A stretch of 64,000 bases of DNA, from NCBI RefSeq assembly GCF_000711825.1, contig NZ_JONJ01000011.1, forward strand, positions 62,001-126,000, written 5' to 3'. This DNA is from [Clostridium] aminophilum DSM 10710. GTDB lineage: Bacteria > Bacillota > Clostridia > Lachnospirales > Lachnospiraceae. A program made the position numbers and the translations under genes. Below are positions 1 through 64,000 of the stretch, one piece after another. Numbering within the stretch: position 1 is the first letter of the stretch; each line of letters opens with the position of its first letter. The notes below the pieces were generated by a model. The model made no database searches and was not told the DNA's origin. It was given only the letters and a program-made list of their open reading frames with translations.

Positions 1-147
1 CTTCTTGAGGACATCAACCGCCGCGGCACCACCGTGATCGTTGTGACACACAGCCGGGAGATTGTCCGCTCGATGCAGAAACGCGTGATTATGCTGGAAA
101 AGGGATTTGTCGTGCGGGATATCGAAGAGGGAAGCTATAATTTATGA
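1..147 (+). CDS. ftsE: Cell-division ATP-binding protein FtsE, C-terminal fragment
   Basis: This is the last 48 codons of an ABC ATPase, cut by the window edge. The visible part reads through the H-loop region (VVTHSREIV) and ends in EEGSYNL. FtsE is the cytoplasmic ATPase that drives FtsX and, through it, peptidoglycan hydrolases at the division site. The identification rests mainly on the next gene: the stop overlaps the ftsX start in an ATGA arrangement, the classic translational coupling of ftsEX. The Walker motifs lie outside the window, so another ABC ATPase cannot be strictly excluded. Confidence 0.85.
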   Translation, partial: LLEDINRRGTTVIVVTHSREIVRSMQKRVIMLEKGFVVRDIEEGSYNL

Positions 148-1052
148 GAATCAGAACCTTTTTTTACTGTTTGGCGCAGGGATTGAAAAATATAGGCAGA
201 AATATCTGGGTGGCGCTCGTATCGGTCGCCAGCATTTCCGCCTGTATTTTTCTTTTCTGCACCTTTTTTGTTATGATCTGCAATATCCGGCATATGGTCC
301 GCAACGCGGAGGAGGCGGTCGGCGTGACGGCATTTTTCGACAGCGGAATCTCGGAAAAGGAGATCCGGGAGATCGGTGAGGAGATCACGGGCCGGCCGGA
401 AGTCAAGGATGTCACGTACATTTCGGCAGAAGAAGCGTGGAAGAGCTTTCAGGAGGATTATTTCCGGGACAATGAACACCTTGCGGAGGGGTTTGCCAAT
501 GACAATCCCCTTGCGGAGTCTGCGTCCTACGAGATTCATCTGAACAGCATCGAACAGCAGGACAGCTTTGTGAACTGGCTGAAAGATGTTCCGGGCGTCC
601 GGAAAGTCAACTATTCCGTTGATGCGGCGTCGGGACTCATCCGGCTGAATCGGCTGGTCAGCGTGGTCTCTTCCGTGATCATTGCAATTCTTCTGACGGT
701 TTCGGTCTTCCTGATCAGCAATACGATCTCCACGGCGGCGGCATTTCACCGGGAAGAGTACCGTATCATGCGGCTGATCGGAGCGACGAACTTCATGATC
801 CGTGCGCCGTTTGTGTTTGAGGGAATCCTGATCGGATTTGCCGGAGCGCTGATTCCGCTCGGAATTGTGACGCTTCTCTACCGTCACGGCGTCAGGATTG
901 TGATGGAAAAAGCGGCGATCCTGTCGTCGGTGATTAACTTTCTGCCGCTTCGGGAGATTCTGCCGGTGATGTCTCTGATTGCGCTCGCGCTCGGTGTCGG
1001 CATCGGTTTTGTCGGAAGTTTCTTCACGATTCGGAAGACGCTCCGTGTCTGA
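144..1052 (+). CDS. ftsX: Cell-division permease-like protein FtsX
   Basis: The 302-residue membrane protein has the FtsX layout: one transmembrane segment near residues 22-45, a large extracytoplasmic domain (about 47-168), then three more segments near 172-195, 222-245 and 270-295. FtsX does not transport; with FtsE it passes ATP-driven motion to extracellular peptidoglycan hydrolases. The conserved FtsX/MacB-like core is seen in FHREEYRIMRLIGATNFMI before the third segment. It overlaps ftsE by four bases and is followed after 12 bp by a coiled-coil M23 peptidase, the expected partner. Confidence 0.93.
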   Translation: MRIRTFFYCLAQGLKNIGRNIWVALVSVASISACIFLFCTFFVMICNIRHMVRNAEEAVGVTAFFDSGISEKEIREIGEEITGRPEVKDVTYISAEEAWKSFQEDYFRDNEHLAEGFANDNPLAESASYEIHLNSIEQQDSFVNWLKDVPGVRKVNYSVDAASGLIRLNRLVSVVSSVIIAILLTVSVFLISNTISTAAAFHREEYRIMRLIGATNFMIRAPFVFEGILIGFAGALIPLGIVTLLYRHGVRIVMEKAAILSSVINFLPLREILPVMSLIALALGVGIGFVGSFFTIRKTLRV

Positions 1053-1064
1053 GGGAGGTACAGG

Positions 1065-2468
1065 ATGTTCATGCGGAATCATGTGCCGAACGGCGGTAGC
1101 GGTGAATGGAAGAAACGGGCGGGGATCATTCTTGCAGTTACGGCTGCCTCTGCGGCGCTGACGTTCAGCCATGTCAGCGGAACGCTTCTGGTCAATGCGG
1201 CCAAAGAGAATGCTCTTGCGGACGCGGAGGCCAGAAAACGTGCCATGGAAGCCGAAAAGAAAAAGACGGATCAGAAGATCCGGCAGCTCGAAGGTCTCCG
1301 GGGCAACACGGAGCAGTATGTGAAAGAACTGGATACCCAGACATCTCAGATTGCGGACGAGATGGACCGGCTGGACCGGGAGGTACAGGAAAAGCAGGCG
1401 GAGATCGATGAGATCAGCGTGGAGCTGGCGGCCGCGGAGGAAGTTGAGAAAGAGCAGTACACGGCGATGAAGCTTCGAATCCGGTATATGTATGAGAAGG
1501 GGGATTCCAGTTTTCTGGAGATTCTTCTCTCGTCGGATTCCATCTCGGATCTTTTGAACAGAGCCGAGTATATCGAGCAGATCTCGAAATATGACCGGGA
1601 TCAGTTGGAGGAATATGAGGCGACAACCAGACGGATCGCCGAGGATAAGGAAAAGCTCGAAAAAGATCTGACGGAGATCGTGGATATGCGAAATGAGACT
1701 GCGGCAAAGCAGACCTCGATCAAGACCCTGATGGAGACCAAGAAGAACGAACTGACGAATCTGGCTGCGCAGCTCGGGGAGCAGAGAGACGCTTCCAAGG
1801 GTATGGCATCCGATATCGCAGCGCAGCAGGCAGAGATCGACAGGATTCAGGAAGAGATCCGTCAGGCAGCCATCGCCGCGGAAAAAGCGGCGCAGGAGGC
1901 GGCGAGACGTCAGGCAGAGGCGGAAGAAGCCGCGCGGAAAAAACAGGAGCAGCAGGCGAAGAACGCCGCGAAATCCGTTGATGCTCCGACGGAGTCCGAC
2001 GGCAGTAAGTCGGAAACCAAGGTGGAGACAAAAGGCGGAAAGACCTCTTCCAAAGGTTCGATGACCAAGGGGAGCGGAAGCCTTTCCTGGCCGCTTGCAT
2101 CCTCCGGAAGGATCACGTCCACATTTGGACAGCGTGAGTCACCGACGGCGGGCGCATCCACGAACCATAAGGGCGTGGACATTGCTGTCTCCAGCGGAAC
2201 GCCGATCAAGGCGGCTGACGGCGGTACCGTTGTGACCGCAACCTACAGCAGCTCGGCGGGAAATTATGTGGTGATCAGTCACGGCAACGGTACGTCGACG
2301 GTATACATGCACTGTCAATCGCTGGATGTATCGGCAGGCGATACCGTTTCCAAGGGAGAGACCATTGCGAAAGTCGGTTCCACCGGTTATTCCACGGGAC
2401 CGCATCTTCACTTCGGCGTGCTCAAGAACGGACAGTATGTGGATCCGATGGATTACGTCAGCCAGTAA
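1065..2468 (+). CDS. Secreted coiled-coil M23 (LytM) peptidase, FtsEX partner
   Basis: The 467-residue protein has an N-terminal hydrophobic segment (about 23-42), a long Lys/Glu/Gln-rich coiled coil (about 45-300), a Ser/Thr/Lys/Gly linker (about 305-345) and a C-terminal LytM domain. The LytM domain keeps metal ligands in NHKGVD and HLHFGV, so it looks catalytically competent, unlike degenerate EnvC. It should cleave peptidoglycan cross-bridges or activate another hydrolase outside the membrane. The start at 1065 has a strong GGGAGG site. In gene order it takes the place of EnvC in Gram-negatives and of PcsB in streptococci, which is why it is read as the FtsEX-controlled hydrolase. Confidence 0.9.
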   Translation: MFMRNHVPNGGSGEWKKRAGIILAVTAASAALTFSHVSGTLLVNAAKENALADAEARKRAMEAEKKKTDQKIRQLEGLRGNTEQYVKELDTQTSQIADEMDRLDREVQEKQAEIDEISVELAAAEEVEKEQYTAMKLRIRYMYEKGDSSFLEILLSSDSISDLLNRAEYIEQISKYDRDQLEEYEATTRRIAEDKEKLEKDLTEIVDMRNETAAKQTSIKTLMETKKNELTNLAAQLGEQRDASKGMASDIAAQQAEIDRIQEEIRQAAIAAEKAAQEAARRQAEAEEAARKKQEQQAKNAAKSVDAPTESDGSKSETKVETKGGKTSSKGSMTKGSGSLSWPLASSGRITSTFGQRESPTAGASTNHKGVDIAVSSGTPIKAADGGTVVTATYSSSAGNYVVISHGNGTSTVYMHCQSLDVSAGDTVSKGETIAKVGSTGYSTGPHLHFGVLKNGQYVDPMDYVSQ

Positions 2469-2495
2469 GGACGGCATAAAAATCGCGGAAAACCG

Positions 2496-2548
2496 AAAAA
2501 AAAAACGAAAAAACGAAAAAACAAAAAAACAAAAAAACGAAAAAACAG
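2496..2548. repeat. A-rich low-complexity tract
   Basis: About 53 bases made almost only of A-runs of six to ten separated by single C or G-containing steps (aaaaaacga, aaaaaaac). It follows the M23 peptidase and precedes a hairpin. It has no convincing coding potential and could be slippage-prone. Confidence 0.8.
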
Positions 2549-2567
2549 AACAGTTTATCGGGACAGA

Positions 2568-2640
2568 GTCCGCAGGGCGATCCGTCCTCCCACATGAGGG
2601 AACCGGAAAACGGAAAGATGCCTGCGGACTTTGTTTTTTT
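2568..2640 (+). terminator. Long-loop hairpin with T-run
   Basis: The arms gtccgcagg and cctgcggac pair perfectly around a loop of about 44 bases that holds smaller hairpins (cctc/gagg, ccg/cgg), followed by a run of seven T. It probably ends the ftsEX-M23 transcript. The large structured loop is unusual for a plain terminator, so a small regulatory RNA structure is possible. Confidence 0.55.
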
Positions 2641-2651
2641 CAAAATAGTAC

Positions 2652-2680
2652 AGGACAGAGAACGGCGCGCGCGGTATAAT
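2652..2680 (+). promoter_or_regulatory. Promoter of the S41 protease gene
   Basis: A perfect TATAAT at 2675-2680 lies 17 bp after AGGACA (four of six matches to TTGACA). Transcription would begin near 2687, ahead of a small ccggg/cccgg hairpin at 2694-2708 and the TTG start at 2732. Confidence 0.6.
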
Positions 2681-2731
2681 ACGGAGAAGACGTGCCGGGA
2701 TCAGCCCGGCGATGGAAAAGAGGATACATCA

Positions 2732-4165
2732 TTGGAACATTTGGAAGACAGAAATACGGATCCGGTAACCGGGGAACCGGAAACATCCGGAAAGAAGCCG
2801 AAGAAAAAGCACCCGGTGATCCGGGGCATTGTGATCGGCGTCTGCGGAACCCTGTGCGTGCTGACGGCCGCAGTCGGAATCTTTCTCTATAACGGCTATC
2901 GCCGGATGCAGGAACAGTACAGTCAGATTGCGCCGACGAAGGATGACGGAAAAGAAGCGCTGAACCTGGACCGCGTGAAGGAAAAGGTTGCTCTTCTCAA
3001 CTATTTTGTAAACAAGCAGTTCCTTTTTCAGGAGAACATCGATGCGCAGACTCAGGAGAATTATCTGTATTACGGTTATGTCGCATCGCTGGGAGATCCG
3101 TATGCCAGCTATTATTCGGCAAATGATTTCCGGAAACTGATGGAACATCAGGACGGCGTTTTTATCGGTATCGGTGCGACGGTTCAGACCAATCCGAGTA
3201 CCGGAAATGTCGAAGTGGTCTCTCTGACGCCGGGAGGCCCGGCCGAGAGGAACGGCATGCTTCCGGGAGATATTTTCTATAAAGTGGATGACCAGTATGT
3301 CACCGGAAAGGATCTGGATCTTCTGATTGCGGAGAACATCCGGGGAAAAGAAGGCACTCCGCTCACCGTAACGGTTTACCGATCGTCGGAGAAGAAATAC
3401 ATTCCCCTTGAAATGACAAGAGAGAAGATCGTCAAGGAGACGATCAAGGCGTCCATGAAAGACGACATCGGACTGATCCGTCTGACCGAGTTTGATGAGG
3501 TGACACCGGAACAGTTTAAGAATGCGGCGGATAAGCTTCTCGGACAGGGGGCGAAGAAACTGATCATTGATCTCCGGAACAATCCGGGAGGAAGTCTGAC
3601 TGCGGTTCTGCCCTGCATGGATTATATCCTTCCGGACGGCGGACTGATGCTGAAATTCAAGGGTCTCGGCGATGAGCACGAGGAGTTCAAGTGTGAAGAC
3701 GGTCACGAACTTTCGGTTCCGATGGCAGTTCTGGTCAATGAAAACACTGCGAGTGCGGCGGAAGCATTCAGCGGCGCCATGCAGGATTACGGAAAAGCGG
3801 TTCTCGTCGGAACCAAGACCTTTGGAAAAGGAATTGTCCAGAGCACATTCCCTCTCGGAGATGGAAGCGCAGTGAAGTTTACCACACAGCGGTATTACAC
3901 GCCGAAGGATCAGGATATTCACGGAAACGGTCTGATGCCGGACGTGGAGTGCGAGCTGGCGGAAGGTCTGATCGCGGGGACACAGATTCCGGAGGATCAG
4001 GACAATCAGCTGCAGAAAGCCGTGGAGGTTGTGAATCAGAAAGCGGCCGCGCAGGCTATGCAGGAGAGTGCAGCGGAGGCCTCCGCTGTGCAGACGGCGG
4101 AAGCGCAGACGGAAGCGGAACCGGAATCCGAAACCGGAGCGACGCAGACAACTGCCGCGAATTGA
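2732..4165 (+). CDS. Membrane-anchored S41 family carboxy-terminal processing peptidase with PDZ domain
   Basis: CtpA/Prc-type serine protease that trims C termini of envelope proteins outside the membrane. From the TTG start it has 477 residues: a Lys-rich cytoplasmic head, a transmembrane anchor (about 28-50), a PDZ domain (about 125-205) and the S41 core. The nucleophile is the serine in NENTASAAEAF (about 340) and the lysine base sits in KTFGKGIVQ (about 366). The tail is Ala/Glu/Gln/Thr-rich. TTG at 2732 is chosen because AAGAGGA lies seven bases upstream and a promoter sits just before; earlier in-frame ATGs fall inside the terminator hairpin. In Clostridia such proteases often follow ftsEX and M23 genes. 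Confidence 0.9.
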   Translation: MEHLEDRNTDPVTGEPETSGKKPKKKHPVIRGIVIGVCGTLCVLTAAVGIFLYNGYRRMQEQYSQIAPTKDDGKEALNLDRVKEKVALLNYFVNKQFLFQENIDAQTQENYLYYGYVASLGDPYASYYSANDFRKLMEHQDGVFIGIGATVQTNPSTGNVEVVSLTPGGPAERNGMLPGDIFYKVDDQYVTGKDLDLLIAENIRGKEGTPLTVTVYRSSEKKYIPLEMTREKIVKETIKASMKDDIGLIRLTEFDEVTPEQFKNAADKLLGQGAKKLIIDLRNNPGGSLTAVLPCMDYILPDGGLMLKFKGLGDEHEEFKCEDGHELSVPMAVLVNENTASAAEAFSGAMQDYGKAVLVGTKTFGKGIVQSTFPLGDGSAVKFTTQRYYTPKDQDIHGNGLMPDVECELAEGLIAGTQIPEDQDNQLQKAVEVVNQKAAAQAMQESAAEASAVQTAEAQTEAEPESETGATQTTAAN

Positions 4166-4188
4166 TACGGAATATATGTAATAAACAC

Positions 4189-4276
4189 AGCGAGTCGAAA
4201 CACGCTTTGAGAGCTTCGACTCGCTATGTTTAACGGCAGTCGTCAGGGTTTCACCGGAGCGTGGGCTTTGGCGAGT
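4189..4276 (-). repeat. Dispersed ~85-bp intergenic repeat, copy C
   Basis: Read on the minus strand this block matches the blocks at 43444-43525 and 46141-46229: a GCCAAAGC start, a central CCCTGACGACTG, and an end resembling CGTGTTTCGACTCG. It contains a perfect 11-bp inverted repeat (agcgagtcgaa/ttcgactcgct). It lies between the S41 gene and the convergent FAD dehydrogenase. Confidence 0.7.
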
Positions 4277-4284
4277 CAGCCGCA

Positions 4285-4321
4285 TAAAAAATCGAGCGGG
4301 GATCACCCGCTCGATTTTTTC
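4285..4321. terminator. Bidirectional terminator
   Basis: The arms aaaaaatcgagcggg and cccgctcgatttttt form a perfect stem with a short loop, with A-run and T-run on either side. It can stop both the S41 transcript and the convergent FAD dehydrogenase transcript. Confidence 0.92.
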
Positions 4322-4372
4322 AGTCCGCTTGCGAACGTTGCACTATGAACTTTACGTTACTCCGGTAAGGGA

Positions 4373-5794
4373 TCAGACTCTTCCGGCCTTCAGAATGCTT
4401 CTTGCAACCGACAGTCCGTTTGCGCTTGCCTGCTGAAGACCGCGGGTTACGGATGCGCCGTCGCCGATGGCGCGAAGCGCCTTGATGCTGGTCTCAAAAT
4501 CACGGTCAACCATGACTTTGTTGGAGTAGAACTTAACCTCCACGCCGTAGAGGAGTGTCTCATCGCTGGCGATACCCGGCGTTACCTTGTCGAGGGCCTG
4601 GAGCATTTCCTCGATATCCACCAGAATCCGGTGAGGAAGGACGAGGGAGAGATCGCCCGGAACGGCATCCTTCAGGGTCGGGATGAGGTTGTTGCGGTAA
4701 AGTCTCTCCTCGGTGGTGCGGCGTCCGCGGCGCAGGTCGCCGTACCGCTGTACAAGAATGCGGCCGTCACACAGCATATTGCTCAGATGGGCGACGTACT
4801 TTCCGTACTCGATCGGTGTGTGGAACGGCTTGGTGAAATTCTTGGAGACAAGAAGCGCAAAGTTTGTGTTGCGTGTCTTGAATTCCTTGGACTTATACGC
4901 ATGGCCGTTGACCACCGCCAGATTGTCGTCATAATATTCGGTTGCGACCTCGCCGGACGGGTTGGTGCAGAAGGTGCGTACCTTGTCGTCGAAGGTCGGT
5001 GTGTAATATACGAGCTTTGCCTCGTAGAGGTTTTCATTCAGGAATTTCATGACCTCATCGCGGACTTCGACGCGGACGCCGATATCCACGGTGCCGACCT
5101 TTGTCTCGATGTTGTGTTCCTCACAGATGTGGGAGAACCAGTCGGAGCCGTCACGGCCGATGGCGGACACGATCTCTTTTCCGTAGAAGATCTCGTCCTT
5201 GTCGGTGATGACACCGACGGCCTGTCCGTTATCCACAATGATGTTTTTGACGCTCGTCTGGAAGATCATCTCCACGCCGATCTTCGCGAGGTGTTCCTGC
5301 ATGCGGGAATAGATTTTGTATCCCTCCTCGGTTCCGAGGTGGCGGATCGGACATTCGATGAGTTTTAAGTCGGCAATGATGGCGCGGCGGCGGATCTCAT
5401 CGATCTCCTCCTGCTTGTCAATGCCGTAGATGCCCGGATCGGCACCGAATTCGAGGTAGATCTCGTCGGACTCGTGAATGAGTTTGGCCGCTTCCTCATA
5501 GCCGAGGATTTCCGGCAGATTGCCGCCGACATCCGGGGAGAGGGAAAGCTTGCCGTCGGAAAATGCTCCTGCGCCGGAAAATCCTGTGGTAATGGAACAC
5601 GGCAGACAGTGCGCGCAGACACCGGTTTTTCTCTTCGGACAGATTCTCTTTTCAATGGAACGTCCTTTTTCAATCATGACGATGGAGAGGTCCGGGCGCT
5701 GTTTCTTGAGTTCGTAAGCGCAGAAGATACCGGAAGGACCGGCACCGATAATGATGACGTCGGCGCGGCGGGATGCATTTTCGGAATTGTTCAT
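4373..5794 (-). CDS. FAD-dependent dehydrogenase (COG2509-like)
   Basis: The 473-residue protein opens with a Rossmann dinucleotide-binding motif (VIIIGAGPSGIFCAYEL, about 14-30) followed by an acidic residue at the end of strand two (MIEKGR). Two Cys pairs appear near residues 52-66 (ICPKRKTGVCAHCLPC), then TTGFSGAGAFSDGKL, a signature of this family of uncharacterised FAD dehydrogenases. The C-terminal GDGASVTRGLQQASANG is a second FAD contact. It should be a cytoplasmic flavoenzyme; the substrate is unknown. The start has AAAGAGGT upstream. It stands alone, with its own promoter and a shared terminator. Confidence 0.85.
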   Translation of the reverse strand: MNNSENASRRADVIIIGAGPSGIFCAYELKKQRPDLSIVMIEKGRSIEKRICPKRKTGVCAHCLPCSITTGFSGAGAFSDGKLSLSPDVGGNLPEILGYEEAAKLIHESDEIYLEFGADPGIYGIDKQEEIDEIRRRAIIADLKLIECPIRHLGTEEGYKIYSRMQEHLAKIGVEMIFQTSVKNIIVDNGQAVGVITDKDEIFYGKEIVSAIGRDGSDWFSHICEEHNIETKVGTVDIGVRVEVRDEVMKFLNENLYEAKLVYYTPTFDDKVRTFCTNPSGEVATEYYDDNLAVVNGHAYKSKEFKTRNTNFALLVSKNFTKPFHTPIEYGKYVAHLSNMLCDGRILVQRYGDLRRGRRTTEERLYRNNLIPTLKDAVPGDLSLVLPHRILVDIEEMLQALDKVTPGIASDETLLYGVEVKFYSNKVMVDRDFETSIKALRAIGDGASVTRGLQQASANGLSVARSILKAGRV

Positions 5795-5859
5795 ATTATG
5801 TACCTCTTTCGGAAAGGGTAAAAAGCGTATACGAATACATAGGGATAATCCCCAAAAAA

Positions 5860-5888
5860 AGTATAGTATTACCCTTAAAATAAGTCAA
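5860..5888 (-). promoter_or_regulatory. Promoter of the FAD dehydrogenase
   Basis: On the minus strand TTGACT (5883-5888) and TATACT (5860-5865) are separated by 17 bp. The start codon lies about 65 bp downstream. Confidence 0.8.
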
Positions 5889-6036
5889 TTTGATGAAAAA
5901 ATTGTGTGGCACACAAACTTCCACAATATATCATGCGAATATTGATTTGTCAACAGGAAAATGATCGGTCCGGCTATGAGTCTGAAACAGCCGCCCGACA
6001 CGGCTCCGGACACGGTCCGAATCAGAGGAAATCCGT

Positions 6037-6065
6037 TTGCAAGTTTCCCGGTCATGAAGTAGAAT
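6037..6065 (+). promoter_or_regulatory. Probable promoter of pth-mfd
   Basis: TTGCAA (6037-6042), a 17-bp spacer and TAGAAT (6060-6065). The remaining sequence between 5889 and 6168 shows no convincing gene; an 88-codon open frame there has no family resemblance. Confidence 0.55.
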
Positions 6066-6246
6066 ACCTACATGTAAATATTGAAATGGCAGGCGGCGGA
6101 TTTCCGGAAGACGGGGATTCGGCGCATAAAGTCGTGCCCTGGAACAGGTGCGCGAAGAGGGATGAAACGTGAATTTACTGCGAAAGCTCTTCGGGTTGAC
6201 CGATGAAAAGGAACGTTCAGAAGATACAGATTGGAGAAATGTAAAT

Positions 6247-6858
6247 ATGTACATTATCGCAGGACTCGGAAATCCGGGAAGAGAATACGAACATACCAGA
6301 CACAACGTGGGATTCGACACCATTGACCAGCTGGCGGACCGTCTGGGGATTACGCTGAATGAGAGCAAATTCAAGGGAATCTTCGGGAAGGGGATGATCG
6401 AAGGAGAAAAAGTGATTCTGGTCAAACCCCTGACTTTTATGAACAACAGCGGCGAGTGCATCCGCCCGCTGATGGATTACTATAAGGTTGAACCGGATCA
6501 TTTTATCGTCATCTATGACGATATCTCCCTGGAGCCGGGTATGATCCGTGTCCGCGGAAAGGGCAGCGCCGGCGGTCACAACGGAATCAAGAGCCTGATC
6601 CAGCACCTCGGAACGCAGGATTTTCCGAGAGTCCGGATCGGAATCGGCATGAAACCGAGTCAGATGGATCTGGCCGATTATGTTCTTGGACATTTTGACC
6701 AGGTAACCCGGAAAGTGATGGAAGAAGCATACCGGGATGGAGCGGAGGCGGCCTGCGCCGTGATCACGGACGGCATCCAGAAAGCGATGAGCGGTTTTAA
6801 CGGCGCGGCGAGGAAGGATAACAGCGAAAAGAACGGAAAACACATTCCGAAGGAGTGA
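6247..6858 (+). CDS. pth: Peptidyl-tRNA hydrolase
   Basis: Cleaves peptidyl-tRNA released from stalled ribosomes so that the tRNA can be recycled. From the ATG at 6247 the protein is 203 residues and starts MYIIAGLGNPG, exactly as in the family, with the catalytic histidine in HTRHNVGF, then FMNNSGE and the RGKGSAGGHNGIKS loop. The frame stays open upstream to a GTG at 6169 that has its own AGAGG site and would add 26 residues; the family alignment favours 6247 but the longer form is possible. The gene sits two bases before mfd, a conserved pairing in Firmicutes. Confidence 0.93.
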   Translation: MYIIAGLGNPGREYEHTRHNVGFDTIDQLADRLGITLNESKFKGIFGKGMIEGEKVILVKPLTFMNNSGECIRPLMDYYKVEPDHFIVIYDDISLEPGMIRVRGKGSAGGHNGIKSLIQHLGTQDFPRVRIGIGMKPSQMDLADYVLGHFDQVTRKVMEEAYRDGAEAACAVITDGIQKAMSGFNGAARKDNSEKNGKHIPKE

Positions 6859-6859
6859 T

Positions 6860-9800
6860 ATGGGAGCAATCTTTGAAAATCCGCTGCATGAGCTGGCGGA
6901 GTACGAAGCACTGCGGGAGGCACTGGAGAAGGGAAAAGGCCCGGTCATGGTCTCCGGAACCGTCGAGTCACAGAAGGTTCATCTGGCGGCGGAACTGGCA
7001 ACGGAACGGAAAGACGAGGGCTGGACACTGATCATCGCGGAGGACGAGCTGAAGGCAAAATCCATCGCGGAAGATTTCCGCTGTTTTCGCCGGGATGTGA
7101 TGATCTACCCGGCCCGCGATCTTCTGTTCTATAACTCGGACATCCACGGGAACCTTCTGACCCGGCAGCGGATCCGGGTGCTGGAGGCGCTGTCTTCCAA
7201 AAAGAGCGGCATCGTGGTGACGACCGTCGATGCGCTGATGGAACATTTGCTTCCGCTGGAGATGCTGGCATCCCGCGCGATCACGATCCGGGGAGCCATA
7301 CAACTCGATCTTGCGGATATGGCAAAAAAACTCTCGGCGCTCGGATACGAGAGGACGGCGGAGGTGGACGGCACCGGTCAGTTTTCCGTGCGCGGCGGCA
7401 TTTTGGACGTGTTCCCGCTGACGGCGGAGGTGCCGTACCGGATTGAGCTTTGGGGCGACGAGATCGACTCCATCCGCACTTTTGACCCGGAGACACAGCG
7501 GTCGGTGGATACCGTGTCCGAAGCCTACATTTTCCCGGCGACCGAGATTGTTCTCGGCGATGAGATGATCGAAAAGGGTCTGGGGAAAATCGAAAAAGAG
7601 CGGGATAAGAACGTGAAGGCGTTCCGGGACCAGATGAAAAATGAAGAAGCCTTCCGCCTCACCCAGAGTGTGGGCGAGGTAGTAGAGAGCCTCCGGGAGA
7701 AAATGTCCGTTCACGGCCTTGCCAGCTTCATCCGGTATTTCACAAAGGATACGGTGTCATTTCTGGATTATTTCCCGGAGAATACGGACGTCTTTCTCGA
7801 TGAGCCGCAGCATCTGAAGGAGCGGGCGGAAGTCGTGGAGCAGGAATTTGCCGACAGTATGCAGCAGCGGATCCTGATGGGGGCGATTCTTCCGGGGCAG
7901 GCGGATTTCCTCTTCAGCGCGAAAAAGACGATGGCGATGATGAGCGGAGCCCGCACTGTGATGATGATGTCCATCGAGCAGAAAGTCACCGGGATGGCGC
8001 CGAAGACAAAGGTCTCGCTGACCACCCGGAGCGTGCAGTCCTATCAGAATAATTTTCCTCTTCTTATTGAAGATCTGAAGAAATGGCAGAGCCGGAATTA
8101 CCGCATGGTTCTTGTGGCCGGCTCGACGGCGAGAGCGCAGCGTCTGGCTGCGGATCTCCGGGATTACGAATTCCGGGCGTTCAGTCCGGAGAGCGCGGAG
8201 CACCGGGTAAATCCCGGCGAGATCATGGTAGTGGCGGGCAATCTCCACCGCGGCTTTGAATATCCGATGATCCGTTTTGTGGTTATTACGGAAAATGATA
8301 TCTTCGGGGCGAACCGGCAGAAGCGGAAAAAGCCGCAGAAGAAATACAGCGGCCGGTCCATCCAGAGTTTTACCGAACTCTCGGTGGGAGACTATGTCGT
8401 TCACGAGACCTACGGACTCGGCATTTACCGCGGAATCGAGAAGATCCGCTCCAACGGCACGGAAAAGGACTATATCAAAATCGATTACCGCGACACGGAT
8501 GTTCTCTACGTTCCGGCGACGATGCTCGACAAGATTCAGAAATACGCGGGCGGCGACGCGGAGAAAGTGCCGAAGCTGTCCAAACTCGGCGGTACGGAGT
8601 GGAAGAAGACCAAGACAAAGGTCAAGAAGGAAGTCGAGGAGGTCGCAAAGGACCTTGTGGCGCTCTATGCCAAGCGCCAGAACGGGGCCGGATATGCCTT
8701 CGGGCCGGACACCGTATGGCAGCATGAGTTTGAGGATTCTTTCCCGTTCGAGGAGACCGACGATCAGCTCGCGGCCATCGAGGACACCAAGCGGGACATG
8801 GAGAGCACGAAAATCATGGACCGCCTGATCTGCGGCGACGTGGGCTTCGGAAAGACGGAGATCGCGATTCGCGCGGCATTTAAGGCCGTTCAGGAAGAAC
8901 GTCAGGTGGCGGTCCTCGTGCCGACGACGATCCTCGCCCAGCAGCATTACAACACGTTTATCCAGCGAATGAAGGATTTTCCGGTCAACATCGAGCTGAT
9001 GAGCCGGTTCCGCACACCGTCCGAGATGAAGAAGACGGTGGAAGGGCTGAAAAAGGGCACGGTGGACATCGTGATCGGGACGCACCGCATTCTCTCGAAA
9101 GATGTGAAGTTCAAGAACCTCGGCCTTCTCGTCGTCGATGAGGAGCAGCGGTTCGGCGTAAAGCATAAAGAGAGTATCAAGAAGCTACGGGAAAATGTCG
9201 ACGTTCTGACGCTGTCCGCAACGCCGATTCCGCGGACTCTCCACATGTCGCTGGCCGGAATCCGTGACATGAGTGTTCTGGAAGAGGCTCCGGTGGACCG
9301 TCTGCCGATTCAGACCTATGTCATGGAGTACAGCGACGAGATTATCCGCGAGGCAATCCGGAGAGAAATGGCGCGCCACGGTCAGGTCTACTATGTCCAC
9401 AACCGGGTCGGCGATATCGATGAGATCACGACAAAGATTCAGGCGCTGGTGCCGGAAGCGCGGGTGGTCTATGCGCATGGTCAGATGAAAGAGCACGAGC
9501 TGGAAAACATCATGATGGATTTTGTGAACGGCGAGATCGACGTTCTGGTCTGCACGACCATCATTGAGACCGGATTGGACATTCCGAACGCCAACACGAT
9601 CATCATTCACGATGCCGATAAGATGGGACTTTCCCAGCTGTATCAGCTGCGGGGAAGAGTCGGAAGAACGAACCGTACCTCCTTTGCCTTCCTGATGTAC
9701 CGGAGAAACATGATCCTGAAAGAGGTGGCGGAAAAGCGCCTTGCCGCGATCCGCGATTTCACGGAGCTCGGCTCGGGAATCCGAGTCGCAATGCGCGATC

Positions 9801-10504
9801 TGGAGATCCGCGGAGCGGGAAATGTCCTCGGCGCGAAGCAGTCCGGCCATATGCAGGAAGTTGGCTATGACCTGTACTGCAAGCTCCTGAATGAGGCGGT
9901 TCTTCTTCTGAAGGGAGAGAAGGTCGAAGACGATGAATTTATCACGGAGATCAAATGCGACATCAGCGCCTTCATTCCGCCGAAGTACATTCCGAATGAG
10001 TTCCAGAAACTGGATATCTACAAGCGGATCTCGGCATTTGCGGATGATGAGGACTGCTCAGATATGCAGGACGAGCTGATCGACCGGTACGGCGATATCC
10101 CGACGCCGGTGGATAACCTTCTGAAGGTTTCGCTTCTTCGCGCTCATGCGCACAGGGCGGGAATGTCCCTGATCGAAATCCGGAATCAGGAGATCGTCAT
10201 TACGATGTACCCGAAAGCGGACCTTGATCCGTCGGGAATCCCGGAATTTGTCGCAAAATATGCGAAGAAGCTTCACATGGTCGGCGCAGGCGTGCCGCAG
10301 TTTATCTATGAGGAAAAGGGAAAACGGTATCCGGACTGCACGGCGATGTTTGAGAAGACCAAAGAGCTCGTGGATGAGTTCTACCGTCTGACGGCGGTGA
10401 AAGATAAGGCAGAGGAAGACGCACAAGGCGAAGGAATGACACGGCATGAAATACAGGACACTGTCGGACGCCCTGAAGGAGCAGTTCGGCACAAAAGTTT
10501 ATAA
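6860..10504 (+). CDS. mfd: Transcription-repair coupling factor
   Basis: The SF2 translocase pushes stalled RNA polymerase off DNA and recruits UvrA for strand-specific repair. At 1214 residues it has the full layout: a UvrB-like N-terminal half, the RNA-polymerase interaction domain near residue 505 (SVGDYVVHETYGLGIYRG), Walker A GDVGFGKTE (about 658), the DEEQ box (about 760), SATPIPRTLHMSL, motif VI GRVGRTNR and a TRCF C-terminal domain. It begins one base after the pth stop with a GAAGGAG site. Its last 59 bases overlap the start of the radical SAM gene in another frame. Confidence 0.97.
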   Translation: MGAIFENPLHELAEYEALREALEKGKGPVMVSGTVESQKVHLAAELATERKDEGWTLIIAEDELKAKSIAEDFRCFRRDVMIYPARDLLFYNSDIHGNLLTRQRIRVLEALSSKKSGIVVTTVDALMEHLLPLEMLASRAITIRGAIQLDLADMAKKLSALGYERTAEVDGTGQFSVRGGILDVFPLTAEVPYRIELWGDEIDSIRTFDPETQRSVDTVSEAYIFPATEIVLGDEMIEKGLGKIEKERDKNVKAFRDQMKNEEAFRLTQSVGEVVESLREKMSVHGLASFIRYFTKDTVSFLDYFPENTDVFLDEPQHLKERAEVVEQEFADSMQQRILMGAILPGQADFLFSAKKTMAMMSGARTVMMMSIEQKVTGMAPKTKVSLTTRSVQSYQNNFPLLIEDLKKWQSRNYRMVLVAGSTARAQRLAADLRDYEFRAFSPESAEHRVNPGEIMVVAGNLHRGFEYPMIRFVVITENDIFGANRQKRKKPQKKYSGRSIQSFTELSVGDYVVHETYGLGIYRGIEKIRSNGTEKDYIKIDYRDTDVLYVPATMLDKIQKYAGGDAEKVPKLSKLGGTEWKKTKTKVKKEVEEVAKDLVALYAKRQNGAGYAFGPDTVWQHEFEDSFPFEETDDQLAAIEDTKRDMESTKIMDRLICGDVGFGKTEIAIRAAFKAVQEERQVAVLVPTTILAQQHYNTFIQRMKDFPVNIELMSRFRTPSEMKKTVEGLKKGTVDIVIGTHRILSKDVKFKNLGLLVVDEEQRFGVKHKESIKKLRENVDVLTLSATPIPRTLHMSLAGIRDMSVLEEAPVDRLPIQTYVMEYSDEIIREAIRREMARHGQVYYVHNRVGDIDEITTKIQALVPEARVVYAHGQMKEHELENIMMDFVNGEIDVLVCTTIIETGLDIPNANTIIIHDADKMGLSQLYQLRGRVGRTNRTSFAFLMYRRNMILKEVAEKRLAAIRDFTELGSGIRVAMRDLEIRGAGNVLGAKQSGHMQEVGYDLYCKLLNEAVLLLKGEKVEDDEFITEIKCDISAFIPPKYIPNEFQKLDIYKRISAFADDEDCSDMQDELIDRYGDIPTPVDNLLKVSLLRAHAHRAGMSLIEIRNQEIVITMYPKADLDPSGIPEFVAKYAKKLHMVGAGVPQFIYEEKGKRYPDCTAMFEKTKELVDEFYRLTAVKDKAEEDAQGEGMTRHEIQDTVGRPEGAVRHKSL

Positions 10505-11345
10505 GCTCTCCCTCTCGGCAGGGGTTACCTGTCCGAACCGGGACGGAACCCTCGGTTACGGCGGCTGTACCTTCTGCTCGGAAGGCGGCTCCGGAGACTT
10601 TGCCACGGCAGGCGGGTCGGTCACCGAACAGATCCGTCAGGCGAGAGCGCGGGTGGACGGCAAGATCTCCGCGAAGATTCCGCTGGAAGAGCGGAAGTAC
10701 ATTGCTTATTTTCAGTCCTTTACATCGACTTACGGCGATACGGATACGCTTCTCGGGAAATTTCGGGAGGCGATGGAGCAGCCGCAGGTCTGCGCCGTCT
10801 CGATCGGGACCAGACCGGACTGTCTCAGTAATGATATGGTGGAGGGACTGTCTCAATTAAACCGGAAAAAACCGGTGTGGGTGGAGCTGGGACTGCAGAC
10901 AATCCACGAAAAGACCGCAAAAAGGGTACACAGAGGATATTCTCTGAATGTGTTTGAAGACGCCTACCGCCGCCTGAAGGCGGCCGGTTTCACCGTGATC
11001 GTTCATGTGATTCTGGGACTTCCGGGCGAAACGGTGGATGATATGCTGGAGACGGTCCGGTATCTGGCTTCACTCTCTCCGGTGCTGGACGGGATTAAAC
11101 TTCAGCTTCTCCATGTTCTGGAGGGGACACAGCTCGCCGAAGAATACCGGAAGGATCCGTTTCCGGTTTTTTCACTGGAAGAATACTGTGATGTTGTGGT
11201 CCGGTGCCTGAAACTTCTTCCGGACGAGACCGTTGTCCACCGGATCACCGGGGACGGGCCGAAGAAGCTTCTGATTGCCCCGCTCTGGAGCGGTGATAAG
11301 AAGCGGGTCATGAATACACTGCGGAAAGCGATCGAGGAAGCCTGA
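10446..11345 (+). CDS. Radical SAM protein, TIGR01212/YhcC family
   Basis: The 299-residue protein carries the family's wide cysteine motif, CPNRDGTLGYGGCTFC (about 28-43), for the [4Fe-4S]-SAM cluster. Further motifs are FQSFTSTYGD, IGTRPDCL and VELGLQT, then VIVHVILGLPGET, typical of Elp3-like radical SAM enzymes. The reaction of this family is not firmly assigned to my knowledge. The start has GAAGGA upstream and lies inside the mfd 3' end, so translation is probably coupled. An approximately 200-bp stretch follows with no gene, only two short aactgcaggaag repeats. Confidence 0.88.
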   Translation: MKYRTLSDALKEQFGTKVYKLSLSAGVTCPNRDGTLGYGGCTFCSEGGSGDFATAGGSVTEQIRQARARVDGKISAKIPLEERKYIAYFQSFTSTYGDTDTLLGKFREAMEQPQVCAVSIGTRPDCLSNDMVEGLSQLNRKKPVWVELGLQTIHEKTAKRVHRGYSLNVFEDAYRRLKAAGFTVIVHVILGLPGETVDDMLETVRYLASLSPVLDGIKLQLLHVLEGTQLAEEYRKDPFPVFSLEEYCDVVVRCLKLLPDETVVHRITGDGPKKLLIAPLWSGDKKRVMNTLRKAIEEA

Positions 11346-11545
11346 GGATAGAAAGCAGCGGGAAGGACGCCCCGTAAAGTGCGGATGAATCGCAGATTGA
11401 GCGCACCGACGCGGCGGACACAGGAAGGATAAAACTGCAGGAAGGACAACGAAACTGCAGGAAGTCCCGCCCTGCGTAAAGAGCGGCGTCGCAGGCTGAC
11501 GGAAAGCCGCAAAAACGATCATCAGATAAAGAAAGGAATGCATAC

Positions 11546-12142
11546 ATGGGATTTCTCTATTTTACAAGACACGGGCAGACCATCTGGAACGCGGAAGATA
11601 AGATCTGCGGCGCAACGGACATCGCGCTGACGGAGCTCGGCAAAAAGCAGGCAGCGGAGCTGGGAAGGACGATTCGTGCCATGATGGAAACGGGCGAGAT
11701 TCATATCGACCGGATCCTCGCGTCCCCGCTCTCGAGGGCAAGCGATACCGCGGAGATCATCTCGAAGGAAACCGGCATTCCGTGGGCGAAAGAGGAGCGG
11801 CTGACAGAGCAGAATTTCGGCCGGTTTGAGTCCACATCGCCGAGAAACGGGGCCGAGTTCCGCGCGGCAAAGCAGAACTTCATCCATTCCTTTGACGGCG
11901 GCGAGACCATGCTGCATCTCTCTCACCGGATCTACAGCGTCATCGACGAGATCGAACAGGATACAAAAGAGACGGGACGGACGACGCTGATCGTCGCGCA
12001 TAACGGCATTTCGCGCGTCGTGCGGTCGTACTTTGAAGATATGACAAATGAAGAATTCAGCAGTTTCGGCATCCGAAACTGTCAGCTTGTCCGTTTTGAA
12101 TTCCCGGAAAAGCGGGATATCTACGGAAGACCGGAAAAATAA
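11546..12142 (+). CDS. Histidine phosphatase family protein (phosphoglycerate mutase-like)
   Basis: The 198-residue protein of the branch-1 histidine phosphatase superfamily has the catalytic TRHGQTIWN at residues 7-15 and the second histidine in VAHNGISR (about 150). This fold covers broad-specificity phosphatases and cofactor-dependent phosphoglycerate mutases; nothing here fixes the substrate. The site is AAAGGAATG before the ATG. It is followed directly by the tyrS promoter, so it probably ends its own transcript. Confidence 0.85.
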   Translation: MGFLYFTRHGQTIWNAEDKICGATDIALTELGKKQAAELGRTIRAMMETGEIHIDRILASPLSRASDTAEIISKETGIPWAKEERLTEQNFGRFESTSPRNGAEFRAAKQNFIHSFDGGETMLHLSHRIYSVIDEIEQDTKETGRTTLIVAHNGISRVVRSYFEDMTNEEFSSFGIRNCQLVRFEFPEKRDIYGRPEK

Positions 12143-12151
12143 TCCGTTTTC

Positions 12152-12180
12152 TTGACTTTGCTGTTTTCATCCCCTATAAT
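12152..12180 (+). promoter_or_regulatory. Promoter of the tyrS T-box transcript
   Basis: TTGACT (12152-12157), a 17-bp spacer and a perfect TATAAT (12175-12180). Transcription should begin near 12187. Confidence 0.88.
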
Positions 12181-12186
12181 CGCAGA

Positions 12187-12637
12187 GAAAAGGCTTTGAA
12201 GGAAACAAGTACTTTCTGAAAGACACAAAGAGAGCTGCCGGATGGTGAGAGGCGCGTGAAACTGCAGGAAGGAATACATTCCGGAGCTCTGCACCGAAGG
12301 GGATGCGGCAAGGACGGCGGAAGAACCGTGAAACGGGGATCGGATATTCGAGTGATCGAAGTAGATTCGGTTTCCAGACGGGACGACGACCGGGTCCGGT
12401 GAGCCCAGAACATAGGCTGCAGCGTGAGCGCGCGTTAGAGCGCAGAGGTTTGAGGCATTGCCGGCCGGATCCTCAGTCATGAATGATTAAGGATGAAACC
12501 ATATATGAACCGTGGATGGTCAGGAATGCAAAGAACCCGCTGAGGCGGTCCGTGTGAGCGGATCGTGAATAAAGGTGGTAACACGAAGTGATATGCTCCG
12601 TCCTTTATGCCGAACGGCATAGAGGACGGAGTTTTTT
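12187..12637 (+). promoter_or_regulatory. T-box leader, tyrosine specifier
   Basis: Uncharged tRNA-Tyr binding should switch this leader to antitermination and allow tyrS expression. The 3' part has the T-box sequence AAAGGTGGTAACACG (12571-12585). The 5' part has AGAGAG and GGTGAGAGG elements of stem I, and a TAC triplet at 12275-12277 just before CCGGAGCTCT sits where the specifier is expected, matching tyrosine. The leader ends in a strong terminator. The specifier call comes from position and flanking consensus, not from a folded model. Confidence 0.9.
12596..12637 (+). terminator. T-box attenuator terminator
   Basis: The arms ctccgtcctttatgcc and ggcatagaggacggag, with six T, form the terminator that competes with the antiterminator made with the T-box sequence. 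Confidence 0.93.
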
Positions 12638-12644
12638 GGTGGAG

Positions 12645-12722
12645 CACTTAGCGAGGTGTTTTCGAGCTTAGTGCGTACCATGGAAAACCACTTGGCGAGG
12701 TGTTTTCGAGCCTAGTGGTTTT
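12645..12722 (+). repeat. Two tandem hairpins with identical loop core before tyrS
   Basis: Two hairpin units (12645-12673 and 12684-12722) share the loop core gcgaggtgttttcgagc with one base changed. The outer stems differ in sequence but still pair (cact/agtg, and aaaccact/agtggttt). They lie after the T-box terminator and before the tyrS ribosome-binding site, so they are only in the read-through mRNA. Confidence 0.75.
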
Positions 12723-12766
12723 GCAATTATAATTATTAAAAAGATATCAATAAAAGGAGAATCAAC

Positions 12767-13987
12767 ATGCAGATCTACGAGGAACTTCAGGCAAGAGGAC
12801 TTCTGGCACAGGTAACCGACGAGGACAAGATCCGCGATCTCGTCAACAACGGAAAGGCAACATTCTACATCGGCTTCGACCCGACTGCAGACAGTCTTCA
12901 TGTCGGACACTTCATGGCACTGACCCTGATGAAGAGACTTCAGCTTGCCGGCAACAAGCCGATTGCGCTGGTGGGCGGCGGTACCGCAATGATCGGTGAT
13001 CCATCCGGAAGAACCGACATGCGTTCCATGATGACCATCGAGACCATTGACCATAACGTTGAGTGCTTCAAGAAGCAGATGAGCCGCTTCATCGAGTTCG
13101 GTGAGGGAAAGGCAAGAATCGTCAACAACGCGGACTGGCTGAGAAATCTGAATTTCCTCGATTTCATGAGAGAGATCGGACCGTGTTTCTCCGTCAACGA
13201 GATGCTCCGCGCAAGATGCTATGTAAACCGTCTGGAGAAGGGGCTTTCCTTCCTGGAGTTCAGCTACATGCTGATGCAGAGCTACGATTTCCTTCGTCTC
13301 TATGAGGATTACGGCTGCAACATGGAATTCGGCGGCGATGACCAGTGGTCCAATATGCTGGGCGGAACCGACCTGATCCGCAGAAAACTCGGAAAAGACG
13401 CATTTGCCATGACCATTGCGCTTCTTCTCAAGCATGACGGCACCAAGATGGGTAAGACGGCCGGCGGCGCGGTATGGCTGGATGCCAACAAGACCACACC
13501 GTATGAGTTCTATCAGTACTGGCGCAATGTCGACGATGCCGATGTTCTGAACTTCCTGCGCAAGATGACCTTCCTTCCGCTGGAGCAGATTGAAGAAATG
13601 GACAAGTGGGAGGGAAGCCAGCTGAATGAGGCAAAGAGAATCCTTGCCCATGAGCTGACCACCATGGTTCACGGCGAGGAAGAGACCGAAAAGGCAGAAG
13701 CAGCGGCAAAAGCCCTCTTTGGCGGCGGCGCCGATGCGGAGATCCCGACCACAGAGCTGACCGAGGCGGATTTTGAGGGAGACACCATCGATATCCTGGG
13801 CGTTCTCGTAAAGGCAGGTCTCTGCGCAACCCGTTCCGAGGCGAGAAGAAATGTAACCCAGGGCGGTGTATCGGTAGAAGGAACACAGGTAACCGACTTT
13901 AAGGCCACCTTCACCAAGGCAGATCTGGCAGAGGGCAAGGTATTCAAGAGAGGTAAGAAGAACTTCCGCAAAGTGATTCTGAAATAA
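12767..13987 (+). CDS. tyrS: Tyrosyl-tRNA synthetase
   Basis: Class I synthetase charging tRNA-Tyr. The 406-residue protein shows the HIGH-class motif as HVGHFMAL (about 44-51), the tyrosine-binding region YMLMQSYDFLRL and GGDDQWSNM, the KMSKS-class loop as GTKMGKT (about 225-231), and a C-terminal S4 RNA-binding domain (about 340-406, ending FKRGKKNFRKVILK). The AAGGAG site stands eight bases before the ATG. Expression is controlled by the T-box leader directly upstream. Confidence 0.97.
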   Translation: MQIYEELQARGLLAQVTDEDKIRDLVNNGKATFYIGFDPTADSLHVGHFMALTLMKRLQLAGNKPIALVGGGTAMIGDPSGRTDMRSMMTIETIDHNVECFKKQMSRFIEFGEGKARIVNNADWLRNLNFLDFMREIGPCFSVNEMLRARCYVNRLEKGLSFLEFSYMLMQSYDFLRLYEDYGCNMEFGGDDQWSNMLGGTDLIRRKLGKDAFAMTIALLLKHDGTKMGKTAGGAVWLDANKTTPYEFYQYWRNVDDADVLNFLRKMTFLPLEQIEEMDKWEGSQLNEAKRILAHELTTMVHGEEETEKAEAAAKALFGGGADAEIPTTELTEADFEGDTIDILGVLVKAGLCATRSEARRNVTQGGVSVEGTQVTDFKATFTKADLAEGKVFKRGKKNFRKVILK

Positions 13988-13997
13988 GTTCAGGACA

Positions 13998-14107
13998 ATT
14001 CCTTCTGCGATCCTGCAGTCCTGAAGTGAATTGGAAGGGATCGCGGAAGGAATCAGGATATTACTATCTGGACTGGGAGCAGAACGCGGATGCGGACTGC
14101 TCCCAGT
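13998..14107 (+). other. Two strong hairpins after tyrS
   Basis: The first pairs attccttctgcgatcc with ggatcgcggaaggaat (13998-14053, one G-T pair). The second pairs actgggagcag with ctgctcccagt (14072-14107). Neither is followed by a clear T-run, so they are weak as intrinsic terminators but could stabilise or end the tyrS mRNA. Confidence 0.6.
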
Positions 14108-14196
14108 TCTGAATCCGGATTCTGTCAATGTCAATGGAATTATTCCGCAATTATTCCTGCGGCATCTGCACGTTATTCTTACGAAAGAGGACAGAT

Positions 14197-15564
14197 ATGC
14201 AGCTTGATTTGACCAGTGGAAACATATTTCAAAAGATGTTCCGGTTTGCAGTTCCGTACCTGACCGCCTGTTTTCTGCAGTCATTTTACGGGATGGCGGA
14301 TCTTTTTATCGCCGGACGCTTTAACGGGGCGGCAGTGGTTTCCGCTGTCTCCATCGGCAGTCAGGTGATGCATTTTCTGACGGTGGTGATTGTGGGCGCT
14401 GCGATGGGAACCACGATTATGATGAGTCATGCGATCGGCGGTAAGGACAAAGAGGCGGCCGCGAAGGCGATCGGCGGGTCGGTGCTGGTCTTCTCGGTGA
14501 TTGCGGTGCTTCTCACCGCAGTGCTGATTCTGACGGCCGACGGTGCACTGGCGGTTCTAAAGACGCCTCCGGAGGCATTCCGGCCGGCCCGGGATTATCT
14601 TCGGATCTGCATTTTCGGCGTTCCGTTTATCACGGCCTATAATGTGATCAGCGGTATTTTCCGCGGCGTAGGCGACACAAAAAGTCCGATGTTTTTTGTC
14701 GCGCTGGCGGGAATCATCAATATCGGTGCGGATTACATTTTGATCGGGCTGTTTGGAATGGGGGCGGCCGGCGCGGCTGCGGCGACGGTGGGCGCGCAGG
14801 TCTTCTCCGTCCTGTTTGCACTGGCGGCAATGGCGCGGAGAGGAATCGGAATCCGGATGTCGGGGAAACATTTCCGGCCGGATCGCAGCGTGATCCGAAG
14901 AATTCTCGGAATCGGTCTTCCGATTTCCTGTCAGGAAGGTTTTATTCAGATATCGTTTCTCGTGATCACCGCCATCGCCAACAGCCGCGGCGTTCATGTG
15001 GCGGCCGCGGTGGGAATCGTCGAGAAGATTATCAGTTTTCTGTTTCTGGTTCCGGGAGCCATGCTCTCGACGGTATCGGCGATGGCGGCCCAGAACGCAG
15101 GTGCGGGATTCCACGACCGGGCAAACAGGACCCTTGCCGGCGGCATCCGTGTCTGCGTGATCTATGGCCTTGCAGTTTTTGTCATCGCACAGCTTGCCGC
15201 GGAACCGATTGTGGGGATGTTTGTATCCGGTGAGCCGGAGGTTGTTCTCCTTGGGGGACAGTATTTCCGGACGTATGCCATTGACTGTATGATCGCGGGA
15301 ATTCATTTCTGCTTCAGCGGGTATTTCAGCGCGTATGGGCGATCCGTCTATTCTTTTGTCCACAATGTGGTCTCCATTGTGACAATCCGCATTCCGGGAG
15401 CATGGCTGGCATCCGTCCTGTGGCCGGAGACGCTCTATGCCCTCGGTATCGCGGCGCCGCTGGGATCTGCGCTGTCGGTGGTTTTGTGTATTTATTTTTA
15501 TCAGAAAATCCGGAAAAACAAAACATCAGCCGCCGAAGAACAGGTGCTCCAGAAGAATCTTTAA
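14197..15564 (+). CDS. MATE family efflux transporter
   Basis: The 455-residue polytopic membrane protein has the NorM/DinF-like repeat: PYLTACFLQSFYGMADLF near the first helix, and GVGDTKSPMFFVALAGIIN in the sixth-helix region. Twelve helices are expected. Such proteins export cationic compounds using Na+ or H+ gradients; the substrate cannot be read from sequence. The start at 14197 is preferred over an upstream in-frame ATG (14128) because GAAAGAGGA precedes it and the protein then begins like its relatives (MQLDLTSGNIFQKMF). Its 3' end overlaps the convergent mntP gene by 39 bp. Confidence 0.9.
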   Translation: MQLDLTSGNIFQKMFRFAVPYLTACFLQSFYGMADLFIAGRFNGAAVVSAVSIGSQVMHFLTVVIVGAAMGTTIMMSHAIGGKDKEAAAKAIGGSVLVFSVIAVLLTAVLILTADGALAVLKTPPEAFRPARDYLRICIFGVPFITAYNVISGIFRGVGDTKSPMFFVALAGIINIGADYILIGLFGMGAAGAAAATVGAQVFSVLFALAAMARRGIGIRMSGKHFRPDRSVIRRILGIGLPISCQEGFIQISFLVITAIANSRGVHVAAAVGIVEKIISFLFLVPGAMLSTVSAMAAQNAGAGFHDRANRTLAGGIRVCVIYGLAVFVIAQLAAEPIVGMFVSGEPEVVLLGGQYFRTYAIDCMIAGIHFCFSGYFSAYGRSVYSFVHNVVSIVTIRIPGAWLASVLWPETLYALGIAAPLGSALSVVLCIYFYQKIRKNKTSAAEEQVLQKNL

Positions 15565-16089
15565 ACCGATGGCGACAAGGATCACGCCGCCGAAGATTTC
15601 GGCGCGCTGTTCATACTTCTTACCGAAGAGGTGGCCCACCGCAACGCCGCCGGTGGCGATGACAAAGGTCGTGACACCGATGAGACAGACTGCCGGAGCG
15701 ATCCGGACATTTAGAAACGCATAAGTGATGCCGACGGCCAGCGCATCGATGGAGGTGGCAACGGCAAGGATAAACATGGTCTTTACGTCCACCGCATCGC
15801 TGGCCTCCTCGTCTTCACCGGAAAGAGCCTCCCGGATCATGTTTCCGCCGATCAGGGCCAGAAGAACAAAGGCGATCCAGTGATCGATGCTCTGGATCAC
15901 ACCCTGAAAGCGAAAGCCGAGCATGAAACCGGCCAGCGGCATTAACGCCTGAAAGATGCCGAACCACAGTCCGCAGGTCAGCGCGGTTGCTTTGTTAAAT
16001 GTTTTCATTGACAGACCCTTGCCGATGGAGACGGCAAAGGCGTCCATGGACAGACCGACACCGGTCAGAAATATTTCAAACCATGACAT
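15526..16089 (-). CDS. mntP: Manganese efflux protein MntP
   Basis: The 187-residue inner-membrane protein has six predicted helices. Two related halves carry conserved acidic motifs: LSMDAFAVSIGKG near the N terminus and ATSIDALAVGITYAF in the second half, the diagnostic Asp residues of MntP. It exports Mn2+ and protects against manganese excess. The start at 16089 is chosen because the upstream in-frame stretch is intergenic in character and a ggaggt site sits just before. No manganese (yybP-ykoY) riboswitch is visible in the leader. The stop lies inside the end of the convergent MATE gene. Confidence 0.92.
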   Translation of the reverse strand: MSWFEIFLTGVGLSMDAFAVSIGKGLSMKTFNKATALTCGLWFGIFQALMPLAGFMLGFRFQGVIQSIDHWIAFVLLALIGGNMIREALSGEDEEASDAVDVKTMFILAVATSIDALAVGITYAFLNVRIAPAVCLIGVTTFVIATGGVAVGHLFGKKYEQRAEIFGGVILVAIGLKILLEHLFFGG

Positions 16090-16135
16090 AGTATAACCTC
16101 CGAAAGTGAAGAAGGATGATTGGAACAGCCCATAT

Positions 16136-16164
16136 AATTTATCGCCAAAGAGGCGGTTCGTCAA
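16136..16164 (-). promoter_or_regulatory. Promoter of mntP
   Basis: On the minus strand TTGACG (16159-16164), 17 bp, TAAATT (16136-16141), about 45 bp before the start codon. Confidence 0.7.
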
Positions 16165-16293
16165 GGAGGTTTGAGCGTTCTTCGCCAATCTGTCACCAGA
16201 GGTTTTGTCAGACAAAAAACAGTGGATAGAACCGGGGCAGAATGCTAAAATAGCGGAAAAGCACATGGAACAAACGACGATGAGGAAGAAAAT

Positions 16294-16929
16294 ATGGAAC
16301 AGAAGAGTCTGAAAGAGCAGGTATACAGCTCAATTCTTGAAGATATCATTTCCCTGGAGTATCGTCCGGGACAGATCCTGAATGAAAAACAGCTGATTGA
16401 AAAATATGACTGCAGTAAATCACCGGTCCGTGAGGCGCTGATGGCGCTCTGTGCCGAGGGTGTGCTCCGCAGCATACCGCGGTACGGATATGAGGTGATT
16501 CGTCTCACCAAAGATGATATTTACGAGATGATTCATTTCCGCTGTATTCTGGAAGGTGGCTTTCTCCATGAGATCTGCGGCCGGATCACCGAGCAGCAGA
16601 TCCAGCATCTGGAGAAACTGGATGAAAAATGCCGCGCGGCGAACCGCGATGTCTGGGAGCATTGGGAATACAACACGGAGTTCCATATGTCGCTTCTGGG
16701 ATATGCGGGAAATACGTATGCATCCGAAGAACTGGAGCGGTGCATGTCCCGGATGAAGCGTGCCTATGCGCAGGCATACTGGGATAAGACCGATCCGGAG
16801 CTGGCCTTTGATACAAGACATCATGCCCAGATCATCGCGGCAATCCGGAAAAAAGACGCGGAAGAGGCGAGAAAACTTCTGGTGGACGATCTCTATGATT
16901 TTGGAGGGGAGAATTTCCTGACGAGATAA
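16294..16929 (+). CDS. GntR family regulator with FCD-type effector domain
   Basis: The 211-residue protein has a winged helix-turn-helix at about residues 8-70 (LKEQVYSSILEDIISLEY, then SKSPVREALMAL) and a helical C-terminal FCD-like domain (about 80-205). The FCD domain carries the usual metal-binding positions: D and H residues around EFHMSLL and DTRHHAQIIAAI. FadR-subfamily members sense organic acids. It is divergent from mntP, but no operator could be identified. A terminator follows. Confidence 0.9.
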   Translation: MEQKSLKEQVYSSILEDIISLEYRPGQILNEKQLIEKYDCSKSPVREALMALCAEGVLRSIPRYGYEVIRLTKDDIYEMIHFRCILEGGFLHEICGRITEQQIQHLEKLDEKCRAANRDVWEHWEYNTEFHMSLLGYAGNTYASEELERCMSRMKRAYAQAYWDKTDPELAFDTRHHAQIIAAIRKKDAEEARKLLVDDLYDFGGENFLTR

Positions 16930-16968
16930 GAGTGATAACGGAATTGTACATAATAAAGACAAATGAAA

Positions 16969-17010
16969 GAAAACTCCCGACATCGGTAATATGATGTGGG
17001 GAGTTTTTTT
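16969..17010 (+). terminator. Terminator after the GntR gene
   Basis: The arms aaaactccc and ggggagttt, with an inner acatc/gatgt pairing, then a run of seven T. It could also act on the minus strand for the stt3 gene. Confidence 0.88.
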
Positions 17011-17038
17011 CTCCGCTGTATCAGCATGAAAAACCGCT

Positions 17039-19414
17039 CTATCCGAGTATCCGGTATACCAGAACCTCATTTGAGAGATCCGGCTCGGCCTTATAGCGGG
17101 AGAGGCCTTCTCCGCCGAGATAAACCAGCTTTCCGAAGACCGAGTCGGCAAGGTCGGAGGCCACCATGGAAAACAGGGTATCATTCCCGTTGTCAGAAAG
17201 GATGACCGTCCAGCGAGGTTCCGCTTCTTTATCCCGATTGGGAGTTTCTGTCAGCGCGGATTTTTCGGCCTGATCAGGAGTTTGGGCCAGAGCGGGAGTT
17301 TCTGCCGGAACAGGAGGTTTCTCCAAAAGATCCTGCTCCTGCGCATATTCTCTGCATCCGTTACGTCCCGCGCAGATCACCCGTTCCACACGCTTCGGCT
17401 GTTCCACGGAAGGTTCTTCCGAAAGAGAAGTGCGGACAGACCAGCCGCGTTCGCTCTTTTCAAGGATCACATAATATCCGTTCCCACTGTCAATGACGGT
17501 GCGTCCGCTTTCGGAAAGGTGAATCGGCATTCGATTCACTTCCCAGGCAAAACTTACGGATTCTTTGGCCTTTTCCGTCATGGTCCTTCCGAAAATGGGG
17601 AACCAGTGGGAGATCCACGGCATATCGCCGGTGATGACGCATTCCGTAAGCGGCGGATTCTCCGGAAAAAGAAGAGCTGTGATCTCGTCGGCCTGAGCCT
17701 CAGAAACGTCTCGGTTCAGGAGTTTTTTCCGGGCATCCGGCTTGCTGCCGGAGAGCAGATCATCCATGAAGAGAAGCGTTTCCTCCGTTTCGCCGAAGGC
17801 GGAGAACATCCGGCTGTAGCCCGCGTCTCCGCTGCCGGAAAGCATGCGGAAGATATTTGCCGACAGGACCTCATTTTCCGTGGAAAAAGCTCTGGAAATG
17901 AAGAAGGTGCGCTGGCCGGTCTGGCTTCCTCCGTCAAAAAGGGTTCTTCTTTTGCCCTTGTCTTCCAGAAAGTATCCGTAATCCCACCAGGTTGCCAGAA
18001 CGGTATCCTCCGGCGTATTCTCTCTGATTTTCAGAAGGCAGTCCTCCACCGTCCTGTGTGACCAGACATCTTCTGCGGGGACAGAGCAGATATACCGGTA
18101 TACGCCGCATACGCCACCAAGTGCCGGAATCAGCAGAAGCACCGGGATCACCCTCGGACAAAATGACCGGAACTTCCGCTTCTGCCGGTCTGTCCGGCCG
18201 CAGACGGTTACGGTCAGGTTTCCTGCCAGAATCGCCGCGGGACCGGAATAGAGCATGATAAAGCGTTTTCCCTTAAAAGAGAGTACCAGCGTGATTCCAT
18301 ACCAGAGGAGAAGCAGAAGGTACTCGAACCGGACGTCTTTCCGGATGATCCGCCGGATGAGGATTGTGCTGCAAGCGAAAGCGGAACAAAAGGAGAGGAT
18401 TCCGCCCGAGAGGCTGATGATGCCGGCGGTTTCCGAGAACGTGTTCAGGCAGAACAGATCGGAAACCGTTCCGTCCCAGAGGAGCGGGGGCTGCAGCTCG
18501 TTGATGGAGGAAAAGACGTTCGGGAACAGGCCGCCGCTTTCTTCTCCGGAAAAGATCCGGCCAACGATCGAGCGAACGTTTGTGAAAAGATTCCTCTCCG
18601 GAATCAGGAGTATGCCCAAAATCCCTGCGGAGAGCAGGAGCGGGGCAAAAGAGAACGGCCGCTTTCCGCGGTCACTTTTCCATGTGAGAAGCGTGAAAAG
18701 GAGAAGTGCTCCGGCAAAGATCACCGGGAACATATAATAGACATACCAGCTTTGCGAAAGAGCGATAAAGCTCACAAAGAATGCGAGACCGTATACGATC
18801 ACGGTCTTACGGTTCTCTGTCTGCCAGCCGTTTACAAGCTTCACCCCGAAATAAAAGAAGAAACAGGACAACCAGATGATTACGCAGTCGGTATCATAGA
18901 ATCCGGGTACCGTATTGTACAGATAACTTAAATTCAGGGCGGACAATACGGATGCCGCGATGGCTCCGAACATCCCGCTCATCTCAAAGGTGAGGAGGAA
19001 GACCGGGATCACCACCAGTACAGAAAGGAAGGGACTCAGCCAGTAAGCCGTCTGCTCCAGACTCTGGGAAGCAAAAATGGAGATCAGGCGGTTGGCGGCA
19101 ATCGCAAGGTATCCCATCAGGGGCTTGTAGTCGGAAGCGTCTCTTCCTTCGGGAGCATAGCTGAAACTGTCCCAGGGCACGCCGTCTTTTACCGTATCTC
19201 CCGGATGCCCGTATAACGCAAGATCTCTTGTCATCCGCAGGTGGTAATAGCAGTCCATGTCTTCGAGATACGGCAGGCCGGTCTCTCTGTCCAGGAGAAC
19301 ATCACTCTGGGACGCGATCTCGCGGTAGAAAGCCAGACGGGGCAAGACGGAAAGAAGCATGAGACAAAGGATCACGGCTGATATCATTAAGGCGCGTCCG
19401 ATGCTGCTTTTCAT
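17039..19414 (-). CDS. STT3/AglB/PglB-type oligosaccharyltransferase homologue
   Basis: The 791-residue protein has about a dozen hydrophobic segments in its first 440 residues and a soluble C-terminal part. Three oligosaccharyltransferase signatures occur in order: an acidic first-loop motif EDMDCYYHLRM (about 50-60), a second acidic loop PGFYDTDCV (about 168-177) and the catalytic signature WWDYGYF (about 476-482) followed by DGGSQ. The family moves a lipid-linked glycan onto Asn of secreted proteins. The C-terminal region contains a Pro/Ala/Glu/Thr-rich repetitive linker (about 700-735). No glycosyltransferases or flippase for the lipid-linked glycan are nearby. A GT-C enzyme other than a true protein oligosaccharyltransferase remains possible. 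Confidence 0.82.
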   Translation of the reverse strand: MKSSIGRALMISAVILCLMLLSVLPRLAFYREIASQSDVLLDRETGLPYLEDMDCYYHLRMTRDLALYGHPGDTVKDGVPWDSFSYAPEGRDASDYKPLMGYLAIAANRLISIFASQSLEQTAYWLSPFLSVLVVIPVFLLTFEMSGMFGAIAASVLSALNLSYLYNTVPGFYDTDCVIIWLSCFFFYFGVKLVNGWQTENRKTVIVYGLAFFVSFIALSQSWYVYYMFPVIFAGALLLFTLLTWKSDRGKRPFSFAPLLLSAGILGILLIPERNLFTNVRSIVGRIFSGEESGGLFPNVFSSINELQPPLLWDGTVSDLFCLNTFSETAGIISLSGGILSFCSAFACSTILIRRIIRKDVRFEYLLLLLWYGITLVLSFKGKRFIMLYSGPAAILAGNLTVTVCGRTDRQKRKFRSFCPRVIPVLLLIPALGGVCGVYRYICSVPAEDVWSHRTVEDCLLKIRENTPEDTVLATWWDYGYFLEDKGKRRTLFDGGSQTGQRTFFISRAFSTENEVLSANIFRMLSGSGDAGYSRMFSAFGETEETLLFMDDLLSGSKPDARKKLLNRDVSEAQADEITALLFPENPPLTECVITGDMPWISHWFPIFGRTMTEKAKESVSFAWEVNRMPIHLSESGRTVIDSGNGYYVILEKSERGWSVRTSLSEEPSVEQPKRVERVICAGRNGCREYAQEQDLLEKPPVPAETPALAQTPDQAEKSALTETPNRDKEAEPRWTVILSDNGNDTLFSMVASDLADSVFGKLVYLGGEGLSRYKAEPDLSNEVLVYRILG

Positions 19415-19449
19415 GACGGGTCAATCCCCCTTTCTGTGTTTATGGACCG

Positions 19450-19503
19450 GGGTATTCCGGTGTTTTCTTACTATGATCCTATTATAACACGACGGCATTT
19501 GCT
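19450..19503. repeat. Upstream block shared by stt3 and esterase regions, copy 1
   Basis: This block around the stt3 promoter matches 22034-22089 at roughly four of five positions, with the identical core ttttcttactatgatcct. Confidence 0.75.
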
Positions 19504-19508
19504 GTCCT
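19481..19508 (-). promoter_or_regulatory. Probable promoter of stt3
   Basis: On the minus strand a perfect TATAAT (19481-19486) lies 16 bp after AGGACA (19503-19508, four of six to consensus). Confidence 0.6.
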
Positions 19509-19612
19509 TTTTGTTTCTGACTTGAATCTGTCACGGGAGTTGGTGTATCTTTAAGATAAAGAACATTATTTTTATGAAATTTTCGAATTTGTGCAGATTA
19601 GGAGGAACACTT

Positions 19613-19984
19613 ATGAAAATCACATCATTCAGTCCGCTAATTGTAACAACTGATCCTGAAAATACCATAAAACTGTTTGAAGAACTTGGCTTTGAGAAGC
19701 GTCATAAAAAAGATGAGCTTGATGGACGTGAAGACATCGTCGGAGTGCGTATGAAGGACGCAAACGGCTTTTGTGTGGACATCGTTAAAAGCGGAAAAAC
19801 AAAACAGGATATGATGACAATCCGCATGAATGTTGATGATTTTGATGAGGCAAGGGAAATGCTGGAGAGCCGTGGCTTCAAACCTTCGCCGGCCGGAATT
19901 GTCACGGATTCTTCTTCAAAGTCTATCGGTATGTATTCTCCGTCTGGTTTTTCGTTTAGTCTGGTTCAGCATATCAAGGATTGA
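19613..19984 (+). CDS. VOC (glyoxalase/bleomycin-resistance) family protein
   Basis: The 123-residue single-domain protein has the paired beta-alpha-beta-beta-beta pattern of the vicinal oxygen chelate fold: ITSFSPLIVTTDPENTIKL at the start, DEAREMLESRGFKP in the second half and MYSPSGFSFSLVQH at the end. Metal-ligand positions are not clearly conserved, so the activity is open. The ATG at 19613 follows an excellent AGGAGG; an in-frame ATG at 19574 lacks one. Confidence 0.85.
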   Translation: MKITSFSPLIVTTDPENTIKLFEELGFEKRHKKDELDGREDIVGVRMKDANGFCVDIVKSGKTKQDMMTIRMNVDDFDEAREMLESRGFKPSPAGIVTDSSSKSIGMYSPSGFSFSLVQHIKD

Positions 19985-19987
19985 ATG

Positions 19988-20022
19988 AAACCGCTCAGCA
20001 TTACGTGGCTGGGCGGTTTTTT
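19988..20022 (+). terminator. Terminator of the VOC gene
   Basis: The arms aaccgctcagc and gctgggcggtt with six T, directly after the stop codon. Confidence 0.9.
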
Positions 20023-20048
20023 CAATATTTTTCAAAAAGCAAAAGCTT

Positions 20049-21872
20049 CTATTCGCGGAAGACCCGTTTTCCGTTCGCATCCTTGGACCACTTGCTGAAC
20101 CATTTCTCCCAGATCATACGCGGTTCTGCCGGAATGCAGTTATGGTTGCGGCCGCCGGTAACGGTAAATACATACATCGGAACGCCGTTTGCGTCCTTCC
20201 AGGTGCTGGTGGTGTAACGGCCTTCTTTCGTGATCGTCTCCTCACCGATCCCGCCAAGACCGTTGCGCTTGAGGAAGTATTCCACAGTCGCTTTCAGGTT
20301 AAATCCTTCCGTCGCATCCACCGTATAATCGGATTTGTAGATGTCATGTTCACCGCAATACTGCCATACCGGAACCGGAGTTTTTCCTGCGGAGTCATCA
20401 ATCTCAAAACTGATCAGACCGGAAGTGGAGCCAAATGCGGCAAACGGTTTGTCATTATAAAGAGCGCACCAGTTGGTCCACATGGAACCGAAGGACTGTC
20501 CGGTCATGTACTGACGGCTTGCGTCGATCGGATAGTTTGCCGAAACTTCTTTCATGATGGATTTCAGGAAGGCTACATCGTCTGCGGTGGCGGTGTCAGA
20601 ACCCTGCTGATAACCGGTGATGTTCCACGTCAGGTCAACTGCTGTGTTGAACTGCTCGGACGGCATGACAACCATGAATCCATAATCATCCGCAACCTGC
20701 CACCAATCGGTGCAGTCAAAGAATACGCGCGGAGTCTGAGTGTTGCCGGCCATGACGTACACAACCGGGATGTCCTTGGCCGGAGCCGATTTCGGAACAT
20801 ACACCAGATATTCGCGGGCATATCCGTCCTGATCGAAGGGAACGAACTTTACTCCCATTTTCTCGTAATCGGGGCGAAGCATCAGGGCATTTCCTTCCGC
20901 CCACTTATTTTCATACTTGGTGTATTGAGTCATAAAATCAATGAACGAATCGGTATAGTCAGCCGGTACAGCGCCCTCTTTTTTGTCAGAAACAATCACT
21001 TTTGACGTTACTCCCTTGGTATAAGAAGTCTGCTGGCATTCTTCGGTCTGCGTGTAAACGCTGTCCCCGTTCTTTTCTTCACTTTTTCCGGCGCAGTGGT
21101 TTGCCGCCAGCCAGTAATTCACGACGTCATCATTTCCGCCGACCTCCCATACGGGCATCGGGATCGAACCGCGTTGGATCTCCGTCTGTTCATCATTGAC
21201 CTCTTTTGCGTTTGCAGACATAAACTCGGACGAAATGCCGTCCGCAGCGTCGACAAAGCCACCGGCGATAAATGCCGTCGGATGAAGCATCGCGAATTGC
21301 TGCAGGGCAGCGCCGCCCTTGCCGTATCCGACGATATACGATTCGGAGTAGTTGGAGTACCACTTGCGAGTGTTGTAGGCTTCAAACGCGGCGTTCAGAT
21401 ATTCTGCTTCCTCATCAGGGGATCCCCAGCCGCCTTCTCCCGGCTCTAACAGGAAGATGCCTTCTTTCTTTTCATCCGCATAATCCGCCCAACCGGTCTC
21501 CTTCAGGAATTCATAGGGATCGGTATTATCCGGAACATTGACCCATGTCATGTAGCAGCGAACCGGTGCGTCCTTTCCAATGTATAGCTTCACGGTTCGC
21601 GTGGTATTCCCGACCTTGATCTCCTGGGACAGATAGCCGTTCAGCGGAAGGATCATTCCGCGGGTCTTATCCACCTGAGGGATATTTTCCTCCGTAAGTG
21701 CTATGGCTTTTGAATCTTCTTTCGGCGTCCCGGGTTCCGTTTCATTGGACGGAGCATTGGTTTCCGCAGCACCGGTGACAGGTACAGTTCCCGATGTGCC
21801 GGCCGGTGAGCTGCAGGCGAGGGCAGATGCCGTTAACAGCGTGACGGCAGCCAGAGTGATTGACTTTTTCAT
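20049..21872 (-). CDS. Secreted lipoprotein with PHB-depolymerase/esterase-like alpha/beta-hydrolase halves
   Basis: The 607-residue exported protein has a signal sequence ending in ALAC (about 17-20), a somewhat atypical lipobox, followed by a Ser/Thr/Gly/Pro-rich tether. Two alpha/beta-hydrolase-like halves follow. The second has the nucleophile elbow GQSFGSM (about 455-461), then PVWQYCGEHD (acid region) and GGRNHNCIP (probable catalytic His). The first half has GYGKGGAA at the equivalent place, lacking serine, so it may be inactive. It probably hydrolyses an ester outside the cell. Potential N-x-S/T sequons are present, of interest given the nearby stt3, but none has the acidic -2 residue used by PglB. 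Confidence 0.8.
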   Translation of the reverse strand: MKKSITLAAVTLLTASALACSSPAGTSGTVPVTGAAETNAPSNETEPGTPKEDSKAIALTEENIPQVDKTRGMILPLNGYLSQEIKVGNTTRTVKLYIGKDAPVRCYMTWVNVPDNTDPYEFLKETGWADYADEKKEGIFLLEPGEGGWGSPDEEAEYLNAAFEAYNTRKWYSNYSESYIVGYGKGGAALQQFAMLHPTAFIAGGFVDAADGISSEFMSANAKEVNDEQTEIQRGSIPMPVWEVGGNDDVVNYWLAANHCAGKSEEKNGDSVYTQTEECQQTSYTKGVTSKVIVSDKKEGAVPADYTDSFIDFMTQYTKYENKWAEGNALMLRPDYEKMGVKFVPFDQDGYAREYLVYVPKSAPAKDIPVVYVMAGNTQTPRVFFDCTDWWQVADDYGFMVVMPSEQFNTAVDLTWNITGYQQGSDTATADDVAFLKSIMKEVSANYPIDASRQYMTGQSFGSMWTNWCALYNDKPFAAFGSTSGLISFEIDDSAGKTPVPVWQYCGEHDIYKSDYTVDATEGFNLKATVEYFLKRNGLGGIGEETITKEGRYTTSTWKDANGVPMYVFTVTGGRNHNCIPAEPRMIWEKWFSKWSKDANGKRVFRE

Positions 21873-22033
21873 GTTTTGCCTCCTTTTCGTGTCAGTCGTA
21901 TAACATTATCGTAATCAATCCCGGAGGTATCTTACAGACAAAGATTTTTTGCACTTAGCGTTTTTTTGAAAAAATCGAAAAAATGTTAAACGAGTGAAAG
22001 AATTGTTCATCTCTCCTTTCCGTATTGGATGGT

Positions 22034-22089
22034 TGGGATATTCCATTGTTTTCTTACTATGATCCTGTCATAGCACTGCGGTATTCGCT
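22034..22089. repeat. Upstream block shared by stt3 and esterase regions, copy 2
   Basis: Homologous to 19450-19503; the minus-strand -10 position reads TATGAC instead of TATAAT. It lies about 160-215 bp upstream of the esterase start codon. The rest of 21873-22136 shows no gene. Confidence 0.7.
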
Positions 22090-22136
22090 TTTGGATGCCG
22101 CATGTCAGTTGATCCGGTTTGAAAAAATGGATTCTT

Positions 22137-22165
22137 TTGACGAGAAAAATTAAATAGAGTAGAAT
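22137..22165 (+). promoter_or_regulatory. Promoter upstream of hsdM
   Basis: TTGACG (22137-22142), 17 bp, TAGAAT (22160-22165), about 165 bp before the hsdM start codon. Confidence 0.75.
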
Positions 22166-22222
22166 CAAAGAGGTTTTATCTCATTTTGTCAATCCAATCG
22201 GGTTCGATTGATTCTGTGATGA

Positions 22223-22327
22223 GGTAATGGCAGGCGAGAGTATGATCACAATTTGCTGAAACAGGGTGAAATTCGGAAGATCGGCGGTGGCCGGTATACG
22301 AAATATACTTGGAATACGGGGGAGTAA
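22223..22327 (+). pseudogene. Relic: C-terminal winged-helix tail of a regulator-like protein
   Basis: The frame ending at the TAA of 22325-22327 reads LLKQGEIRKIGGGRYTKYTW near its end. This resembles the wing of winged-helix tails found on AlbA_2/AAA_4 or Fic-type proteins. The frame is closed upstream by two TGA codons and has no start, so it is a fragment left just before hsdM. Confidence 0.45.
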
Positions 22328-22330
22328 CAA

Positions 22331-23833
22331 ATGATCACCGGTGAATTAAAAAATAAAATTGACGGAATATGGGATATCTTTGCAGCAGGCGGTCTGGCGA
22401 ATCCTCTGGAAGTCATTGAGCAGATTACCTATCTCATGTTTATCCGGGATCTGGATGATTCCGACAACAAGCGGGAGAAAGAGTGCGCAATGCTTGGTCT
22501 TCCGTATCAGAGCATTTTTCCCGATGAAGTGACCATCGGAGCGCAGACCATCGACGGAAAACAGCTCAAATGGTCCGTCTTCCGTGACTTTCCCGCAGGA
22601 AGAATGTTCACGGTCATGCAGGAATGGGTTTTTCCGTTCATTAAGAATCTTCATGACGATAAGAACAGCGCCTATTCCAAGTATATGGATGAGGCGATCT
22701 TTAAGCTTCCGACGCCGCTGATTCTGTCCAAGGTGGTCGATGCCCTGGATGAAATCTACGATCTTATGAACAGTACGCAATCGGTTGATGTGCGAGGAGA
22801 TGTATACGAGTATTTCCTGAACAAGATTTCTGCAGCCGGTGCAATCGGCATGTTCCGCACGCCGAGACACATCATTCGGATGATGGTTGAAATGGTAGAT
22901 CCGAAGGCAGATGACACGATCTGCGATCCTGCCTGCGGTACATCGGGATTCCTTGTTATGGCGGCAGAGTATCTGAAGGACGTTAGAAAAGAAGAGATCT
23001 TCTTTGACAAGAATAAAAAAGAGCATTTTAAAACTACCATGTTCACCGGATATGATGTGGGAAGAACCATGCTTCGCATCGGCGCCATGAACATGATGAC
23101 CCATGGCATCGAGAATCCGGTGATCGAGTACCGCGACAGCCTTTCGGAACAGAATCCGGATCAGGAGATGTATTCGCTGATTCTGGCCAATCCGCCCTTT
23201 AAGGGAAGTCTGGATGCCGATGCGGTATCAGCGGATCTTCTCCGCGTCTGCAAGACCAAGAAGACGGAGCTTTTGTTCCTGGCATTGTTCCTCCGTATGC
23301 TGAAAGTTGGCGGACGCTGCGCCTGCATCGTTCCGGACGGCGTTCTCTTTGGCTCTTCGAAGGCTCACAAAGATATCCGGAAAAAGATTGTGGAGGATAA
23401 CCGTCTGGAAGCCGTCATTTCCATGCCGTCCGGCGTATTTAAACCGTATGCCGGGGTATCGACGGCAATTCTGATCTTTACCAAGACCGGACACGGCGGA
23501 ACGGATCAGGTATGGTTCTATGATATGACAGCAGACGGTTTCAGTCTGGATGATAAGCGAACTCCGGTGGATGAAACGGACATTCCGGATATCATCGAAC
23601 GGTTTAAACATCTGGATCAGGAAAAAGACCGGAAACGCACAGAAAAGTCTTTCATGGTTTCGAAAGAAGAGATTCAGGAAAATGATTACGACCTGTCCAT
23701 CAACAAGTATAAAGAAGTTGAATATCAGAAAGTTGAGTATCCGCCGACATCCGAGATCATGGCCAATATCCGCGAACTGGAGAGCCAGATCGAAAAAGAG
23801 ATGGATGAGCTGGAGAAGCTGCTGAATCTGTGA
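22331..23833 (+). CDS. hsdM: Type I restriction-modification system DNA methyltransferase subunit
   Basis: N6-adenine methyltransferase subunit of a type I restriction-modification enzyme. The 500-residue protein has an N-terminal helical HsdM domain (about 1-130), the AdoMet-binding motif DPACGTSGFLVMA (about 198-210) and the catalytic NPPFKG (about 286-291). The C-terminal helices (about 440-500) should contact HsdS. Its partners hsdS and hsdR are on the same strand but 0.9 and 6.1 kb downstream, separated by unrelated elements. The gene begins three bases after a relic stop codon and carries a gggggag site. Confidence 0.95.
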   Translation: MITGELKNKIDGIWDIFAAGGLANPLEVIEQITYLMFIRDLDDSDNKREKECAMLGLPYQSIFPDEVTIGAQTIDGKQLKWSVFRDFPAGRMFTVMQEWVFPFIKNLHDDKNSAYSKYMDEAIFKLPTPLILSKVVDALDEIYDLMNSTQSVDVRGDVYEYFLNKISAAGAIGMFRTPRHIIRMMVEMVDPKADDTICDPACGTSGFLVMAAEYLKDVRKEEIFFDKNKKEHFKTTMFTGYDVGRTMLRIGAMNMMTHGIENPVIEYRDSLSEQNPDQEMYSLILANPPFKGSLDADAVSADLLRVCKTKKTELLFLALFLRMLKVGGRCACIVPDGVLFGSSKAHKDIRKKIVEDNRLEAVISMPSGVFKPYAGVSTAILIFTKTGHGGTDQVWFYDMTADGFSLDDKRTPVDETDIPDIIERFKHLDQEKDRKRTEKSFMVSKEEIQENDYDLSINKYKEVEYQKVEYPPTSEIMANIRELESQIEKEMDELEKLLNL

Positions 23834-23839
23834 GTTTGA

Positions 23840-24214
23840 GTTTGGAGGCGGTATGAGGGTAAAACGGCTGAAGCTGGTCTTCCAGAGCCAGAATATAGTC
23901 AGTCAGAGTTCATGCTGTATGCTACGCTCAAAAATAAAAACTGGGGGAAGGATGATGCATCATGGATGGTGCCCATACAAGATAGCATACAAGATAGCAT
24001 ACAAGATGGTATACAGGATGATGCCTTGGTCGAGTTTTGCTCTGTTCCGAGAAGCAGGAAAGAAATGATGGCTTATCTAAAACTTGAGAATAGGAAGAGT
24101 TTCACAGATTACCATTTAAGACCTTTGCTTGAAAAGGGAAAAATTGTAATGACGATCCCTGAAAAACCTAATAGTAAGAACCAAAAATATGTAAAAAATA
24201 AAGCATGGAAGTAG
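23840..24214 (+). pseudogene. Relic: C-terminal part of an AlbA_2/AAA_4-type ATP-binding regulator
   Basis: About 124 codons remain. The frame reads AEAGLPEPEYSQSEFML, then a SIQD-type short repeat (IQDSIQDSIQDGIQDD), then CSVPRSRKEMMAYLKL and IPEKPNSKNQKY. This is the usual C-terminal arrangement of large ATP-binding Schlafen/AlbA_2 regulators: a repeat linker and a winged helix. The N-terminal domain is absent and the frame has no start codon before 23912. Translation from 23912 would give a 100-residue winged-helix protein, possibly still expressed as part of the hsdM transcript. Confidence 0.65.
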
Positions 24215-24334
24215 GGTAAGTGGACGTTGGGAATTTTCGAATTTTTATCAAGTAATTAAATTGAGATTTGTAGAGGAAACGAGGAGTGCGCATGGGGCAC
24301 TCAAAGTAATTCTATATTACAACTGAATATTTGT

Positions 24335-24363
24335 TTGACGATAATAAGCGGTGATGATAAAAT
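24335..24363 (+). promoter_or_regulatory. Promoter of the antitoxin RNA (Hol-Tox locus)
   Basis: TTGACG (24335-24340), 17 bp, TAAAAT (24358-24363). It drives a short RNA toward the convergent toxin gene. Between 24215 and 24334 nothing else is recognisable. Confidence 0.7.
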
Positions 24364-24369
24364 TGTATT

Positions 24370-24465
24370 AATTAAAGGTGCTACCGGTAGACGGTTAGCC
24401 CTGGATCATATTAAGCAATTATAAAATAACCGCTCAGTCTGGCAGGACAATGGGCGGTTATTTTT
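24370..24465 (+). ncRNA. Putative antisense antitoxin RNA, convergent to the Hol-Tox gene
   Basis: An RNA of about 95 nt from the promoter at 24335-24363 to the bidirectional terminator. It carries GTGCTACCGGTAGACGG (24378-24394), which resembles an element in the toxin mRNA leader (minus strand 24633-24665), and overlaps the toxin mRNA 3' end. This is the layout of Fst/par-type type I systems. No coding frame is evident. Confidence 0.6.
24424..24465. terminator. Bidirectional terminator shared by toxin mRNA and antitoxin RNA
   Basis: The arms aaaataaccgc and gcggttattttt surround a loop of about 20 bases. The last codons of the toxin fall inside the 3' arm. Confidence 0.85.
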
Positions 24466-24559
24466 GTGTCTTGGAATCATGCTTGCCAAACATGTAACCA
24501 AGACTAAAGAAAGTTCCACACAGTGCAAGCACTGCAATAAGGTCACTGATGGTGAGCAT
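24458..24559 (-). CDS. Putative holin-like toxin (Hol-Tox family), type I toxin
   Basis: The 33-residue peptide starts MLTISDLIAVLALCGTFF and ends GYMFGKHDSKTQK: one transmembrane helix and a short charged tail, as in the Hol-Tox family of Firmicute type I toxins, which act on the membrane. A strong GGAGG lies nine bases before the ATG. Its own minus-strand promoter gives a leader of about 107 nt with strong hairpins (agtcc/ggact and cagagg/cctctg), and a convergent RNA overlaps its 3' end. The locus sits between hsdM and hsdS, so it may help keep the restriction system. Function is inferred from family and layout. Confidence 0.75.
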   Translation of the reverse strand: MLTISDLIAVLALCGTFFSLGYMFGKHDSKTQK

Positions 24560-24672
24560 AAGCAAATACCTCCGACAAAGATTTCTCAATTGAGATTTCT
24601 ATGATGAACAGAGGCCACAGTCCTCTGGAAAAGGACTAACCGCCTACCGTGATTACTGGTAGCACTGAAAAT

Positions 24673-24701
24673 ATTATACCAAACAAATGTTCTTGAATCA
24701 A
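24673..24701 (-). promoter_or_regulatory. Promoter of the Hol-Tox toxin mRNA
   Basis: On the minus strand TTGATT (24696-24701), 17 bp, and a perfect TATAAT (24673-24678). Confidence 0.82.
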
Positions 24702-24725
24702 AAGAAAGATTTGTAGGGATGATAG

Positions 24726-25865
24726 ATGGAATATAGATTGGGTCAAATATGTAAATTTCAGTCTGGAGGAACTCCAGCAAAGGGGAATTCTGAGTACTTC
24801 AATGGGAATATTCCTTGGATAACTACAACTGCATTAAATGGTTCAGAGATAAACGATCATGATGCAGTGGACTGGATAACAGAAAAGGCAATTAACGAGA
24901 GTGCAGCCAAGATTGTACCAGCAAATTCTATTATGGTTGGTACACGTGTTGGAGTTGGAAAAGTAGCAATAAATAAAGTGCCCATGTCAACAAGCCAAGA
25001 TATTATTTCTTTGTTAGATATAGCTGAAGATAAGTGGGACAAGGATTATCTTTGCAAACTAATACAGGCAAACTATGCATTTCTTAATTCACAAGCACGT
25101 GGTGCAACGATTAAGGGAATAAAAATAGATGTACTTGCAGCCTTGAAAGTGCCAGAAATACCGCTAGAGAAACAACGTAAAGTATCTGATGTGATTAATA
25201 AGACTAGGGGTATAATTGATCAACGACGGAAAGAATTAGAAAGATTAGATGAACTTATCAAAGCCCGATTTGTTGAGCTCTTTGGATATCACGCTGACAA
25301 TAATATGACACTTGAAGAGTGTTGTTCGAATATTACAGGCGGTGGAACTCCTTCAATGCAACATCCCGAGTTTTATGGTGGTAATATCCCATTTATTAAG
25401 TCAGGAGATGTGAAAGGTACGCAGGTCACGGAAGGAGCACTATGGCTAACAGAAGAGGCATTAAATAGAGGTAAGACAAAACTAATACCCAAAGGATCTA
25501 TAGTAGTTGTTGTAAGAAGTGCAGCTCTGCTTCATAAATTTAGCATTGCAGTAAGTGCCAATGATTTGGTAATAAATCAAGACTTAAAGGCATTAACGCC
25601 TTCTAAAGACTTCCTACCGGAGTTTCTAATGTGGTCCATTAAATCTCAAGAACAGATTCTTCTTGGGAAAGTACAGACTATGCTTACGAGCCACATTCGA
25701 ATAGAAGACCTTTTGGGATTAAAAGTACATAAAGCTTCTATGGGGGAGCAAATAGCTTTCGTTGATTTTCTTCGACAAGTCGACAAATCAAAAGTTGCCG
25801 TCCAGAAGTCCTTGGAAGAAACACAAAAACTGTTTGATAGCCTGATGCAAGAATATTTTGGATAA
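24726..25865 (+). CDS. hsdS: Type I restriction-modification specificity subunit
   Basis: Sets the recognition sequence of the type I enzyme. The 379-residue protein has two target-recognition domains, each opening with a similar motif (QSGGTPAKGNSEYFNGNIPW near residue 13 and GGGTPSMQHPEFYGGNIPF near 204), each followed by a coiled-coil spacer (about 145-190 and 350-379). The sequence is visibly richer in A/T than the neighbouring genes, which fits horizontal exchange of specificity genes. Part of its C-terminal spacer (25791-25840) is duplicated at 27545-27594. Confidence 0.93.
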   Translation: MEYRLGQICKFQSGGTPAKGNSEYFNGNIPWITTTALNGSEINDHDAVDWITEKAINESAAKIVPANSIMVGTRVGVGKVAINKVPMSTSQDIISLLDIAEDKWDKDYLCKLIQANYAFLNSQARGATIKGIKIDVLAALKVPEIPLEKQRKVSDVINKTRGIIDQRRKELERLDELIKARFVELFGYHADNNMTLEECCSNITGGGTPSMQHPEFYGGNIPFIKSGDVKGTQVTEGALWLTEEALNRGKTKLIPKGSIVVVVRSAALLHKFSIAVSANDLVINQDLKALTPSKDFLPEFLMWSIKSQEQILLGKVQTMLTSHIRIEDLLGLKVHKASMGEQIAFVDFLRQVDKSKVAVQKSLEETQKLFDSLMQEYFG

Positions 25866-25880
25866 CGGAGAAGACTTCGT

Positions 25881-26095
25881 ATGAACGAAGAATCATTTTC
25901 TTTTGTGGTATATATGCTTCATGCCTGTGCAATAAATGGGGAAAGAGACCGTCGGAAGTATATAGCCTCCTGAGCAGCGGAGATTGTATAAACAGCCTTT
26001 TAGTGGAACATTACGAGATTCTCCATACACAGGGGACGGACTTTATCGTTCAGGACATCACTGATTATTTGAAGAACAGAGGAATACGGATATGA
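25881..26095 (+). pseudogene. DUF3791-family gene, frameshifted
   Basis: The start MNEESFSFVVYMLHACAING and, in a second frame, LLVEHYEILHTQGTDFIVQD form one DUF3791-like protein of about 71 residues. The two parts are in different frames, joined near 25942-25955, with a TGA closing the first. DUF3791 genes usually precede DUF3990 genes, as here, where the stop overlaps the next start. It looks like an inactivated antitoxin-like partner, unless the shift is a sequencing error. Confidence 0.7.
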
Positions 26096-26262
26096 TCGTA
26101 TACCATGGAAGCATTGATGTTGTGCAGAATCCGGATGTGAATCATTCATTTCGTCCGCTTGACTTCGGTATGGGATTTTATGTAACAACCGTCAAGATTG
26201 CGTTTATCACGCAGAAGGCAATTGATCAGTTGTTGACATTTGACTCCTATTATGAGGTGTGA
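26092..26262 (+). pseudogene. DUF3990-family gene, internally deleted
   Basis: A 56-residue remnant. The start MIVYHGSIDVVQNPDVNHSF and LDFGMGFYVTT match the N terminus of DUF3990 proteins (normally roughly 150-170 residues, ADP-ribosyltransferase-like as I recall), and the end ITQKAIDQLLTFDSYYEV matches their C terminus. About 100 residues between are gone, including most of the presumed active site. It overlaps the DUF3791 stop by four bases. Confidence 0.7.
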
Positions 26263-26264
26263 GC

Positions 26265-26488
26265 ATGGATGAAAAGGTTTTGGAACAGGTATATCAGGAA
26301 AATCTGGAAGAAAGATTGATTGCATACTTCGCGAAAAAAACGGTCTCTCGCTCGAAAAGGCGATGGAAATCTATTATAAAAGCAGACTTTCCAACCTGAT
26401 TTACGACGGTGTCAATGATATTCAGTATCTTGACTACAAAGTTTTAGCAGAATATCTGCAGAGGGAAAGCACAGAACTTTTGAAATAA
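26265..26488 (+). pseudogene. Third gene of the DUF3791-DUF3990 operon, one-base frameshift
   Basis: The intended protein would read RLIAYFAKKNGLSLEKAME and YDGVNDIQYLDYKVLAEYL, about 75 residues, but the A-run at 26334-26340 has seven A where eight would keep the frame. A paralogue with an intact frame lies at 27590-27769 at roughly 80 percent nucleotide identity. The family often accompanies DUF3990 genes; its role is not known to me. Confidence 0.65.
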
Positions 26489-26565
26489 GACGATTATGGC
26501 TGAAGGATGTTGGTACACAGGAGCGTGTGAAAGTTTTTCTGTAAATGAGATATCCTAAGATAATT

Positions 26566-26606
26566 AACAAGCTGGATAATGGCAAATCCATTGTTCAGCT
26601 TGTTTT
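26566..26606 (+). terminator. Terminator after the DUF3990-type operon
   Basis: The arms aacaagctg and cagcttgtt, with inner aatgg/ccatt pairing and TTTT. A possible -10 (TAGAAT, 26645-26650) for the next gene follows. Confidence 0.75.
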
Positions 26607-26769
26607 GACTCTACGTAATCCCGTTGCTTTTGTAAAGAATTATGTTAGAATACATCTTATATTGGAAGTTAAATGACTAATCAAATCGGGATTTGGCGAG
26701 ATGGTATAGCAGTATATGGCAAGTGACATATTCCTGAAATACAGCAGATAACGGAGAAAGGAGAAGCCG

Positions 26770-27534
26770 ATGATTACAGATTCGTTTGATGATAAATCCC
26801 CTGCCAAGATCAATATAAAGAAAAACGAGAATGCCATTCAGGTTGATGCGGTCATTTACACATTTTCTGAGGAAATTGAAAAATATGTGATTGCTCACTA
26901 TGACTGCGAGAAAGTCGGAGAATACGCATTGGCGTGCGGAGCAACTTCGGTATATCTGCTCAGGCACCACGGGAAGAAAATCGGGTTTTTCAGAACCTGG
27001 GTAGGAGCGCCTGCCTGTATCTGCCCGATTGAAGAATTGTCAACTGTCCTGAATACGAAAAAGATCATCCACTATGGCGGAGCAGGATGCCTTGACAAGG
27101 AAATTGCCAGAGGCAAGGTCATGATTCCGACAGAAGCCTACAGAGATGAAGGAACCTCCTATCATTATGCGCTTGCATCTGACTATATCCGGATCAAAAA
27201 CCATGATATCGTAAAAGCTTTTATGGAAGAAAACCGGATCCCATATGTTTTGGGTAAAACCTGGACTACAGACGCTTTCTATCGGGAAACCGTCAATAAC
27301 TTTGAAAAGCACAAGGCGGACGGCTGCATTTCGGTTGAAATGGAAGGTTCTGCTGTTCAGGCAGTCTGTGATTTCCGCGGGCTGGAAGTGTACATGTTCT
27401 TTACAAGCGGAGATCTGCTGGATGCACCAGAATGGACTGACAGAAAAAAGAAAGGGCAAATCGAACACACGCAACATGATCCGGGACATTTTGACATAGC
27501 ACTTGCGCTCGCCGAATATGTGGTTGATCTATAG
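26770..27534 (+). CDS. Nucleoside phosphorylase-like protein (PNP/UDP family)
   Basis: The 254-residue cytoplasmic enzyme of the PNP_UDP_1 fold shows IIHYGGAGCLDKEIARG (phosphate/ribose region), DEGTSYHYA, KTWTTDAFYRET and SVEMEGSAVQAVCDF, the ribose-binding Met-Glu motif of the family, then FFTSGDLL. It most resembles uridine phosphorylase-like members that split nucleosides with phosphate. An AAAGGAGAAG site precedes the ATG. It stands between two copies of a small DUF3990-associated gene, so the gene or its surroundings have been rearranged. Confidence 0.85.
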   Translation: MITDSFDDKSPAKINIKKNENAIQVDAVIYTFSEEIEKYVIAHYDCEKVGEYALACGATSVYLLRHHGKKIGFFRTWVGAPACICPIEELSTVLNTKKIIHYGGAGCLDKEIARGKVMIPTEAYRDEGTSYHYALASDYIRIKNHDIVKAFMEENRIPYVLGKTWTTDAFYRETVNNFEKHKADGCISVEMEGSAVQAVCDFRGLEVYMFFTSGDLLDAPEWTDRKKKGQIEHTQHDPGHFDIALALAEYVVDL

Positions 27535-27769
27535 CAGCAACTTCAAAGTTGCCGTCCAGAAGTCTCTGGAAGAAACACAGACACTATTTGACAGATTGAT
27601 TTCATACTTCGCAGAGAAAAATAGTATTTCACTCGAAAAGGCGATGGAAATCTATTATACCAGAAGACTGTCCAATCTGATCTACGACGGTGCCAATGAT
27701 ATCCAGTATCTTGACTACAAGGTTTTGGCGGAATTTCTGCAACAGGAAAACACTGAGCGTTTGAAATAA
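27503..27769 (+). CDS. Chimeric small ORF: HsdS tail fragment joined to DUF3990-operon third gene
   Basis: The 88-codon frame from the ATG at 27503 first overlaps the phosphorylase gene, then reads KVAVQKSLEETQTLFDRL, nearly the same as the HsdS C terminus, then ISYFAEKNSISLEKAMEIYY to the end, a paralogue of the gene at 26265-26488. It therefore looks like a recombination product. Whether it is translated is unclear: no good ribosome-binding site stands before 27503. Confidence 0.45.
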   Translation: MRSPNMWLIYSSNFKVAVQKSLEETQTLFDRLISYFAEKNSISLEKAMEIYYTRRLSNLIYDGANDIQYLDYKVLAEFLQQENTERLK

Positions 27770-27841
27770 GCCAATTATGGCTGTAAGATATGTGCAAACG
27801 TTGTGGAAGAAATGCAGTGAGTTCTTCTACGAAAATGAGGT

Positions 27842-27869
27842 TTGACTATTTTACAATTATTGTTATAAT
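27842..27869 (+). promoter_or_regulatory. Promoter of the second antisense RNA
   Basis: TTGACT (27842-27847), 16 bp, and a perfect TATAAT (27864-27869). Confidence 0.75.
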
Positions 27870-27875
27870 TGGGTT

Positions 27876-27944
27876 AGGCAAAGAAACGTAAATAGTATGT
27901 CCAAGACTGCGAAAAAGCTAGGAGTTGCAGCTCCTAGCTTTTTC
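27876..27944 (+). ncRNA. Putative short antitoxin RNA convergent to the Fst-like gene
   Basis: An RNA of about 70 nt ending in a perfect terminator hairpin (27912-27944) that faces the end of the small minus-strand gene at 27968-28075. No coding frame. It is inferred only from promoter, terminator and layout. Confidence 0.55.
27912..27944. terminator. Bidirectional terminator at the Fst-like locus
   Basis: The arms aaaaagctaggag and ctcctagcttttt pair perfectly around a six-base loop. Confidence 0.92.
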
Positions 27945-27967
27945 TATTCCGTTATGGTCAAGGTGGC

Positions 27968-28075
27968 TTAATCCTTAGGCTCATTGCCATCTTCATCTCT
28001 GTCGAACCATTTGCAAATGTAATAGGCTGTTACACTTGCCAAAACAGAGATTAGAAACGAAATGAGTATATCCAA
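27968..28075 (-). CDS. Fst/Ldr-like small membrane peptide, putative type I toxin
   Basis: The 35-residue peptide starts MDILISFLISVLASVTAYY and ends CKWFDRDEDGNEPKD: one hydrophobic helix, a tryptophan-bearing boundary and a charged tail, the pattern of Fst-type toxins. It uses TTG at 28073-28075 with AGGGGG six bases upstream. That Shine-Dalgarno is paired in a hairpin (28081-28109), a typical control in these systems. The frame continues upstream to an ATG at 28159, but that reads through a terminator. I found no clear promoter of its own; it may depend on read-through from the lipoprotein gene. Confidence 0.6.
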   Translation of the reverse strand: MDILISFLISVLASVTAYYICKWFDRDEDGNEPKD

Positions 28076-28080
28076 AACTG

Positions 28081-28109
28081 CACCCCCTTCCTGTGCCTGT
28101 CTAGGGGTG
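28081..28109 (-). promoter_or_regulatory. Hairpin sequestering the toxin Shine-Dalgarno
   Basis: On the minus strand caccccta pairs with agggggtg across a 14-base loop, covering AGGGGG just before the TTG start. Confidence 0.6.
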
Positions 28110-28120
28110 GCAACATAGAT

Positions 28121-28157
28121 GAAAAAGCCCCAAGAGTTGCCGCTCTTGGGGCTTTTC
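28121..28157. terminator. Terminator of the LRR lipoprotein gene
   Basis: The arms aaaagccccaagag and ctcttggggctttt around a short loop; bidirectional. Confidence 0.9.
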
Positions 28158-28180
28158 ATAGTCGCTATTCGTTAATCTTT

Positions 28181-29695
28181 TTATTTTCCGGGAAAGGGCG
28201 TGTTGCAGATCACTTCTGTGTCGCCGAGATTGCGCGAACCTTTCTCGATAAAGGCGTCCCAATCCTCCTGCGATCCCTCATAATAGACGGTCATCTTGTC
28301 ATGATGTGTCCACAGGTAGACCACGGGATTTGCTTCCGGTTCCCGCTTCTCCGGTGGAGTGTACACGTAGTCTTCGGAGAAGTCCATTCGGGATTCTGTA
28401 GTAATAGAGTAAAGGATCGAGTCCCCGATCTCCGCGTTGACAAAATCCTTTGCGAGATAGATCTCTCCGTTGGTGAAACCGAACGCACATCGATCCACTT
28501 TTTTCACGGTTCCGGGGATATACAGTTTTTTCGTCTTATCACAGAAGTCGAAGCAGTACCGGTCGATGGTTTCCACACTGGCGGGAACGGTGTATTCCTC
28601 GGCTTCCTTTTTGCGCGGATAATCATAAAGCATCTTCATATCTTTGGAATACAGGACGCCGTCCACGGATTTCAGAACCGGACAGTTTTCGTCCACGGTG
28701 TATTCCTCCATAAAGGGGAACTCCAGGAAAAGGCGGTCACCGACTTCCGACACGGATGCCGGGATGTGGATGGTCTTAAGGAAATAGTTCTGTTCAAATG
28801 CGCCTTCTGCGATTCGTGTCACGGTCTGTGGAATATCGTAATGTTTTTCCTCTTTGTAGATCGGATAGCAGAACAGCACCGACAGGTCTTTGCTGAACAG
28901 GACGCCGTCCTTCGCCGTATAATTCGGGTTGCCCTCTGCAATGGTGAAATCATGCAAAGAGAGGCTGTTATAGAAGGCGGTTTCCGCGATATAGTAGGCA
29001 GACGCCGGGATGCTGATGTTGTCGTAGAAGTCGTTGGAGTTGAACGCGTGCTTGCCGATGATCTCGATCCCTTCCGGGATCACCAGTGCCTTGTGAAGTT
29101 TTACTTCACCAAATGCGTAGTCTCCGATCTCACGAAGGCCCTTTGGGAATGGCATCTCTTCCAGAGAGGAGTCATTCATAAAGGCGTAGTCGCCGATATA
29201 TTCCACACTGTCCGGAAGCCGCGCGTTCTCACACCACATCATGTTGTAAAAAGCATAGGCACCGATCGTGGTGATGCCGTCGCCCACAACGATCCGGGTT
29301 ACGGAATCTACATAATCCTTCGCCGGAGAGGGATCGTCCTTACTGTAGTCTTTCATCGGCCCCTGTCCGGTGACGGTCAGGGTGCCGGAAGCGGCGTCGA
29401 AGGACCAGTTCAGACTGTCTTCCGTGACTTTTGTGTGGTGCGTCAGCGTACCGAGTTTTTCAACGATCGCTTTGTCTTCAGCACTGAGTTTTGGTTCCCA
29501 TTTGCTGATGGACTCTTCGGTTGCCTGCGTCTCGCCCTCGGCTGATGTGGAAGCTGCCTCTGCGGCTGCCTGGGACTCTGTTGTGGCAGGAACAGCCGTG
29601 GTCGCTGTAGCCGACGAGCCGGAACAGCTGCAGACGGAAATGATTATGGATAATACAATGGTAAGACTAAGATACTTCTTCAAACGTTTTCTCAT
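28181..29695 (-). CDS. Lipoprotein with LRR_5/BspA-like repeats
   Basis: The 504-residue exported lipoprotein has signal peptide MRKRLKKYLSLTIVLSIIIS and a lipobox at SVCSC, then a Thr/Ala/Ser-rich tether to about residue 65. From about 110 to 400 it carries leucine-rich LRR_5 units, seen in IGAYAFYN, IGDYAFMN, IGDYAFGE, IGKHAFNS and IAEGAFEQ, plus two DGVLFSKD/DGVLYSKD loops. Such proteins sit on the cell surface and are thought to bind host or neighbour ligands; the ligand is unknown. Signal peptide and promoter closely resemble those of the lipoprotein at 33462-35591. Confidence 0.88.
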   Translation of the reverse strand: MRKRLKKYLSLTIVLSIIISVCSCSGSSATATTAVPATTESQAAAEAASTSAEGETQATEESISKWEPKLSAEDKAIVEKLGTLTHHTKVTEDSLNWSFDAASGTLTVTGQGPMKDYSKDDPSPAKDYVDSVTRIVVGDGITTIGAYAFYNMMWCENARLPDSVEYIGDYAFMNDSSLEEMPFPKGLREIGDYAFGEVKLHKALVIPEGIEIIGKHAFNSNDFYDNISIPASAYYIAETAFYNSLSLHDFTIAEGNPNYTAKDGVLFSKDLSVLFCYPIYKEEKHYDIPQTVTRIAEGAFEQNYFLKTIHIPASVSEVGDRLFLEFPFMEEYTVDENCPVLKSVDGVLYSKDMKMLYDYPRKKEAEEYTVPASVETIDRYCFDFCDKTKKLYIPGTVKKVDRCAFGFTNGEIYLAKDFVNAEIGDSILYSITTESRMDFSEDYVYTPPEKREPEANPVVYLWTHHDKMTVYYEGSQEDWDAFIEKGSRNLGDTEVICNTPFPGK

Positions 29696-29768
29696 AAGAG
29701 CCTCCTTGGTTACAAATGATATCTTTGTGAAAGCCTGAAGAATGATGATCCGGGTGTCTGTTGTAATC

Positions 29769-29777
29769 AGTATAACA
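29769..29777 (-). promoter_or_regulatory. Extended -10 of the LRR lipoprotein promoter
   Basis: The minus strand reads TGTTATACT, an extended -10. The same string stands before the lipoprotein at 33462-35591 and the hydrolase at 41430-42371. No good -35 is seen. Confidence 0.6.
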
Positions 29778-29863
29778 TGAATTATGCTGATTCAATTCCG
29801 CTTTTAACTAAAACTATCCGACATTTAAAAGTAAAACAACAAGAAATCAGAATACCGACCTGT

Positions 29864-29892
29864 TTGACGATTTTAAGCCGCAATGTTAGTAT
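29864..29892 (+). promoter_or_regulatory. Promoter of hsdR
   Basis: TTGACG (29864-29869), 17 bp, TAGTAT (29887-29892), 27 bp before the start codon. Confidence 0.65.
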
Positions 29893-29919
29893 GAACATAA
29901 GAGAGAGGCGACTATTATT

Positions 29920-32900
29920 ATGAAAACAAATTTTGATTATCTGAAGAAAGAACCAAAATTTAACAGTTTTTCTGATGTAGCGATCTCGGCGGAAAGGATC
30001 GTTCTCATGGACCCGGAGGCAAGTATTATCAATTGCCGCCGCGCGATGGAGTTTGCCCTGAAATGGATGTATTCCGTGGATGATGGACTGGAGATGCCGT
30101 ATCAGGATAATCTCAAAACGCTGATGGATGCGGAAGACTATCGTCAGATCATCGGACCGGACCTGTGGAACCGGATGGATTTCATCCGGCGCTGCGGAAA
30201 CAATGTGGCGCACAGCAGAAAGAAACTGGGCCGTGATGAGGCGATGCTCTGTCTGGAGAACCTCTTTATCTATCTCGATTTCATTGCTTACTGCTATGCG
30301 GATGTCTACGAAGAACGGAGCTATGACCGGGGACTCATTCGGGAAAGAATCCGAAGCATGAAGGAGAACCGGGAAAGAGCGGAAGCAGTACAGAATGAGC
30401 TTCAAAAAGAGATTGAGAACTCGGCCAGAAAAGAGCTGGATTTACAAAAACTCCGGGAAGAAAATGAGGCGCTGAAGAAAGAATTATCCGAGCGCCGTCA
30501 GGAAAAACAGGAGACGTACGTTTCCAAACCCATCGATCTCTCAGAATACAAGACGAGAAAAATCTATATCGACTCCCTTCTTATTGATGCCGGATGGACC
30601 GAAGGAAAAGACTGGCTCAATGAAGTCGAACTTCCGGGAATGCCGAATAAATCGGAAGTGGGATATGCGGATTACGTTCTCTATGACGATTCCCATAAGC
30701 CGCTGGCGGTGATCGAGGCAAAGAAAACCTGCTTTGATCCGGGAAAAGGACGGCAGCAGGCGAAGCATTACGCGGATATTCTGGAAAAGCAGTACGGGCG
30801 GCGACCGGTGACATTTCTCACCAATGGATTCGATACGAGGATCATCGATAATCAGTATCCGGAACGGAAAGTCGCCGGCATTTATTCCAAACGGGATCTG
30901 GAAAAACTTTTCAATCTGCAGCGGATGAGGACCAGTCTGAAACATGTGACAGTCGATAAGAAGATCGCCGGGCGCTATTATCAGGAAGGCGCTATCAAGG
31001 CGGTCTGTGACAGCTTTGACGAGAAAAATCGCCGCAAAGCGCTTCTTGTCATGGCGACAGGGTCGGGAAAGACCAGAACCGTGATCGCACTCTGCAAGGT
31101 CCTTCTGGAAGCCGGATGGGTGAAGAATATTCTGTTCCTCGCGGACCGGAATTCTCTTGTGACACAGGCGAAACGGAATTTCACCAATCTTCTGCAAGAC
31201 CTGTCCTGCACGAATCTCTGTGAGGATAAGGAGCGGGTGAACTCCCACTGTATTTTTTCTACCTATCAGACGATGATCGGATGTATTGATACGCTCAAGG
31301 ATGAAAAGGGGAAACTCTTTACCTGCGGACATTTCGACCTTGTCATCTGTGATGAGGCCCACCGCTCGATCTATAACAAGTACAAGGATATCTTTACCTA
31401 CTTTGACGCGCCGTTAGTCGGACTGACGGCAACGCCGAAAGATGAGATCGATAAGAATACTTATTCCATTTTTGAACTGGAAAACGGCGTTCCGACCTAT
31501 GGCTATGATCTCGCTCAGGCGGTAAAGGACGGGTATCTGGTGGATTATATGTCGGTGGAGACGAAGCTGAAATTCATCGAGCAGGGAATCACCTACGCGG
31601 AACTCTCGGAAGAAGAGAAGGCCGCCTACGAGGACACCTTTGAAGATGAAAACGGGGAAATGCCGGAGAAAATCAGTTCCTCCGCTCTCAATACCTGGCT
31701 TTTCAATGATGACACCATTCGCCAGGTCCTTCATATCGTCATGCGTGACGGATTAAAGGTGCATTACGGCGAGAAGATCGGAAAGACGATTATTTTTGCC
31801 AAAAACCACTCTCATGCGGAGAAGATCCTCGAAGTCTTCAACAAGGAATATCCAAATCTGGCGAAGGGCGCAAATGGTCAGCCCTATGCGAAGGTCATTG
31901 ATAACTATATGACTTATGCCCAGAGTGCCATCGATGAGTTCTCTGAAGCCGATAAACTCCCGCAGATCGCGATTTCGGTGGATATGCTGGATACCGGTAT
32001 CGACGTTCCGGAAGTGCTGAATCTTGTGTTTTTCAAGAAGGTGATGAGTAAGGCAAAGTTTTGGCAGATGATCGGACGCGGAACGAGACTTTGCCCCGGT
32101 CTCATGGATGGCGAGGATAAGTCGAAATTCTATATTTTTGATTTCTGCGGAAACTTTGAATTCTTCCGGATGGAGAAGGGACGCCCGACGTCGAACATCC
32201 TGCCTCTGCAGGGGGCGATCTTTCATCTGGAGTTCCAGATTGCCTTTAAATTGCAGGATATTCAGTATCAGGTGGACCGCCTGATCGCCTATCGAAAGCA
32301 GCTGGTAGAACATATGGCGGGCAAGGTCCGGGAACTGGAACGGGAAAATTTTGCTGTCAGACAGCACATCCGGTATGTAGATCAGTTCTCATCGGAAGAG
32401 AATTATCAGGCACTTTCCTTTGAGGACACGATTCTGGTGAAGACGGAGGTCGCGCCGCTGATCCAGCCGGACAGCGATGAGGCATCGGCAGTCCGGTTTG
32501 ATGCGCTGATCTATGGGCTGGAACTGGCGAAGCTGGCCGGTAAGAACTTTGGCCGGCTGAAGACGGACCTTTTGAGCAAGGTTGCCGGCATTGCATCTGT
32601 TGCCAATATACCGGAGATTTCGGAGCAGAAAGACCTCATCAACCGGATTCTTCAGACCGACTATGTGGATCGGGCGGGAGTGGATGACTTTGAGTTTATC
32701 CGCGATAAACTCCGGAATCTGATGAAGTACATGCCAAAGCATAAAATGCGGTACGACACGGATTTTACGGATGATATTCTGGATACACAGTGGAATGAAT
32801 CGGAACTGGAAAATGACGAGCTGAAGGATTATCGAGCGGCCGCAGAGTTTTACATTCGCCAGCACCAGGACAATCTCGTCATCGTGAAGCTCCGTACCAA

Positions 32901-33282
32901 TAAGCCGCTGACACATATGGATATCGAATCACTGGAAGCGATTCTGTGGAATGAGATTGGAACGAAGGAAGATTATGAAAGAGAGTACGGCCAGAAGCCG
33001 CTCGGAGAGTTTGTCCGCAGTATCGTCGGTCTTGACATGAATGCGGCGAAGGAAGCATTTTCAGCGTTTTTGGACGGAGCGAAAATGGACAGCCGGCAGA
33101 TTTATTTTGTGAATCAGATTGTCGAGTACATTGTCCATAATGGAATGATGACCGATCTGTCGGTCCTTCAGGATTCTCCGTTTACCGATCGCGGAAGCGT
33201 GGTGGATATCTTTACGGATCTGTCGGTATGGGGATCCATCCGGAAAGTGATTGACTCGATCAATGCCAATGCGACGGCGTAA
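29920..33282 (+). CDS. hsdR: Type I restriction endonuclease subunit with N-terminal DUF4145
   Basis: Motor and nuclease subunit of the type I enzyme. The 1120-residue protein begins with a DUF4145 domain (about 1-125, INCRRAMEFALKWMY), then a coiled coil (about 145-205), an HSDR_N nuclease domain (about 210-320, with VIEAKK as the catalytic Glu-x-Lys), the SF2 helicase with Walker A MATGSGKTRT (about 375-384), DEAH (about 477) and GLTATPKDE, motif VI MIGRGTRLCPG and a helical C-terminal domain. It has its own promoter and is separated from hsdS by about 4 kb of other genes, so its expression is independent of hsdMS. Confidence 0.95.
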   Translation: MKTNFDYLKKEPKFNSFSDVAISAERIVLMDPEASIINCRRAMEFALKWMYSVDDGLEMPYQDNLKTLMDAEDYRQIIGPDLWNRMDFIRRCGNNVAHSRKKLGRDEAMLCLENLFIYLDFIAYCYADVYEERSYDRGLIRERIRSMKENRERAEAVQNELQKEIENSARKELDLQKLREENEALKKELSERRQEKQETYVSKPIDLSEYKTRKIYIDSLLIDAGWTEGKDWLNEVELPGMPNKSEVGYADYVLYDDSHKPLAVIEAKKTCFDPGKGRQQAKHYADILEKQYGRRPVTFLTNGFDTRIIDNQYPERKVAGIYSKRDLEKLFNLQRMRTSLKHVTVDKKIAGRYYQEGAIKAVCDSFDEKNRRKALLVMATGSGKTRTVIALCKVLLEAGWVKNILFLADRNSLVTQAKRNFTNLLQDLSCTNLCEDKERVNSHCIFSTYQTMIGCIDTLKDEKGKLFTCGHFDLVICDEAHRSIYNKYKDIFTYFDAPLVGLTATPKDEIDKNTYSIFELENGVPTYGYDLAQAVKDGYLVDYMSVETKLKFIEQGITYAELSEEEKAAYEDTFEDENGEMPEKISSSALNTWLFNDDTIRQVLHIVMRDGLKVHYGEKIGKTIIFAKNHSHAEKILEVFNKEYPNLAKGANGQPYAKVIDNYMTYAQSAIDEFSEADKLPQIAISVDMLDTGIDVPEVLNLVFFKKVMSKAKFWQMIGRGTRLCPGLMDGEDKSKFYIFDFCGNFEFFRMEKGRPTSNILPLQGAIFHLEFQIAFKLQDIQYQVDRLIAYRKQLVEHMAGKVRELERENFAVRQHIRYVDQFSSEENYQALSFEDTILVKTEVAPLIQPDSDEASAVRFDALIYGLELAKLAGKNFGRLKTDLLSKVAGIASVANIPEISEQKDLINRILQTDYVDRAGVDDFEFIRDKLRNLMKYMPKHKMRYDTDFTDDILDTQWNESELENDELKDYRAAAEFYIRQHQDNLVIVKLRTNKPLTHMDIESLEAILWNEIGTKEDYEREYGQKPLGEFVRSIVGLDMNAAKEAFSAFLDGAKMDSRQIYFVNQIVEYIVHNGMMTDLSVLQDSPFTDRGSVVDIFTDLSVWGSIRKVIDSINANATA

Positions 33283-33362
33283 AAACTGATTACGAAAGAC
33301 AGATTTCGAAAACAGAATACTAAGCGCGTAATGTTCGCTGGATGAAAACGATGTCTGAACAA

Positions 33363-33406
33363 CAAATCCCGCCCGGCCCGGATTATTCCGGAATGGGCGG
33401 GATTTG
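33363..33406. terminator. Hairpin between hsdR and the convergent lipoprotein gene
   Basis: The arms caaatcccgccc and gggcgggatttg pair perfectly, with a small inner ccgg/ccgg pairing. No T-run follows, but position between convergent genes supports a terminator. Confidence 0.7.
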
Positions 33407-33461
33407 CTGCATTATGGAAAGATTCTATCTCAGTTTCGCTCAGTCCCCTCTCAGGCACACC

Positions 33462-35591
33462 TCAGTCGCCCAGGACGCAATCCCACGAGATTCCTCCGGA
33501 CACAACTTTATCATTGCTGATTACGTTGATGCCGCTCATGGTCATGTGAGTGCTGTCGGTAAGTGTGATGGTGATGGGGCCTTTGTTGGTCGGCGCGTCG
33601 ATGATCAGCACACTGCTGCTTTTCTCGGAAACGGTGCCGGGGTAGGACTTGCCGTTCGCCCCTTTTCCAAAGGCAACCAGGTTGTAGGAGTTGGCTCCGG
33701 TCTGGTCAATCTGAAAACCAAAGGCGGTCGGTTCACCGCTTTTGCCGACGATGTACCATTTGCCGGCAAAGGTATCCTTATCGTCGATGACTATTTCCGT
33801 CGTCGGATAGTCGAAACGGAACATTGCGCTTGTGACTGGTTCGTCGTTGTCGATATCGGCGTTCGGCTCATAGACATTCAGACGATCGGGCAGACCTGCC
33901 ATAATATAGCCGATCACCGTTGCTTCGGTCTTGATGGAACCGTCCGCGCTCAGTTTTCCGGTCCAGCTCTTGACGGCTTTCTCTGATTTCGCCGCAGGGC
34001 TGAGTTCTGCAAAGCGGATCCGATAGTCACGGAAGGACGGATCGGCCTTATTTTCCATGTTTTCGTGAATGTCAAAAGTGATCGTACGGTTCAGTTCCGC
34101 TTTCACTTCGTTCATGCTGTTCAGAAGGAGCTGTTCCGTCCTGCGCTGGTAATCCTTCTGCATCTCTTTCAGGATGGCGCTGGACAGACGCTGGTACATA
34201 CGCTCCTTGTACTGCTTGACGAGCACTTCCTCCTGATCTTTTGTGATCGTTCCGACGCGGCCTCCGGAGAAGTGTTCCGCAAAGTCGGTCTGCAGCTGCC
34301 ATACGACGTTATCGCTCTCTTTAAAGAACTTGCGGGCATAGGAATCGATCTCATCCTCGAGGTATTGTTTGAACTGTTTTTCGTCTCCCTCAGAGTCAGC
34401 GACCGCTTTGGCGACAATATCCCGCCATTCTTTGGTTTTTCTGGCCACGTGGCTGGTCCCGTAGTCCCTGCCGCCGGGGAATTTATCATTGTAATAGAGA
34501 TACAGGTTGTTGATTCGCTCGACCTTGTATCCCTGCGCGGCCTGCGCAAATTCCGTGATAGACCGGTCGATCATGCTGACGCCCACCAGACTGATGCCGA
34601 GAGCGGTATTCGCGCCGGCGCTGAGGGCAAACATGCCGGCATCCTTGTAGATCGTGAGGATGTCATCGCGGGTTTTTTCATCTTTGAGGATTTCAATTCC
34701 AAGGTTGACTGCGCTGAAGGCAAAGCCGACATTTCCCATCTTATCCCAGAAGCCCTCGTTGAGTTTTGCATATTTTTCCGTGAAGAAGAAAAGGTCGGAG
34801 AGCTGCATGGCTGTGCCGGCGTCATTTACCTTCGCGAAAGAGTTGTTGATATCCGTGAAGAAGTCGGTCATGGCGACTTCGCCGAGTTTGAAACATTTCT
34901 CACTGGACGCGCCGTTTGCCGCATATTCCGCAAGCGCCGCAGCAGATTCATCCAGATGGCCTCCGTAGAGTGACTCATAGAGCCCTTCGGAATCGATGGA
35001 CGAGATATAGGCTTTGCGAAGCCCCGCATTTTTCACTTCGAAGCAGCCGTATTTGGACAGATGATCCGTGTGGATGACGACTTCTCCGGCTTCCGCGTCC
35101 ACGTCAAAGAGCACATCCTCCCATTTGCCTGTCGATTCATTGAAATATTTGGCTCCGACACATTTCGCAGGGTCTTCCCCCGGATCGCAGAATTTTCCGT
35201 CATAGGGGATGCGGATGTCGATCCAGGTGTCCAGATCGTGCGTATCCCCGATATTGATTTCATACGTCGTTGCCTGCCAGTCTCCGTTTTCCGCGGTCTC
35301 CGTGCCGGCGGGCCGGATGCTGACATCCACCTCGTCTTCCGGATAATCGAACAGAAGAGGAGATAATTCCAGTTTCACCCCTGTTTTGCTGTCTGCGGTA
35401 AGGTTCTCAGAGGAGACTGTGACGGTCTCAGCGGGTTCCGGTTCCGCCTGCCGGTCGGCAATGCTCCCGGAAGCGCCGGTATTCTCTGCACTGTCTGGTT
35501 TTGATGCATTGTTGCCGGAACCGCCGCAGGCGGTGATAAGCAGGGAAAACACTACGGTAAGACTCAGATACTTCATCGAACGTTTTCTCAT
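33462..35591 (-). CDS. Large secreted lipoprotein of unknown function
   Basis: The 709-residue exported protein has signal peptide MRKRSMKYLSLTVVFSLLI and a clear lipobox ITAC at about 20-23, then a short acidic tether. The N-terminal region (about 70-200) is beta-rich; the middle (about 250-520) is helical with many Lys/Glu; the C terminus (about 580-709) has beta strands with GKWYIVG and TFAGKW, as in lipocalin-like ligand domains. I do not recognise the family. The start is set at 35591 because of an ideal AGGAGG; an upstream in-frame ATG at 35627 lacks one. Confidence 0.75.
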   Translation of the reverse strand: MRKRSMKYLSLTVVFSLLITACGGSGNNASKPDSAENTGASGSIADRQAEPEPAETVTVSSENLTADSKTGVKLELSPLLFDYPEDEVDVSIRPAGTETAENGDWQATTYEINIGDTHDLDTWIDIRIPYDGKFCDPGEDPAKCVGAKYFNESTGKWEDVLFDVDAEAGEVVIHTDHLSKYGCFEVKNAGLRKAYISSIDSEGLYESLYGGHLDESAAALAEYAANGASSEKCFKLGEVAMTDFFTDINNSFAKVNDAGTAMQLSDLFFFTEKYAKLNEGFWDKMGNVGFAFSAVNLGIEILKDEKTRDDILTIYKDAGMFALSAGANTALGISLVGVSMIDRSITEFAQAAQGYKVERINNLYLYYNDKFPGGRDYGTSHVARKTKEWRDIVAKAVADSEGDEKQFKQYLEDEIDSYARKFFKESDNVVWQLQTDFAEHFSGGRVGTITKDQEEVLVKQYKERMYQRLSSAILKEMQKDYQRRTEQLLLNSMNEVKAELNRTITFDIHENMENKADPSFRDYRIRFAELSPAAKSEKAVKSWTGKLSADGSIKTEATVIGYIMAGLPDRLNVYEPNADIDNDEPVTSAMFRFDYPTTEIVIDDKDTFAGKWYIVGKSGEPTAFGFQIDQTGANSYNLVAFGKGANGKSYPGTVSEKSSSVLIIDAPTNKGPITITLTDSTHMTMSGINVISNDKVVSGGISWDCVLGD

Positions 35592-35740
35592 AAGATCCTC
35601 CTTTATACGATATTTTTTTAAAACCATAAAAACAATATCCGGATGTCCGAAAGCACAGTTGTCTATGATACGCCCAAAGGAACAATAACCGCAGAATTCA
35701 ACGGAAGAAAAGGGAAATAATATTCAGTTTTGGTTATTTT

Positions 35741-35749
35741 AAGTATAAC
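35741..35749 (-). promoter_or_regulatory. Extended -10 of the large lipoprotein promoter
   Basis: TGTTATACT on the minus strand, identical to the element before the LRR lipoprotein. The rest of 35592-35978 has no other recognisable feature beyond a gttag/ctaac pairing near 35921. Confidence 0.6.
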
Positions 35750-35978
35750 ATGAACTGTCTTCGTAAAAAAAACATTCTTCGGAAAATAATGCGATGTATC
35801 GGCAGGAAATGAGGACAATTCAGGAAGGTTTCCCGGGATATTCCCTGGCGCTTATGCGCAGGCGGAAAGATGGCCTTTGTCTCTCTTGCATTCCGGACAA
35901 AAGGAGACTATAACAGGTGGTTAGAGCTAACTAATTTTGACTGATCAAAAAATGATCTGTTTGTGGGAGGAATGAGCG

Positions 35979-36857
35979 ATGTCCAGAAGAGCATCTAATT
36001 TTCAGCGCGTAGTCATGTCATGGGGATATCGGGGGAAAGAGATCTTTAAGCCGTTGAACACCGGAAGAATCGACGAGCATGTGTCCTGTGTCCGGGAATG
36101 GATCGCGAATATTTTCTTTTATTCGAAGAACGGAACGACCGTCATGATCGATGCCGGATACAATTATGAACGGCTGGCGGAAAAATTGAAATGGGTCGAT
36201 GTGGATCCGGCCTCCATTCAGCATATTCTGCTGACGCATCAGGATACCGATCACGTCGGTGCCGTGGAGCGCGACAGTGACGGACTCTTTCGCAGGGCAA
36301 AAGTCTATCTCAGTGAAACAGAAAACAGATATCTGACGGGAGAGGTGCGCCGGAAGGTATGCTTTGGCCTTTATAAGCTCCCGATGGTGGTGAGCGATAA
36401 TGAGCGGAGGCTCTTAAAAGACGGCGAGATATTTTATATTGGAGACATCCGGGTGGAGGCGATCCTGGTTCCGGGACACACCTGGGGACACATGGTCTAT
36501 CTGATCGATGACCGGTATCTGTTTACCGGAGATACGATCTGGTTTGGACCGGACGGCGGTTACAGTTTTATCGGAGGTCTTGCCGAAGACAATCGTCTGT
36601 CGGTACAGTCCCTTGCGGCACTGGAGCGAAATCTCCGCGGAAGAGACATTTTTCCAAAGGTGATCACCGGACACACCGGATGGTCGGACGATCCGGATTT
36701 TGTCTTTGCGCATACCGATCTTGTGTGCAACGGGCTGAAAAAGCAGAAACCGCATGATCCGAATGCGCCGTATGACGGTTATGATGAGAGGGATGATACG
36801 GAAGCGCGGGCAAGGAGTGGGATGCTGAAGAGAGTGGAGCCGGTGGTGGTTTCCTGA
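35979..36857 (+). CDS. Metallo-beta-lactamase-fold hydrolase
   Basis: The 292-residue protein has metal ligands of the fold: THQDTDHVGAVE (about 85-96; the first position of the usual HxHxDH motif is His, the third Asp-Thr-Asp-His), PGHTWGHM (about 165-172), the bridging Asp in FTGDTIWFG and a late His in VITGHTGW. This resembles glyoxalase-II-like or general MBL hydrolases; the substrate is unknown. The tail is charged. GGGAGGAATG lies before the start. It stands alone before the UPF0597 gene. Confidence 0.85.
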   Translation: MSRRASNFQRVVMSWGYRGKEIFKPLNTGRIDEHVSCVREWIANIFFYSKNGTTVMIDAGYNYERLAEKLKWVDVDPASIQHILLTHQDTDHVGAVERDSDGLFRRAKVYLSETENRYLTGEVRRKVCFGLYKLPMVVSDNERRLLKDGEIFYIGDIRVEAILVPGHTWGHMVYLIDDRYLFTGDTIWFGPDGGYSFIGGLAEDNRLSVQSLAALERNLRGRDIFPKVITGHTGWSDDPDFVFAHTDLVCNGLKKQKPHDPNAPYDGYDERDDTEARARSGMLKRVEPVVVS

Positions 36858-36917
36858 AGGATAATCCCGGACCGAAAGAGTGTCATCCTTTCCTGAAAAT
36901 AATGAAGCCGGAGTACA

Positions 36918-36946
36918 TTGTATTTGGGGAGAAACAGTGATATTAT
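36918..36946 (+). promoter_or_regulatory. Promoter of the UPF0597 gene
   Basis: TTGTAT (36918-36923), 17 bp, TATTAT (36941-36946). The -10 lies inside a 14-bp inverted repeat. Confidence 0.65.
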
Positions 36947-36972
36947 CAGTAATAATACTACTGATAATATCA
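36938..36972. promoter_or_regulatory. 14-bp perfect dyad over the -10 region, candidate operator
   Basis: TGATATTATCAGTA and TACTGATAATATCA pair perfectly around ATAATAC. It covers the -10 box and the expected start of transcription, so a dimeric repressor bound here would block the promoter. Confidence 0.7.
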
Positions 36973-37001
36973 GACGTTTTCTGGAAGAAGGGAGCTGTAC
37001 A

Positions 37002-38324
37002 ATGGCATTATCGAGAGAATTGATGGAGAACTATACACAGATTCTGAAGGAGGAGCTGATTCCGGCGATGGGCTGCACCGAGCCGATTGCGATCGCTTAT
37101 GCAGCGGCGGTTGCGCGGAAGATCCTGGGGGAGGATCCGGTTCGCGTGGAAGTCAACTGCTCCGGCAACATGATCAAGAACGTGAAGGGCGTGACGGTGC
37201 CGAATTCCGGGGGGCTCAAGGGAATCGACGCAGCGGCGCTGCTCGGTATCGTAGGCGGCGATCCGGAGAAGGCACTGGAGGTGATCGCGAAGGTGACGGA
37301 CGCTGAGCGGGCGAAGACGGCAGAGATTGTCAAAAAACATATCTGCGACGTCTCTCTGGTGGAAAATGTTCCGAACCTCTATATCCAGATTCTTCTCACC
37401 GGTGAGCATCATACATCCGAGGTTGTCATCAGCAAACGCCATACCAATCTTGCGGTCATGAAGCGGGACGGAAAAGACTGCGGAAACTGTCAGGAAGGCG
37501 AGGCGTCCCACAGTCTGGATCAGGCGAAGGAAGAGAAGGAGGACAATGAGCGCCGGAAAATGACGCTGATGGATCTGCTCGAGTATGCGGATACCGTTGA
37601 TCTGGACGATGTGAGAGAGGTGCTGGAGCGGCAGATTGCATTTAACAGCGCGATTGCACAGGAGGGACTCGACAATGCCTGGGGAGCCGGCGTCGGAAAA
37701 ACGATCGTGGAACATTGGGGCGGAAATGTCAAAGAACTCGCCTGCGCCATGGCGGCAGCCGGGTCGGATGCGCGGATGAGCGGATGTCCTCTGCCGGTTG
37801 TGATCAACTCCGGAAGCGGAAACCAGGGAATCACCGTGACCATGCCGGTGGTGGTCTATGCGAAGGAGTGGCACGTATCCCACGACAAGATGCTGCGTTC
37901 TCTTCTGGTCAGCAATCTGGTATCCATCTATATCAAGCATTATATCGGTGCGCTCAGCGCATTCTGCGGCGCGGTCAGCGCGGCCTGCGGTGCCGGCGCG
38001 GCGGTTACCTATATGTCCGGCGGTGATTATTCCCACATCGGCAAGACGATCACGAATGCGCTGTGCAATGTCGGCGGTATTGTCTGTGATGGCGCAAAGC
38101 CCAGCTGTGCGGCAAAGATCGCGGCGTCGGTTCATGCGGCGCTCCTCGGCCATTACATGAGTATGGGCGGCCGTCAGTTTGAGGCCGGAGAGGGCCTGGT
38201 GGAAGAAGACGTCGAGCAGACGATTAAGAATATGGGATATGTCGGAAAAGTCGGCATGAAGGGAACGGATCACGAGATCCTGAATGTCATGATCGACAAG
38301 GTGGATGTCGATTCCAGCCTGTGA
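37002..38324 (+). CDS. UPF0597 / L-cysteine desulfidase family protein
   Basis: The 440-residue protein has MGCTEPIAIAYAAA near the N terminus, NCSGNMIKNVKGVTVPN, GSGNQGITVTMP in the centre and SAACGAGAAVTYMSGG then AKPSCAAK near the C terminus. The conserved cysteines probably hold a [4Fe-4S] cluster. The family includes archaeal cysteine desulfidase and bacterial YhaM/CyuA-type enzymes that make sulfide, ammonia and pyruvate from cysteine, and is related to serine dehydratase. The ATG at 37002 follows GAAGGGAG; the longer frame from 36918 would start inside the promoter. Confidence 0.87.
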   Translation: MALSRELMENYTQILKEELIPAMGCTEPIAIAYAAAVARKILGEDPVRVEVNCSGNMIKNVKGVTVPNSGGLKGIDAAALLGIVGGDPEKALEVIAKVTDAERAKTAEIVKKHICDVSLVENVPNLYIQILLTGEHHTSEVVISKRHTNLAVMKRDGKDCGNCQEGEASHSLDQAKEEKEDNERRKMTLMDLLEYADTVDLDDVREVLERQIAFNSAIAQEGLDNAWGAGVGKTIVEHWGGNVKELACAMAAAGSDARMSGCPLPVVINSGSGNQGITVTMPVVVYAKEWHVSHDKMLRSLLVSNLVSIYIKHYIGALSAFCGAVSAACGAGAAVTYMSGGDYSHIGKTITNALCNVGGIVCDGAKPSCAAKIAASVHAALLGHYMSMGGRQFEAGEGLVEEDVEQTIKNMGYVGKVGMKGTDHEILNVMIDKVDVDSSL

Positions 38325-38360
38325 AAAAATAGAATAAAACAGACAATTGGCGGAAATGAT

Positions 38361-38388
38361 AAAGTTTGAAAGTAAACTTTCAAACTTT
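38361..38388. repeat. 13-bp perfect inverted repeat after the UPF0597 gene
   Basis: aaagtttgaaagt and actttcaaacttt separated by two bases. It may be a weak terminator or an operator for the downstream leader. Confidence 0.75.
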
Positions 38389-38395
38389 GATTGAC

Positions 38396-38448
38396 GGCTC
38401 AAATAGACAAGCAAGCTTGTCTGCTTGAGCCTGGAGGACAAAAATATG
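38396..38448 (+). repeat. Hairpin-plus-RBS leader element, copy 1
   Basis: A hairpin (ggctcaa/ttgagcc outside, agacaagc/gcttgtct inside) followed by tGGAGGacaaaaatATG. It is similar along its whole length to 63272-63322, which leads the HAD phosphatase gene. Confidence 0.75.
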
Positions 38449-38499
38449 GAAGGTAACATCATAAGGATAAGGAAAGAAAAAGAAATTATAACATTTTAA
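38446..38499 (+). CDS. Short ORF behind the leader hairpin (17 aa)
   Basis: MEGNIIRIRKEKEIITF follows a strong GGAGG. It may be a leader peptide or the remnant start of a lost gene; its own sequence gives no hint. The 38500-38686 stretch before the GGDEF gene shows nothing else. Confidence 0.35.
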   Translation: MEGNIIRIRKEKEIITF

Positions 38500-38686
38500 C
38501 CTGAAAACTGTTACAATATTATGGAAGTATACAAAAATTAAATTGCATTTTATGGCATGAAACGGCAATTGGCAGTGGATGGAGAGAAGCACGCCGGTAT
38601 TTTTTGAGAACAGAAGGCGGATGATCGGGCGCAGTGCGGCTTCGGAAAATCCGGAAAGCAGCATTTTCCAAAAAGCAGGAGCAGAT

Positions 38687-40147
38687 ATGTACAGCAAAAC
38701 AGTAGCAGAAAGTCTTGAAAATGGAGTGGGGAAGTTTGAAACGGAGCTGCCGATTGACGTTGAGGATGCGTCTCCGTTATTTGATCTGTCCGCCTATCCG
38801 GAAAATCAGCATGATCTTCTTAGAGAATGCAACCGCAGAATTGCAGAGGCAAACAGCAAATACCGTATTGCCCGGTTTCGGGAGGAAATGTTTGCCAAGG
38901 GATTGAAAGCGGGGATGTTTTTCTGCACCTTTGACCGGGACGAGAATCTGCTCAGCTTTGAGTTCAATGATGAAACCCGGAAGATGCTGGGGTATGACGG
39001 GGTGGAGGATCTTCCCGATGAATTTGACAGTTGGGTGAAGACGCTTGTCCCGGAGGAAAGAGATGCGATCGTGAAGCTTTTCTGGGATTCCATTCATGTT
39101 CACCGGGAGCTTCCGGAGATTACGCACGCCACCTATCGGATGCTGAAAAAAGACGGCACCATTATTTGGATTACCGGAGCCGGTCGTTTCATTCGGCGTC
39201 CGGATGACGGATCGCTGGAGATCTATATGGGCTGCTATCGGGATATCACCGCGCAGCAGGAACTGAAGGAACATATAAAGATCATTGAGGCGATCGGTAA
39301 AGTGTTCAATTTTTCCCTGTTTATCGATGTACGGGATATGAGTTACCGTGTGATCAGCACCAATGAATATGTGGAGATGGCTCCGAAGGATCCGGATGCC
39401 TTTCAGTTTCTCAGAAACAATATTGACACAACCGTGGCGGAGCATTTCCGAAAGAGCATGCATGAGTGGCTGAACCTGAAAATGATTCTTTCAGCCATCG
39501 AGGAGAACGGTTCAACCAGTATGGAGTTTTACAGTGAGAGCGCTCACCGCTGGTTTGAGGGAATTTTTATGGTCGGCGACCGGGATGAAGAGGGCAAGAT
39601 CACACATATCGTATACGGCTGTCTCGATACCACGGACGTAAAACTGCAGAAACTCGCCCAGCAGAAGAAGATTTCCGATTTCGAGGCGGAGATTTATTTC
39701 GACTCCCTGTTCCGAGTGCGGAACCGGAGATTCCTGGATGAGAAAGTGATCGGTAAACCGTGTCATGCCGTGGTTATGGCTGATATCGACCTGTTCAAAC
39801 AGATCAATGACACGGCCGGCCATCAGCGCGGCGACGAAGTCATCCAAAAGGTTGCAGAGCTTCTTTCCCGGTCGGTACGGAAAGAAGATGTCGTTCTCCG
39901 CTACGGCGGCGACGAGTTCATGATGGTATTTTTTGATATCACCAGGAAAGATCTGGAGGCGAAACTCTCGTATCTGCTGTCTGAAGTGAAGAAGATCACG
40001 TTTGATAATGGGCCGGAAACCAGAATCTCGATGAGTTTCGGCGGAGCATTTGGAATCGATATGGTATATAATCTGATCGGAATTGCCGACAAGGCGTTAT
40101 ATGAATCCAAAAAGAAGCGTGATAGTTATACGGTGATTGAGACATAA
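38687..40147 (+). CDS. PAS-GGDEF diguanylate cyclase
   Basis: The 486-residue cytoplasmic protein has a PAS domain (about 85-195, with GRFIRRPDDGSLEIYMGCY and DITAQQ), a second sensor-like region (about 205-320) and a C-terminal GGDEF domain (about 330-486). The active site RYGGDEFMMVF is intact (about 404) and an RKED motif five residues before GGDEF is a product-inhibition I-site. It should make cyclic di-GMP from two GTP. The start at 38687 is taken for its AGGAG site; the frame is open back to 38579. Confidence 0.92.
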   Translation: MYSKTVAESLENGVGKFETELPIDVEDASPLFDLSAYPENQHDLLRECNRRIAEANSKYRIARFREEMFAKGLKAGMFFCTFDRDENLLSFEFNDETRKMLGYDGVEDLPDEFDSWVKTLVPEERDAIVKLFWDSIHVHRELPEITHATYRMLKKDGTIIWITGAGRFIRRPDDGSLEIYMGCYRDITAQQELKEHIKIIEAIGKVFNFSLFIDVRDMSYRVISTNEYVEMAPKDPDAFQFLRNNIDTTVAEHFRKSMHEWLNLKMILSAIEENGSTSMEFYSESAHRWFEGIFMVGDRDEEGKITHIVYGCLDTTDVKLQKLAQQKKISDFEAEIYFDSLFRVRNRRFLDEKVIGKPCHAVVMADIDLFKQINDTAGHQRGDEVIQKVAELLSRSVRKEDVVLRYGGDEFMMVFFDITRKDLEAKLSYLLSEVKKITFDNGPETRISMSFGGAFGIDMVYNLIGIADKALYESKKKRDSYTVIET

Positions 40148-40238
40148 AGAGATCCATGAGAGCCGAAGCGTGAGAAATGAGAATTGTGAGGATTGTGACG
40201 GAGTTCGGATGAACTTTGAATCTGTGATCACGAGCGAG

Positions 40239-40266
40239 AGCCCCGGGCCGGATGGCCCGGGGCTTT
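40239..40266 (+). terminator. Terminator after the GGDEF gene
   Basis: The arms agccccgggcc and ggcccggggct around a short loop, then TTTT. Confidence 0.85.
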
Positions 40267-40303
40267 TGCGGTGTGTCAGATCACACAGAAAACGGTGCGC
40301 TAC

Positions 40304-40431
40304 GCCGTCCGGCTGTGGTCCGGCGTTATCCGGCAAACGAACACTGCGCCGTCCGGCTGTGGTCCGGCGTTATCCGGCAAACGAACACTGCGCCGTCCGG
40401 CTGTGGTCCGGCGTTATCCGGCAAACGAAGC
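40304..40431. repeat. 44-bp direct tandem repeat, three copies
   Basis: Units start at 40304, 40348 and 40392. The first two are identical; the third diverges in its last eight bases. Each unit contains three CCGGC/CCGGC-like blocks (gtccggctgtggtccggcg). The array lies between the GGDEF terminator and the end of the convergent PAP2 gene. There are no spacers, so it is not a CRISPR. Confidence 0.93.
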
Positions 40432-40432
40432 A

Positions 40433-41380
40433 TTATGCCGCCGGCTTGTGTTCCAGATGTTTTATACAGAACGGAACGAGGAAGGTTACATAGAACATCT
40501 GGACGAAGCAGGTCAGGAGTGTTCCGCCTGCTCCCGGAATCCCGCTTTTGAACAACGGCAGCAGGATCAGGCTGACGGCATAATATCCGAGAAGTCCTGC
40601 CGTGAGTCTGGTCATCCGCGTCATCATCGGGATATCGGTTGAAAAACCGACATATCGTCTTTCCAACACCCAGCCGAGCAGGAAGCCGATGCACCAGCCG
40701 ACACCCTTGAAGGTGTCGTTGGCCATTTTGGCACCGTCCACCAGCAGTTTTCCCGCTGCGTCATAATCAACCGGATAAGATTTTAGAGCCGCGTATGCGG
40801 CAACTGCGACGGAGATACCGATACCGGCACACATCACCGCGATATCTTTTTCCGGATGCCGATTGATCCATGCAAGAAGCTTTGCCGTCAGCCACATGAC
40901 AAGAACGCCTGCCGCCAGACCGACCAGAATATCCTGCGGGGTGTGTACGCCGAGGAAATTCCGGCTTAACGCGATGAGTACGGCAATCAATCCAAGGACA
41001 ACCCGAAGAAGTCGGGGGAGTTCCCGGCGGATCGCGCCTCCTCCGAAGAGAGAGGCGGCATTCATGCTGTGTCCGCTGGGAAATGAATAACCGGTCGCCG
41101 ACGCGAGGGCATCGCTGTCGGGAATAATCCGCGGATCCCGGATCCAGGGACGGTATACGCAGGCGCTCACCTTTAAAAGGCCGTTGACGATCCGGTTGCC
41201 GCTCCAGCCCATCAGAAGATAGGTGCCGAAGTTTTTGCTGACGCACCAGTAGATCAGGGCGGTGAAAATCAGGACCGTGTTCATTTCTCCGATGTAACTC
41301 ATCTTGGTCATAAAGGCGGTCAGACAGGAACCGACTCCGTTCCGGAATTCCTGAAAACCCAACAGTATATTGATATCCAT
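40433..41380 (-). CDS. PAP2 family membrane phosphatase
   Basis: The 315-residue polytopic protein has the three PAP2 motifs in order: KVSACVYRP (about 70-78), PSGHS (about 99-103) and SRNFLGVHTPQD (about 138-149). The family removes phosphate from lipid phosphates such as undecaprenyl pyrophosphate or phosphatidic acid at the outer membrane face. Extra C-terminal helices follow the catalytic core. The 3' end of the gene abuts the 44-bp tandem repeat. Confidence 0.92.
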   Translation of the reverse strand: MDINILLGFQEFRNGVGSCLTAFMTKMSYIGEMNTVLIFTALIYWCVSKNFGTYLLMGWSGNRIVNGLLKVSACVYRPWIRDPRIIPDSDALASATGYSFPSGHSMNAASLFGGGAIRRELPRLLRVVLGLIAVLIALSRNFLGVHTPQDILVGLAAGVLVMWLTAKLLAWINRHPEKDIAVMCAGIGISVAVAAYAALKSYPVDYDAAGKLLVDGAKMANDTFKGVGWCIGFLLGWVLERRYVGFSTDIPMMTRMTRLTAGLLGYYAVSLILLPLFKSGIPGAGGTLLTCFVQMFYVTFLVPFCIKHLEHKPAA

Positions 41381-41429
41381 GACTTATCCTTCCTGTTATG
41401 GCAAAACTGAAATTTAGATTTTATCAAGT

Positions 41430-42371
41430 TCACTCTTCTTCTTTGGTCAGATGCTCGTCCATGAAATCCAGAATTCCGTCTTCCACGATCTCTTTGAGAT
41501 CCCGGTAATTGTGAATCTCATGGCGATAGCCCGGATAGAGCATGGTTTCCACATCGTGTCCAGTATCGATCAGCCAGTTGGTCGTCTGCATGACGCCGGT
41601 TCCGAACTGACCGACCGGATCCTGATCCCCCGCGATATTGTAGATCGGAAGCCCGGCCGGAACCTTCTTTGCCCATTCTTCGCCGGTGATATATTCCATC
41701 ATCTGACCGAAGTAATAGAAGGACTGATTCAGACACGGTCTGCTGAATGCGTCAAACGGGTCGGCGGCGTGATCCTTCTGAACGAACGGATCCGCGCAGA
41801 TCCATTCATTGCCGATGGAGGCGCCTTCCGGGCATCGGCGGAACATCCAGCCCATCATTTTTGCCGGAACCAGCGGATCCGCTTCTTTCCCTTTTCCTTC
41901 ATCCATCAGTTTCTGAAGATAGCCCAGATTCTCTTTCAGATCCGGCCATACGCCGAGGGTTCCGCAGATGGTTACACCTGCAAGCTCATCGCCGTATTTT
42001 GTGATGTAATCGCGGACGATGAACGATCCCATGCTGTGACCGAAGAGGAAATACGGCAGATCCGGGTACATTTTGACCGTCAGGTCATGGAGCCGGTGTT
42101 CATCCTCCATCATCGTATGGAATCCTTTGTCACCCCAGTCACCCCAGGTGTTGTTTTCCAGCGCGGTCTTTCCATGACCGACGTGATCGTCGGCGGCCAC
42201 GATATAACCTTCTTCGACAAACGTTGAAATCATATGAAGATACCGGCGGGAGTGTTCCCCGAAACCATGGATCAGCTGTACAATGCCCTTGGGCTCGGCA
42301 GCCGGGACGTAGATCCATCCGTATACGGTATCTCTTTCATTGAATGACGGGAAATTGACTTCGTGCAGCAT
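41430..42371 (-). CDS. Alpha/beta hydrolase, monoacylglycerol lipase-like
   Basis: The 313-residue cytoplasmic hydrolase has the oxyanion region LIHGFGEHSRRY (about 33-44), the nucleophile elbow GHSMGS (about 113-118), an acid in NIAGDQDPVG and a late histidine in GYRHEIHNY. This is the Hydrolase_4/lysophospholipase pattern. A cap domain lies between about 150 and 240. It sits 49 bp downstream of the PAP2 start on the minus strand, so both may be on one transcript and act on lipids. Confidence 0.9.
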   Translation of the reverse strand: MLHEVNFPSFNERDTVYGWIYVPAAEPKGIVQLIHGFGEHSRRYLHMISTFVEEGYIVAADDHVGHGKTALENNTWGDWGDKGFHTMMEDEHRLHDLTVKMYPDLPYFLFGHSMGSFIVRDYITKYGDELAGVTICGTLGVWPDLKENLGYLQKLMDEGKGKEADPLVPAKMMGWMFRRCPEGASIGNEWICADPFVQKDHAADPFDAFSRPCLNQSFYYFGQMMEYITGEEWAKKVPAGLPIYNIAGDQDPVGQFGTGVMQTTNWLIDTGHDVETMLYPGYRHEIHNYRDLKEIVEDGILDFMDEHLTKEEE

Positions 42372-42513
42372 AAGACGCCTCCTCTGTTTGATGGATTCGG
42401 ACCGTGTCCGCGAAATCCAAAGAGGCGGTGTTCCTTACCCGTTCGGATTGGGCGAAAACAGACCGAAATGTGCAGAAAATACAGTGTGAATAGATGGAAT
42501 AATCCACAAATAG

Positions 42514-42522
42514 AGTATAACA
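42514..42522 (-). promoter_or_regulatory. Extended -10 of the alpha/beta hydrolase promoter
   Basis: TGTTATACT on the minus strand, the same element as before the two lipoproteins. The rest of 42372-42653 holds nothing else that I can support. Confidence 0.6.
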
Positions 42523-42653
42523 TGAAAAAATACTTATACCAGAGCGGAATTGTGGGAAGCACACGGCAGGAAACGTGAAAATGTTGAACGGTAAATTGTG
42601 GATGGAATAATGTGAAGGGAAAATAAAAAAAATAAAAAATTCAGAATAAATCG

Positions 42654-42682
42654 TTGACAAATGAAACATGATTTGGTAGACT
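42654..42682 (+). promoter_or_regulatory. Promoter of tRNA cassette 1
   Basis: A perfect TTGACA (42654-42659), 17 bp, TAGACT (42677-42682). A gtcgc-gtga-gcgac hairpin follows before the tRNA. Confidence 0.9.
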
Positions 42683-42713
42683 ATCAAAGTCGCGTGAGCG
42701 ACAGCAAGGATGT

Positions 42714-42786
42714 GGGGTGTTAGCTCAGCTGGGAGAGCATCTGCCTTACAAGCAGGGGGTCATAGGTTCGAGCCCTATACGCCCCA
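42714..42786 (+). tRNA. tRNA-Val (anticodon TAC), copy 1
   Basis: 73 nt with full cloverleaf: acceptor ggggtgt/acgcccc, D arm GCTCAGCTGGGAGAGC, anticodon loop CTTACAA and T arm GGTTCGAGCC. CCA is not encoded. Confidence 0.97.
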
Positions 42787-42828
42787 TCCGATCGGTTCAG
42801 GTGAAAGCCTGAACCGAATCTTAAATAT

Positions 42829-42902
42829 GGCGAGGTAGCTCAGCTGGCTAGAGCACACGGTTCATACCCGTGGTGTCGAGGGTTCAAGTCCCCCTCTCGC
42901 TA
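42829..42902 (+). tRNA. tRNA-Met (anticodon CAT), copy 1
   Basis: 74 nt, anticodon loop TTCATAC, stem cacgg/ccgtg, T loop TTCAAGT. The anticodon stem lacks the three G-C pairs of initiator tRNA, so an elongator is likely; tRNA-Ile2 with lysidine is a less likely alternative. One T-stem pair is A-C in both copies. Confidence 0.93.
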
Positions 42903-42911
42903 TGATCGATT

Positions 42912-42940
42912 CCGGAAGCAGAGATGCTTCCGGTTTTTTT
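42912..42940 (+). terminator. Terminator of tRNA cassette 1
   Basis: ccggaagca and tgcttccgg around gaga, then seven or eight T. Confidence 0.92.
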
Positions 42941-42976
42941 GTTGCACAGGAAATTTCTTCGGAATTCCTGTGCAAC
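42941..42976. repeat. Perfect 12-bp inverted repeat
   Basis: gttgcacaggaa and ttcctgtgcaac separated by 12 bases, directly after the cassette terminator. The following bases to 43134 hold no recognisable gene. Confidence 0.75.
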
Positions 42977-43134
42977 AAAACTGCTCTGCGGGGATGCGCG
43001 CTGCTGAGCGGAAGAGGGCATTCTGGGGGCAGCAGCGCTGGCCGGCGGCGACCGCCGCGTTCCGCGTTCTTTCTGCCCGAATTCGTGTCTTCAAGGGAGT
43101 TTTAAAAACAATTCGAAAAAATCGAAAAATAATG

Positions 43135-43163
43135 TTGACATATCACCCCAGGTCTGCTATTAT
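43135..43163 (+). promoter_or_regulatory. Promoter of tRNA cassette 2
   Basis: A perfect TTGACA (43135-43140), 17 bp, TATTAT (43158-43163), then the same gtcgc-gtga-gcgac hairpin as cassette 1. Confidence 0.9.
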
Positions 43164-43195
43164 GATGAAGTCGCGTGAGCGACACAAAAGGATGT

Positions 43196-43268
43196 GGGGT
43201 GTTAGCTCAGCTGGGAGAGCATCTGCCTTACAAGCAGGGGGTCATAGGTTCGAGCCCTATACGCCCCA
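43196..43268 (+). tRNA. tRNA-Val (anticodon TAC), copy 2
   Basis: Identical in sequence to the copy at 42714-42786. Confidence 0.97.
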
Positions 43269-43272
43269 TCCA

Positions 43273-43310
43273 ATCGGTTCAGACCTGATCGTCTGAACCG
43301 ATGATTTTTT
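43273..43310 (+). terminator. Hairpin with T-run between tRNA-Val and tRNA-Met, cassette 2
   Basis: atcggttcagac and gtctgaaccgat around ctgatc, then six T. The same place in cassette 1 has a hairpin but no T-run, so here some transcripts may stop before tRNA-Met. Confidence 0.7.
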
Positions 43311-43318
43311 CTTAATAT

Positions 43319-43392
43319 GGCGAGGTAGCTCAGCTGGCTAGAGCACGCGGTTCATACCCGCGGTGTCGAGGGTTCAAGTCCCCCTCTCGCTA
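43319..43392 (+). tRNA. tRNA-Met (anticodon CAT), copy 2
   Basis: As copy 1 but with a paired change in the anticodon stem (A-T to G-C, giving gcgg/ccgc). Confidence 0.94.
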
Positions 43393-43401
43393 TGATAACC
43401 G

Positions 43402-43434
43402 ACTCCGGAAGCAGCGATGTTTCCGGAGTTTTTT
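43402..43434 (+). terminator. Terminator of tRNA cassette 2
   Basis: actccggaagca and tgtttccggagt around gcga, then six T. Confidence 0.92.
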
Positions 43435-43443
43435 ACGCAAGCG

Positions 43444-43525
43444 GCGAGCCAAAGCCTGTGGTTGCACGAGGCCCTGGCGATTGCCGCGAAACGTTCGAAA
43501 ACCGCGAAACGTGTTTCGTCTCGTT
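43444..43525 (+). repeat. Dispersed ~85-bp intergenic repeat, copy A
   Basis: Shares GAGCCAAAGC, GAGGCCCTGGCGA, GCGAAACG and CGTGTT-CG-CTCGTT with copy B at 46141-46229, and matches copy C at 4189-4276 on the other strand. It holds a palindrome CGAAACGTGTTTCG and a 5' hairpin closed by GCCA/TGGC. The remaining bases to 43662 hold no supported gene. Confidence 0.8.
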
Positions 43526-43662
43526 GAAGTAACAGGCCCGCCGGCGGCTGCGAAACGTTTAACGTGCGCGAAGCATCTTTCGTGGGCTGTCGGCCGAAAG
43601 AACACGGAGCGTGAGTGTGATTGGGCGGAAGCCGTGCGACTGGCTTGCCGTGAGGTGAAAAG

Positions 43663-44121
43663 ATGGATTTTTTAAAGATATTTCTGGTTTCTATGGTTCC
43701 GATGGTTGAACTGCGAGGCGCAATCCCGTTTTCTCAGTATCTCGGGCTTCCGCTCATCCCGTCATATCTGATCTGTATCGTGGGCAATATGCTTCCGGTT
43801 CCGTTTATCCATCTGTTCGCCAGAAAAGTTCTGGTGGCCGGGAAAAACTGGCCGGTCGTCGGGAATATGTTTGAGTGGATTCTGGACCGTGGAGAAAAGG
43901 CGGGAAAAAAGCTGACGGCGAAGGCTGGACGCGGAACCTTTCTTGCGCTTCTCCTTTTTGTCGGAATTCCGCTCCCGGGAACCGGGGCATGGACCGGGAC
44001 ACTGGCGGCCAGCATTCTGGATATGAAGTTTCGGGAGACCGTTGCGGCGGTTATGCTGGGAGTTCTTCTCGCCGGTGTGATCATGATGACCGCAAGTGTG
44101 CTCGGTTTCCGTCTGGTATAA
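43663..44121 (+). CDS. COG2426 small membrane protein (putative small multidrug export)
   Basis: The 152-residue membrane protein has about four helices, the N-terminal PMVELRGAIPFS (about 13-24) and GIPLPGTGAWTGTLAA (about 105-120), both hallmarks of the COG2426 family. The export role in the family name is not well proven. GAGGTGAAAAG precedes the ATG. Confidence 0.87.
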   Translation: MDFLKIFLVSMVPMVELRGAIPFSQYLGLPLIPSYLICIVGNMLPVPFIHLFARKVLVAGKNWPVVGNMFEWILDRGEKAGKKLTAKAGRGTFLALLLFVGIPLPGTGAWTGTLAASILDMKFRETVAAVMLGVLLAGVIMMTASVLGFRLV

Positions 44122-44269
44122 GAAATGGCGTAAAAGCACCGGAAAAGGCGCAGGAAACAGCACCGGAAAAACGCAGGAAACAGCGCCGGAAAAGCGTAAA
44201 AACATCAGAAAAAAGCATAAGAAAAAACATCAGAAAAACATCAGAGGAAACATAAGAAAAAAGCTGCTT
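44122..44269 (+). repeat. A-rich degenerate short repeats
   Basis: Imperfect repeats of caccggaaaa-like and acatcagaaaa-like units after the COG2426 gene. No coding feature is convincing. Confidence 0.5.
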
Positions 44270-44270
44270 T

Positions 44271-44346
44271 ATGGCGCCGCCGCGCGGACCGTTCGTCGGA
44301 CAGAGACGGGACTTCCGCAGGGGCGCCATTGTTTATATTTTTTTTA
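44271..44346 (+). terminator. Hairpin with T-run after the COG2426 gene
   Basis: The arms atggcgcc and ggcgccat are perfect with a long, GC-rich loop, followed by a T-rich run at 44337-44346. Confidence 0.6.
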
Positions 44347-44369
44347 TCCATTCGTCACAGGCGATATGC

Positions 44370-44375
44370 TATACT
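44370..44375 (+). promoter_or_regulatory. Extended -10 of the lipid kinase promoter
   Basis: TGCTATACT, an extended -10 without a recognisable -35, about 90 bp before the start codon. Confidence 0.5.
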
Positions 44376-44466
44376 GATTACTAATCGAGAAGACGAAAAA
44401 CGATCACGGGTATCGGCAGAGTCTGGAACGGCCGGTATCGGAAATCGCTTGTTGACGGAGGCGGAG

Positions 44467-45453
44467 ATGTACTATTTTATCGTCAATCCCAATTCAGGAA
44501 GCGGAAGAGGCTTGAAAGTCTGGCAGACAATCGAGCGTATCATCGCCCGAAAGCACATCGAATATGAGGCATATCTGACGGAGGGACCGGAGCAGGCGGG
44601 AGAGTACGCTGCGGCGATCACGGAATCCCTCCGCAAACAATATGAAAGCACGTCGGAAGAAGAATCCACAGAAGAGACGGAAACAGCAGACGAACATGTG
44701 ATGGTCATTGTCGGCGGAGACGGGACATTCAGTGAAGTCCTGAACGGGATGGACACGGATGCACCGGTCACCGTTGGCTATGTTCCCGTGGGAGTGGGCA
44801 ATGATCTTGCCCGGAGTCTTCGCCTGTCGCGGAGCGTGAATTCCCGCATCCGCAGAATTCTGCGGGCGAAGAAGTACCGCAACCTTGATTACGGCATTAT
44901 GACAGTGGACGGATCGGACGGAGAAGCCTGCCACCGGCGTTTTATCGTCAGCAGCGGGATCGGACTCGATGCGGATATCTGCCACCGGGAAGATTCCATG
45001 ATGCTGAAAATTCTCTTCGGAAAACTGCGGCTGGACCGGCTTTCCCGTTTTTTTGCGCGGTATCACAGCTGCCGGTCGGCGATTCCGAGCAAAGGATATA
45101 TTGTCCTCAACGGAGAGCGGCGAGTGGAGTTCAACAACATTTTTTTTGTGAGCGCCATGCTTCTTCCGTATGAATGCGGCGGTATGAAGATCGGACGGGA
45201 TGCGGGACGTGGAAACGGGGAACTCTCGATCTGCGTTTATTCGAACAGCAGCCGGACGGAACTGATGAATGCGATGCGGTGCGCGGCGGGCGGACGAAGG
45301 AAGATCCGCGGACTCCGGACGTATTCCTGCAAGGAGGCGAAGATTCACACCGAGATTCCGTTTCTTGTCCATGCGGACGGCGAGAGCAGCGGAAACGCGA
45401 TGACGGATATTCAGGTTTCCTGTGTAAAGGGAAAGATTCGGATGATTATCTGA
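44467..45453 (+). CDS. Diacylglycerol kinase family lipid kinase
   Basis: The 328-residue cytoplasmic kinase begins [15 protein letters not shown], has the nucleotide-binding [15 protein letters not shown] (about 80-94) and the [12 protein letters not shown] motif (about 112-123), and ends with beta strands of the DgkB/YegS type ([23 protein letters not shown]). An acidic stretch (about 62-75, [16 protein letters not shown]) interrupts the N-terminal domain. It probably phosphorylates diacylglycerol or a related lipid. The start at 44467 is set by homology and GGAGGCGGAG; the frame is open to 44329. Confidence 0.9.
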
Positions 45454-45484
45454 TTTTTATTGGGGAAAGGTAAGAAAGAAACAG

Positions 45485-46054
45485 ATGAGGATAGGACAGG
45501 GTTACGATGTACACAAACTGACGGAGGGACGGGAACTGATTCTCGGAGGGGTGAAAATCCCGTATGAAAAGGGGCTTCTCGGCCACTCCGACGCGGACGT
45601 TCTGCTCCATGCCATCATGGATGCGCTTCTCGGCGCGGCGGCGCTCGGTGACATCGGACAGCATTTTCCGGATACCGATCCGAGGTATGAGGGCGCGGAC
45701 AGCATGATGCTTCTGCGGGAAGTCGGAAAGATTCTGGAAGAGCACAATTATATCATTGAGAACATTGATTCGACGATCATTGCACAGAAGCCGAAACTCG
45801 CGGATTACCGGCCGAAGATGGCGCAGAATATCGCCGATGCGCTCGGGCTGGATGTCGATCAGGTCAGCGTGAAGGCGACGACGGAAGAGCATCTCGGATT
45901 TACCGGGCGGGGCGAGGGCATTTCCGCACAGGCGGTAGCGCTTCTTTCGACGGTGGACAATTTCATCTACTACGATCAGACAATGCCAAATGGCGGATGT
46001 GCGGGCGGCCGATGCGCCGGATGCGCGGGATGCCTGAAAAATCAGCCGGAGTGA
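45485..46054 (+). CDS. ispF: 2-C-methyl-D-erythritol 2,4-cyclodiphosphate synthase with Cys-rich tail
   Basis: Forms the cyclodiphosphate in the MEP isoprenoid pathway. The N-terminal 157 residues are canonical: [12 protein letters not shown] with the metal ligands Asp and His, [30 protein letters not shown] and [14 protein letters not shown]. An extra tail of about 30 residues ends in [12 protein letters not shown], a Cys-x4-Cys-x2-Cys-x2-Cys cluster, which is not part of the usual enzyme. The gene starts 31 bp after the lipid kinase with GGGAAAGG upstream, so both are probably cotranscribed. Confidence 0.95.
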
Positions 46055-46101
46055 TGCATCTGTGAGTTGCGGTGGCACAGAATATTGTTTTGTGATAGAA
46101 T

Positions 46102-46138
46102 GGAGGACAGACTATAGCGTTCTGTCTTCCTTTTGTTT
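46102..46138 (+). terminator. Terminator after ispF
   Basis: ggaggacaga and tctgtcttcc (one G-T pair), then TTTTGTTT. Confidence 0.85.
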
Positions 46139-46140
46139 AG

Positions 46141-46229
46141 GCGAGCAAAGAGCCAAAGCTCACGCTTGCGTGAGGCCCTGGCGACTGACGCGAAACGCTC
46201 GAAACTTGTGAAGCGTGTTACGACTCGTT
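46141..46229 (+). repeat. Dispersed ~85-bp intergenic repeat, copy B
   Basis: Best matched to copy A at 43444-43525. Its 5' half forms ctcacgc/gcgtgag inside GCCA/TGGC; differences between copies partly keep pairing. It starts immediately after the ispF terminator. The rest up to 46381 has no supported gene. Confidence 0.8.
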
Positions 46230-46381
46230 TATGCGGGCAGGGAGTCAATGTCCATGCCGGCACAGGGGACATTTGCCCGGATGGTGAGCCGACCTGCGAA
46301 GAGCGTCTTATGCCGGGAAAGACAGAATAGAGTAAGATCGTGAACATAAGATCGTGAAAGAATGGAAAAGGGGAAAGTTCG

Positions 46382-47797
46382 ATGAAAATCTTCAACACAC
46401 TCAGCAGAACAAAAGAAGAGTTCAAGCCGCTTCAGGACGGACAGGTCAGCATGTATGTCTGCGGTCCGACGGTTTATAACTTTATTCATATCGGAAATGC
46501 GCGCCCGATGATCGTGTTTGACACCGTGCGCCGGTATTTTGAGTACAAGGGATATAAAGTCAATTACGTATCGAATTTTACGGATGTGGATGACAAGATT
46601 ATCAAGGCGGCCAACGAAGAGGGCGTGGAGTCTTCGGTTATCTCCGAGCGCTTTATCAGAGAGTGCCTGACCGACATGAAGGGGATGAATATCATGCCGG
46701 CGACGAAGAATCCGAAGGCGACAGAAGAGATCGACGGCATGATCGAGATGGTTCAGACGCTGATCGACAAGGGACATGCCTATGTCGCAAAGGACGGAAC
46801 GGTCTATTTCCGTGTGAAGAGCGACCCGAATTACGGAAAGCTTTCCCATAAGAATATGGATGATCTGGAGTCCGCATTTACCGAGAGAACACTGAAAGTC
46901 AGCGGTGAGGACCAGAAAGAAGATCCGAATGATTTCGTTCTCTGGAAACCGAAGAAAGAGGGCGAGCCGTTCTGGGTATCCCCGTGGTGCGAGGGAAGAC
47001 CGGGCTGGCACATCGAGTGCTCGGTGATGTCCAAAAAATATCTTGGAACCACCATTGACATTCATGCGGGCGGCGAAGATCTCGTGTTCCCGCACCATGA
47101 AAATGAGATCGCGCAGAGTGAGTGCGCGAACGGCGAGCCGTTTGCCAAATACTGGATGCACAACGCATTCCTGAATATCGACGGAACCAAGATGTCCAAG
47201 TCTCTCGGTAACTTCCGTACCGTCCGCGAGATCAGCGAGCATTATGATCTTCAGGTTCTCCGCCTGTTCATGCTGAGCGCGCAGTACCGCAGCCCGCTGA
47301 ACTTCAGCGCTGACATGATGGAGTCTGCCAAGACTTCTCTGGAGCGTATCCGCACCGCGTCCGAGAACCAGAGAACGGTGATGGAAAATGGTGCAGAGGG
47401 CGCAATGACGGAAGAGGAGACAAAGAATGCGGCTCTTCTGAAGGATTACATCGCAAAGTTTGAGTCGGCGATGGATGATGATTTTAATACCGCGGATGCG
47501 GTATCGGCGGTATTTGAGCTGGTTCGTTTCTCCAACTCCACAGTAAAGGCGGATTCCACAAAGGAATATGCAAAGACCGTATTTGACGTTATGGAAAAAC
47601 TCTGCGGTGTTCTGGGTATCATCACCGAGACAAAAAAGGAGATGCTGGACAGCGATATCGAGGCGATGATTCAGGCGCGTCAGGATGCGAGAAAAGCAAA
47701 GAATTTTGCCGAGGCTGACCGGATCCGCAACGAACTGCTGGAAAAAGGGATTATTCTGGAAGACACCAGAGAGGGCGTAAAATGGAAGAGAGCCTGA
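46382..47797 (+). CDS. cysS: Cysteinyl-tRNA synthetase
   Basis: Charges tRNA-Cys. The 471-residue class I synthetase has [16 protein letters not shown] (zinc cysteine and HIGH motif, about 23-38), further zinc ligands in WHIECSVM and [10 protein letters not shown], and [11 protein letters not shown] (KMSKS, about 264-274). A C-terminal helical domain ends the protein. GGGGAAAG precedes the start. Its last 16 bases overlap mrnC. Confidence 0.97.
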
Positions 47798-48240
47798 AGA
47801 CGATCCTCGAAAACTTCCGGACAGCATTCCGGATCAAAGGACATGAGATCGGAGAGTACTCCGGTCTTCAGCTCGCCTACATCGGCGATGCAGCGTATGA
47901 GATGGTGATCCGGACCTATGTGATGGATCAGGGAAACATGCAGGTGGAAAAAATGCATAAGCACACCACTTCTCTGGTCAGAGCGGGGGCACAGGCGGCG
48001 ATGTACCACGCCATGAATGACGCGGACATCCTGACGGCGGAGGAGATCCGCGCCTATAAGCTCGGAAGAAATTCCAAGTCTTATACCAAAGCGAAGAATG
48101 CCACGATGACGGATTACCGGACCGCAACCGGATTTGAAGCGCTGATGGGCTGGCTCTATATGTCCGGCCGTTACAGCCGAATGATCGAACTGATCGCGTT
48201 TGGCCTGCGGGCGATCGGGGAACTGAAGGAGAATGAATGA
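47782..48240 (+). CDS. mrnC: Mini-ribonuclease III
   Basis: The 152-residue protein is an RNase III catalytic domain without the double-stranded RNA-binding domain. GLQLAYIGDAAYEMVIR (about 28-44) holds the catalytic acidic residues and ATGFEALMGWLYMSG (about 115-130) the second acidic helix. It matures 23S rRNA ends. It overlaps cysS by 16 bases and the rlmB start by four, a conserved Firmicute operon. Confidence 0.95.
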   Translation: MEESLKTILENFRTAFRIKGHEIGEYSGLQLAYIGDAAYEMVIRTYVMDQGNMQVEKMHKHTTSLVRAGAQAAMYHAMNDADILTAEEIRAYKLGRNSKSYTKAKNATMTDYRTATGFEALMGWLYMSGRYSRMIELIAFGLRAIGELKENE

Positions 48241-49358
48241 GCGAGAAATTCAACAACAGAGCCGGGAAAAGACCGGATAAAAGACCGATGGAGGGACGGA
48301 ATCTGCGTCCCCTTGGCACCATTTCCCGACCGGAGAGAAATGAGGATGCGGCAGACGTTTCGGCGAGAGGAAGCCGTGGAGAGACCGGCCGAAGGACGGC
48401 TGACCGGGCTGAATCCGGGAAACAGGGAGGTTTCGGAAAGCAGACGACCGGGCAGGGATATACCGGAAGAACAAAGAGCGATGAACGCAGAAAAGTGTTT
48501 GGAAAAAGCGATCGGAAAGGCTCCGAAAGAAAGTATGCATCCTACCGCCTGAATCCGTCCCGTACATCCCGGGCGCAGGATGAGTACAGGGAGACCGTTT
48601 CGGAGGCGGAGACGGAGGGGATCGAGTCGACCCATATCGAGGGAAGGAATGCTGTTCTGGAGGCATTCCGTTCCGGAAAAACCATCGAAAAGCTGTTTGT
48701 TCAGGACGCGTGCAAAGATGGTCCGATCCAGACCATCGTCCGGGAGGCGAAGAAGAATCCGGATACGATTCTGAACTTTGTCAGCCGCGAGCGCCTGGAC
48801 GAGCTTTCCGAGACCGGACACCATCAGGGCGTCATCGCCTATGCTGCGGCGTATGCCTATTCCGAGGTGTCGGATATGCTGGCCAAGGCAAAGGAAAAGG
48901 GAGAGGATCCGTTCCTGATCCTTCTGGACGGAATTGAAGATCCGCACAATCTCGGGGCGATCATCCGTACGGCGAATCAGGCCGGTGCGCACGGTGTGAT
49001 TATCACCAAACACAGAGCCTGCGGTCTGACGGCGACGGTGGCAAAGTCCTCCGCCGGCGCGCTGAATTATACGCCGGTCGCCCGGGTGACGAATCTGGGC
49101 CAGACCATCGAGGAACTGAAGAAGGAAGGTCTGTGGTTTGCCTGTGCCGATATGGGCGATACGCCGGTCTATAAGCAGAACCTGAAAGGCCCCATCGGTC
49201 TGGTGATCGGTAACGAGGGAGACGGCGTCAGCCGTCTGGTGAAGGAGAAATGCGATCTGGTTGCATCCATTCCGATGAAGGGGGATATCGACTCCCTGAA
49301 CGCATCGGTGGCGGCCGGTATTCTCGCATTTGAGATCGTGCGTCAGCGGATGGGCTGA
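48237..49358 (+). CDS. rlmB: 23S rRNA (guanosine-2'-O-)-methyltransferase, TrmH family, with long basic extension
   Basis: Methylates a ribose in the 23S rRNA peptidyl-transferase region. The 373-residue protein has an Arg/Gly/Lys/Ser-rich, probably disordered extension (about 1-120), the substrate-binding domain (about 122-200, IEGRNAVLEAFRSG) and the SPOUT core with the three signature motifs: GIEDPHNLGAIIRTANQAG, VIGNEGDGVSRL and IPMKGDIDSLNASVAAGI. The extension is longer than in standard RlmB and could bind RNA. ATGA coupling with mrnC. Confidence 0.93.
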   Translation: MSEKFNNRAGKRPDKRPMEGRNLRPLGTISRPERNEDAADVSARGSRGETGRRTADRAESGKQGGFGKQTTGQGYTGRTKSDERRKVFGKSDRKGSERKYASYRLNPSRTSRAQDEYRETVSEAETEGIESTHIEGRNAVLEAFRSGKTIEKLFVQDACKDGPIQTIVREAKKNPDTILNFVSRERLDELSETGHHQGVIAYAAAYAYSEVSDMLAKAKEKGEDPFLILLDGIEDPHNLGAIIRTANQAGAHGVIITKHRACGLTATVAKSSAGALNYTPVARVTNLGQTIEELKKEGLWFACADMGDTPVYKQNLKGPIGLVIGNEGDGVSRLVKEKCDLVASIPMKGDIDSLNASVAAGILAFEIVRQRMG

Positions 49359-49496
49359 GAGATGTTTTTCCCAAAATGACGGCTGAGAGAGGATCGACAG
49401 GGACGTCATTGGGTGTCAGATGCCGTGCGGGCTTCAGAATCTGGAGACGATGGTTGGAATGTCAGGAAGACAATAATAATAGAATATCATACAGAG

Positions 49497-49538
49497 AAGG
49501 TCTGTGGAATTGCGGAAAAGCAGTTTCACAGGCCTTTT
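49497..49538 (+). terminator. Terminator of cysS-mrnC-rlmB
   Basis: aaggtctgtggaa pairs with tttcacaggcctt (two G-T pairs), followed by a T-rich stretch. The remaining 49359-49732 has no convincing gene; a 122-codon frame there looks like noise. Confidence 0.78.
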
Positions 49539-49732
49539 CTGTTATTTTTGTAACCGAAATTGTGCTTTCTGTTACAATAAATATTGTTATTATTGCAGAA
49601 AGATGTGCGTTCTGATAGTATATGTATCGAATAAACACCTGATAGTAGTCGTATCGGGTCGGAAAGATAGAGTGACAAAGGAGATGTCTGCTGTTACCGG
49701 TATACATCAGAGAAATAAGAGGGAGAATCAGG

Positions 49733-52700
49733 ATGAAACGATCAATATGGAAAAATCTGGCACAAAGAATAAAAAAGGCGGCTGCCATTGTGACGGCGTT
49801 ATCCCTTGGATTGTCGCTTGCAATGGCACAGCCGGTGTATGCCGGAACAGGGGTTTCGAAAATTTCGATTAAAATGCCAATGCCAATAAAAGGGAATGAC
49901 AAACATCAGGTAGTCATTCCGAAAGGCGAGAAAACCACATTTGTTGTAAAACTGACCGGGTATAGCGGCAAGCCGCTGTATCAGTCAGATTGCAAAACAG
50001 TTTTTACGTCAAGCAGTAAGACGAAAGCAACGATCTCGGATCCGGATTACAAAAAAAAGAATTCCAACGTATATTGGGCGGATGTACAGGTGAAACCAAA
50101 TGCACCCGGTAAATTTGAACTTAAGGCTAAAGTCAAGAAAAAAAATCTTTATGTGTATTGGACAGTCTGTGTCTCTACACCGATTGATCGGATTGCAATC
50201 AACAAGGAGGTGGGAGATGATATATACGAAAGTGGAAACGGACCGATCATGGTCGGAGATAAGCTGATTGCGAAAGGCGTGGATCCGGACGACTTAGTGC
50301 TGACCACGGCACTGGTAAATTTTAAATGGTATGTGATCGGGGACGATGGTACCCGGACGGAAGTTCCCAAAGGAGTGCGGGATGAAGAGCTGGTTGTTAC
50401 GGAGGAGATGGTCGGACACAGACTCATGGTGGAAGCAAGACCGTCCAGTTATCTGACAGGAAGCGCGTCCTACGAGACGAGTGAAGCCGTTATCGAGTAC
50501 CGTGAACGACTGGAAGAACCGGACGCCCCGAAAAACCTGGAGGAGCAGAAATGTTCTGCGAAGGGTAAGAAGGACGGTAAAATAACCGGTGTAACGACTG
50601 CGATGGAGTATCAGTTGGAAGGGGCCAAGATTTGGACCCCCGTCACCGGAGATGAGATTACCGGTCTTGCCGAAGGCACATATTATGTGCGATACATGGC
50701 GACCGATAAGGCACTGGCATCCAAAAAAACGAAAGTTCGTGTGGGCGCGGTGGCGACGGTTTCTGCACCGAAATTCAGTCCGATGGGTGGAAGTTTTCCG
50801 GAACCGGTGGATGTTGCGATCTCCAGTGAGACAAAAGGGGCAGATATCTACTATACTCTGGATGACAGTGAGCCGACCGTGGATAGTGAAAAGTATTCCG
50901 GACCGATTCATATCGCAGAGACCACTACCGTCAGGGCGATTGCGGTGAAGGAGGGAAGTAATAACAGCTCCGTGGTTTCGGCAAACTATGAGGTGATCAA
51001 AGCAGAAGAAGGTCCGAAGATCACGAAGGATCCGGAGGGAATTTCGGAACTGATGTATGACGGGGAGGAGCATGCTCTGATTACCCCGGGCGAAGTGAAG
51101 GACGGGGAACTGTATTATGCGGTGCAGAAAGCCGTAGACGACGAAAATGAGGATGAGAATGCGGATACGCTGCAGTACCGCAAAGAAATTCCGACTGCGG
51201 CAGAGCCCGGAAGCTACTATGTCTGGTATAAGGCGGTTGACACGGAAAAGAAGATCGAAAGTGAGCCGGAGCTTATCATTGTTACGATTTATGACCGGAT
51301 CCGGATTCATTTCCACGCAAACGGCGGAACCGGGAAAATGGATGACCAGAATGTGACCACGGAGGAAGAGGTAAAGCTGAATGCGAATACATTTTCCAGA
51401 GAAGGCTTCCGGTTCACCGGATGGAATACGAAGGCGAATGGCGACGGAGACTCGTATGAGGACGGGGGAGAAGCGGAATTTACCGAAGAAACGGACCTGT
51501 ATGCGCAGTGGGAGAAGGTGATGGATCATAACCATCTTCCTCTGACAAAGGTGGAAGCGCAGGAGCCGGGATGCGAGAGCGAAGGGAACAAGCAGTATTA
51601 TGTATGCGAACACTGCGGAAAGATTTATGAAGATCCGGAAGGACAGCTGGAACTCGACAAAACGGCGGTCATCGTTGCGGCGACCGGACACCGGTGGGAC
51701 GAGGGAACGGTGATTCAGGAACCGACGCACGAGGAGGAGGGAATTCGCCGTTATACCTGCCTGAATGATTCTTCTCATACCAAAGAAGAAAAAATTCCGA
51801 AAAAGACAAAACCGGCTGCTCCTTCGACCGTTGTGGCCGGCAACTGCACGACGGCGGACAACAACGATGGAAGACTGATTGGCGTAACGACTGCGATGGA
51901 ATATAAGAAGGCCGATGCCACAGGCTGGACTGCCGGAACAGGAGAGGACATCACAGGCCTTGTTCCCGGAACCTATTATGTCCGCTTAAAGGAAACCGAT
52001 ACGACTTGTGCATCAGACAATCAGGAACTGACGATTTCGGAATATGTTGTGCCGGCCTATGACGTGATCTACAGGGTTGTGGGCGGAACCTGGGCGGATG
52101 GTAGTACGGCGGATCGGACAGAAACCGTACAAAGCGGATCGAAGCCGGCCGGCGTGCCTACCGGCATGAAAGCCTCCGAGGGTTTCGAGGACGGATCGTG
52201 GGATACAGATCCGGCGGATGCGGAAATCACGGGAGAGAAGACATTTACTTATACTTTCACGGCGAAGCGTATAGCAGCGGTTACCGAAGCGCCCACAGCA
52301 AAGAATCTGATTTATAACGGACAGGCTCAGGAACTTGTGACCGCAGGTGAGGCGGAAAACGGCACTATGTTTTACGCTGTGACCGGGGAAGATGATCCGG
52401 AACCAGACGCATCTCTTTACACCTCATCCATCCCGGCAAAAACCGGCGCAGGAACTTACCATGTCTGGTATAAAGCGTGTGACACGGAAAAGAATAACGA
52501 AAGCGAGCCGGAGTACGTCTCCGTTACGATCCATGACCGAATTGTGATTCATTTCCACGCGAACGGCGGAACCGGAAAAATGGATGATCAGAATGCGGTC
52601 ACGGGTGATGAGACAAAGCTGAATGCGAATACATTTTCCAGAGAAGGCTTCCGGTTCACCGGATGGAATACGAAGGCGAATGGCAACGGAGATTCGTATG

Positions 52701-54106
52701 AGGACGGGGAAGAAGCGGAATTTGACGACGAAACGGACCTCTACGCGCAGTGGGAGAAGGTGATGGATCACAACCATCTTCCGCTGACGAAAGTGGAAGC
52801 GTGCGATCCGGGATGCGAGAGCGAAGGAAATAAACAGTATTACGAATGCGAGCACTGCGGGAAGATTTATGAGGATCCGGCAGGGCAGGTGGAACTCGAC
52901 AAAAAGGCGGTCATCCGTGCGGCGACCGGACACCGGTGGGACGAGGGAACGGTGATTCAGGAACCGACGTATGAGGAGGAGGGAATTCGCCTTTATACCT
53001 GCCTGAATGATTCGTCTCATACCAAAGAAGAAAAAATTCCGAAGAAGACAAAACCGGATCCGGTGATCGATGATTCCGGCGAACCGGGAAGCGGAGAATC
53101 CGGAAACGGTGGCAACAGCGACGGCGGCGAGGACGACAACGGCGGCGAGGACGACAACGGCGGCGAGGATGACCACGGCGGCGAGGACGACAACGGCGGC
53201 GAGGACGACAACGGCGGCGAGGACGACAACGGCGGCGAGGATGACAACGGCGGCGAGGACGACAACGGCGGCGAGGATGACCACGGCGGCGAGGACGACA
53301 ACGGCGGCGAGGACGACAACGGCGGCGAGGACGACAACGGCGGCGAGGACGACCACGGCCCCGAGGATGACCACGGCGGCGAGGACGACCACGGCGGCGA
53401 GGATGACCACGGCGGCGAGGATGACCACGGCGGCGAGGACGACCACGGCGGCGAGGATGACCACGGCGGCCAGGACGACCACGGCGGCGAGGACGACAAC
53501 GGCGGCGAGGATGACAACCACGGCGGCGAGAACGACAACGGCGGCGAGGATGACAACGGCGGCAGCGGGAAGCACAAACGTGACGAACAGATTGTCTGGG
53601 ATGACGACGATGATAGCGACGATGAGAGCAGCGAATCATACCGGTCCGAACTGGAAGGTAAAATGCCTCTGACGCAGTACCGGATCACGGAACATCATCA
53701 GGCAGAATCCGGCGTTCCGGTCAGTGATGAGGGCGGCCACTGGGATCAGCAGTCTGACAGCTGGACTTATACCAAGTCGAATGGAACACTTGCCCGGGAT
53801 GAATGGCTGAACCTCAATTACAACGGACTGACCTACTGGTATGATTTCGATGAGAATGGCATCATGCGGACCAGCTGGTTTGAATTTGGCGGTGAGCGGT
53901 ACTATTTCATGACGAAGAAAGACGGATGGCGGGGCCGCATGGCGACCGGCTGGAAGCAGATTGACGGAAAGTGGTACTATTTCGATGTCATTCCGGGAGC
54001 GACACAGGGAAGAATGTTTCATGCCGCGGTGACGCCGGACGGACACAGTGTCGGGGATGACGGCGCCTGGGACGGAAACGGAGAGATCCCGGCAGAGATG
54101 GAATAA
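49733..54106 (+). CDS. Very large secreted surface protein with B-repeats, acidic hexapeptide array and cell-wall-binding repeats
   Basis: The 1457-residue exported protein has a signal peptide (1-37, ending QPVYA). Around 345-405 is a chitobiase C-terminal-like domain (YYTLDDSEPTVDSEKYSG). Two duplicated modules follow (about 520-695 and 935-1105), each with an InlB B-repeat-like unit (HFHANGGTGKMDDQN, GFRFTGWNTKANG, TDLYAQWEK) and a Cys/His segment (YYVCEHCGKIYEDPEG, TGHRWDEGTV). A Gly/Glu/Asp/Asn/His hexapeptide array spans about 1131-1275. The C terminus (about 1335-1440) has choline-binding-type repeats (GTLARDEWLNLNYNG, GWKQIDGKWYYFD) that should hold it on the wall. There is no sortase signal. 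It is probably an adhesin; the ligand is unknown. Confidence 0.87.
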   Translation: MKRSIWKNLAQRIKKAAAIVTALSLGLSLAMAQPVYAGTGVSKISIKMPMPIKGNDKHQVVIPKGEKTTFVVKLTGYSGKPLYQSDCKTVFTSSSKTKATISDPDYKKKNSNVYWADVQVKPNAPGKFELKAKVKKKNLYVYWTVCVSTPIDRIAINKEVGDDIYESGNGPIMVGDKLIAKGVDPDDLVLTTALVNFKWYVIGDDGTRTEVPKGVRDEELVVTEEMVGHRLMVEARPSSYLTGSASYETSEAVIEYRERLEEPDAPKNLEEQKCSAKGKKDGKITGVTTAMEYQLEGAKIWTPVTGDEITGLAEGTYYVRYMATDKALASKKTKVRVGAVATVSAPKFSPMGGSFPEPVDVAISSETKGADIYYTLDDSEPTVDSEKYSGPIHIAETTTVRAIAVKEGSNNSSVVSANYEVIKAEEGPKITKDPEGISELMYDGEEHALITPGEVKDGELYYAVQKAVDDENEDENADTLQYRKEIPTAAEPGSYYVWYKAVDTEKKIESEPELIIVTIYDRIRIHFHANGGTGKMDDQNVTTEEEVKLNANTFSREGFRFTGWNTKANGDGDSYEDGGEAEFTEETDLYAQWEKVMDHNHLPLTKVEAQEPGCESEGNKQYYVCEHCGKIYEDPEGQLELDKTAVIVAATGHRWDEGTVIQEPTHEEEGIRRYTCLNDSSHTKEEKIPKKTKPAAPSTVVAGNCTTADNNDGRLIGVTTAMEYKKADATGWTAGTGEDITGLVPGTYYVRLKETDTTCASDNQELTISEYVVPAYDVIYRVVGGTWADGSTADRTETVQSGSKPAGVPTGMKASEGFEDGSWDTDPADAEITGEKTFTYTFTAKRIAAVTEAPTAKNLIYNGQAQELVTAGEAENGTMFYAVTGEDDPEPDASLYTSSIPAKTGAGTYHVWYKACDTEKNNESEPEYVSVTIHDRIVIHFHANGGTGKMDDQNAVTGDETKLNANTFSREGFRFTGWNTKANGNGDSYEDGEEAEFDDETDLYAQWEKVMDHNHLPLTKVEACDPGCESEGNKQYYECEHCGKIYEDPAGQVELDKKAVIRAATGHRWDEGTVIQEPTYEEEGIRLYTCLNDSSHTKEEKIPKKTKPDPVIDDSGEPGSGESGNGGNSDGGEDDNGGEDDNGGEDDHGGEDDNGGEDDNGGEDDNGGEDDNGGEDDNGGEDDHGGEDDNGGEDDNGGEDDNGGEDDHGPEDDHGGEDDHGGEDDHGGEDDHGGEDDHGGEDDHGGQDDHGGEDDNGGEDDNHGGENDNGGEDDNGGSGKHKRDEQIVWDDDDDSDDESSESYRSELEGKMPLTQYRITEHHQAESGVPVSDEGGHWDQQSDSWTYTKSNGTLARDEWLNLNYNGLTYWYDFDENGIMRTSWFEFGGERYYFMTKKDGWRGRMATGWKQIDGKWYYFDVIPGATQGRMFHAAVTPDGHSVGDDGAWDGNGEIPAEME
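51290..51810. repeat. Module duplication in the surface protein, copy 1
   Basis: Matches 52532-53052 with an offset of 1242 bp (414 codons); long stretches are identical or differ only at third codon positions. Confidence 0.85.
52532..53052. repeat. Module duplication in the surface protein, copy 2
   Basis: Second copy of the B-repeat plus Cys/His module; see 51290-51810. Confidence 0.85.
53123..53557. repeat. 18-bp tandem array encoding about 24 GGEDD(N/H) units
   Basis: The unit ggcggcgaggacgacaac varies mainly gac/gat and aac/cac. Single changes give GPEDDH, GGQDDH, GGENDN and one extra His. All units stay in frame with the surface protein. Confidence 0.97.
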
Positions 54107-54237
54107 TCATATGTGCCGAACGATCACCGAATCGGGACTGTATCAGGTTTAAAGGACAGTGCGGTCAGGCCAGAAAACGAGGAAACGGAGAAGTTCCGGT
54201 AAATTAGGAGTGTTTTGGGGAAAGAGAGAATCGGGAG

Positions 54238-54933
54238 ATGTGGACATCATCCAGAGGAGAGAAGAAGATTGAGGCAAGACGAAACGAACTTCTTCAAAAA
54301 GGATATGAATTGTTTACGGAACGGAACATCGAATCCGTGACCATGCGTGACGTGGCCAATGCGGTCGGCTGTGGGATTGCCAGCGTATATCGCTATTATA
54401 AGAGCAAACCGGTTTTTGTCATCGCGGTGGCGACCTGGGTATGGTCCGGAGTGATTCAGAAAAACAGAGAGAAAAGGCCACATCCGGACCTGACCGCGAT
54501 GACGGCAGAGGAGATCTTTTCGTTTTTTCTGGAAAGCTTTATCGAGCTGTACCGCTCCCGGCCGGATCTTCTTCGTTTTAACCAGTTTTTCAATATCTAT
54601 ATTCGGTCGGCGAAGATCAGTCCGGAGATGCTGAAACCGTATCAGAACATGATCGAAGAACTGAAAGAACGGTTTCATGTCATGTACCGGAAAGCGGAGA
54701 GTGATCGGACGATACGGACGGATGAACCGGAGGAAGAGATGTTCTCTACGATCCTTCATCTGATGCTTGCGGCGGTGACAAGATACGCCATCGGACTGGT
54801 ATACATTCCGGAAAACGGTTTTGATGCGGAAAAGGAATTGGAAAAGCAGAAGGAAGCCCTTCTTCTCCGGTATCGGAACGGGAAGCAGGTCAAAGCGGAA
54901 ACGCTTGGATCGACATTTTACGAAAAACCGTAA
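54238..54933 (+). CDS. TetR family transcriptional regulator
   Basis: The 231-residue protein has an N-terminal TetR helix-turn-helix (about 10-60, with SVTMRDVANAVGCGIASVYRYYKSK) and an alpha-helical ligand/dimer domain. The DNA-binding helix is canonical; the C-terminal part is not recognisable. It lies between two secreted repeat proteins on the same strand and may control them, but no operator was found. The start uses GAGAG upstream of ATG 54238. Confidence 0.88.
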   Translation: MWTSSRGEKKIEARRNELLQKGYELFTERNIESVTMRDVANAVGCGIASVYRYYKSKPVFVIAVATWVWSGVIQKNREKRPHPDLTAMTAEEIFSFFLESFIELYRSRPDLLRFNQFFNIYIRSAKISPEMLKPYQNMIEELKERFHVMYRKAESDRTIRTDEPEEEMFSTILHLMLAAVTRYAIGLVYIPENGFDAEKELEKQKEALLLRYRNGKQVKAETLGSTFYEKP

Positions 54934-54982
54934 TCGGATGAATATTTTCATGTGACATCTGGCAGAAACAGAGGGAAAGGAT

Positions 54983-56092
54983 ATGAAAAGAAAAACAGCA
55001 AAAAACATAAAAATAATGGCTCTGGCAGGATTATTGGCCGCATCTGCCGCGTGGAGCGTACATGCTGACGAGATTCCGGCAAAGACTTATGCTGATGAGG
55101 GCAGTGCCGGAGCTTCCGGTCAGAACGGGAAACTCTACGGGGAAAATGGGAGTCCGGAATCACCGGATCTTTCTTCTGAGGAGTATTTCCAGAAAAAGAC
55201 GGCGTCGGCATCGGAAGGCGGAGAGAGCGAAGAAAAAACGAATCCGGCGAACAACAGCGGAGAAAAATCTGAGACCGAGCCCTCCGGCGAGGGAGGCAGC
55301 GGAGCGGAAGAGACCGGTTCCGGTGAGAACAGCGATGGTTCCGCTGCCGGCGATTCCGATCAGAGTGACGCGGGAAAAACCGGAGATGATCAGGAACAGA
55401 CCGGGGAAGGCGCGGAACAGTCCGGAGATGACCAGGAAAAAGCCGGGGAAGACGCGGAACAGTCCGGAGATGACCAGGAAAAGGCCGGGGAAGGCGCGGA
55501 ACAGTCCGGAGATGACCAGGAAAAGGCTGGGGAAGACGCGGAACAGTCCGGAGATGACCAGGAAAAGGCCGGGGAAGACGCGGAACAGTCCGGAGATGAC
55601 CAGGAAAAGGCCGGGGAAGACGCGGAACAGTCCGGAGAGAACCCGGAGGCAGAGACCGGGGCAGTAAATGACAGGAATGGCGCAGAGACGGCACCGACGG
55701 AAGCAGCGGGCGTTCCGACAGGAACTTTGCCGGAAACACTGCCGGTTCCGGAGGTCGTTCCGGCTCAGTCTCTCATCCCGCCGGTACAGAAGCCGGAAAT
55801 CGTGGAACCGGAATTCCTCAGGATGAAAGATATTCAGGGGACCTGGTGCATTGATGACGATACCTTATACCGTTTCAGCACCAACGGAACCGGAGCACTG
55901 ATCCTGCCGGAGCACAGTTATTCGTTCCATTATACCCTTGAGGAAGATATTCTGGAGATGGACTTTGACAAGTCGGGACTCCGGGATTCGACCTTCAGTG
56001 TCTCGCTGGAGGACGGCGAGCTGACCATGATCTGTCTGGACGAATTCTTTGAGGATGAGTTCGTTCTGGAGAGAGCAGGCGCCGGGATGTAA
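54983..56092 (+). CDS. Secreted protein with 14-residue acidic repeats and DUF5640-like C-terminal domain
   Basis: The 369-residue exported protein has signal peptide MKRKTAKNIKIMALAGLLAA with cleavage near HADE (about 28), and a Ser/Gly/Glu-rich low-complexity region. Six 14-residue repeats of the type GDDQEKAGEDAEQS (about 134-217) follow, then a Pro/Val-rich linker and a folded end (about 275-369). That end has GTWCIDDDTLYRF, TLEEDILEMDFDKSG and SLEDGELTMI, as in lipocalin-like DUF5640. It starts 49 bp after the TetR gene with GGAAAGG upstream. Confidence 0.78.
   Translation: MKRKTAKNIKIMALAGLLAASAAWSVHADEIPAKTYADEGSAGASGQNGKLYGENGSPESPDLSSEEYFQKKTASASEGGESEEKTNPANNSGEKSETEPSGEGGSGAEETGSGENSDGSAAGDSDQSDAGKTGDDQEQTGEGAEQSGDDQEKAGEDAEQSGDDQEKAGEGAEQSGDDQEKAGEDAEQSGDDQEKAGEDAEQSGDDQEKAGEDAEQSGENPEAETGAVNDRNGAETAPTEAAGVPTGTLPETLPVPEVVPAQSLIPPVQKPEIVEPEFLRMKDIQGTWCIDDDTLYRFSTNGTGALILPEHSYSFHYTLEEDILEMDFDKSGLRDSTFSVSLEDGELTMICLDEFFEDEFVLERAGAGM
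55382..55633. repeat. 42-bp tandem repeat, six units
   Basis: Unit start ggagatgaccaggaaaaggc; the first unit differs most (gaacagaccggggaaggc). In frame; encodes the 14-residue acidic repeat. Confidence 0.95.
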
Positions 56093-56120
56093 CGGAGAAA
56101 TACCGGCAGAAGAGGAAAAC

Positions 56121-57515
56121 TTAGTTTCTTTCCCGGGAGAAGGAACGCGCCGCCATGCGGTAGGCGTGCCGGAAATACAGCATTTCGGCAACGCCGGTCA
56201 CTGTCCACGAGAAAATGTAGAGCAGATAGAGCGATGTGATGGTATGGAAATACGCAAATACGGTAAAAATCCATACAATCCGGAAGGCACATGACCCGAG
56301 AAGGACGATGACGGTCGGGACAGCACTTTTTCCGAGCCCGCGGCAGGCCGCGATGCTGTTGTCCATGAATGCGGAAAATCCATAGGAGAGCGCCATGACG
56401 GAGAGCCGGTAGATTCCGGCTTCCGCTACGGCGTCATCTTTTGTAAACAGGTGAAGAAACGGATCTCCGAAGGCATAGAGGAGAAGACCGATGGCGGTGC
56501 CGACGGCAAACGCGTAGGCAGTGCTGATGATATAGGACTTTTTGACGCGGTCCATTTTTCCGGCGCCAAAGTTCTGTCCGATAAAGCTGCTGCCGGCCGT
56601 ATAGAATGCTGCCATGACATCATAGTCGAGGGCGTCTGCATTCTGTGCTGCCGCATTTCCCGCAACGACTACGGCGTCAAAGGTGTTGACGCCGTACTGA
56701 ACGAACAGGTTGGCAATCTGGAAGATGGCGTTGGAGAGTCCGGCCGCCAGACTGATCGGAAGGATGAGAGCAGCGATCCGCCGGTCATATGCCATGCCCG
56801 ACAGCGTTAGACGGATTTCGGTCTTTTCACGTATCAGCGAGAGTACGATGAGGGCGGCGGAGCAGTATTGGGCAATGATGCTTGCCAGTGCGACGCCGGC
56901 CACATCCATGTTCAGGGCAATCACGAAAAAGAGGTTGAGCACGATGTTCAGAATGCCGGACGCGGTCAGCAGCATCAGCGGGCGCCGGGTATTTCCGGCC
57001 GCACTGTAGACGGCACTTCCGAAATTGTATATGGCGAGCGCCGGTGCTCCGAGAAAATAGATCCGGAGATAGAGAGACGAACCGGCAAACAGTTCCTCCT
57101 TGGTCTGAAGAAGCTTCAGAATAAAGCCATGCGTGATCTCGCCGGCGACAAGAGTCAGAAGTCCGATGACGATGCACAGAAGAAAGGCGGTCTGTATGGT
57201 CCGGCGGACTTCTGCGTGGTCCTGTTTTCCGAGCGCGTGTGCGGTGATGACATTGATGCCGCTTCCGATTCCAATGATGAATGTCGTGATCATGACGACC
57301 AGTGTCGAGGTGGAGCCGACGCTTCCGAGTGCAAGCGGGCCGGCGAAACGGCCGACGACCGCAATATCGGACATATTGAAGAGAATCTGAAGCAGATTGG
57401 ATGCGATCAGAGGAATTCCGAAGAACAGAATTCCCTTCCAAAGAGATCCTTCGGTCAGGTTTGCCGTGCCCTTTGCGGACGGCGCTTTTCGTTTCCCGGA
57501 TGCTGTGAATGCCAT
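56121..57515 (-). CDS. MATE family efflux transporter
   Basis: The 464-residue polytopic membrane protein has the MATE helix-1 region GIPLIASNLLQILFNMSD and VVGRFAGPLALGSVGST, and a second-half repeat with GLGKSAVPTVIVLL. An N-terminal Lys/Ser-rich head (about 1-20) precedes the first helix. The start at 57515 is chosen for AAGGAATC and homology; the frame is open to 57626 but the extra stretch has no membrane or family features. It is convergent to the secreted repeat protein. Substrate unknown. Confidence 0.9.
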   Translation of the reverse strand: MAFTASGKRKAPSAKGTANLTEGSLWKGILFFGIPLIASNLLQILFNMSDIAVVGRFAGPLALGSVGSTSTLVVMITTFIIGIGSGINVITAHALGKQDHAEVRRTIQTAFLLCIVIGLLTLVAGEITHGFILKLLQTKEELFAGSSLYLRIYFLGAPALAIYNFGSAVYSAAGNTRRPLMLLTASGILNIVLNLFFVIALNMDVAGVALASIIAQYCSAALIVLSLIREKTEIRLTLSGMAYDRRIAALILPISLAAGLSNAIFQIANLFVQYGVNTFDAVVVAGNAAAQNADALDYDVMAAFYTAGSSFIGQNFGAGKMDRVKKSYIISTAYAFAVGTAIGLLLYAFGDPFLHLFTKDDAVAEAGIYRLSVMALSYGFSAFMDNSIAACRGLGKSAVPTVIVLLGSCAFRIVWIFTVFAYFHTITSLYLLYIFSWTVTGVAEMLYFRHAYRMAARSFSRERN

Positions 57516-57744
57516 GATGATTCCTTCCGTGAGCCGGAGTGTTGAGAGCCGGCAGTCTGACAAGATGATAATGATACAAAACGAGCGAAGCGGGGCGCCA
57601 CTCTGGCATGGAGTGGATGACCGCACCTGCGAGCTGGAAGCATGTAAACTTATCTAAAAAACGTGACACATTCGTGACACAGTAGATGCCCAAAAATGAC
57701 CTTTACAAGCCATAGTGTAACAGGAAATGACATAATGATGGAAT

Positions 57745-57790
57745 AAAAAACCGCACAACCAAGCCGATTTGGCGAAGTTGAGCGGTTTTT
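57745..57790 (-). terminator. Terminator of tRNA-Ala
   Basis: On the minus strand aaaaaccgct pairs with gcggttttt, with inner caac/gttg and gcca/cggc pairings, then a T-run. Confidence 0.8.
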
Positions 57791-57807
57791 AAAATGCACT
57801 CAGATAG

Positions 57808-57880
57808 TGGAGACGACGGGATTCGAACCCGCGGTCTCAGCGTTGCGAACGCTGCGCTTTCCCAGCTAAGCTACGTCCCC
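57808..57880 (-). tRNA. tRNA-Ala (anticodon CGC)
   Basis: 73 nt on the minus strand: acceptor ggggacg/cgtctcc, D arm AGCTTAGCTGGG, anticodon loop TTCGCAA, T arm GCGGGTTCGAATCCCGT. CCA is not encoded. A TATAAT on the minus strand (57893-57898) lies 12 bp upstream. Confidence 0.95.
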
Positions 57881-57942
57881 GAGAACAACCCTATTATACC
57901 ACGTCAGCGAATCAATTCAATATATTTTCGAAATTTTTCTGA

Positions 57943-58902
57943 TTACATCAGCGAGATGGATTTCCATGCCTCTGCTGTGAACTCGATGAAATCGGTGATA
58001 TGCGCAGGTCTTGGTTCTGTATTGTGAAAGAGGAGATAGAGCGGAACGTCGACAAAGTCTGTTCCCTGACGGATCGGGAAAATGTTGATGTCCGGGTACA
58101 GTCTTCTCAGCTGCGGGCAACGGCTGGAGCGCACGAAAAAGGCACCGTAGCTTCCGGGATACAGAGATTGAAGGAGATCAACACTGGCGGATTCCATGTA
58201 GACATTCGGGCGGAAACCCGCGTTGTGAAAACATTCGTCGGCAATCGCCCGCATGTGGGAACCGGGATTCTGCAGAAGATACGGGATCTCGGAGAACTCG
58301 GTCAGATCCGTGCCGGAGAGGGCGCGGTTCCGGATTTCCGGTGCCTTTTGACCGAAATACTGCTGCAGGAGCTCATCGGAGAGGATCAGACAGGTTCTCT
58401 CCCGGGTGAGAAAACGCTTGGAGAACTCATCCGGAAACCGCTGCAGATATCGGGGCGATTCAATGGGCGCGAAGATCAGATCGAGCCGGTGATCAGCCAG
58501 ATCGCGCAGAAGGTCATCCGTGCCGCGGTCCACCAGGGAAATGCGGATGTTGGGCCATTTCTTCCGGAACCTCGGCAGGATATCCGGAAAACAGAGCTCG
58601 GAGCGCACGGTAGAGATTCCGATGCGGAGCGTTCCGTAGTGGGAATGGCTGATCGCGGAAAAGCGGTTGATCAGATCGTCGTTTTCACGGAGCATCTGCT
58701 CGGCGGTGAATTTCAGGGCCTCCCCGGCCGGTGTCAGCCGAAGCGATGGCTTTCGCTCGAAGAGCGTCACGCCGTAGAACTCTTCCAGATTCCGGATCTG
58801 GAGGCTGAGCGCCTGCTGGGAGAGATAGAGACGCCGGGCGGTCCGGGACATATTCAGATCTTTGCATACTTCCAGAAAATACCGGAGACTGTTCAGATTC
58901 AT
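57943..58902 (-). CDS. LysR family transcriptional regulator
   Basis: The 319-residue protein has an N-terminal winged helix-turn-helix (about 1-62, MNLNSLRYFLEVCKDLNMSR and LYLSQQALSLQIRNLEE) and a two-lobed periplasmic-binding-like effector domain (about 90-300). It is divergent from a PPC-domain/hydroxyacid-dehydrogenase/glycerate kinase operon. The intergenic region holds four ACAAGT half-sites at 59004-59042, just before the operon promoter, the usual place for a LysR activator. Confidence 0.92.
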   Translation of the reverse strand: MNLNSLRYFLEVCKDLNMSRTARRLYLSQQALSLQIRNLEEFYGVTLFERKPSLRLTPAGEALKFTAEQMLRENDDLINRFSAISHSHYGTLRIGISTVRSELCFPDILPRFRKKWPNIRISLVDRGTDDLLRDLADHRLDLIFAPIESPRYLQRFPDEFSKRFLTRERTCLILSDELLQQYFGQKAPEIRNRALSGTDLTEFSEIPYLLQNPGSHMRAIADECFHNAGFRPNVYMESASVDLLQSLYPGSYGAFFVRSSRCPQLRRLYPDINIFPIRQGTDFVDVPLYLLFHNTEPRPAHITDFIEFTAEAWKSISLM

Positions 58903-59003
58903 GGGCTTGCTTCCTTTCGGATGGATAAAAAACCGCGGCTCGGCCGGTGGATAACGCGCCCGGAGCAGCGTTCATAAAGTAACGATAGCATGGGGGAAAA
59001 ACT

Positions 59004-59042
59004 ACAAGTAAAACTTGTATATAAACAAGTTATATACAAGTT
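59004..59042. promoter_or_regulatory. Candidate LysR operator: four ACAAGT half-sites
   Basis: Half-sites at 59004-59009, 59013-59018 (inverted), 59025-59030 and 59036-59041. They build a short palindrome acaagt-aaa-acttgt and an 11-bp inverted repeat acttgtatata/tatatacaagt, ending eight bases before the -35 of the next promoter. Confidence 0.75.
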
Positions 59043-59049
59043 AAAATGT

Positions 59050-59078
59050 TTGTCAATCCGTTGGCGGCGTTTTAAGAT
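59050..59078 (+). promoter_or_regulatory. Promoter of the glycerate operon
   Basis: TTGTCA (59050-59055), 17 bp, TAAGAT (59073-59078); weak enough to need an activator. Confidence 0.65.
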
Positions 59079-59195
59079 AAGATTACGGAGACGGTGAAGC
59101 CGCGGCTGCGAAGGTTTGACGATTATTGAAGTGAGCGCGGATTGGCCGTAATGGCAGCAGTCACCGGCCTGCAGAAAAGAGAAAAACAGGAAAAG

Positions 59196-59283
59196 AACCA
59201 GACAAAAGAACCGGAACCAGAAATCTGAAGCAAGAACCAGAAAGAAGAACCAGAAAGAAGAATCAGAAACAAGAACAGAACAG
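59196..59283. repeat. Purine-rich degenerate repeat in the mRNA leader
   Basis: About six imperfect agaaccagaaaga-type units directly before the ribosome-binding site of the PPC-domain gene. The 5' leader from the promoter is about 210 nt and has no reading frame that I can support. Confidence 0.65.
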
Positions 59284-59297
59284 GAAAGGAACTTATC

Positions 59298-59720
59298 ATG
59301 GAATTCAGAAAGTTTGAAGATACTTATGTAGTTCGTCTTGACCGCGGCGAGGAGATCATCGCTTCGCTGACGGAGTTATGCGCCAAAGAACACATTTCCC
59401 TCGGAGCCGTTCAGGCGATCGGTGCAGCGGACAAAGCGGTGATCGGGCTTTACGATGTGGAAAAGAAGTTTTATCGACGGACAGAACTGGAGGGGCCGAT
59501 GGAGATCACCTCTCTTCTCGGAAATATCACGGAGAAGGACGGTGAGGTATATCTTCATCTCCACATCAATCTCTGCGATGAGAAGATGATGATTCACGGC
59601 GGCCATCTGAATGAGTGCCGGATCTCCGCAACCTGCGAGATGATTGTGCGCACCCTTCCGGGAAAGGTCGGCCGGATTCATGACACCAAGGTGACCGGAC
59701 TGAATCTGTTTGCATTCTGA
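59298..59720 (+). CDS. PPC (DUF296) domain protein
   Basis: The 140-residue single-domain protein of the plants-and-prokaryotes-conserved fold shows VVRLDRGEEIIASLTELCA at the start, GAVQAIGAADKAVIGLYD in the core, LHLHINLCD with the conserved His pair, and IHGGHLNECRISATCEM. The domain occurs in DNA-binding proteins of plants but in bacteria its role is unclear; the histidines may bind a metal. It is the first gene of an operon with a hydroxyacid dehydrogenase and a glycerate kinase. Confidence 0.88.
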   Translation: MEFRKFEDTYVVRLDRGEEIIASLTELCAKEHISLGAVQAIGAADKAVIGLYDVEKKFYRRTELEGPMEITSLLGNITEKDGEVYLHLHINLCDEKMMIHGGHLNECRISATCEMIVRTLPGKVGRIHDTKVTGLNLFAF

Positions 59721-59752
59721 ACCGATGAGCGGAATACGAGAGGAGTAATCAT

Positions 59753-60718
59753 ATGAAGATTGTGGTGCTGGACGGATATACGGAGAACCCGGGAGATCTC
59801 AGTTGGGAGCCGATGAAGGACCTGGGAGAGTTGACAATTTATGACCGTACTTCGGTGACCGAGTCGCCGCTGATCGCGGAGCGGATCGGCGATGCGGAGA
59901 TCATCGTGACCAATAAGACGCCGATCTCAAGGGAAACCATCGACAAATGCCCGAATCTCAAGGCGATTGCGGTGTTTGCGACCGGCTACAATGTGGTGGA
60001 TTACGAGTACGCGAAGGAGAAGATGATTGCAGTCATGAACGTTCCGACGTACGGCACACAGATTGTCGGACAGTACGCAGTCGGACTCCTTCTGGAGATC
60101 TGCTCTCACTTTGCGCATCACGATCAGGCAGTCAGGGAAGGACGCTGGGAGCACAACATTGACTGGTGCTTCTGGGATTATCCGATGATCGAACTCAGCG
60201 GCAAGACCGCCGGCATCATCGGCTTCGGAAGAATCGGTCAGACAACCGGAAAGATCCTGAAAGCGATGAATATGCGGGTTCTCGCCAATGATAAGTTTGA
60301 GAGTGACACCGGGAGAGAGATCGCGGAATATGTGGATCAGGAGACGCTGTTCAGAGAGTCGGATGTGATCTTCCTCCACTGCCCGCTGTTCCCGGATACC
60401 GAAGGCCTTATCAATAAGGACAATATCGCCAAAATGAAGGATGGTGTGATCCTGATCAATAACAGCCGCGGCGGTCTTGTGGCGGAGCAGGATCTGGCCG
60501 ATGCATTGAACAGCGGCAAGGTATATGCTGCCGGACTCGATGTGGTGAGCACAGAGCCGATCCGCGGAGATAATCCGCTTCTGGGCGCGAAGAACTGTCT
60601 GATTACGCCGCACATTTCCTGGGCGGCTTTGGCGGCAAGACAGCGCATCATGGATATTACGGTGGATAACCTTCGCGCATTTATAGAGGGACATCCGGTT
60701 AATATCGTCAATTCGTGA
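59753..60718 (+). CDS. D-2-hydroxyacid dehydrogenase (hydroxypyruvate/glycerate type)
   Basis: The 321-residue NAD(P)-dependent enzyme has the binding loop GIIGFGRIGQTTG (about 154-166) and the catalytic triad Arg in NNSRGG (about 238), Glu in STEP (about 268) and His in PHISWA (about 287). Next to a glycerate kinase, it most likely reduces hydroxypyruvate to D-glycerate or the reverse. It begins 33 bp after the PPC gene with AGAGGAG upstream. Confidence 0.93.
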   Translation: MKIVVLDGYTENPGDLSWEPMKDLGELTIYDRTSVTESPLIAERIGDAEIIVTNKTPISRETIDKCPNLKAIAVFATGYNVVDYEYAKEKMIAVMNVPTYGTQIVGQYAVGLLLEICSHFAHHDQAVREGRWEHNIDWCFWDYPMIELSGKTAGIIGFGRIGQTTGKILKAMNMRVLANDKFESDTGREIAEYVDQETLFRESDVIFLHCPLFPDTEGLINKDNIAKMKDGVILINNSRGGLVAEQDLADALNSGKVYAAGLDVVSTEPIRGDNPLLGAKNCLITPHISWAALAARQRIMDITVDNLRAFIEGHPVNIVNS

Positions 60719-60771
60719 GATGCGACATTTGAAATCAGACCTTCAGATACTGCCTGATGGAGGATAAATTT

Positions 60772-61947
60772 ATGAAACTGCTCTTTGCATCGGACTCCTT
60801 TAAGGGGACGTTGTCCACTGAACAGACGGGAAAGCTTCTTGCGGACGCGGCGCGGGAGGTCTTCGGTGAATGTGAAACCGAAACCGTCCCGGTTGCCGAC
60901 GGCGGAGAAGGAACGACGAGGGCTGTTGTGAAAGCCCGCGGCGGCGAACTGGAGCGGGTTTTTGTTCACGGACCTTATATGGAAGCGGAACCTGCCATTT
61001 TCGGGAAGATCGGGACGGAGGAGGCAGTGATGGAGATGGCATCGGCCTCCGGTCTTCCGATGGTTCCGGAGGAGAAGCGGGATCCGCGGTATACCACGAG
61101 TTTCGGAACCGGAGAACTTCTGAAATACATTCTGGATACCGGGTGCCGGCGCGTCTCGATCGCGATCGGCGGCTCGGCAACCAATGACGGCGGGATTGGA
61201 TTTGCGAGAGCGCTGGGCGTCCGTTTTCTGGATGCGCAGGGACGCGAACTCGGCGGGAAGCGCCCGGATGAGCCGGGATACGGCGGGATCGGGGCGGATC
61301 TCATCCGTGTGGACAGAATCGACCTGAGCCGGATCGACCCGCGGATCCGCGATACGGAGTTTACCGTTATGTGTGATGTGACGAATCCGCTCACAGGGCC
61401 GGACGGGGCGACCAGAACCTTCGGTGCGCAGAAGGGCGCATCGCCCGTGGTTATCGAAGCACTGGAACAAGGCATGGAGCATTACCGCAAGGTTCTGATC
61501 CGGGAATTCGGAACGGATCCGAATGAGATTGCCGGAAGCGGCGCGGCGGGAGGACTCGGCGCGGCAATGTGTTTTTTTCTTCAGGCGAAGATTCGCTCCG
61601 GCATCGAGACGGTGCTGGATCTGGTAAAGTTTGATGAAAAACTGGAAAATGTGGATCTGGTTGTGACCGGAGAAGGCCGGACAGACTGGCAGAGCGCATA
61701 CGGAAAAGTGATGCAGGGCGTCGGACAGCGGGCGAAGGCGCGCGGAATTCCGGTGATCGGACTGTCGGGATCTCTGGGACAAGACTATGAAAAGATGTAT
61801 GAGCACGGGATTGCGTCGCTCATGACGACAGTGGATGCGCCCATGAGTCTGGTGGAAGCCATGGAGCACGCGGAAGAACTCTATTTCCGCGGGGCCGTCC
61901 GGATGTTCCGGATGGTAAAGGCTGGAATGGCATTGGTGAATCTCTGA
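60772..61947 (+). CDS. Glycerate kinase (GlxK family)
   Basis: The 391-residue class II glycerate kinase begins MKLLFASDSFKGTLS and has VPVADGGEGTTRAVV (about 39-53), IGGSATNDGGIGFARALG and MCDVTNPLTGPDGA, then GSGAAGGLGAAMCFF and VTGEGRTDWQS, all family hallmarks. It phosphorylates D-glycerate to phosphoglycerate for entry into glycolysis. The ATG at 60772 follows GGAGG; an in-frame ATG at 60757 is less well placed. Last gene of the operon; a small atctgc/gcagat hairpin follows. Confidence 0.95.
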   Translation: MKLLFASDSFKGTLSTEQTGKLLADAAREVFGECETETVPVADGGEGTTRAVVKARGGELERVFVHGPYMEAEPAIFGKIGTEEAVMEMASASGLPMVPEEKRDPRYTTSFGTGELLKYILDTGCRRVSIAIGGSATNDGGIGFARALGVRFLDAQGRELGGKRPDEPGYGGIGADLIRVDRIDLSRIDPRIRDTEFTVMCDVTNPLTGPDGATRTFGAQKGASPVVIEALEQGMEHYRKVLIREFGTDPNEIAGSGAAGGLGAAMCFFLQAKIRSGIETVLDLVKFDEKLENVDLVVTGEGRTDWQSAYGKVMQGVGQRAKARGIPVIGLSGSLGQDYEKMYEHGIASLMTTVDAPMSLVEAMEHAEELYFRGAVRMFRMVKAGMALVNL

Positions 61948-62126
61948 AACGCTCTGCAGCAGGGGATGGGGAAGCCCGGATCTGCCTGCAGATGTGTTTA
62001 TATTTATCTGTATTCTGTCGATGTGTGAATAGATAAAGATTAAATGGCAACGGATTTTTATATATTCATAAGAAGTGCCCGCGGGATGCGGCATTTTCCC
62101 GCATAGGGTTTTACAGGATACGGCAT

Positions 62127-63251
62127 ATGATTATATACGCGCATCTCATTGAGATTTTTATTATCTTCTATATTATGTACAGTCTGAAACAGGATCAGAT
62201 CATTGAACCGGAGGTGAAAAAGAATTTTTACATCTCCGGTGTATTTCTGGTGCTTCTTTTGACCGGCAATCAGCTGTGGCAGCTGGTTGCCCAGTTGGGA
62301 AATGAATGGCCGAATCAGGATTTTATCCTGAATACCATTGACAGTATCTGTTATGCGTTCATTCCTCCGGTGATCACCCTCCTTTTGTGGATCAATCAGA
62401 AGGGGGTTACTCTGCAGCAGCGGATTCTTGTGCATATGATCGGACCGTGGTTCATTCTGATTGCGATAATGAATATCTGGTTTCCGATGATTTTTATAAC
62501 GGTAAACTCGCAGATGATACAGCTTCCGGGGAGTACGATTTACACGGTGCTGGAGGTGACATACTTTATCTGGCTGCTCTACCGCTATTATGTTCACAGT
62601 TTCTCACAGTTCCCGAAGGATAAAGTTCTGATCTCGATGGTGGTGATTGTCGTGGTGATCGGACAGATGGCGGAGGCTTTTCAGAACGATTACACAACAT
62701 CCTGGGGAAGTATTGCAATCGCATATTATTTTCTTTACCGTGCGGTGGCAAATCTCTATGAGAATACGGATCAGCTCACTCATGTGGCAAATTATTACAG
62801 CTACGTCAGCCAGCTGCGCAGCATTGAGAAAAAACGCATGACTATCGTAGCGTTTGATCTGAACGGCCTGAAGACATACAATGATACGGAAGGGCATCAG
62901 AAGGGCGATGAGTATCTGACGGCATTTGCGCAGACGGTCTGGACAAAAATGCGTGGAAAGGGAATGCTGTTCCGGACCGGAGGCGATGAATTTGTCTTTC
63001 TTTCGCCGCAGAAAGCGGAAACGCTGGAGCCGGTTCTGAAAAAAATCCTTGAAAAGAAATGTGATCCGAAGTATGGTGATTACCTGCTGAGCTTTTCCTA
63101 CGGAATCGAGGAGAAGGCGGAAGAGGAGAGCTCGGAGGCGGCCTGCGCGCGGGCGGATAAGAAAATGTATGATATGAAAATGGAGTATTACCGGACTCAC
63201 GAGCGCAGGGCAAAGGATCTGCCAAAGGGGAAGGATATGCCGGAACGTTAG
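62127..63251 (+). CDS. Membrane GGDEF diguanylate cyclase
   Basis: The 374-residue protein has six hydrophobic segments (about 3-205) and a C-terminal GGDEF domain (about 220-355). The active site RTGGDEFVFL (about 283-292) is intact; the position of the I-site reads RGKG and lacks Asp, so product inhibition is probably absent. It should make cyclic di-GMP in response to a membrane signal. AGGA stands before the start; an atgcgg/ccgcat hairpin lies in the leader. Confidence 0.9.
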   Translation: MIIYAHLIEIFIIFYIMYSLKQDQIIEPEVKKNFYISGVFLVLLLTGNQLWQLVAQLGNEWPNQDFILNTIDSICYAFIPPVITLLLWINQKGVTLQQRILVHMIGPWFILIAIMNIWFPMIFITVNSQMIQLPGSTIYTVLEVTYFIWLLYRYYVHSFSQFPKDKVLISMVVIVVVIGQMAEAFQNDYTTSWGSIAIAYYFLYRAVANLYENTDQLTHVANYYSYVSQLRSIEKKRMTIVAFDLNGLKTYNDTEGHQKGDEYLTAFAQTVWTKMRGKGMLFRTGGDEFVFLSPQKAETLEPVLKKILEKKCDPKYGDYLLSFSYGIEEKAEEESSEAACARADKKMYDMKMEYYRTHERRAKDLPKGKDMPER

Positions 63252-63271
63252 CATTCAGACGTTTGCGGGCT

Positions 63272-63322
63272 GGCTCCAATAGACAGGCGATCCTGTCTGC
63301 CAGAGTCGGGAGGATAAAAATG
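63272..63322 (+). repeat. Hairpin-plus-RBS leader element, copy 2
   Basis: The hairpin agacaggc/gcctgtct-like inside ggctc/gagtc, then cGGGAGGataaaaATG. Similar along its length to 38396-38448. Confidence 0.75.
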
Positions 63323-63988
63323 ATCAGAGCAGTGTTATTTGATATGGATGGAACGATGTTTGACACGGAGCGGCTTTCGATGGAAGGCTGGCTCAGGGCC
63401 GCGAAGGCGAAAAATAACGGACTGGACCGGGAGCATTTTCTGCTGTTCCGAGGCCGCTCCGTACCGGCCAATGCGGCGGCGTTCGCGTCGTGGTACGGAA
63501 GCGAAGAACTGTATTACGAGATGAGGAAGCTTCGCACGGAGTACATTCAGAATTATCTGAAGGACAATGGTATGCCGATCAAGCCGGGACTGTTTGAACT
63601 GTTGAAACTGTTGAAAAAGAAAAATATGAAGACCTGCATCGCGACATCGACGAAGCGTGAACGGGCGGAACAGTATTTCGCGCAGACCGGCGTCAGAGAT
63701 TATTTTACGGATACGGTGTGCGGTGACGAGGCGGAAAAATCCAAACCGGATCCGGAAATCTTTCTGAAGGCTGCGGAAAAAATCGGCGAAAAACCGGAAA
63801 ACTGTCTGGTTCTGGAGGACAGTCCGAACGGCATTCTTGCGGCAAAAGCAGCGGGATGCATGGCATTTATGATTCCGGACCTCGCCCCGGCGGAGGAGGA
63901 GATGAAGGGCGTCTTCGACCGGGAATGCGCTTCTCTTCTGGAAGTGGCGGAAATCATCGGGACCTGGCCGGATGTGCCGCAGGACTGA
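63320..63988 (+). CDS. HAD superfamily phosphatase, beta-phosphoglucomutase-like
   Basis: The 222-residue protein has the nucleophile motif VLFDMDGTMFDTE (about 5-17), a helical cap (about 18-90), motif II in IATSTKRE, the lysine in KSKPDPEIF and motif IV VLEDSPNGI. This is the subfamily of phosphoglycolate phosphatase and beta-phosphoglucomutase; the exact substrate is open. The start at 63320 follows GGGAGG in the leader hairpin element; an in-frame ATG at 63263 is unlikely because it precedes the hairpin. Confidence 0.92.
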   Translation: MIRAVLFDMDGTMFDTERLSMEGWLRAAKAKNNGLDREHFLLFRGRSVPANAAAFASWYGSEELYYEMRKLRTEYIQNYLKDNGMPIKPGLFELLKLLKKKNMKTCIATSTKRERAEQYFAQTGVRDYFTDTVCGDEAEKSKPDPEIFLKAAEKIGEKPENCLVLEDSPNGILAAKAAGCMAFMIPDLAPAEEEMKGVFDRECASLLEVAEIIGTWPDVPQD

Positions 63989-64000
63989 TTCATTAAGTTA

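Follow-up and report, generated by a model that had tools for sequence, protein, structure and literature searches.

Does a chromosome of the Clostridia encode a working N-oligosaccharyltransferase (OST), and if so, what would the enzyme modify? The question is raised by an open reading frame, here named stt3, in a stretch of 64,000 nucleotides from [Clostridium] aminophilum DSM 10710 (hereafter, the window). Among bacteria, to our knowledge, firm evidence of OST-mediated N-glycosylation is confined to some Gram-negative groups. According to a 2011 review, no case was then known from Gram-positive bacteria (PMC3068309), and our full-text searches of open-access journal literature found no report of it in Clostridia. 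We consider it probable that stt3 encodes a catalytically competent N-OST of the membrane, and that OSTs of clade A, the fully supported group of rumen Lachnospiraceae and related Clostridia to which its product belongs, are mostly encoded near a sequon-dense and likely dedicated acceptor. The stronger result lies outside the window and points to a largely unstudied OST system of rumen Clostridia, linked to sequon-dense exported proteins. With this genetic tie found in culturable rumen Lachnospiraceae, the question becomes directly testable; clade A also supplies glycoengineering with new OSTs whose sequon may be relaxed, and is relevant to the way in which rumen bacteria coat their surfaces.

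The stt3 gene and its product

The stt3 gene occupies positions 17039-19414 of the minus strand, starts with ATG and encodes 791 residues with no internal stop. The preliminary description of this locus had these coordinates exactly, though not the strand, and its proposal that a Clostridia chromosome encodes an STT3-type oligosaccharyltransferase holds on four counts: profile matches, motifs, tree position and fold. The enzyme is of the single-subunit STT3/PglB/AglB type. The protein matches the Pfam families PF02516 (STT3; 116.6 bits against a cut-off of 24.5, E=2.6e-33) and PF21436 (STT3/PglB core domain; 40.6 bits against 23, E=4.3e-10), and its best sequence relatives in the PDB are all OSTs, namely C. 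lari PglB (5ogl), human and yeast STT3, and archaeal AglB. It misses the NCBIfam cut-offs of the Campylobacter-type PglB equivalog NF050801 (61.7 against 1300 bits) and of the archaeosortase-associated archaeal AglB TIGR04154 (70.8 against 450 bits) by so much that it belongs to the superfamily but to neither of these named subfamilies.

Conserved motifs were examined in an alignment of 20 OSTs from clade A, a second Clostridia clade, B1 (three sequences), and methanogens (four sequences). Residues D54, Y56, R60, D174-T175-D176, S303, E306, R384, W476-W477-D478, G480, D494-G495-G496 and M598 are invariant and line up with the equivalent motifs of Campylobacter PglB. D54 (19253-19255, like all features below on the minus strand) lies in the first acidic loop motif, EDMDxYYHxR, and D174-T175-D176 (18887-18895) in the second, GFYDTD, which reads GYYDTD in Campylobacter PglB. 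The large external loop carries S303-x-x-E306 (SSINE; 18497-18508), the counterpart of the SVSE/TIxE motif, which aligns with Campylobacter TIxE. WWDYG spans residues 476-480 (17975-17989), with DGG at residues 494-496 (17927-17935) and an MxxI motif, M598-P-W-I601 (17612-17623), aligned with that of Campylobacter. In known OSTs, WWD and MxxI read the Ser or Thr of the sequon. Of this set, the WWDYG signature and both acidic motifs had been recognized earlier; SSINE, DGG and MxxI complete it.

The AlphaFold2 model (pLDDT 83.5, pTM 0.81) predicts a GT-C fold with a C-terminal globular domain. In a Foldseek search of the PDB, the structural comparison that had been proposed, C. lari PglB 5ogl ranked first (E=1e-18, TM 0.68 by target), followed by STT3A/B and AglB; the catalytic residues are intact, with no sign of a degenerate pocket. 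Non-OST GT-C enzymes (DPY19, ArnT, ALG12 and AftA) scored far more weakly, the first three at E of about 1e-6 or worse, and neither fold search, profiles nor tree places the protein with a non-OST GT-C family. The sole long disordered stretch of the model, residues 696-730 (17225-17329; pLDDT <50), is a Pro/Thr/Glu-rich segment of the C-terminal beta domain. The linker reported near the C terminus (about 699-730) is thus real and disordered, but it is a local insertion that is not conserved, being a gap in the nearest relative outside the species, L012. Overall, the stt3 product is very probably a working N-OST.

The mechanism that we propose begins with this single-subunit enzyme, which would sit in the cytoplasmic membrane of rumen Lachnospiraceae, its metal site held by D54, D174/D176 and E306. 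A Wzx-type flippase would carry a glycan pre-built on undecaprenyl diphosphate across to the outer face, where the OST would transfer it en bloc onto the Asn of N-x-S/T in proteins emerging from the Sec channel, with WWD and MxxI recognizing the sequon Ser/Thr. For most clade A relatives, the likely dedicated acceptor would be the secreted, sequon-dense surface protein encoded near the OST; in this strain, which has no linked acceptor or glycan genes, the donor may come from a glycan cluster elsewhere, such as that on contig C20. The gene, its family, motifs, fold and clade are observed, as are the linkage and the sequon excess in relatives; that the enzyme is active, draws on a lipid-linked donor and attaches the glycan to Asn is inferred, as are its targets in this strain.

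Gene neighbourhoods in clade A and in the window

Around the stt3 genes of clade A, a recurrent set of genes encodes a short DPM1-like GT2, a DUF2304 membrane protein, further GT2 and GT4 enzymes, LicD and a Wzx-type flippase (PF01943). A large secreted protein (0.7-1.3 kaa) is encoded near stt3 in nine of the twelve clade A loci outside [C.] aminophilum (L009, L013-L017 and L020-L022) and was not seen in L012, L018 or L019. The bodies of these acceptor-like proteins are unrelated, with beta-helix, Big_2, MBG or LysM domains or no clear Pfam domain; common to them is a signal region, RLTRxGLxxYxxxxCMxFTVCAE, that may be dedicated to export or sorting. In the protein at L013 (2003-5206), a tandem (NNTG)n stretch consists almost entirely of N-x-T sequons. 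At L022 (3190-5156), from a MAG, the acceptor-like gene beside stt3 is broken across two frames and contains a run of N, which makes its sequon count too low.

In the window, stt3 lies between a glyoxalase-like gene and an esterase on one side and a GntR regulator on the other, and no glycosyltransferase, Wzx flippase or other glycan gene was found within 5 kb. A MATE exporter, a member of the flippase superfamily typed as an efflux transporter, is 1.5 kb away. The description of the gene as an orphan is therefore accurate for this genome's locus only; in relatives, stt3 still has glycosyltransferase and flippase genes and that of a sequon-rich secreted protein for neighbours. GT2 genes still flank stt3 on both sides in L012, and its isolation in the window lineage was thus probably a late event.

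A lipid-linked glycan pathway elsewhere in the genome, which the preliminary description had suggested looking for, has candidates, none of them linked to stt3. They comprise four PF02397 sugar-phosphate (initiating) transferases, a cluster on contig C20 (4,6-dehydratase, DegT aminotransferase, PglC-sized PF02397, Wzx and NeuB/PseF-like genes) and a GT2 and DUF2304 pair on contig C7, all assigned at superfamily level only. Glycan clusters like that on C20 are widespread in Bacillota and do not necessarily supply an OST; clusters of this kind often produce capsule or flagellin sugars.

Potential acceptors in the window genome were assessed by counting N-x-[ST] sequons against the reversed motif [ST]-x-N, a control with the same composition expectation. 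The neighbouring esterase had been singled out for its sequons; these exist, but the four in its 607 residues stand against three reversed motifs, which is chance level, and we rejected it as an OST substrate. Exported proteins, called by a simple hydrophobicity rule in a sample of 1.25 Mb (40% of the genome), showed no sequon excess (373 against 362 reversed motifs). No homologue of the acceptor-like proteins was found in the window genome (G000) or in its genus mates G200 and G204.

The closest database locus, 98% identical, is that of [Clostridium] aminophilum KH1P1, from which the window stt3 differs by 28 synonymous and 19 non-synonymous changes. The resulting dN/dS of 0.22 indicates purifying selection on stt3 between these strains, although the value exceeds those of three neighbours (0.04-0.14). 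Could stt3 nevertheless be a relic, a former clade A OST that has lost its acceptor and glycan genes and now drifts? The window locus is broken up compared with its relatives, acceptor homologues are missing from the three genus genomes and from the 40% sample, and dN/dS is above that of the neighbours. We consider this unlikely, since the gene is full-length with all motifs intact, its dN/dS is well below 1, and it is intact in both of the genus genomes that carry it (two of six). With moderate confidence, we favour genuine Gram-positive N-glycosylation in rumen Clostridia, by a deep OST clade with an adjoining hyper-sequon surface glycoprotein and a plain N-x-T rule, in which the [C.] aminophilum OST would have been re-wired to unlinked donors and acceptors.

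Other differences between the two strains were observed around this locus. In KH1P1, a LysR-like regulator, a transporter and an amidohydrolase-like gene (assigned by eye; L011, 11012-14873) lie between stt3 and the GntR gene and are absent in the window. Further along the window is a Type I restriction-modification-like island (22331-33282), with an N6-MTase/HsdM gene (22331-23833), an HsdS-like gene (24726-25865) and a large ORF (29920-33282), where G+C falls to 0.38 from about 0.53. Relative to KH1P1, the methylase gene of this island has a dS of 0.32, against about 0.05 for neighbouring genes, which suggests replacement by recombination. Two minus-strand ORFs for secreted, lipoprotein-like products with very similar N termini (28181-29695 and 33462-35627) flank the large ORF.

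Sequon density of the putative acceptors

A sequon count judged by shuffling was considered too weak a control, because beta-helix repeats favour N-C-T and N-N-T; we instead used the reversed motif together with domain-matched proteins. Nine putative acceptors from the clade A loci contain 317 sequons, or 31 per 1000 residues, against 132 reversed motifs, and the imbalance between N-x-T and T-x-N is 224:78. Homologous beta-helix and Big_2 proteins from Lachnospiraceae, used as controls, gave 237:234 overall and 129:126 for N-x-T (acceptors against controls, p=3e-10). Removing one OST-positive control row (L203, genome G160) gave 228:229 and 123:123, with a Fisher p of 2e-10; in another control genome, G194, the PF02516 match is only below cut-off and contains stops. 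Taken singly, the excess is strong for both L009 proteins and for those of L015, L016 and L017, weaker for L013 and L021, and not significant for L020 and L014. Cytoplasmic proteins of the same loci showed 121 sequons to 114 reversed motifs.

Two of the acceptors are homologous, at 46% identity, and carry 27 sequons each with only six positions in common, as expected if number rather than position is selected. An ORF with a sequon excess of at least 9 lies within 5.2 kb of stt3 at 11 Clostridia OST loci, three of them in clade B, whereas no such ORF occurred in a sample of 1,238 drawn from the window genome and from a genus mate without an OST. We also considered the acidic −2 rule of PglB and rejected it for the putative acceptors: Asp or Glu precedes their sequons at −2 in 8.1% of cases against a background of 13.7%. 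This lack of enrichment makes it more likely that clade A follows a plain N-x-T rule like that of Desulfovibrio OSTs (PMC4894442), as far as the acceptor sequences indicate.

Might the sequons be incidental, the linked proteins being ordinary Asn-rich beta-helix or Ig surface proteins? Helix-type controls alone have a mild excess of 135:105, from which the acceptors still differ (p 2e-4), so part of the excess, but not all, is structural. Glycan clusters are, moreover, often found near large surface proteins, and L014 and L020 are not significant alone. Against this stand the even balance in domain-matched controls without an OST, the 27:8 ratio of each of the non-helix acceptors of L015 and L016, the N-x-T bias of 2.9 against 1.0 in controls, and the (NNTG)n tandem of L013. 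We regard incidental sequons as quite unlikely.

The same proteins bear on what the enzyme itself accepts. Gram-positive GT-C enzymes have been described as modifying wall polymers (PMC8035078), and the fold of the stt3 product is common to DPY19 and ArnT, at weaker scores, so an OST-like GT-C enzyme with a non-sequon acceptor (wall polymer, Ser/Thr, Trp or water) could be envisaged. With both sequon-reading motifs of known OSTs, WWD and MxxI, conserved, and with the linked proteins enriched in N-x-S/T and above all in N-x-T, we hold such an activity to be very unlikely.

Distribution, phylogeny and comparison with known systems

STT3 genes are rare in these bacteria. Only four of 200 Lachnospiraceae genomes have a match above the Pfam cut-off, and among 398 Bacillota genomes that of the window is the sole convincing PF02516 match, with one other barely at the cut-off; weak matches in other Bacillota are all but one below it. 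Our tree, a quick search with SH-aLRT support only, recovers individually supported groups, namely clade A, the Clostridia clades B1 and B2, the Methanobacteriota AglBs and the Campylobacter/Thermodesulfobacteria PglBs, and leaves their mutual branching order open. In this sequence phylogeny, clade A is a deep group that is distinct from Campylobacter PglB and does not lie within methanogen AglB. This position is compatible with a published tree in which bacterial OSTs fall among those of Euryarchaeota and at least two transfers are inferred (PMC4973528). A recent transfer of aglB from rumen Methanobrevibacter to the window bacterium is scarcely credible: Methanobacteriaceae AglBs are the best non-bacterial matches, but at only about 26-31% identity, and the tree puts the 36 Methanobacteriota sequences and clade A, a deep clade in itself, in two separate, fully supported groups.

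Methanobacteriaceae AglBs nonetheless have the highest identity to the window protein outside Clostridia, with the same surroundings of D54, DTD, SxxE and WWDYG; every catalytic motif is invariant between the two except at the MI/DK position, where methanogens have a DK-type motif (DMxxK) and clade A has MxxI. Campylobacter PglB (C. lari 5ogl and C. jejuni) is likewise a single-subunit bacterial OST with the same fold and the same acidic, SVSE/TIxE, WWDYG and MxxI motifs, but it shares only about 15% identity with the window protein in structural alignment and falls in a separate clade. Unlike Campylobacter pglB, the window stt3 lies outside any pgl operon, and the putative acceptors of clade A lack Asp/Glu enrichment at −2. 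The OST-linked glycosyltransferases and flippase of a pgl/agl-like pathway, missing around the window stt3, are present in most clade A relatives. The Desulfovibrio PglB homologues of relaxed sequon, bacterial OSTs from outside Campylobacter and of another phylum, accept plain N-x-T (PMC4894442), as is predicted for clade A.

Clades B1 and B2 (L024-L026, L028, L030, L033, L035-L037, L043, L056, L059 and L067) also comprise OSTs of rumen and gut Clostridia, and at L026, L036 and L043 a sequon-rich exported protein is again encoded within about 4 kb of the OST. They form separate supported clades at about 22-28% identity to the window protein, and their putative acceptors lack the signal region of clade A. 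A further Lachnospiraceae OST type of about 1000 residues (L010, L056 and L059) has no obvious sequon-rich neighbour. Lastly, a Proteobacteria MAG (L077, 8573-14214) carries two adjoining STT3-like ORFs of about 930 residues each, which fall in a separate deep group.
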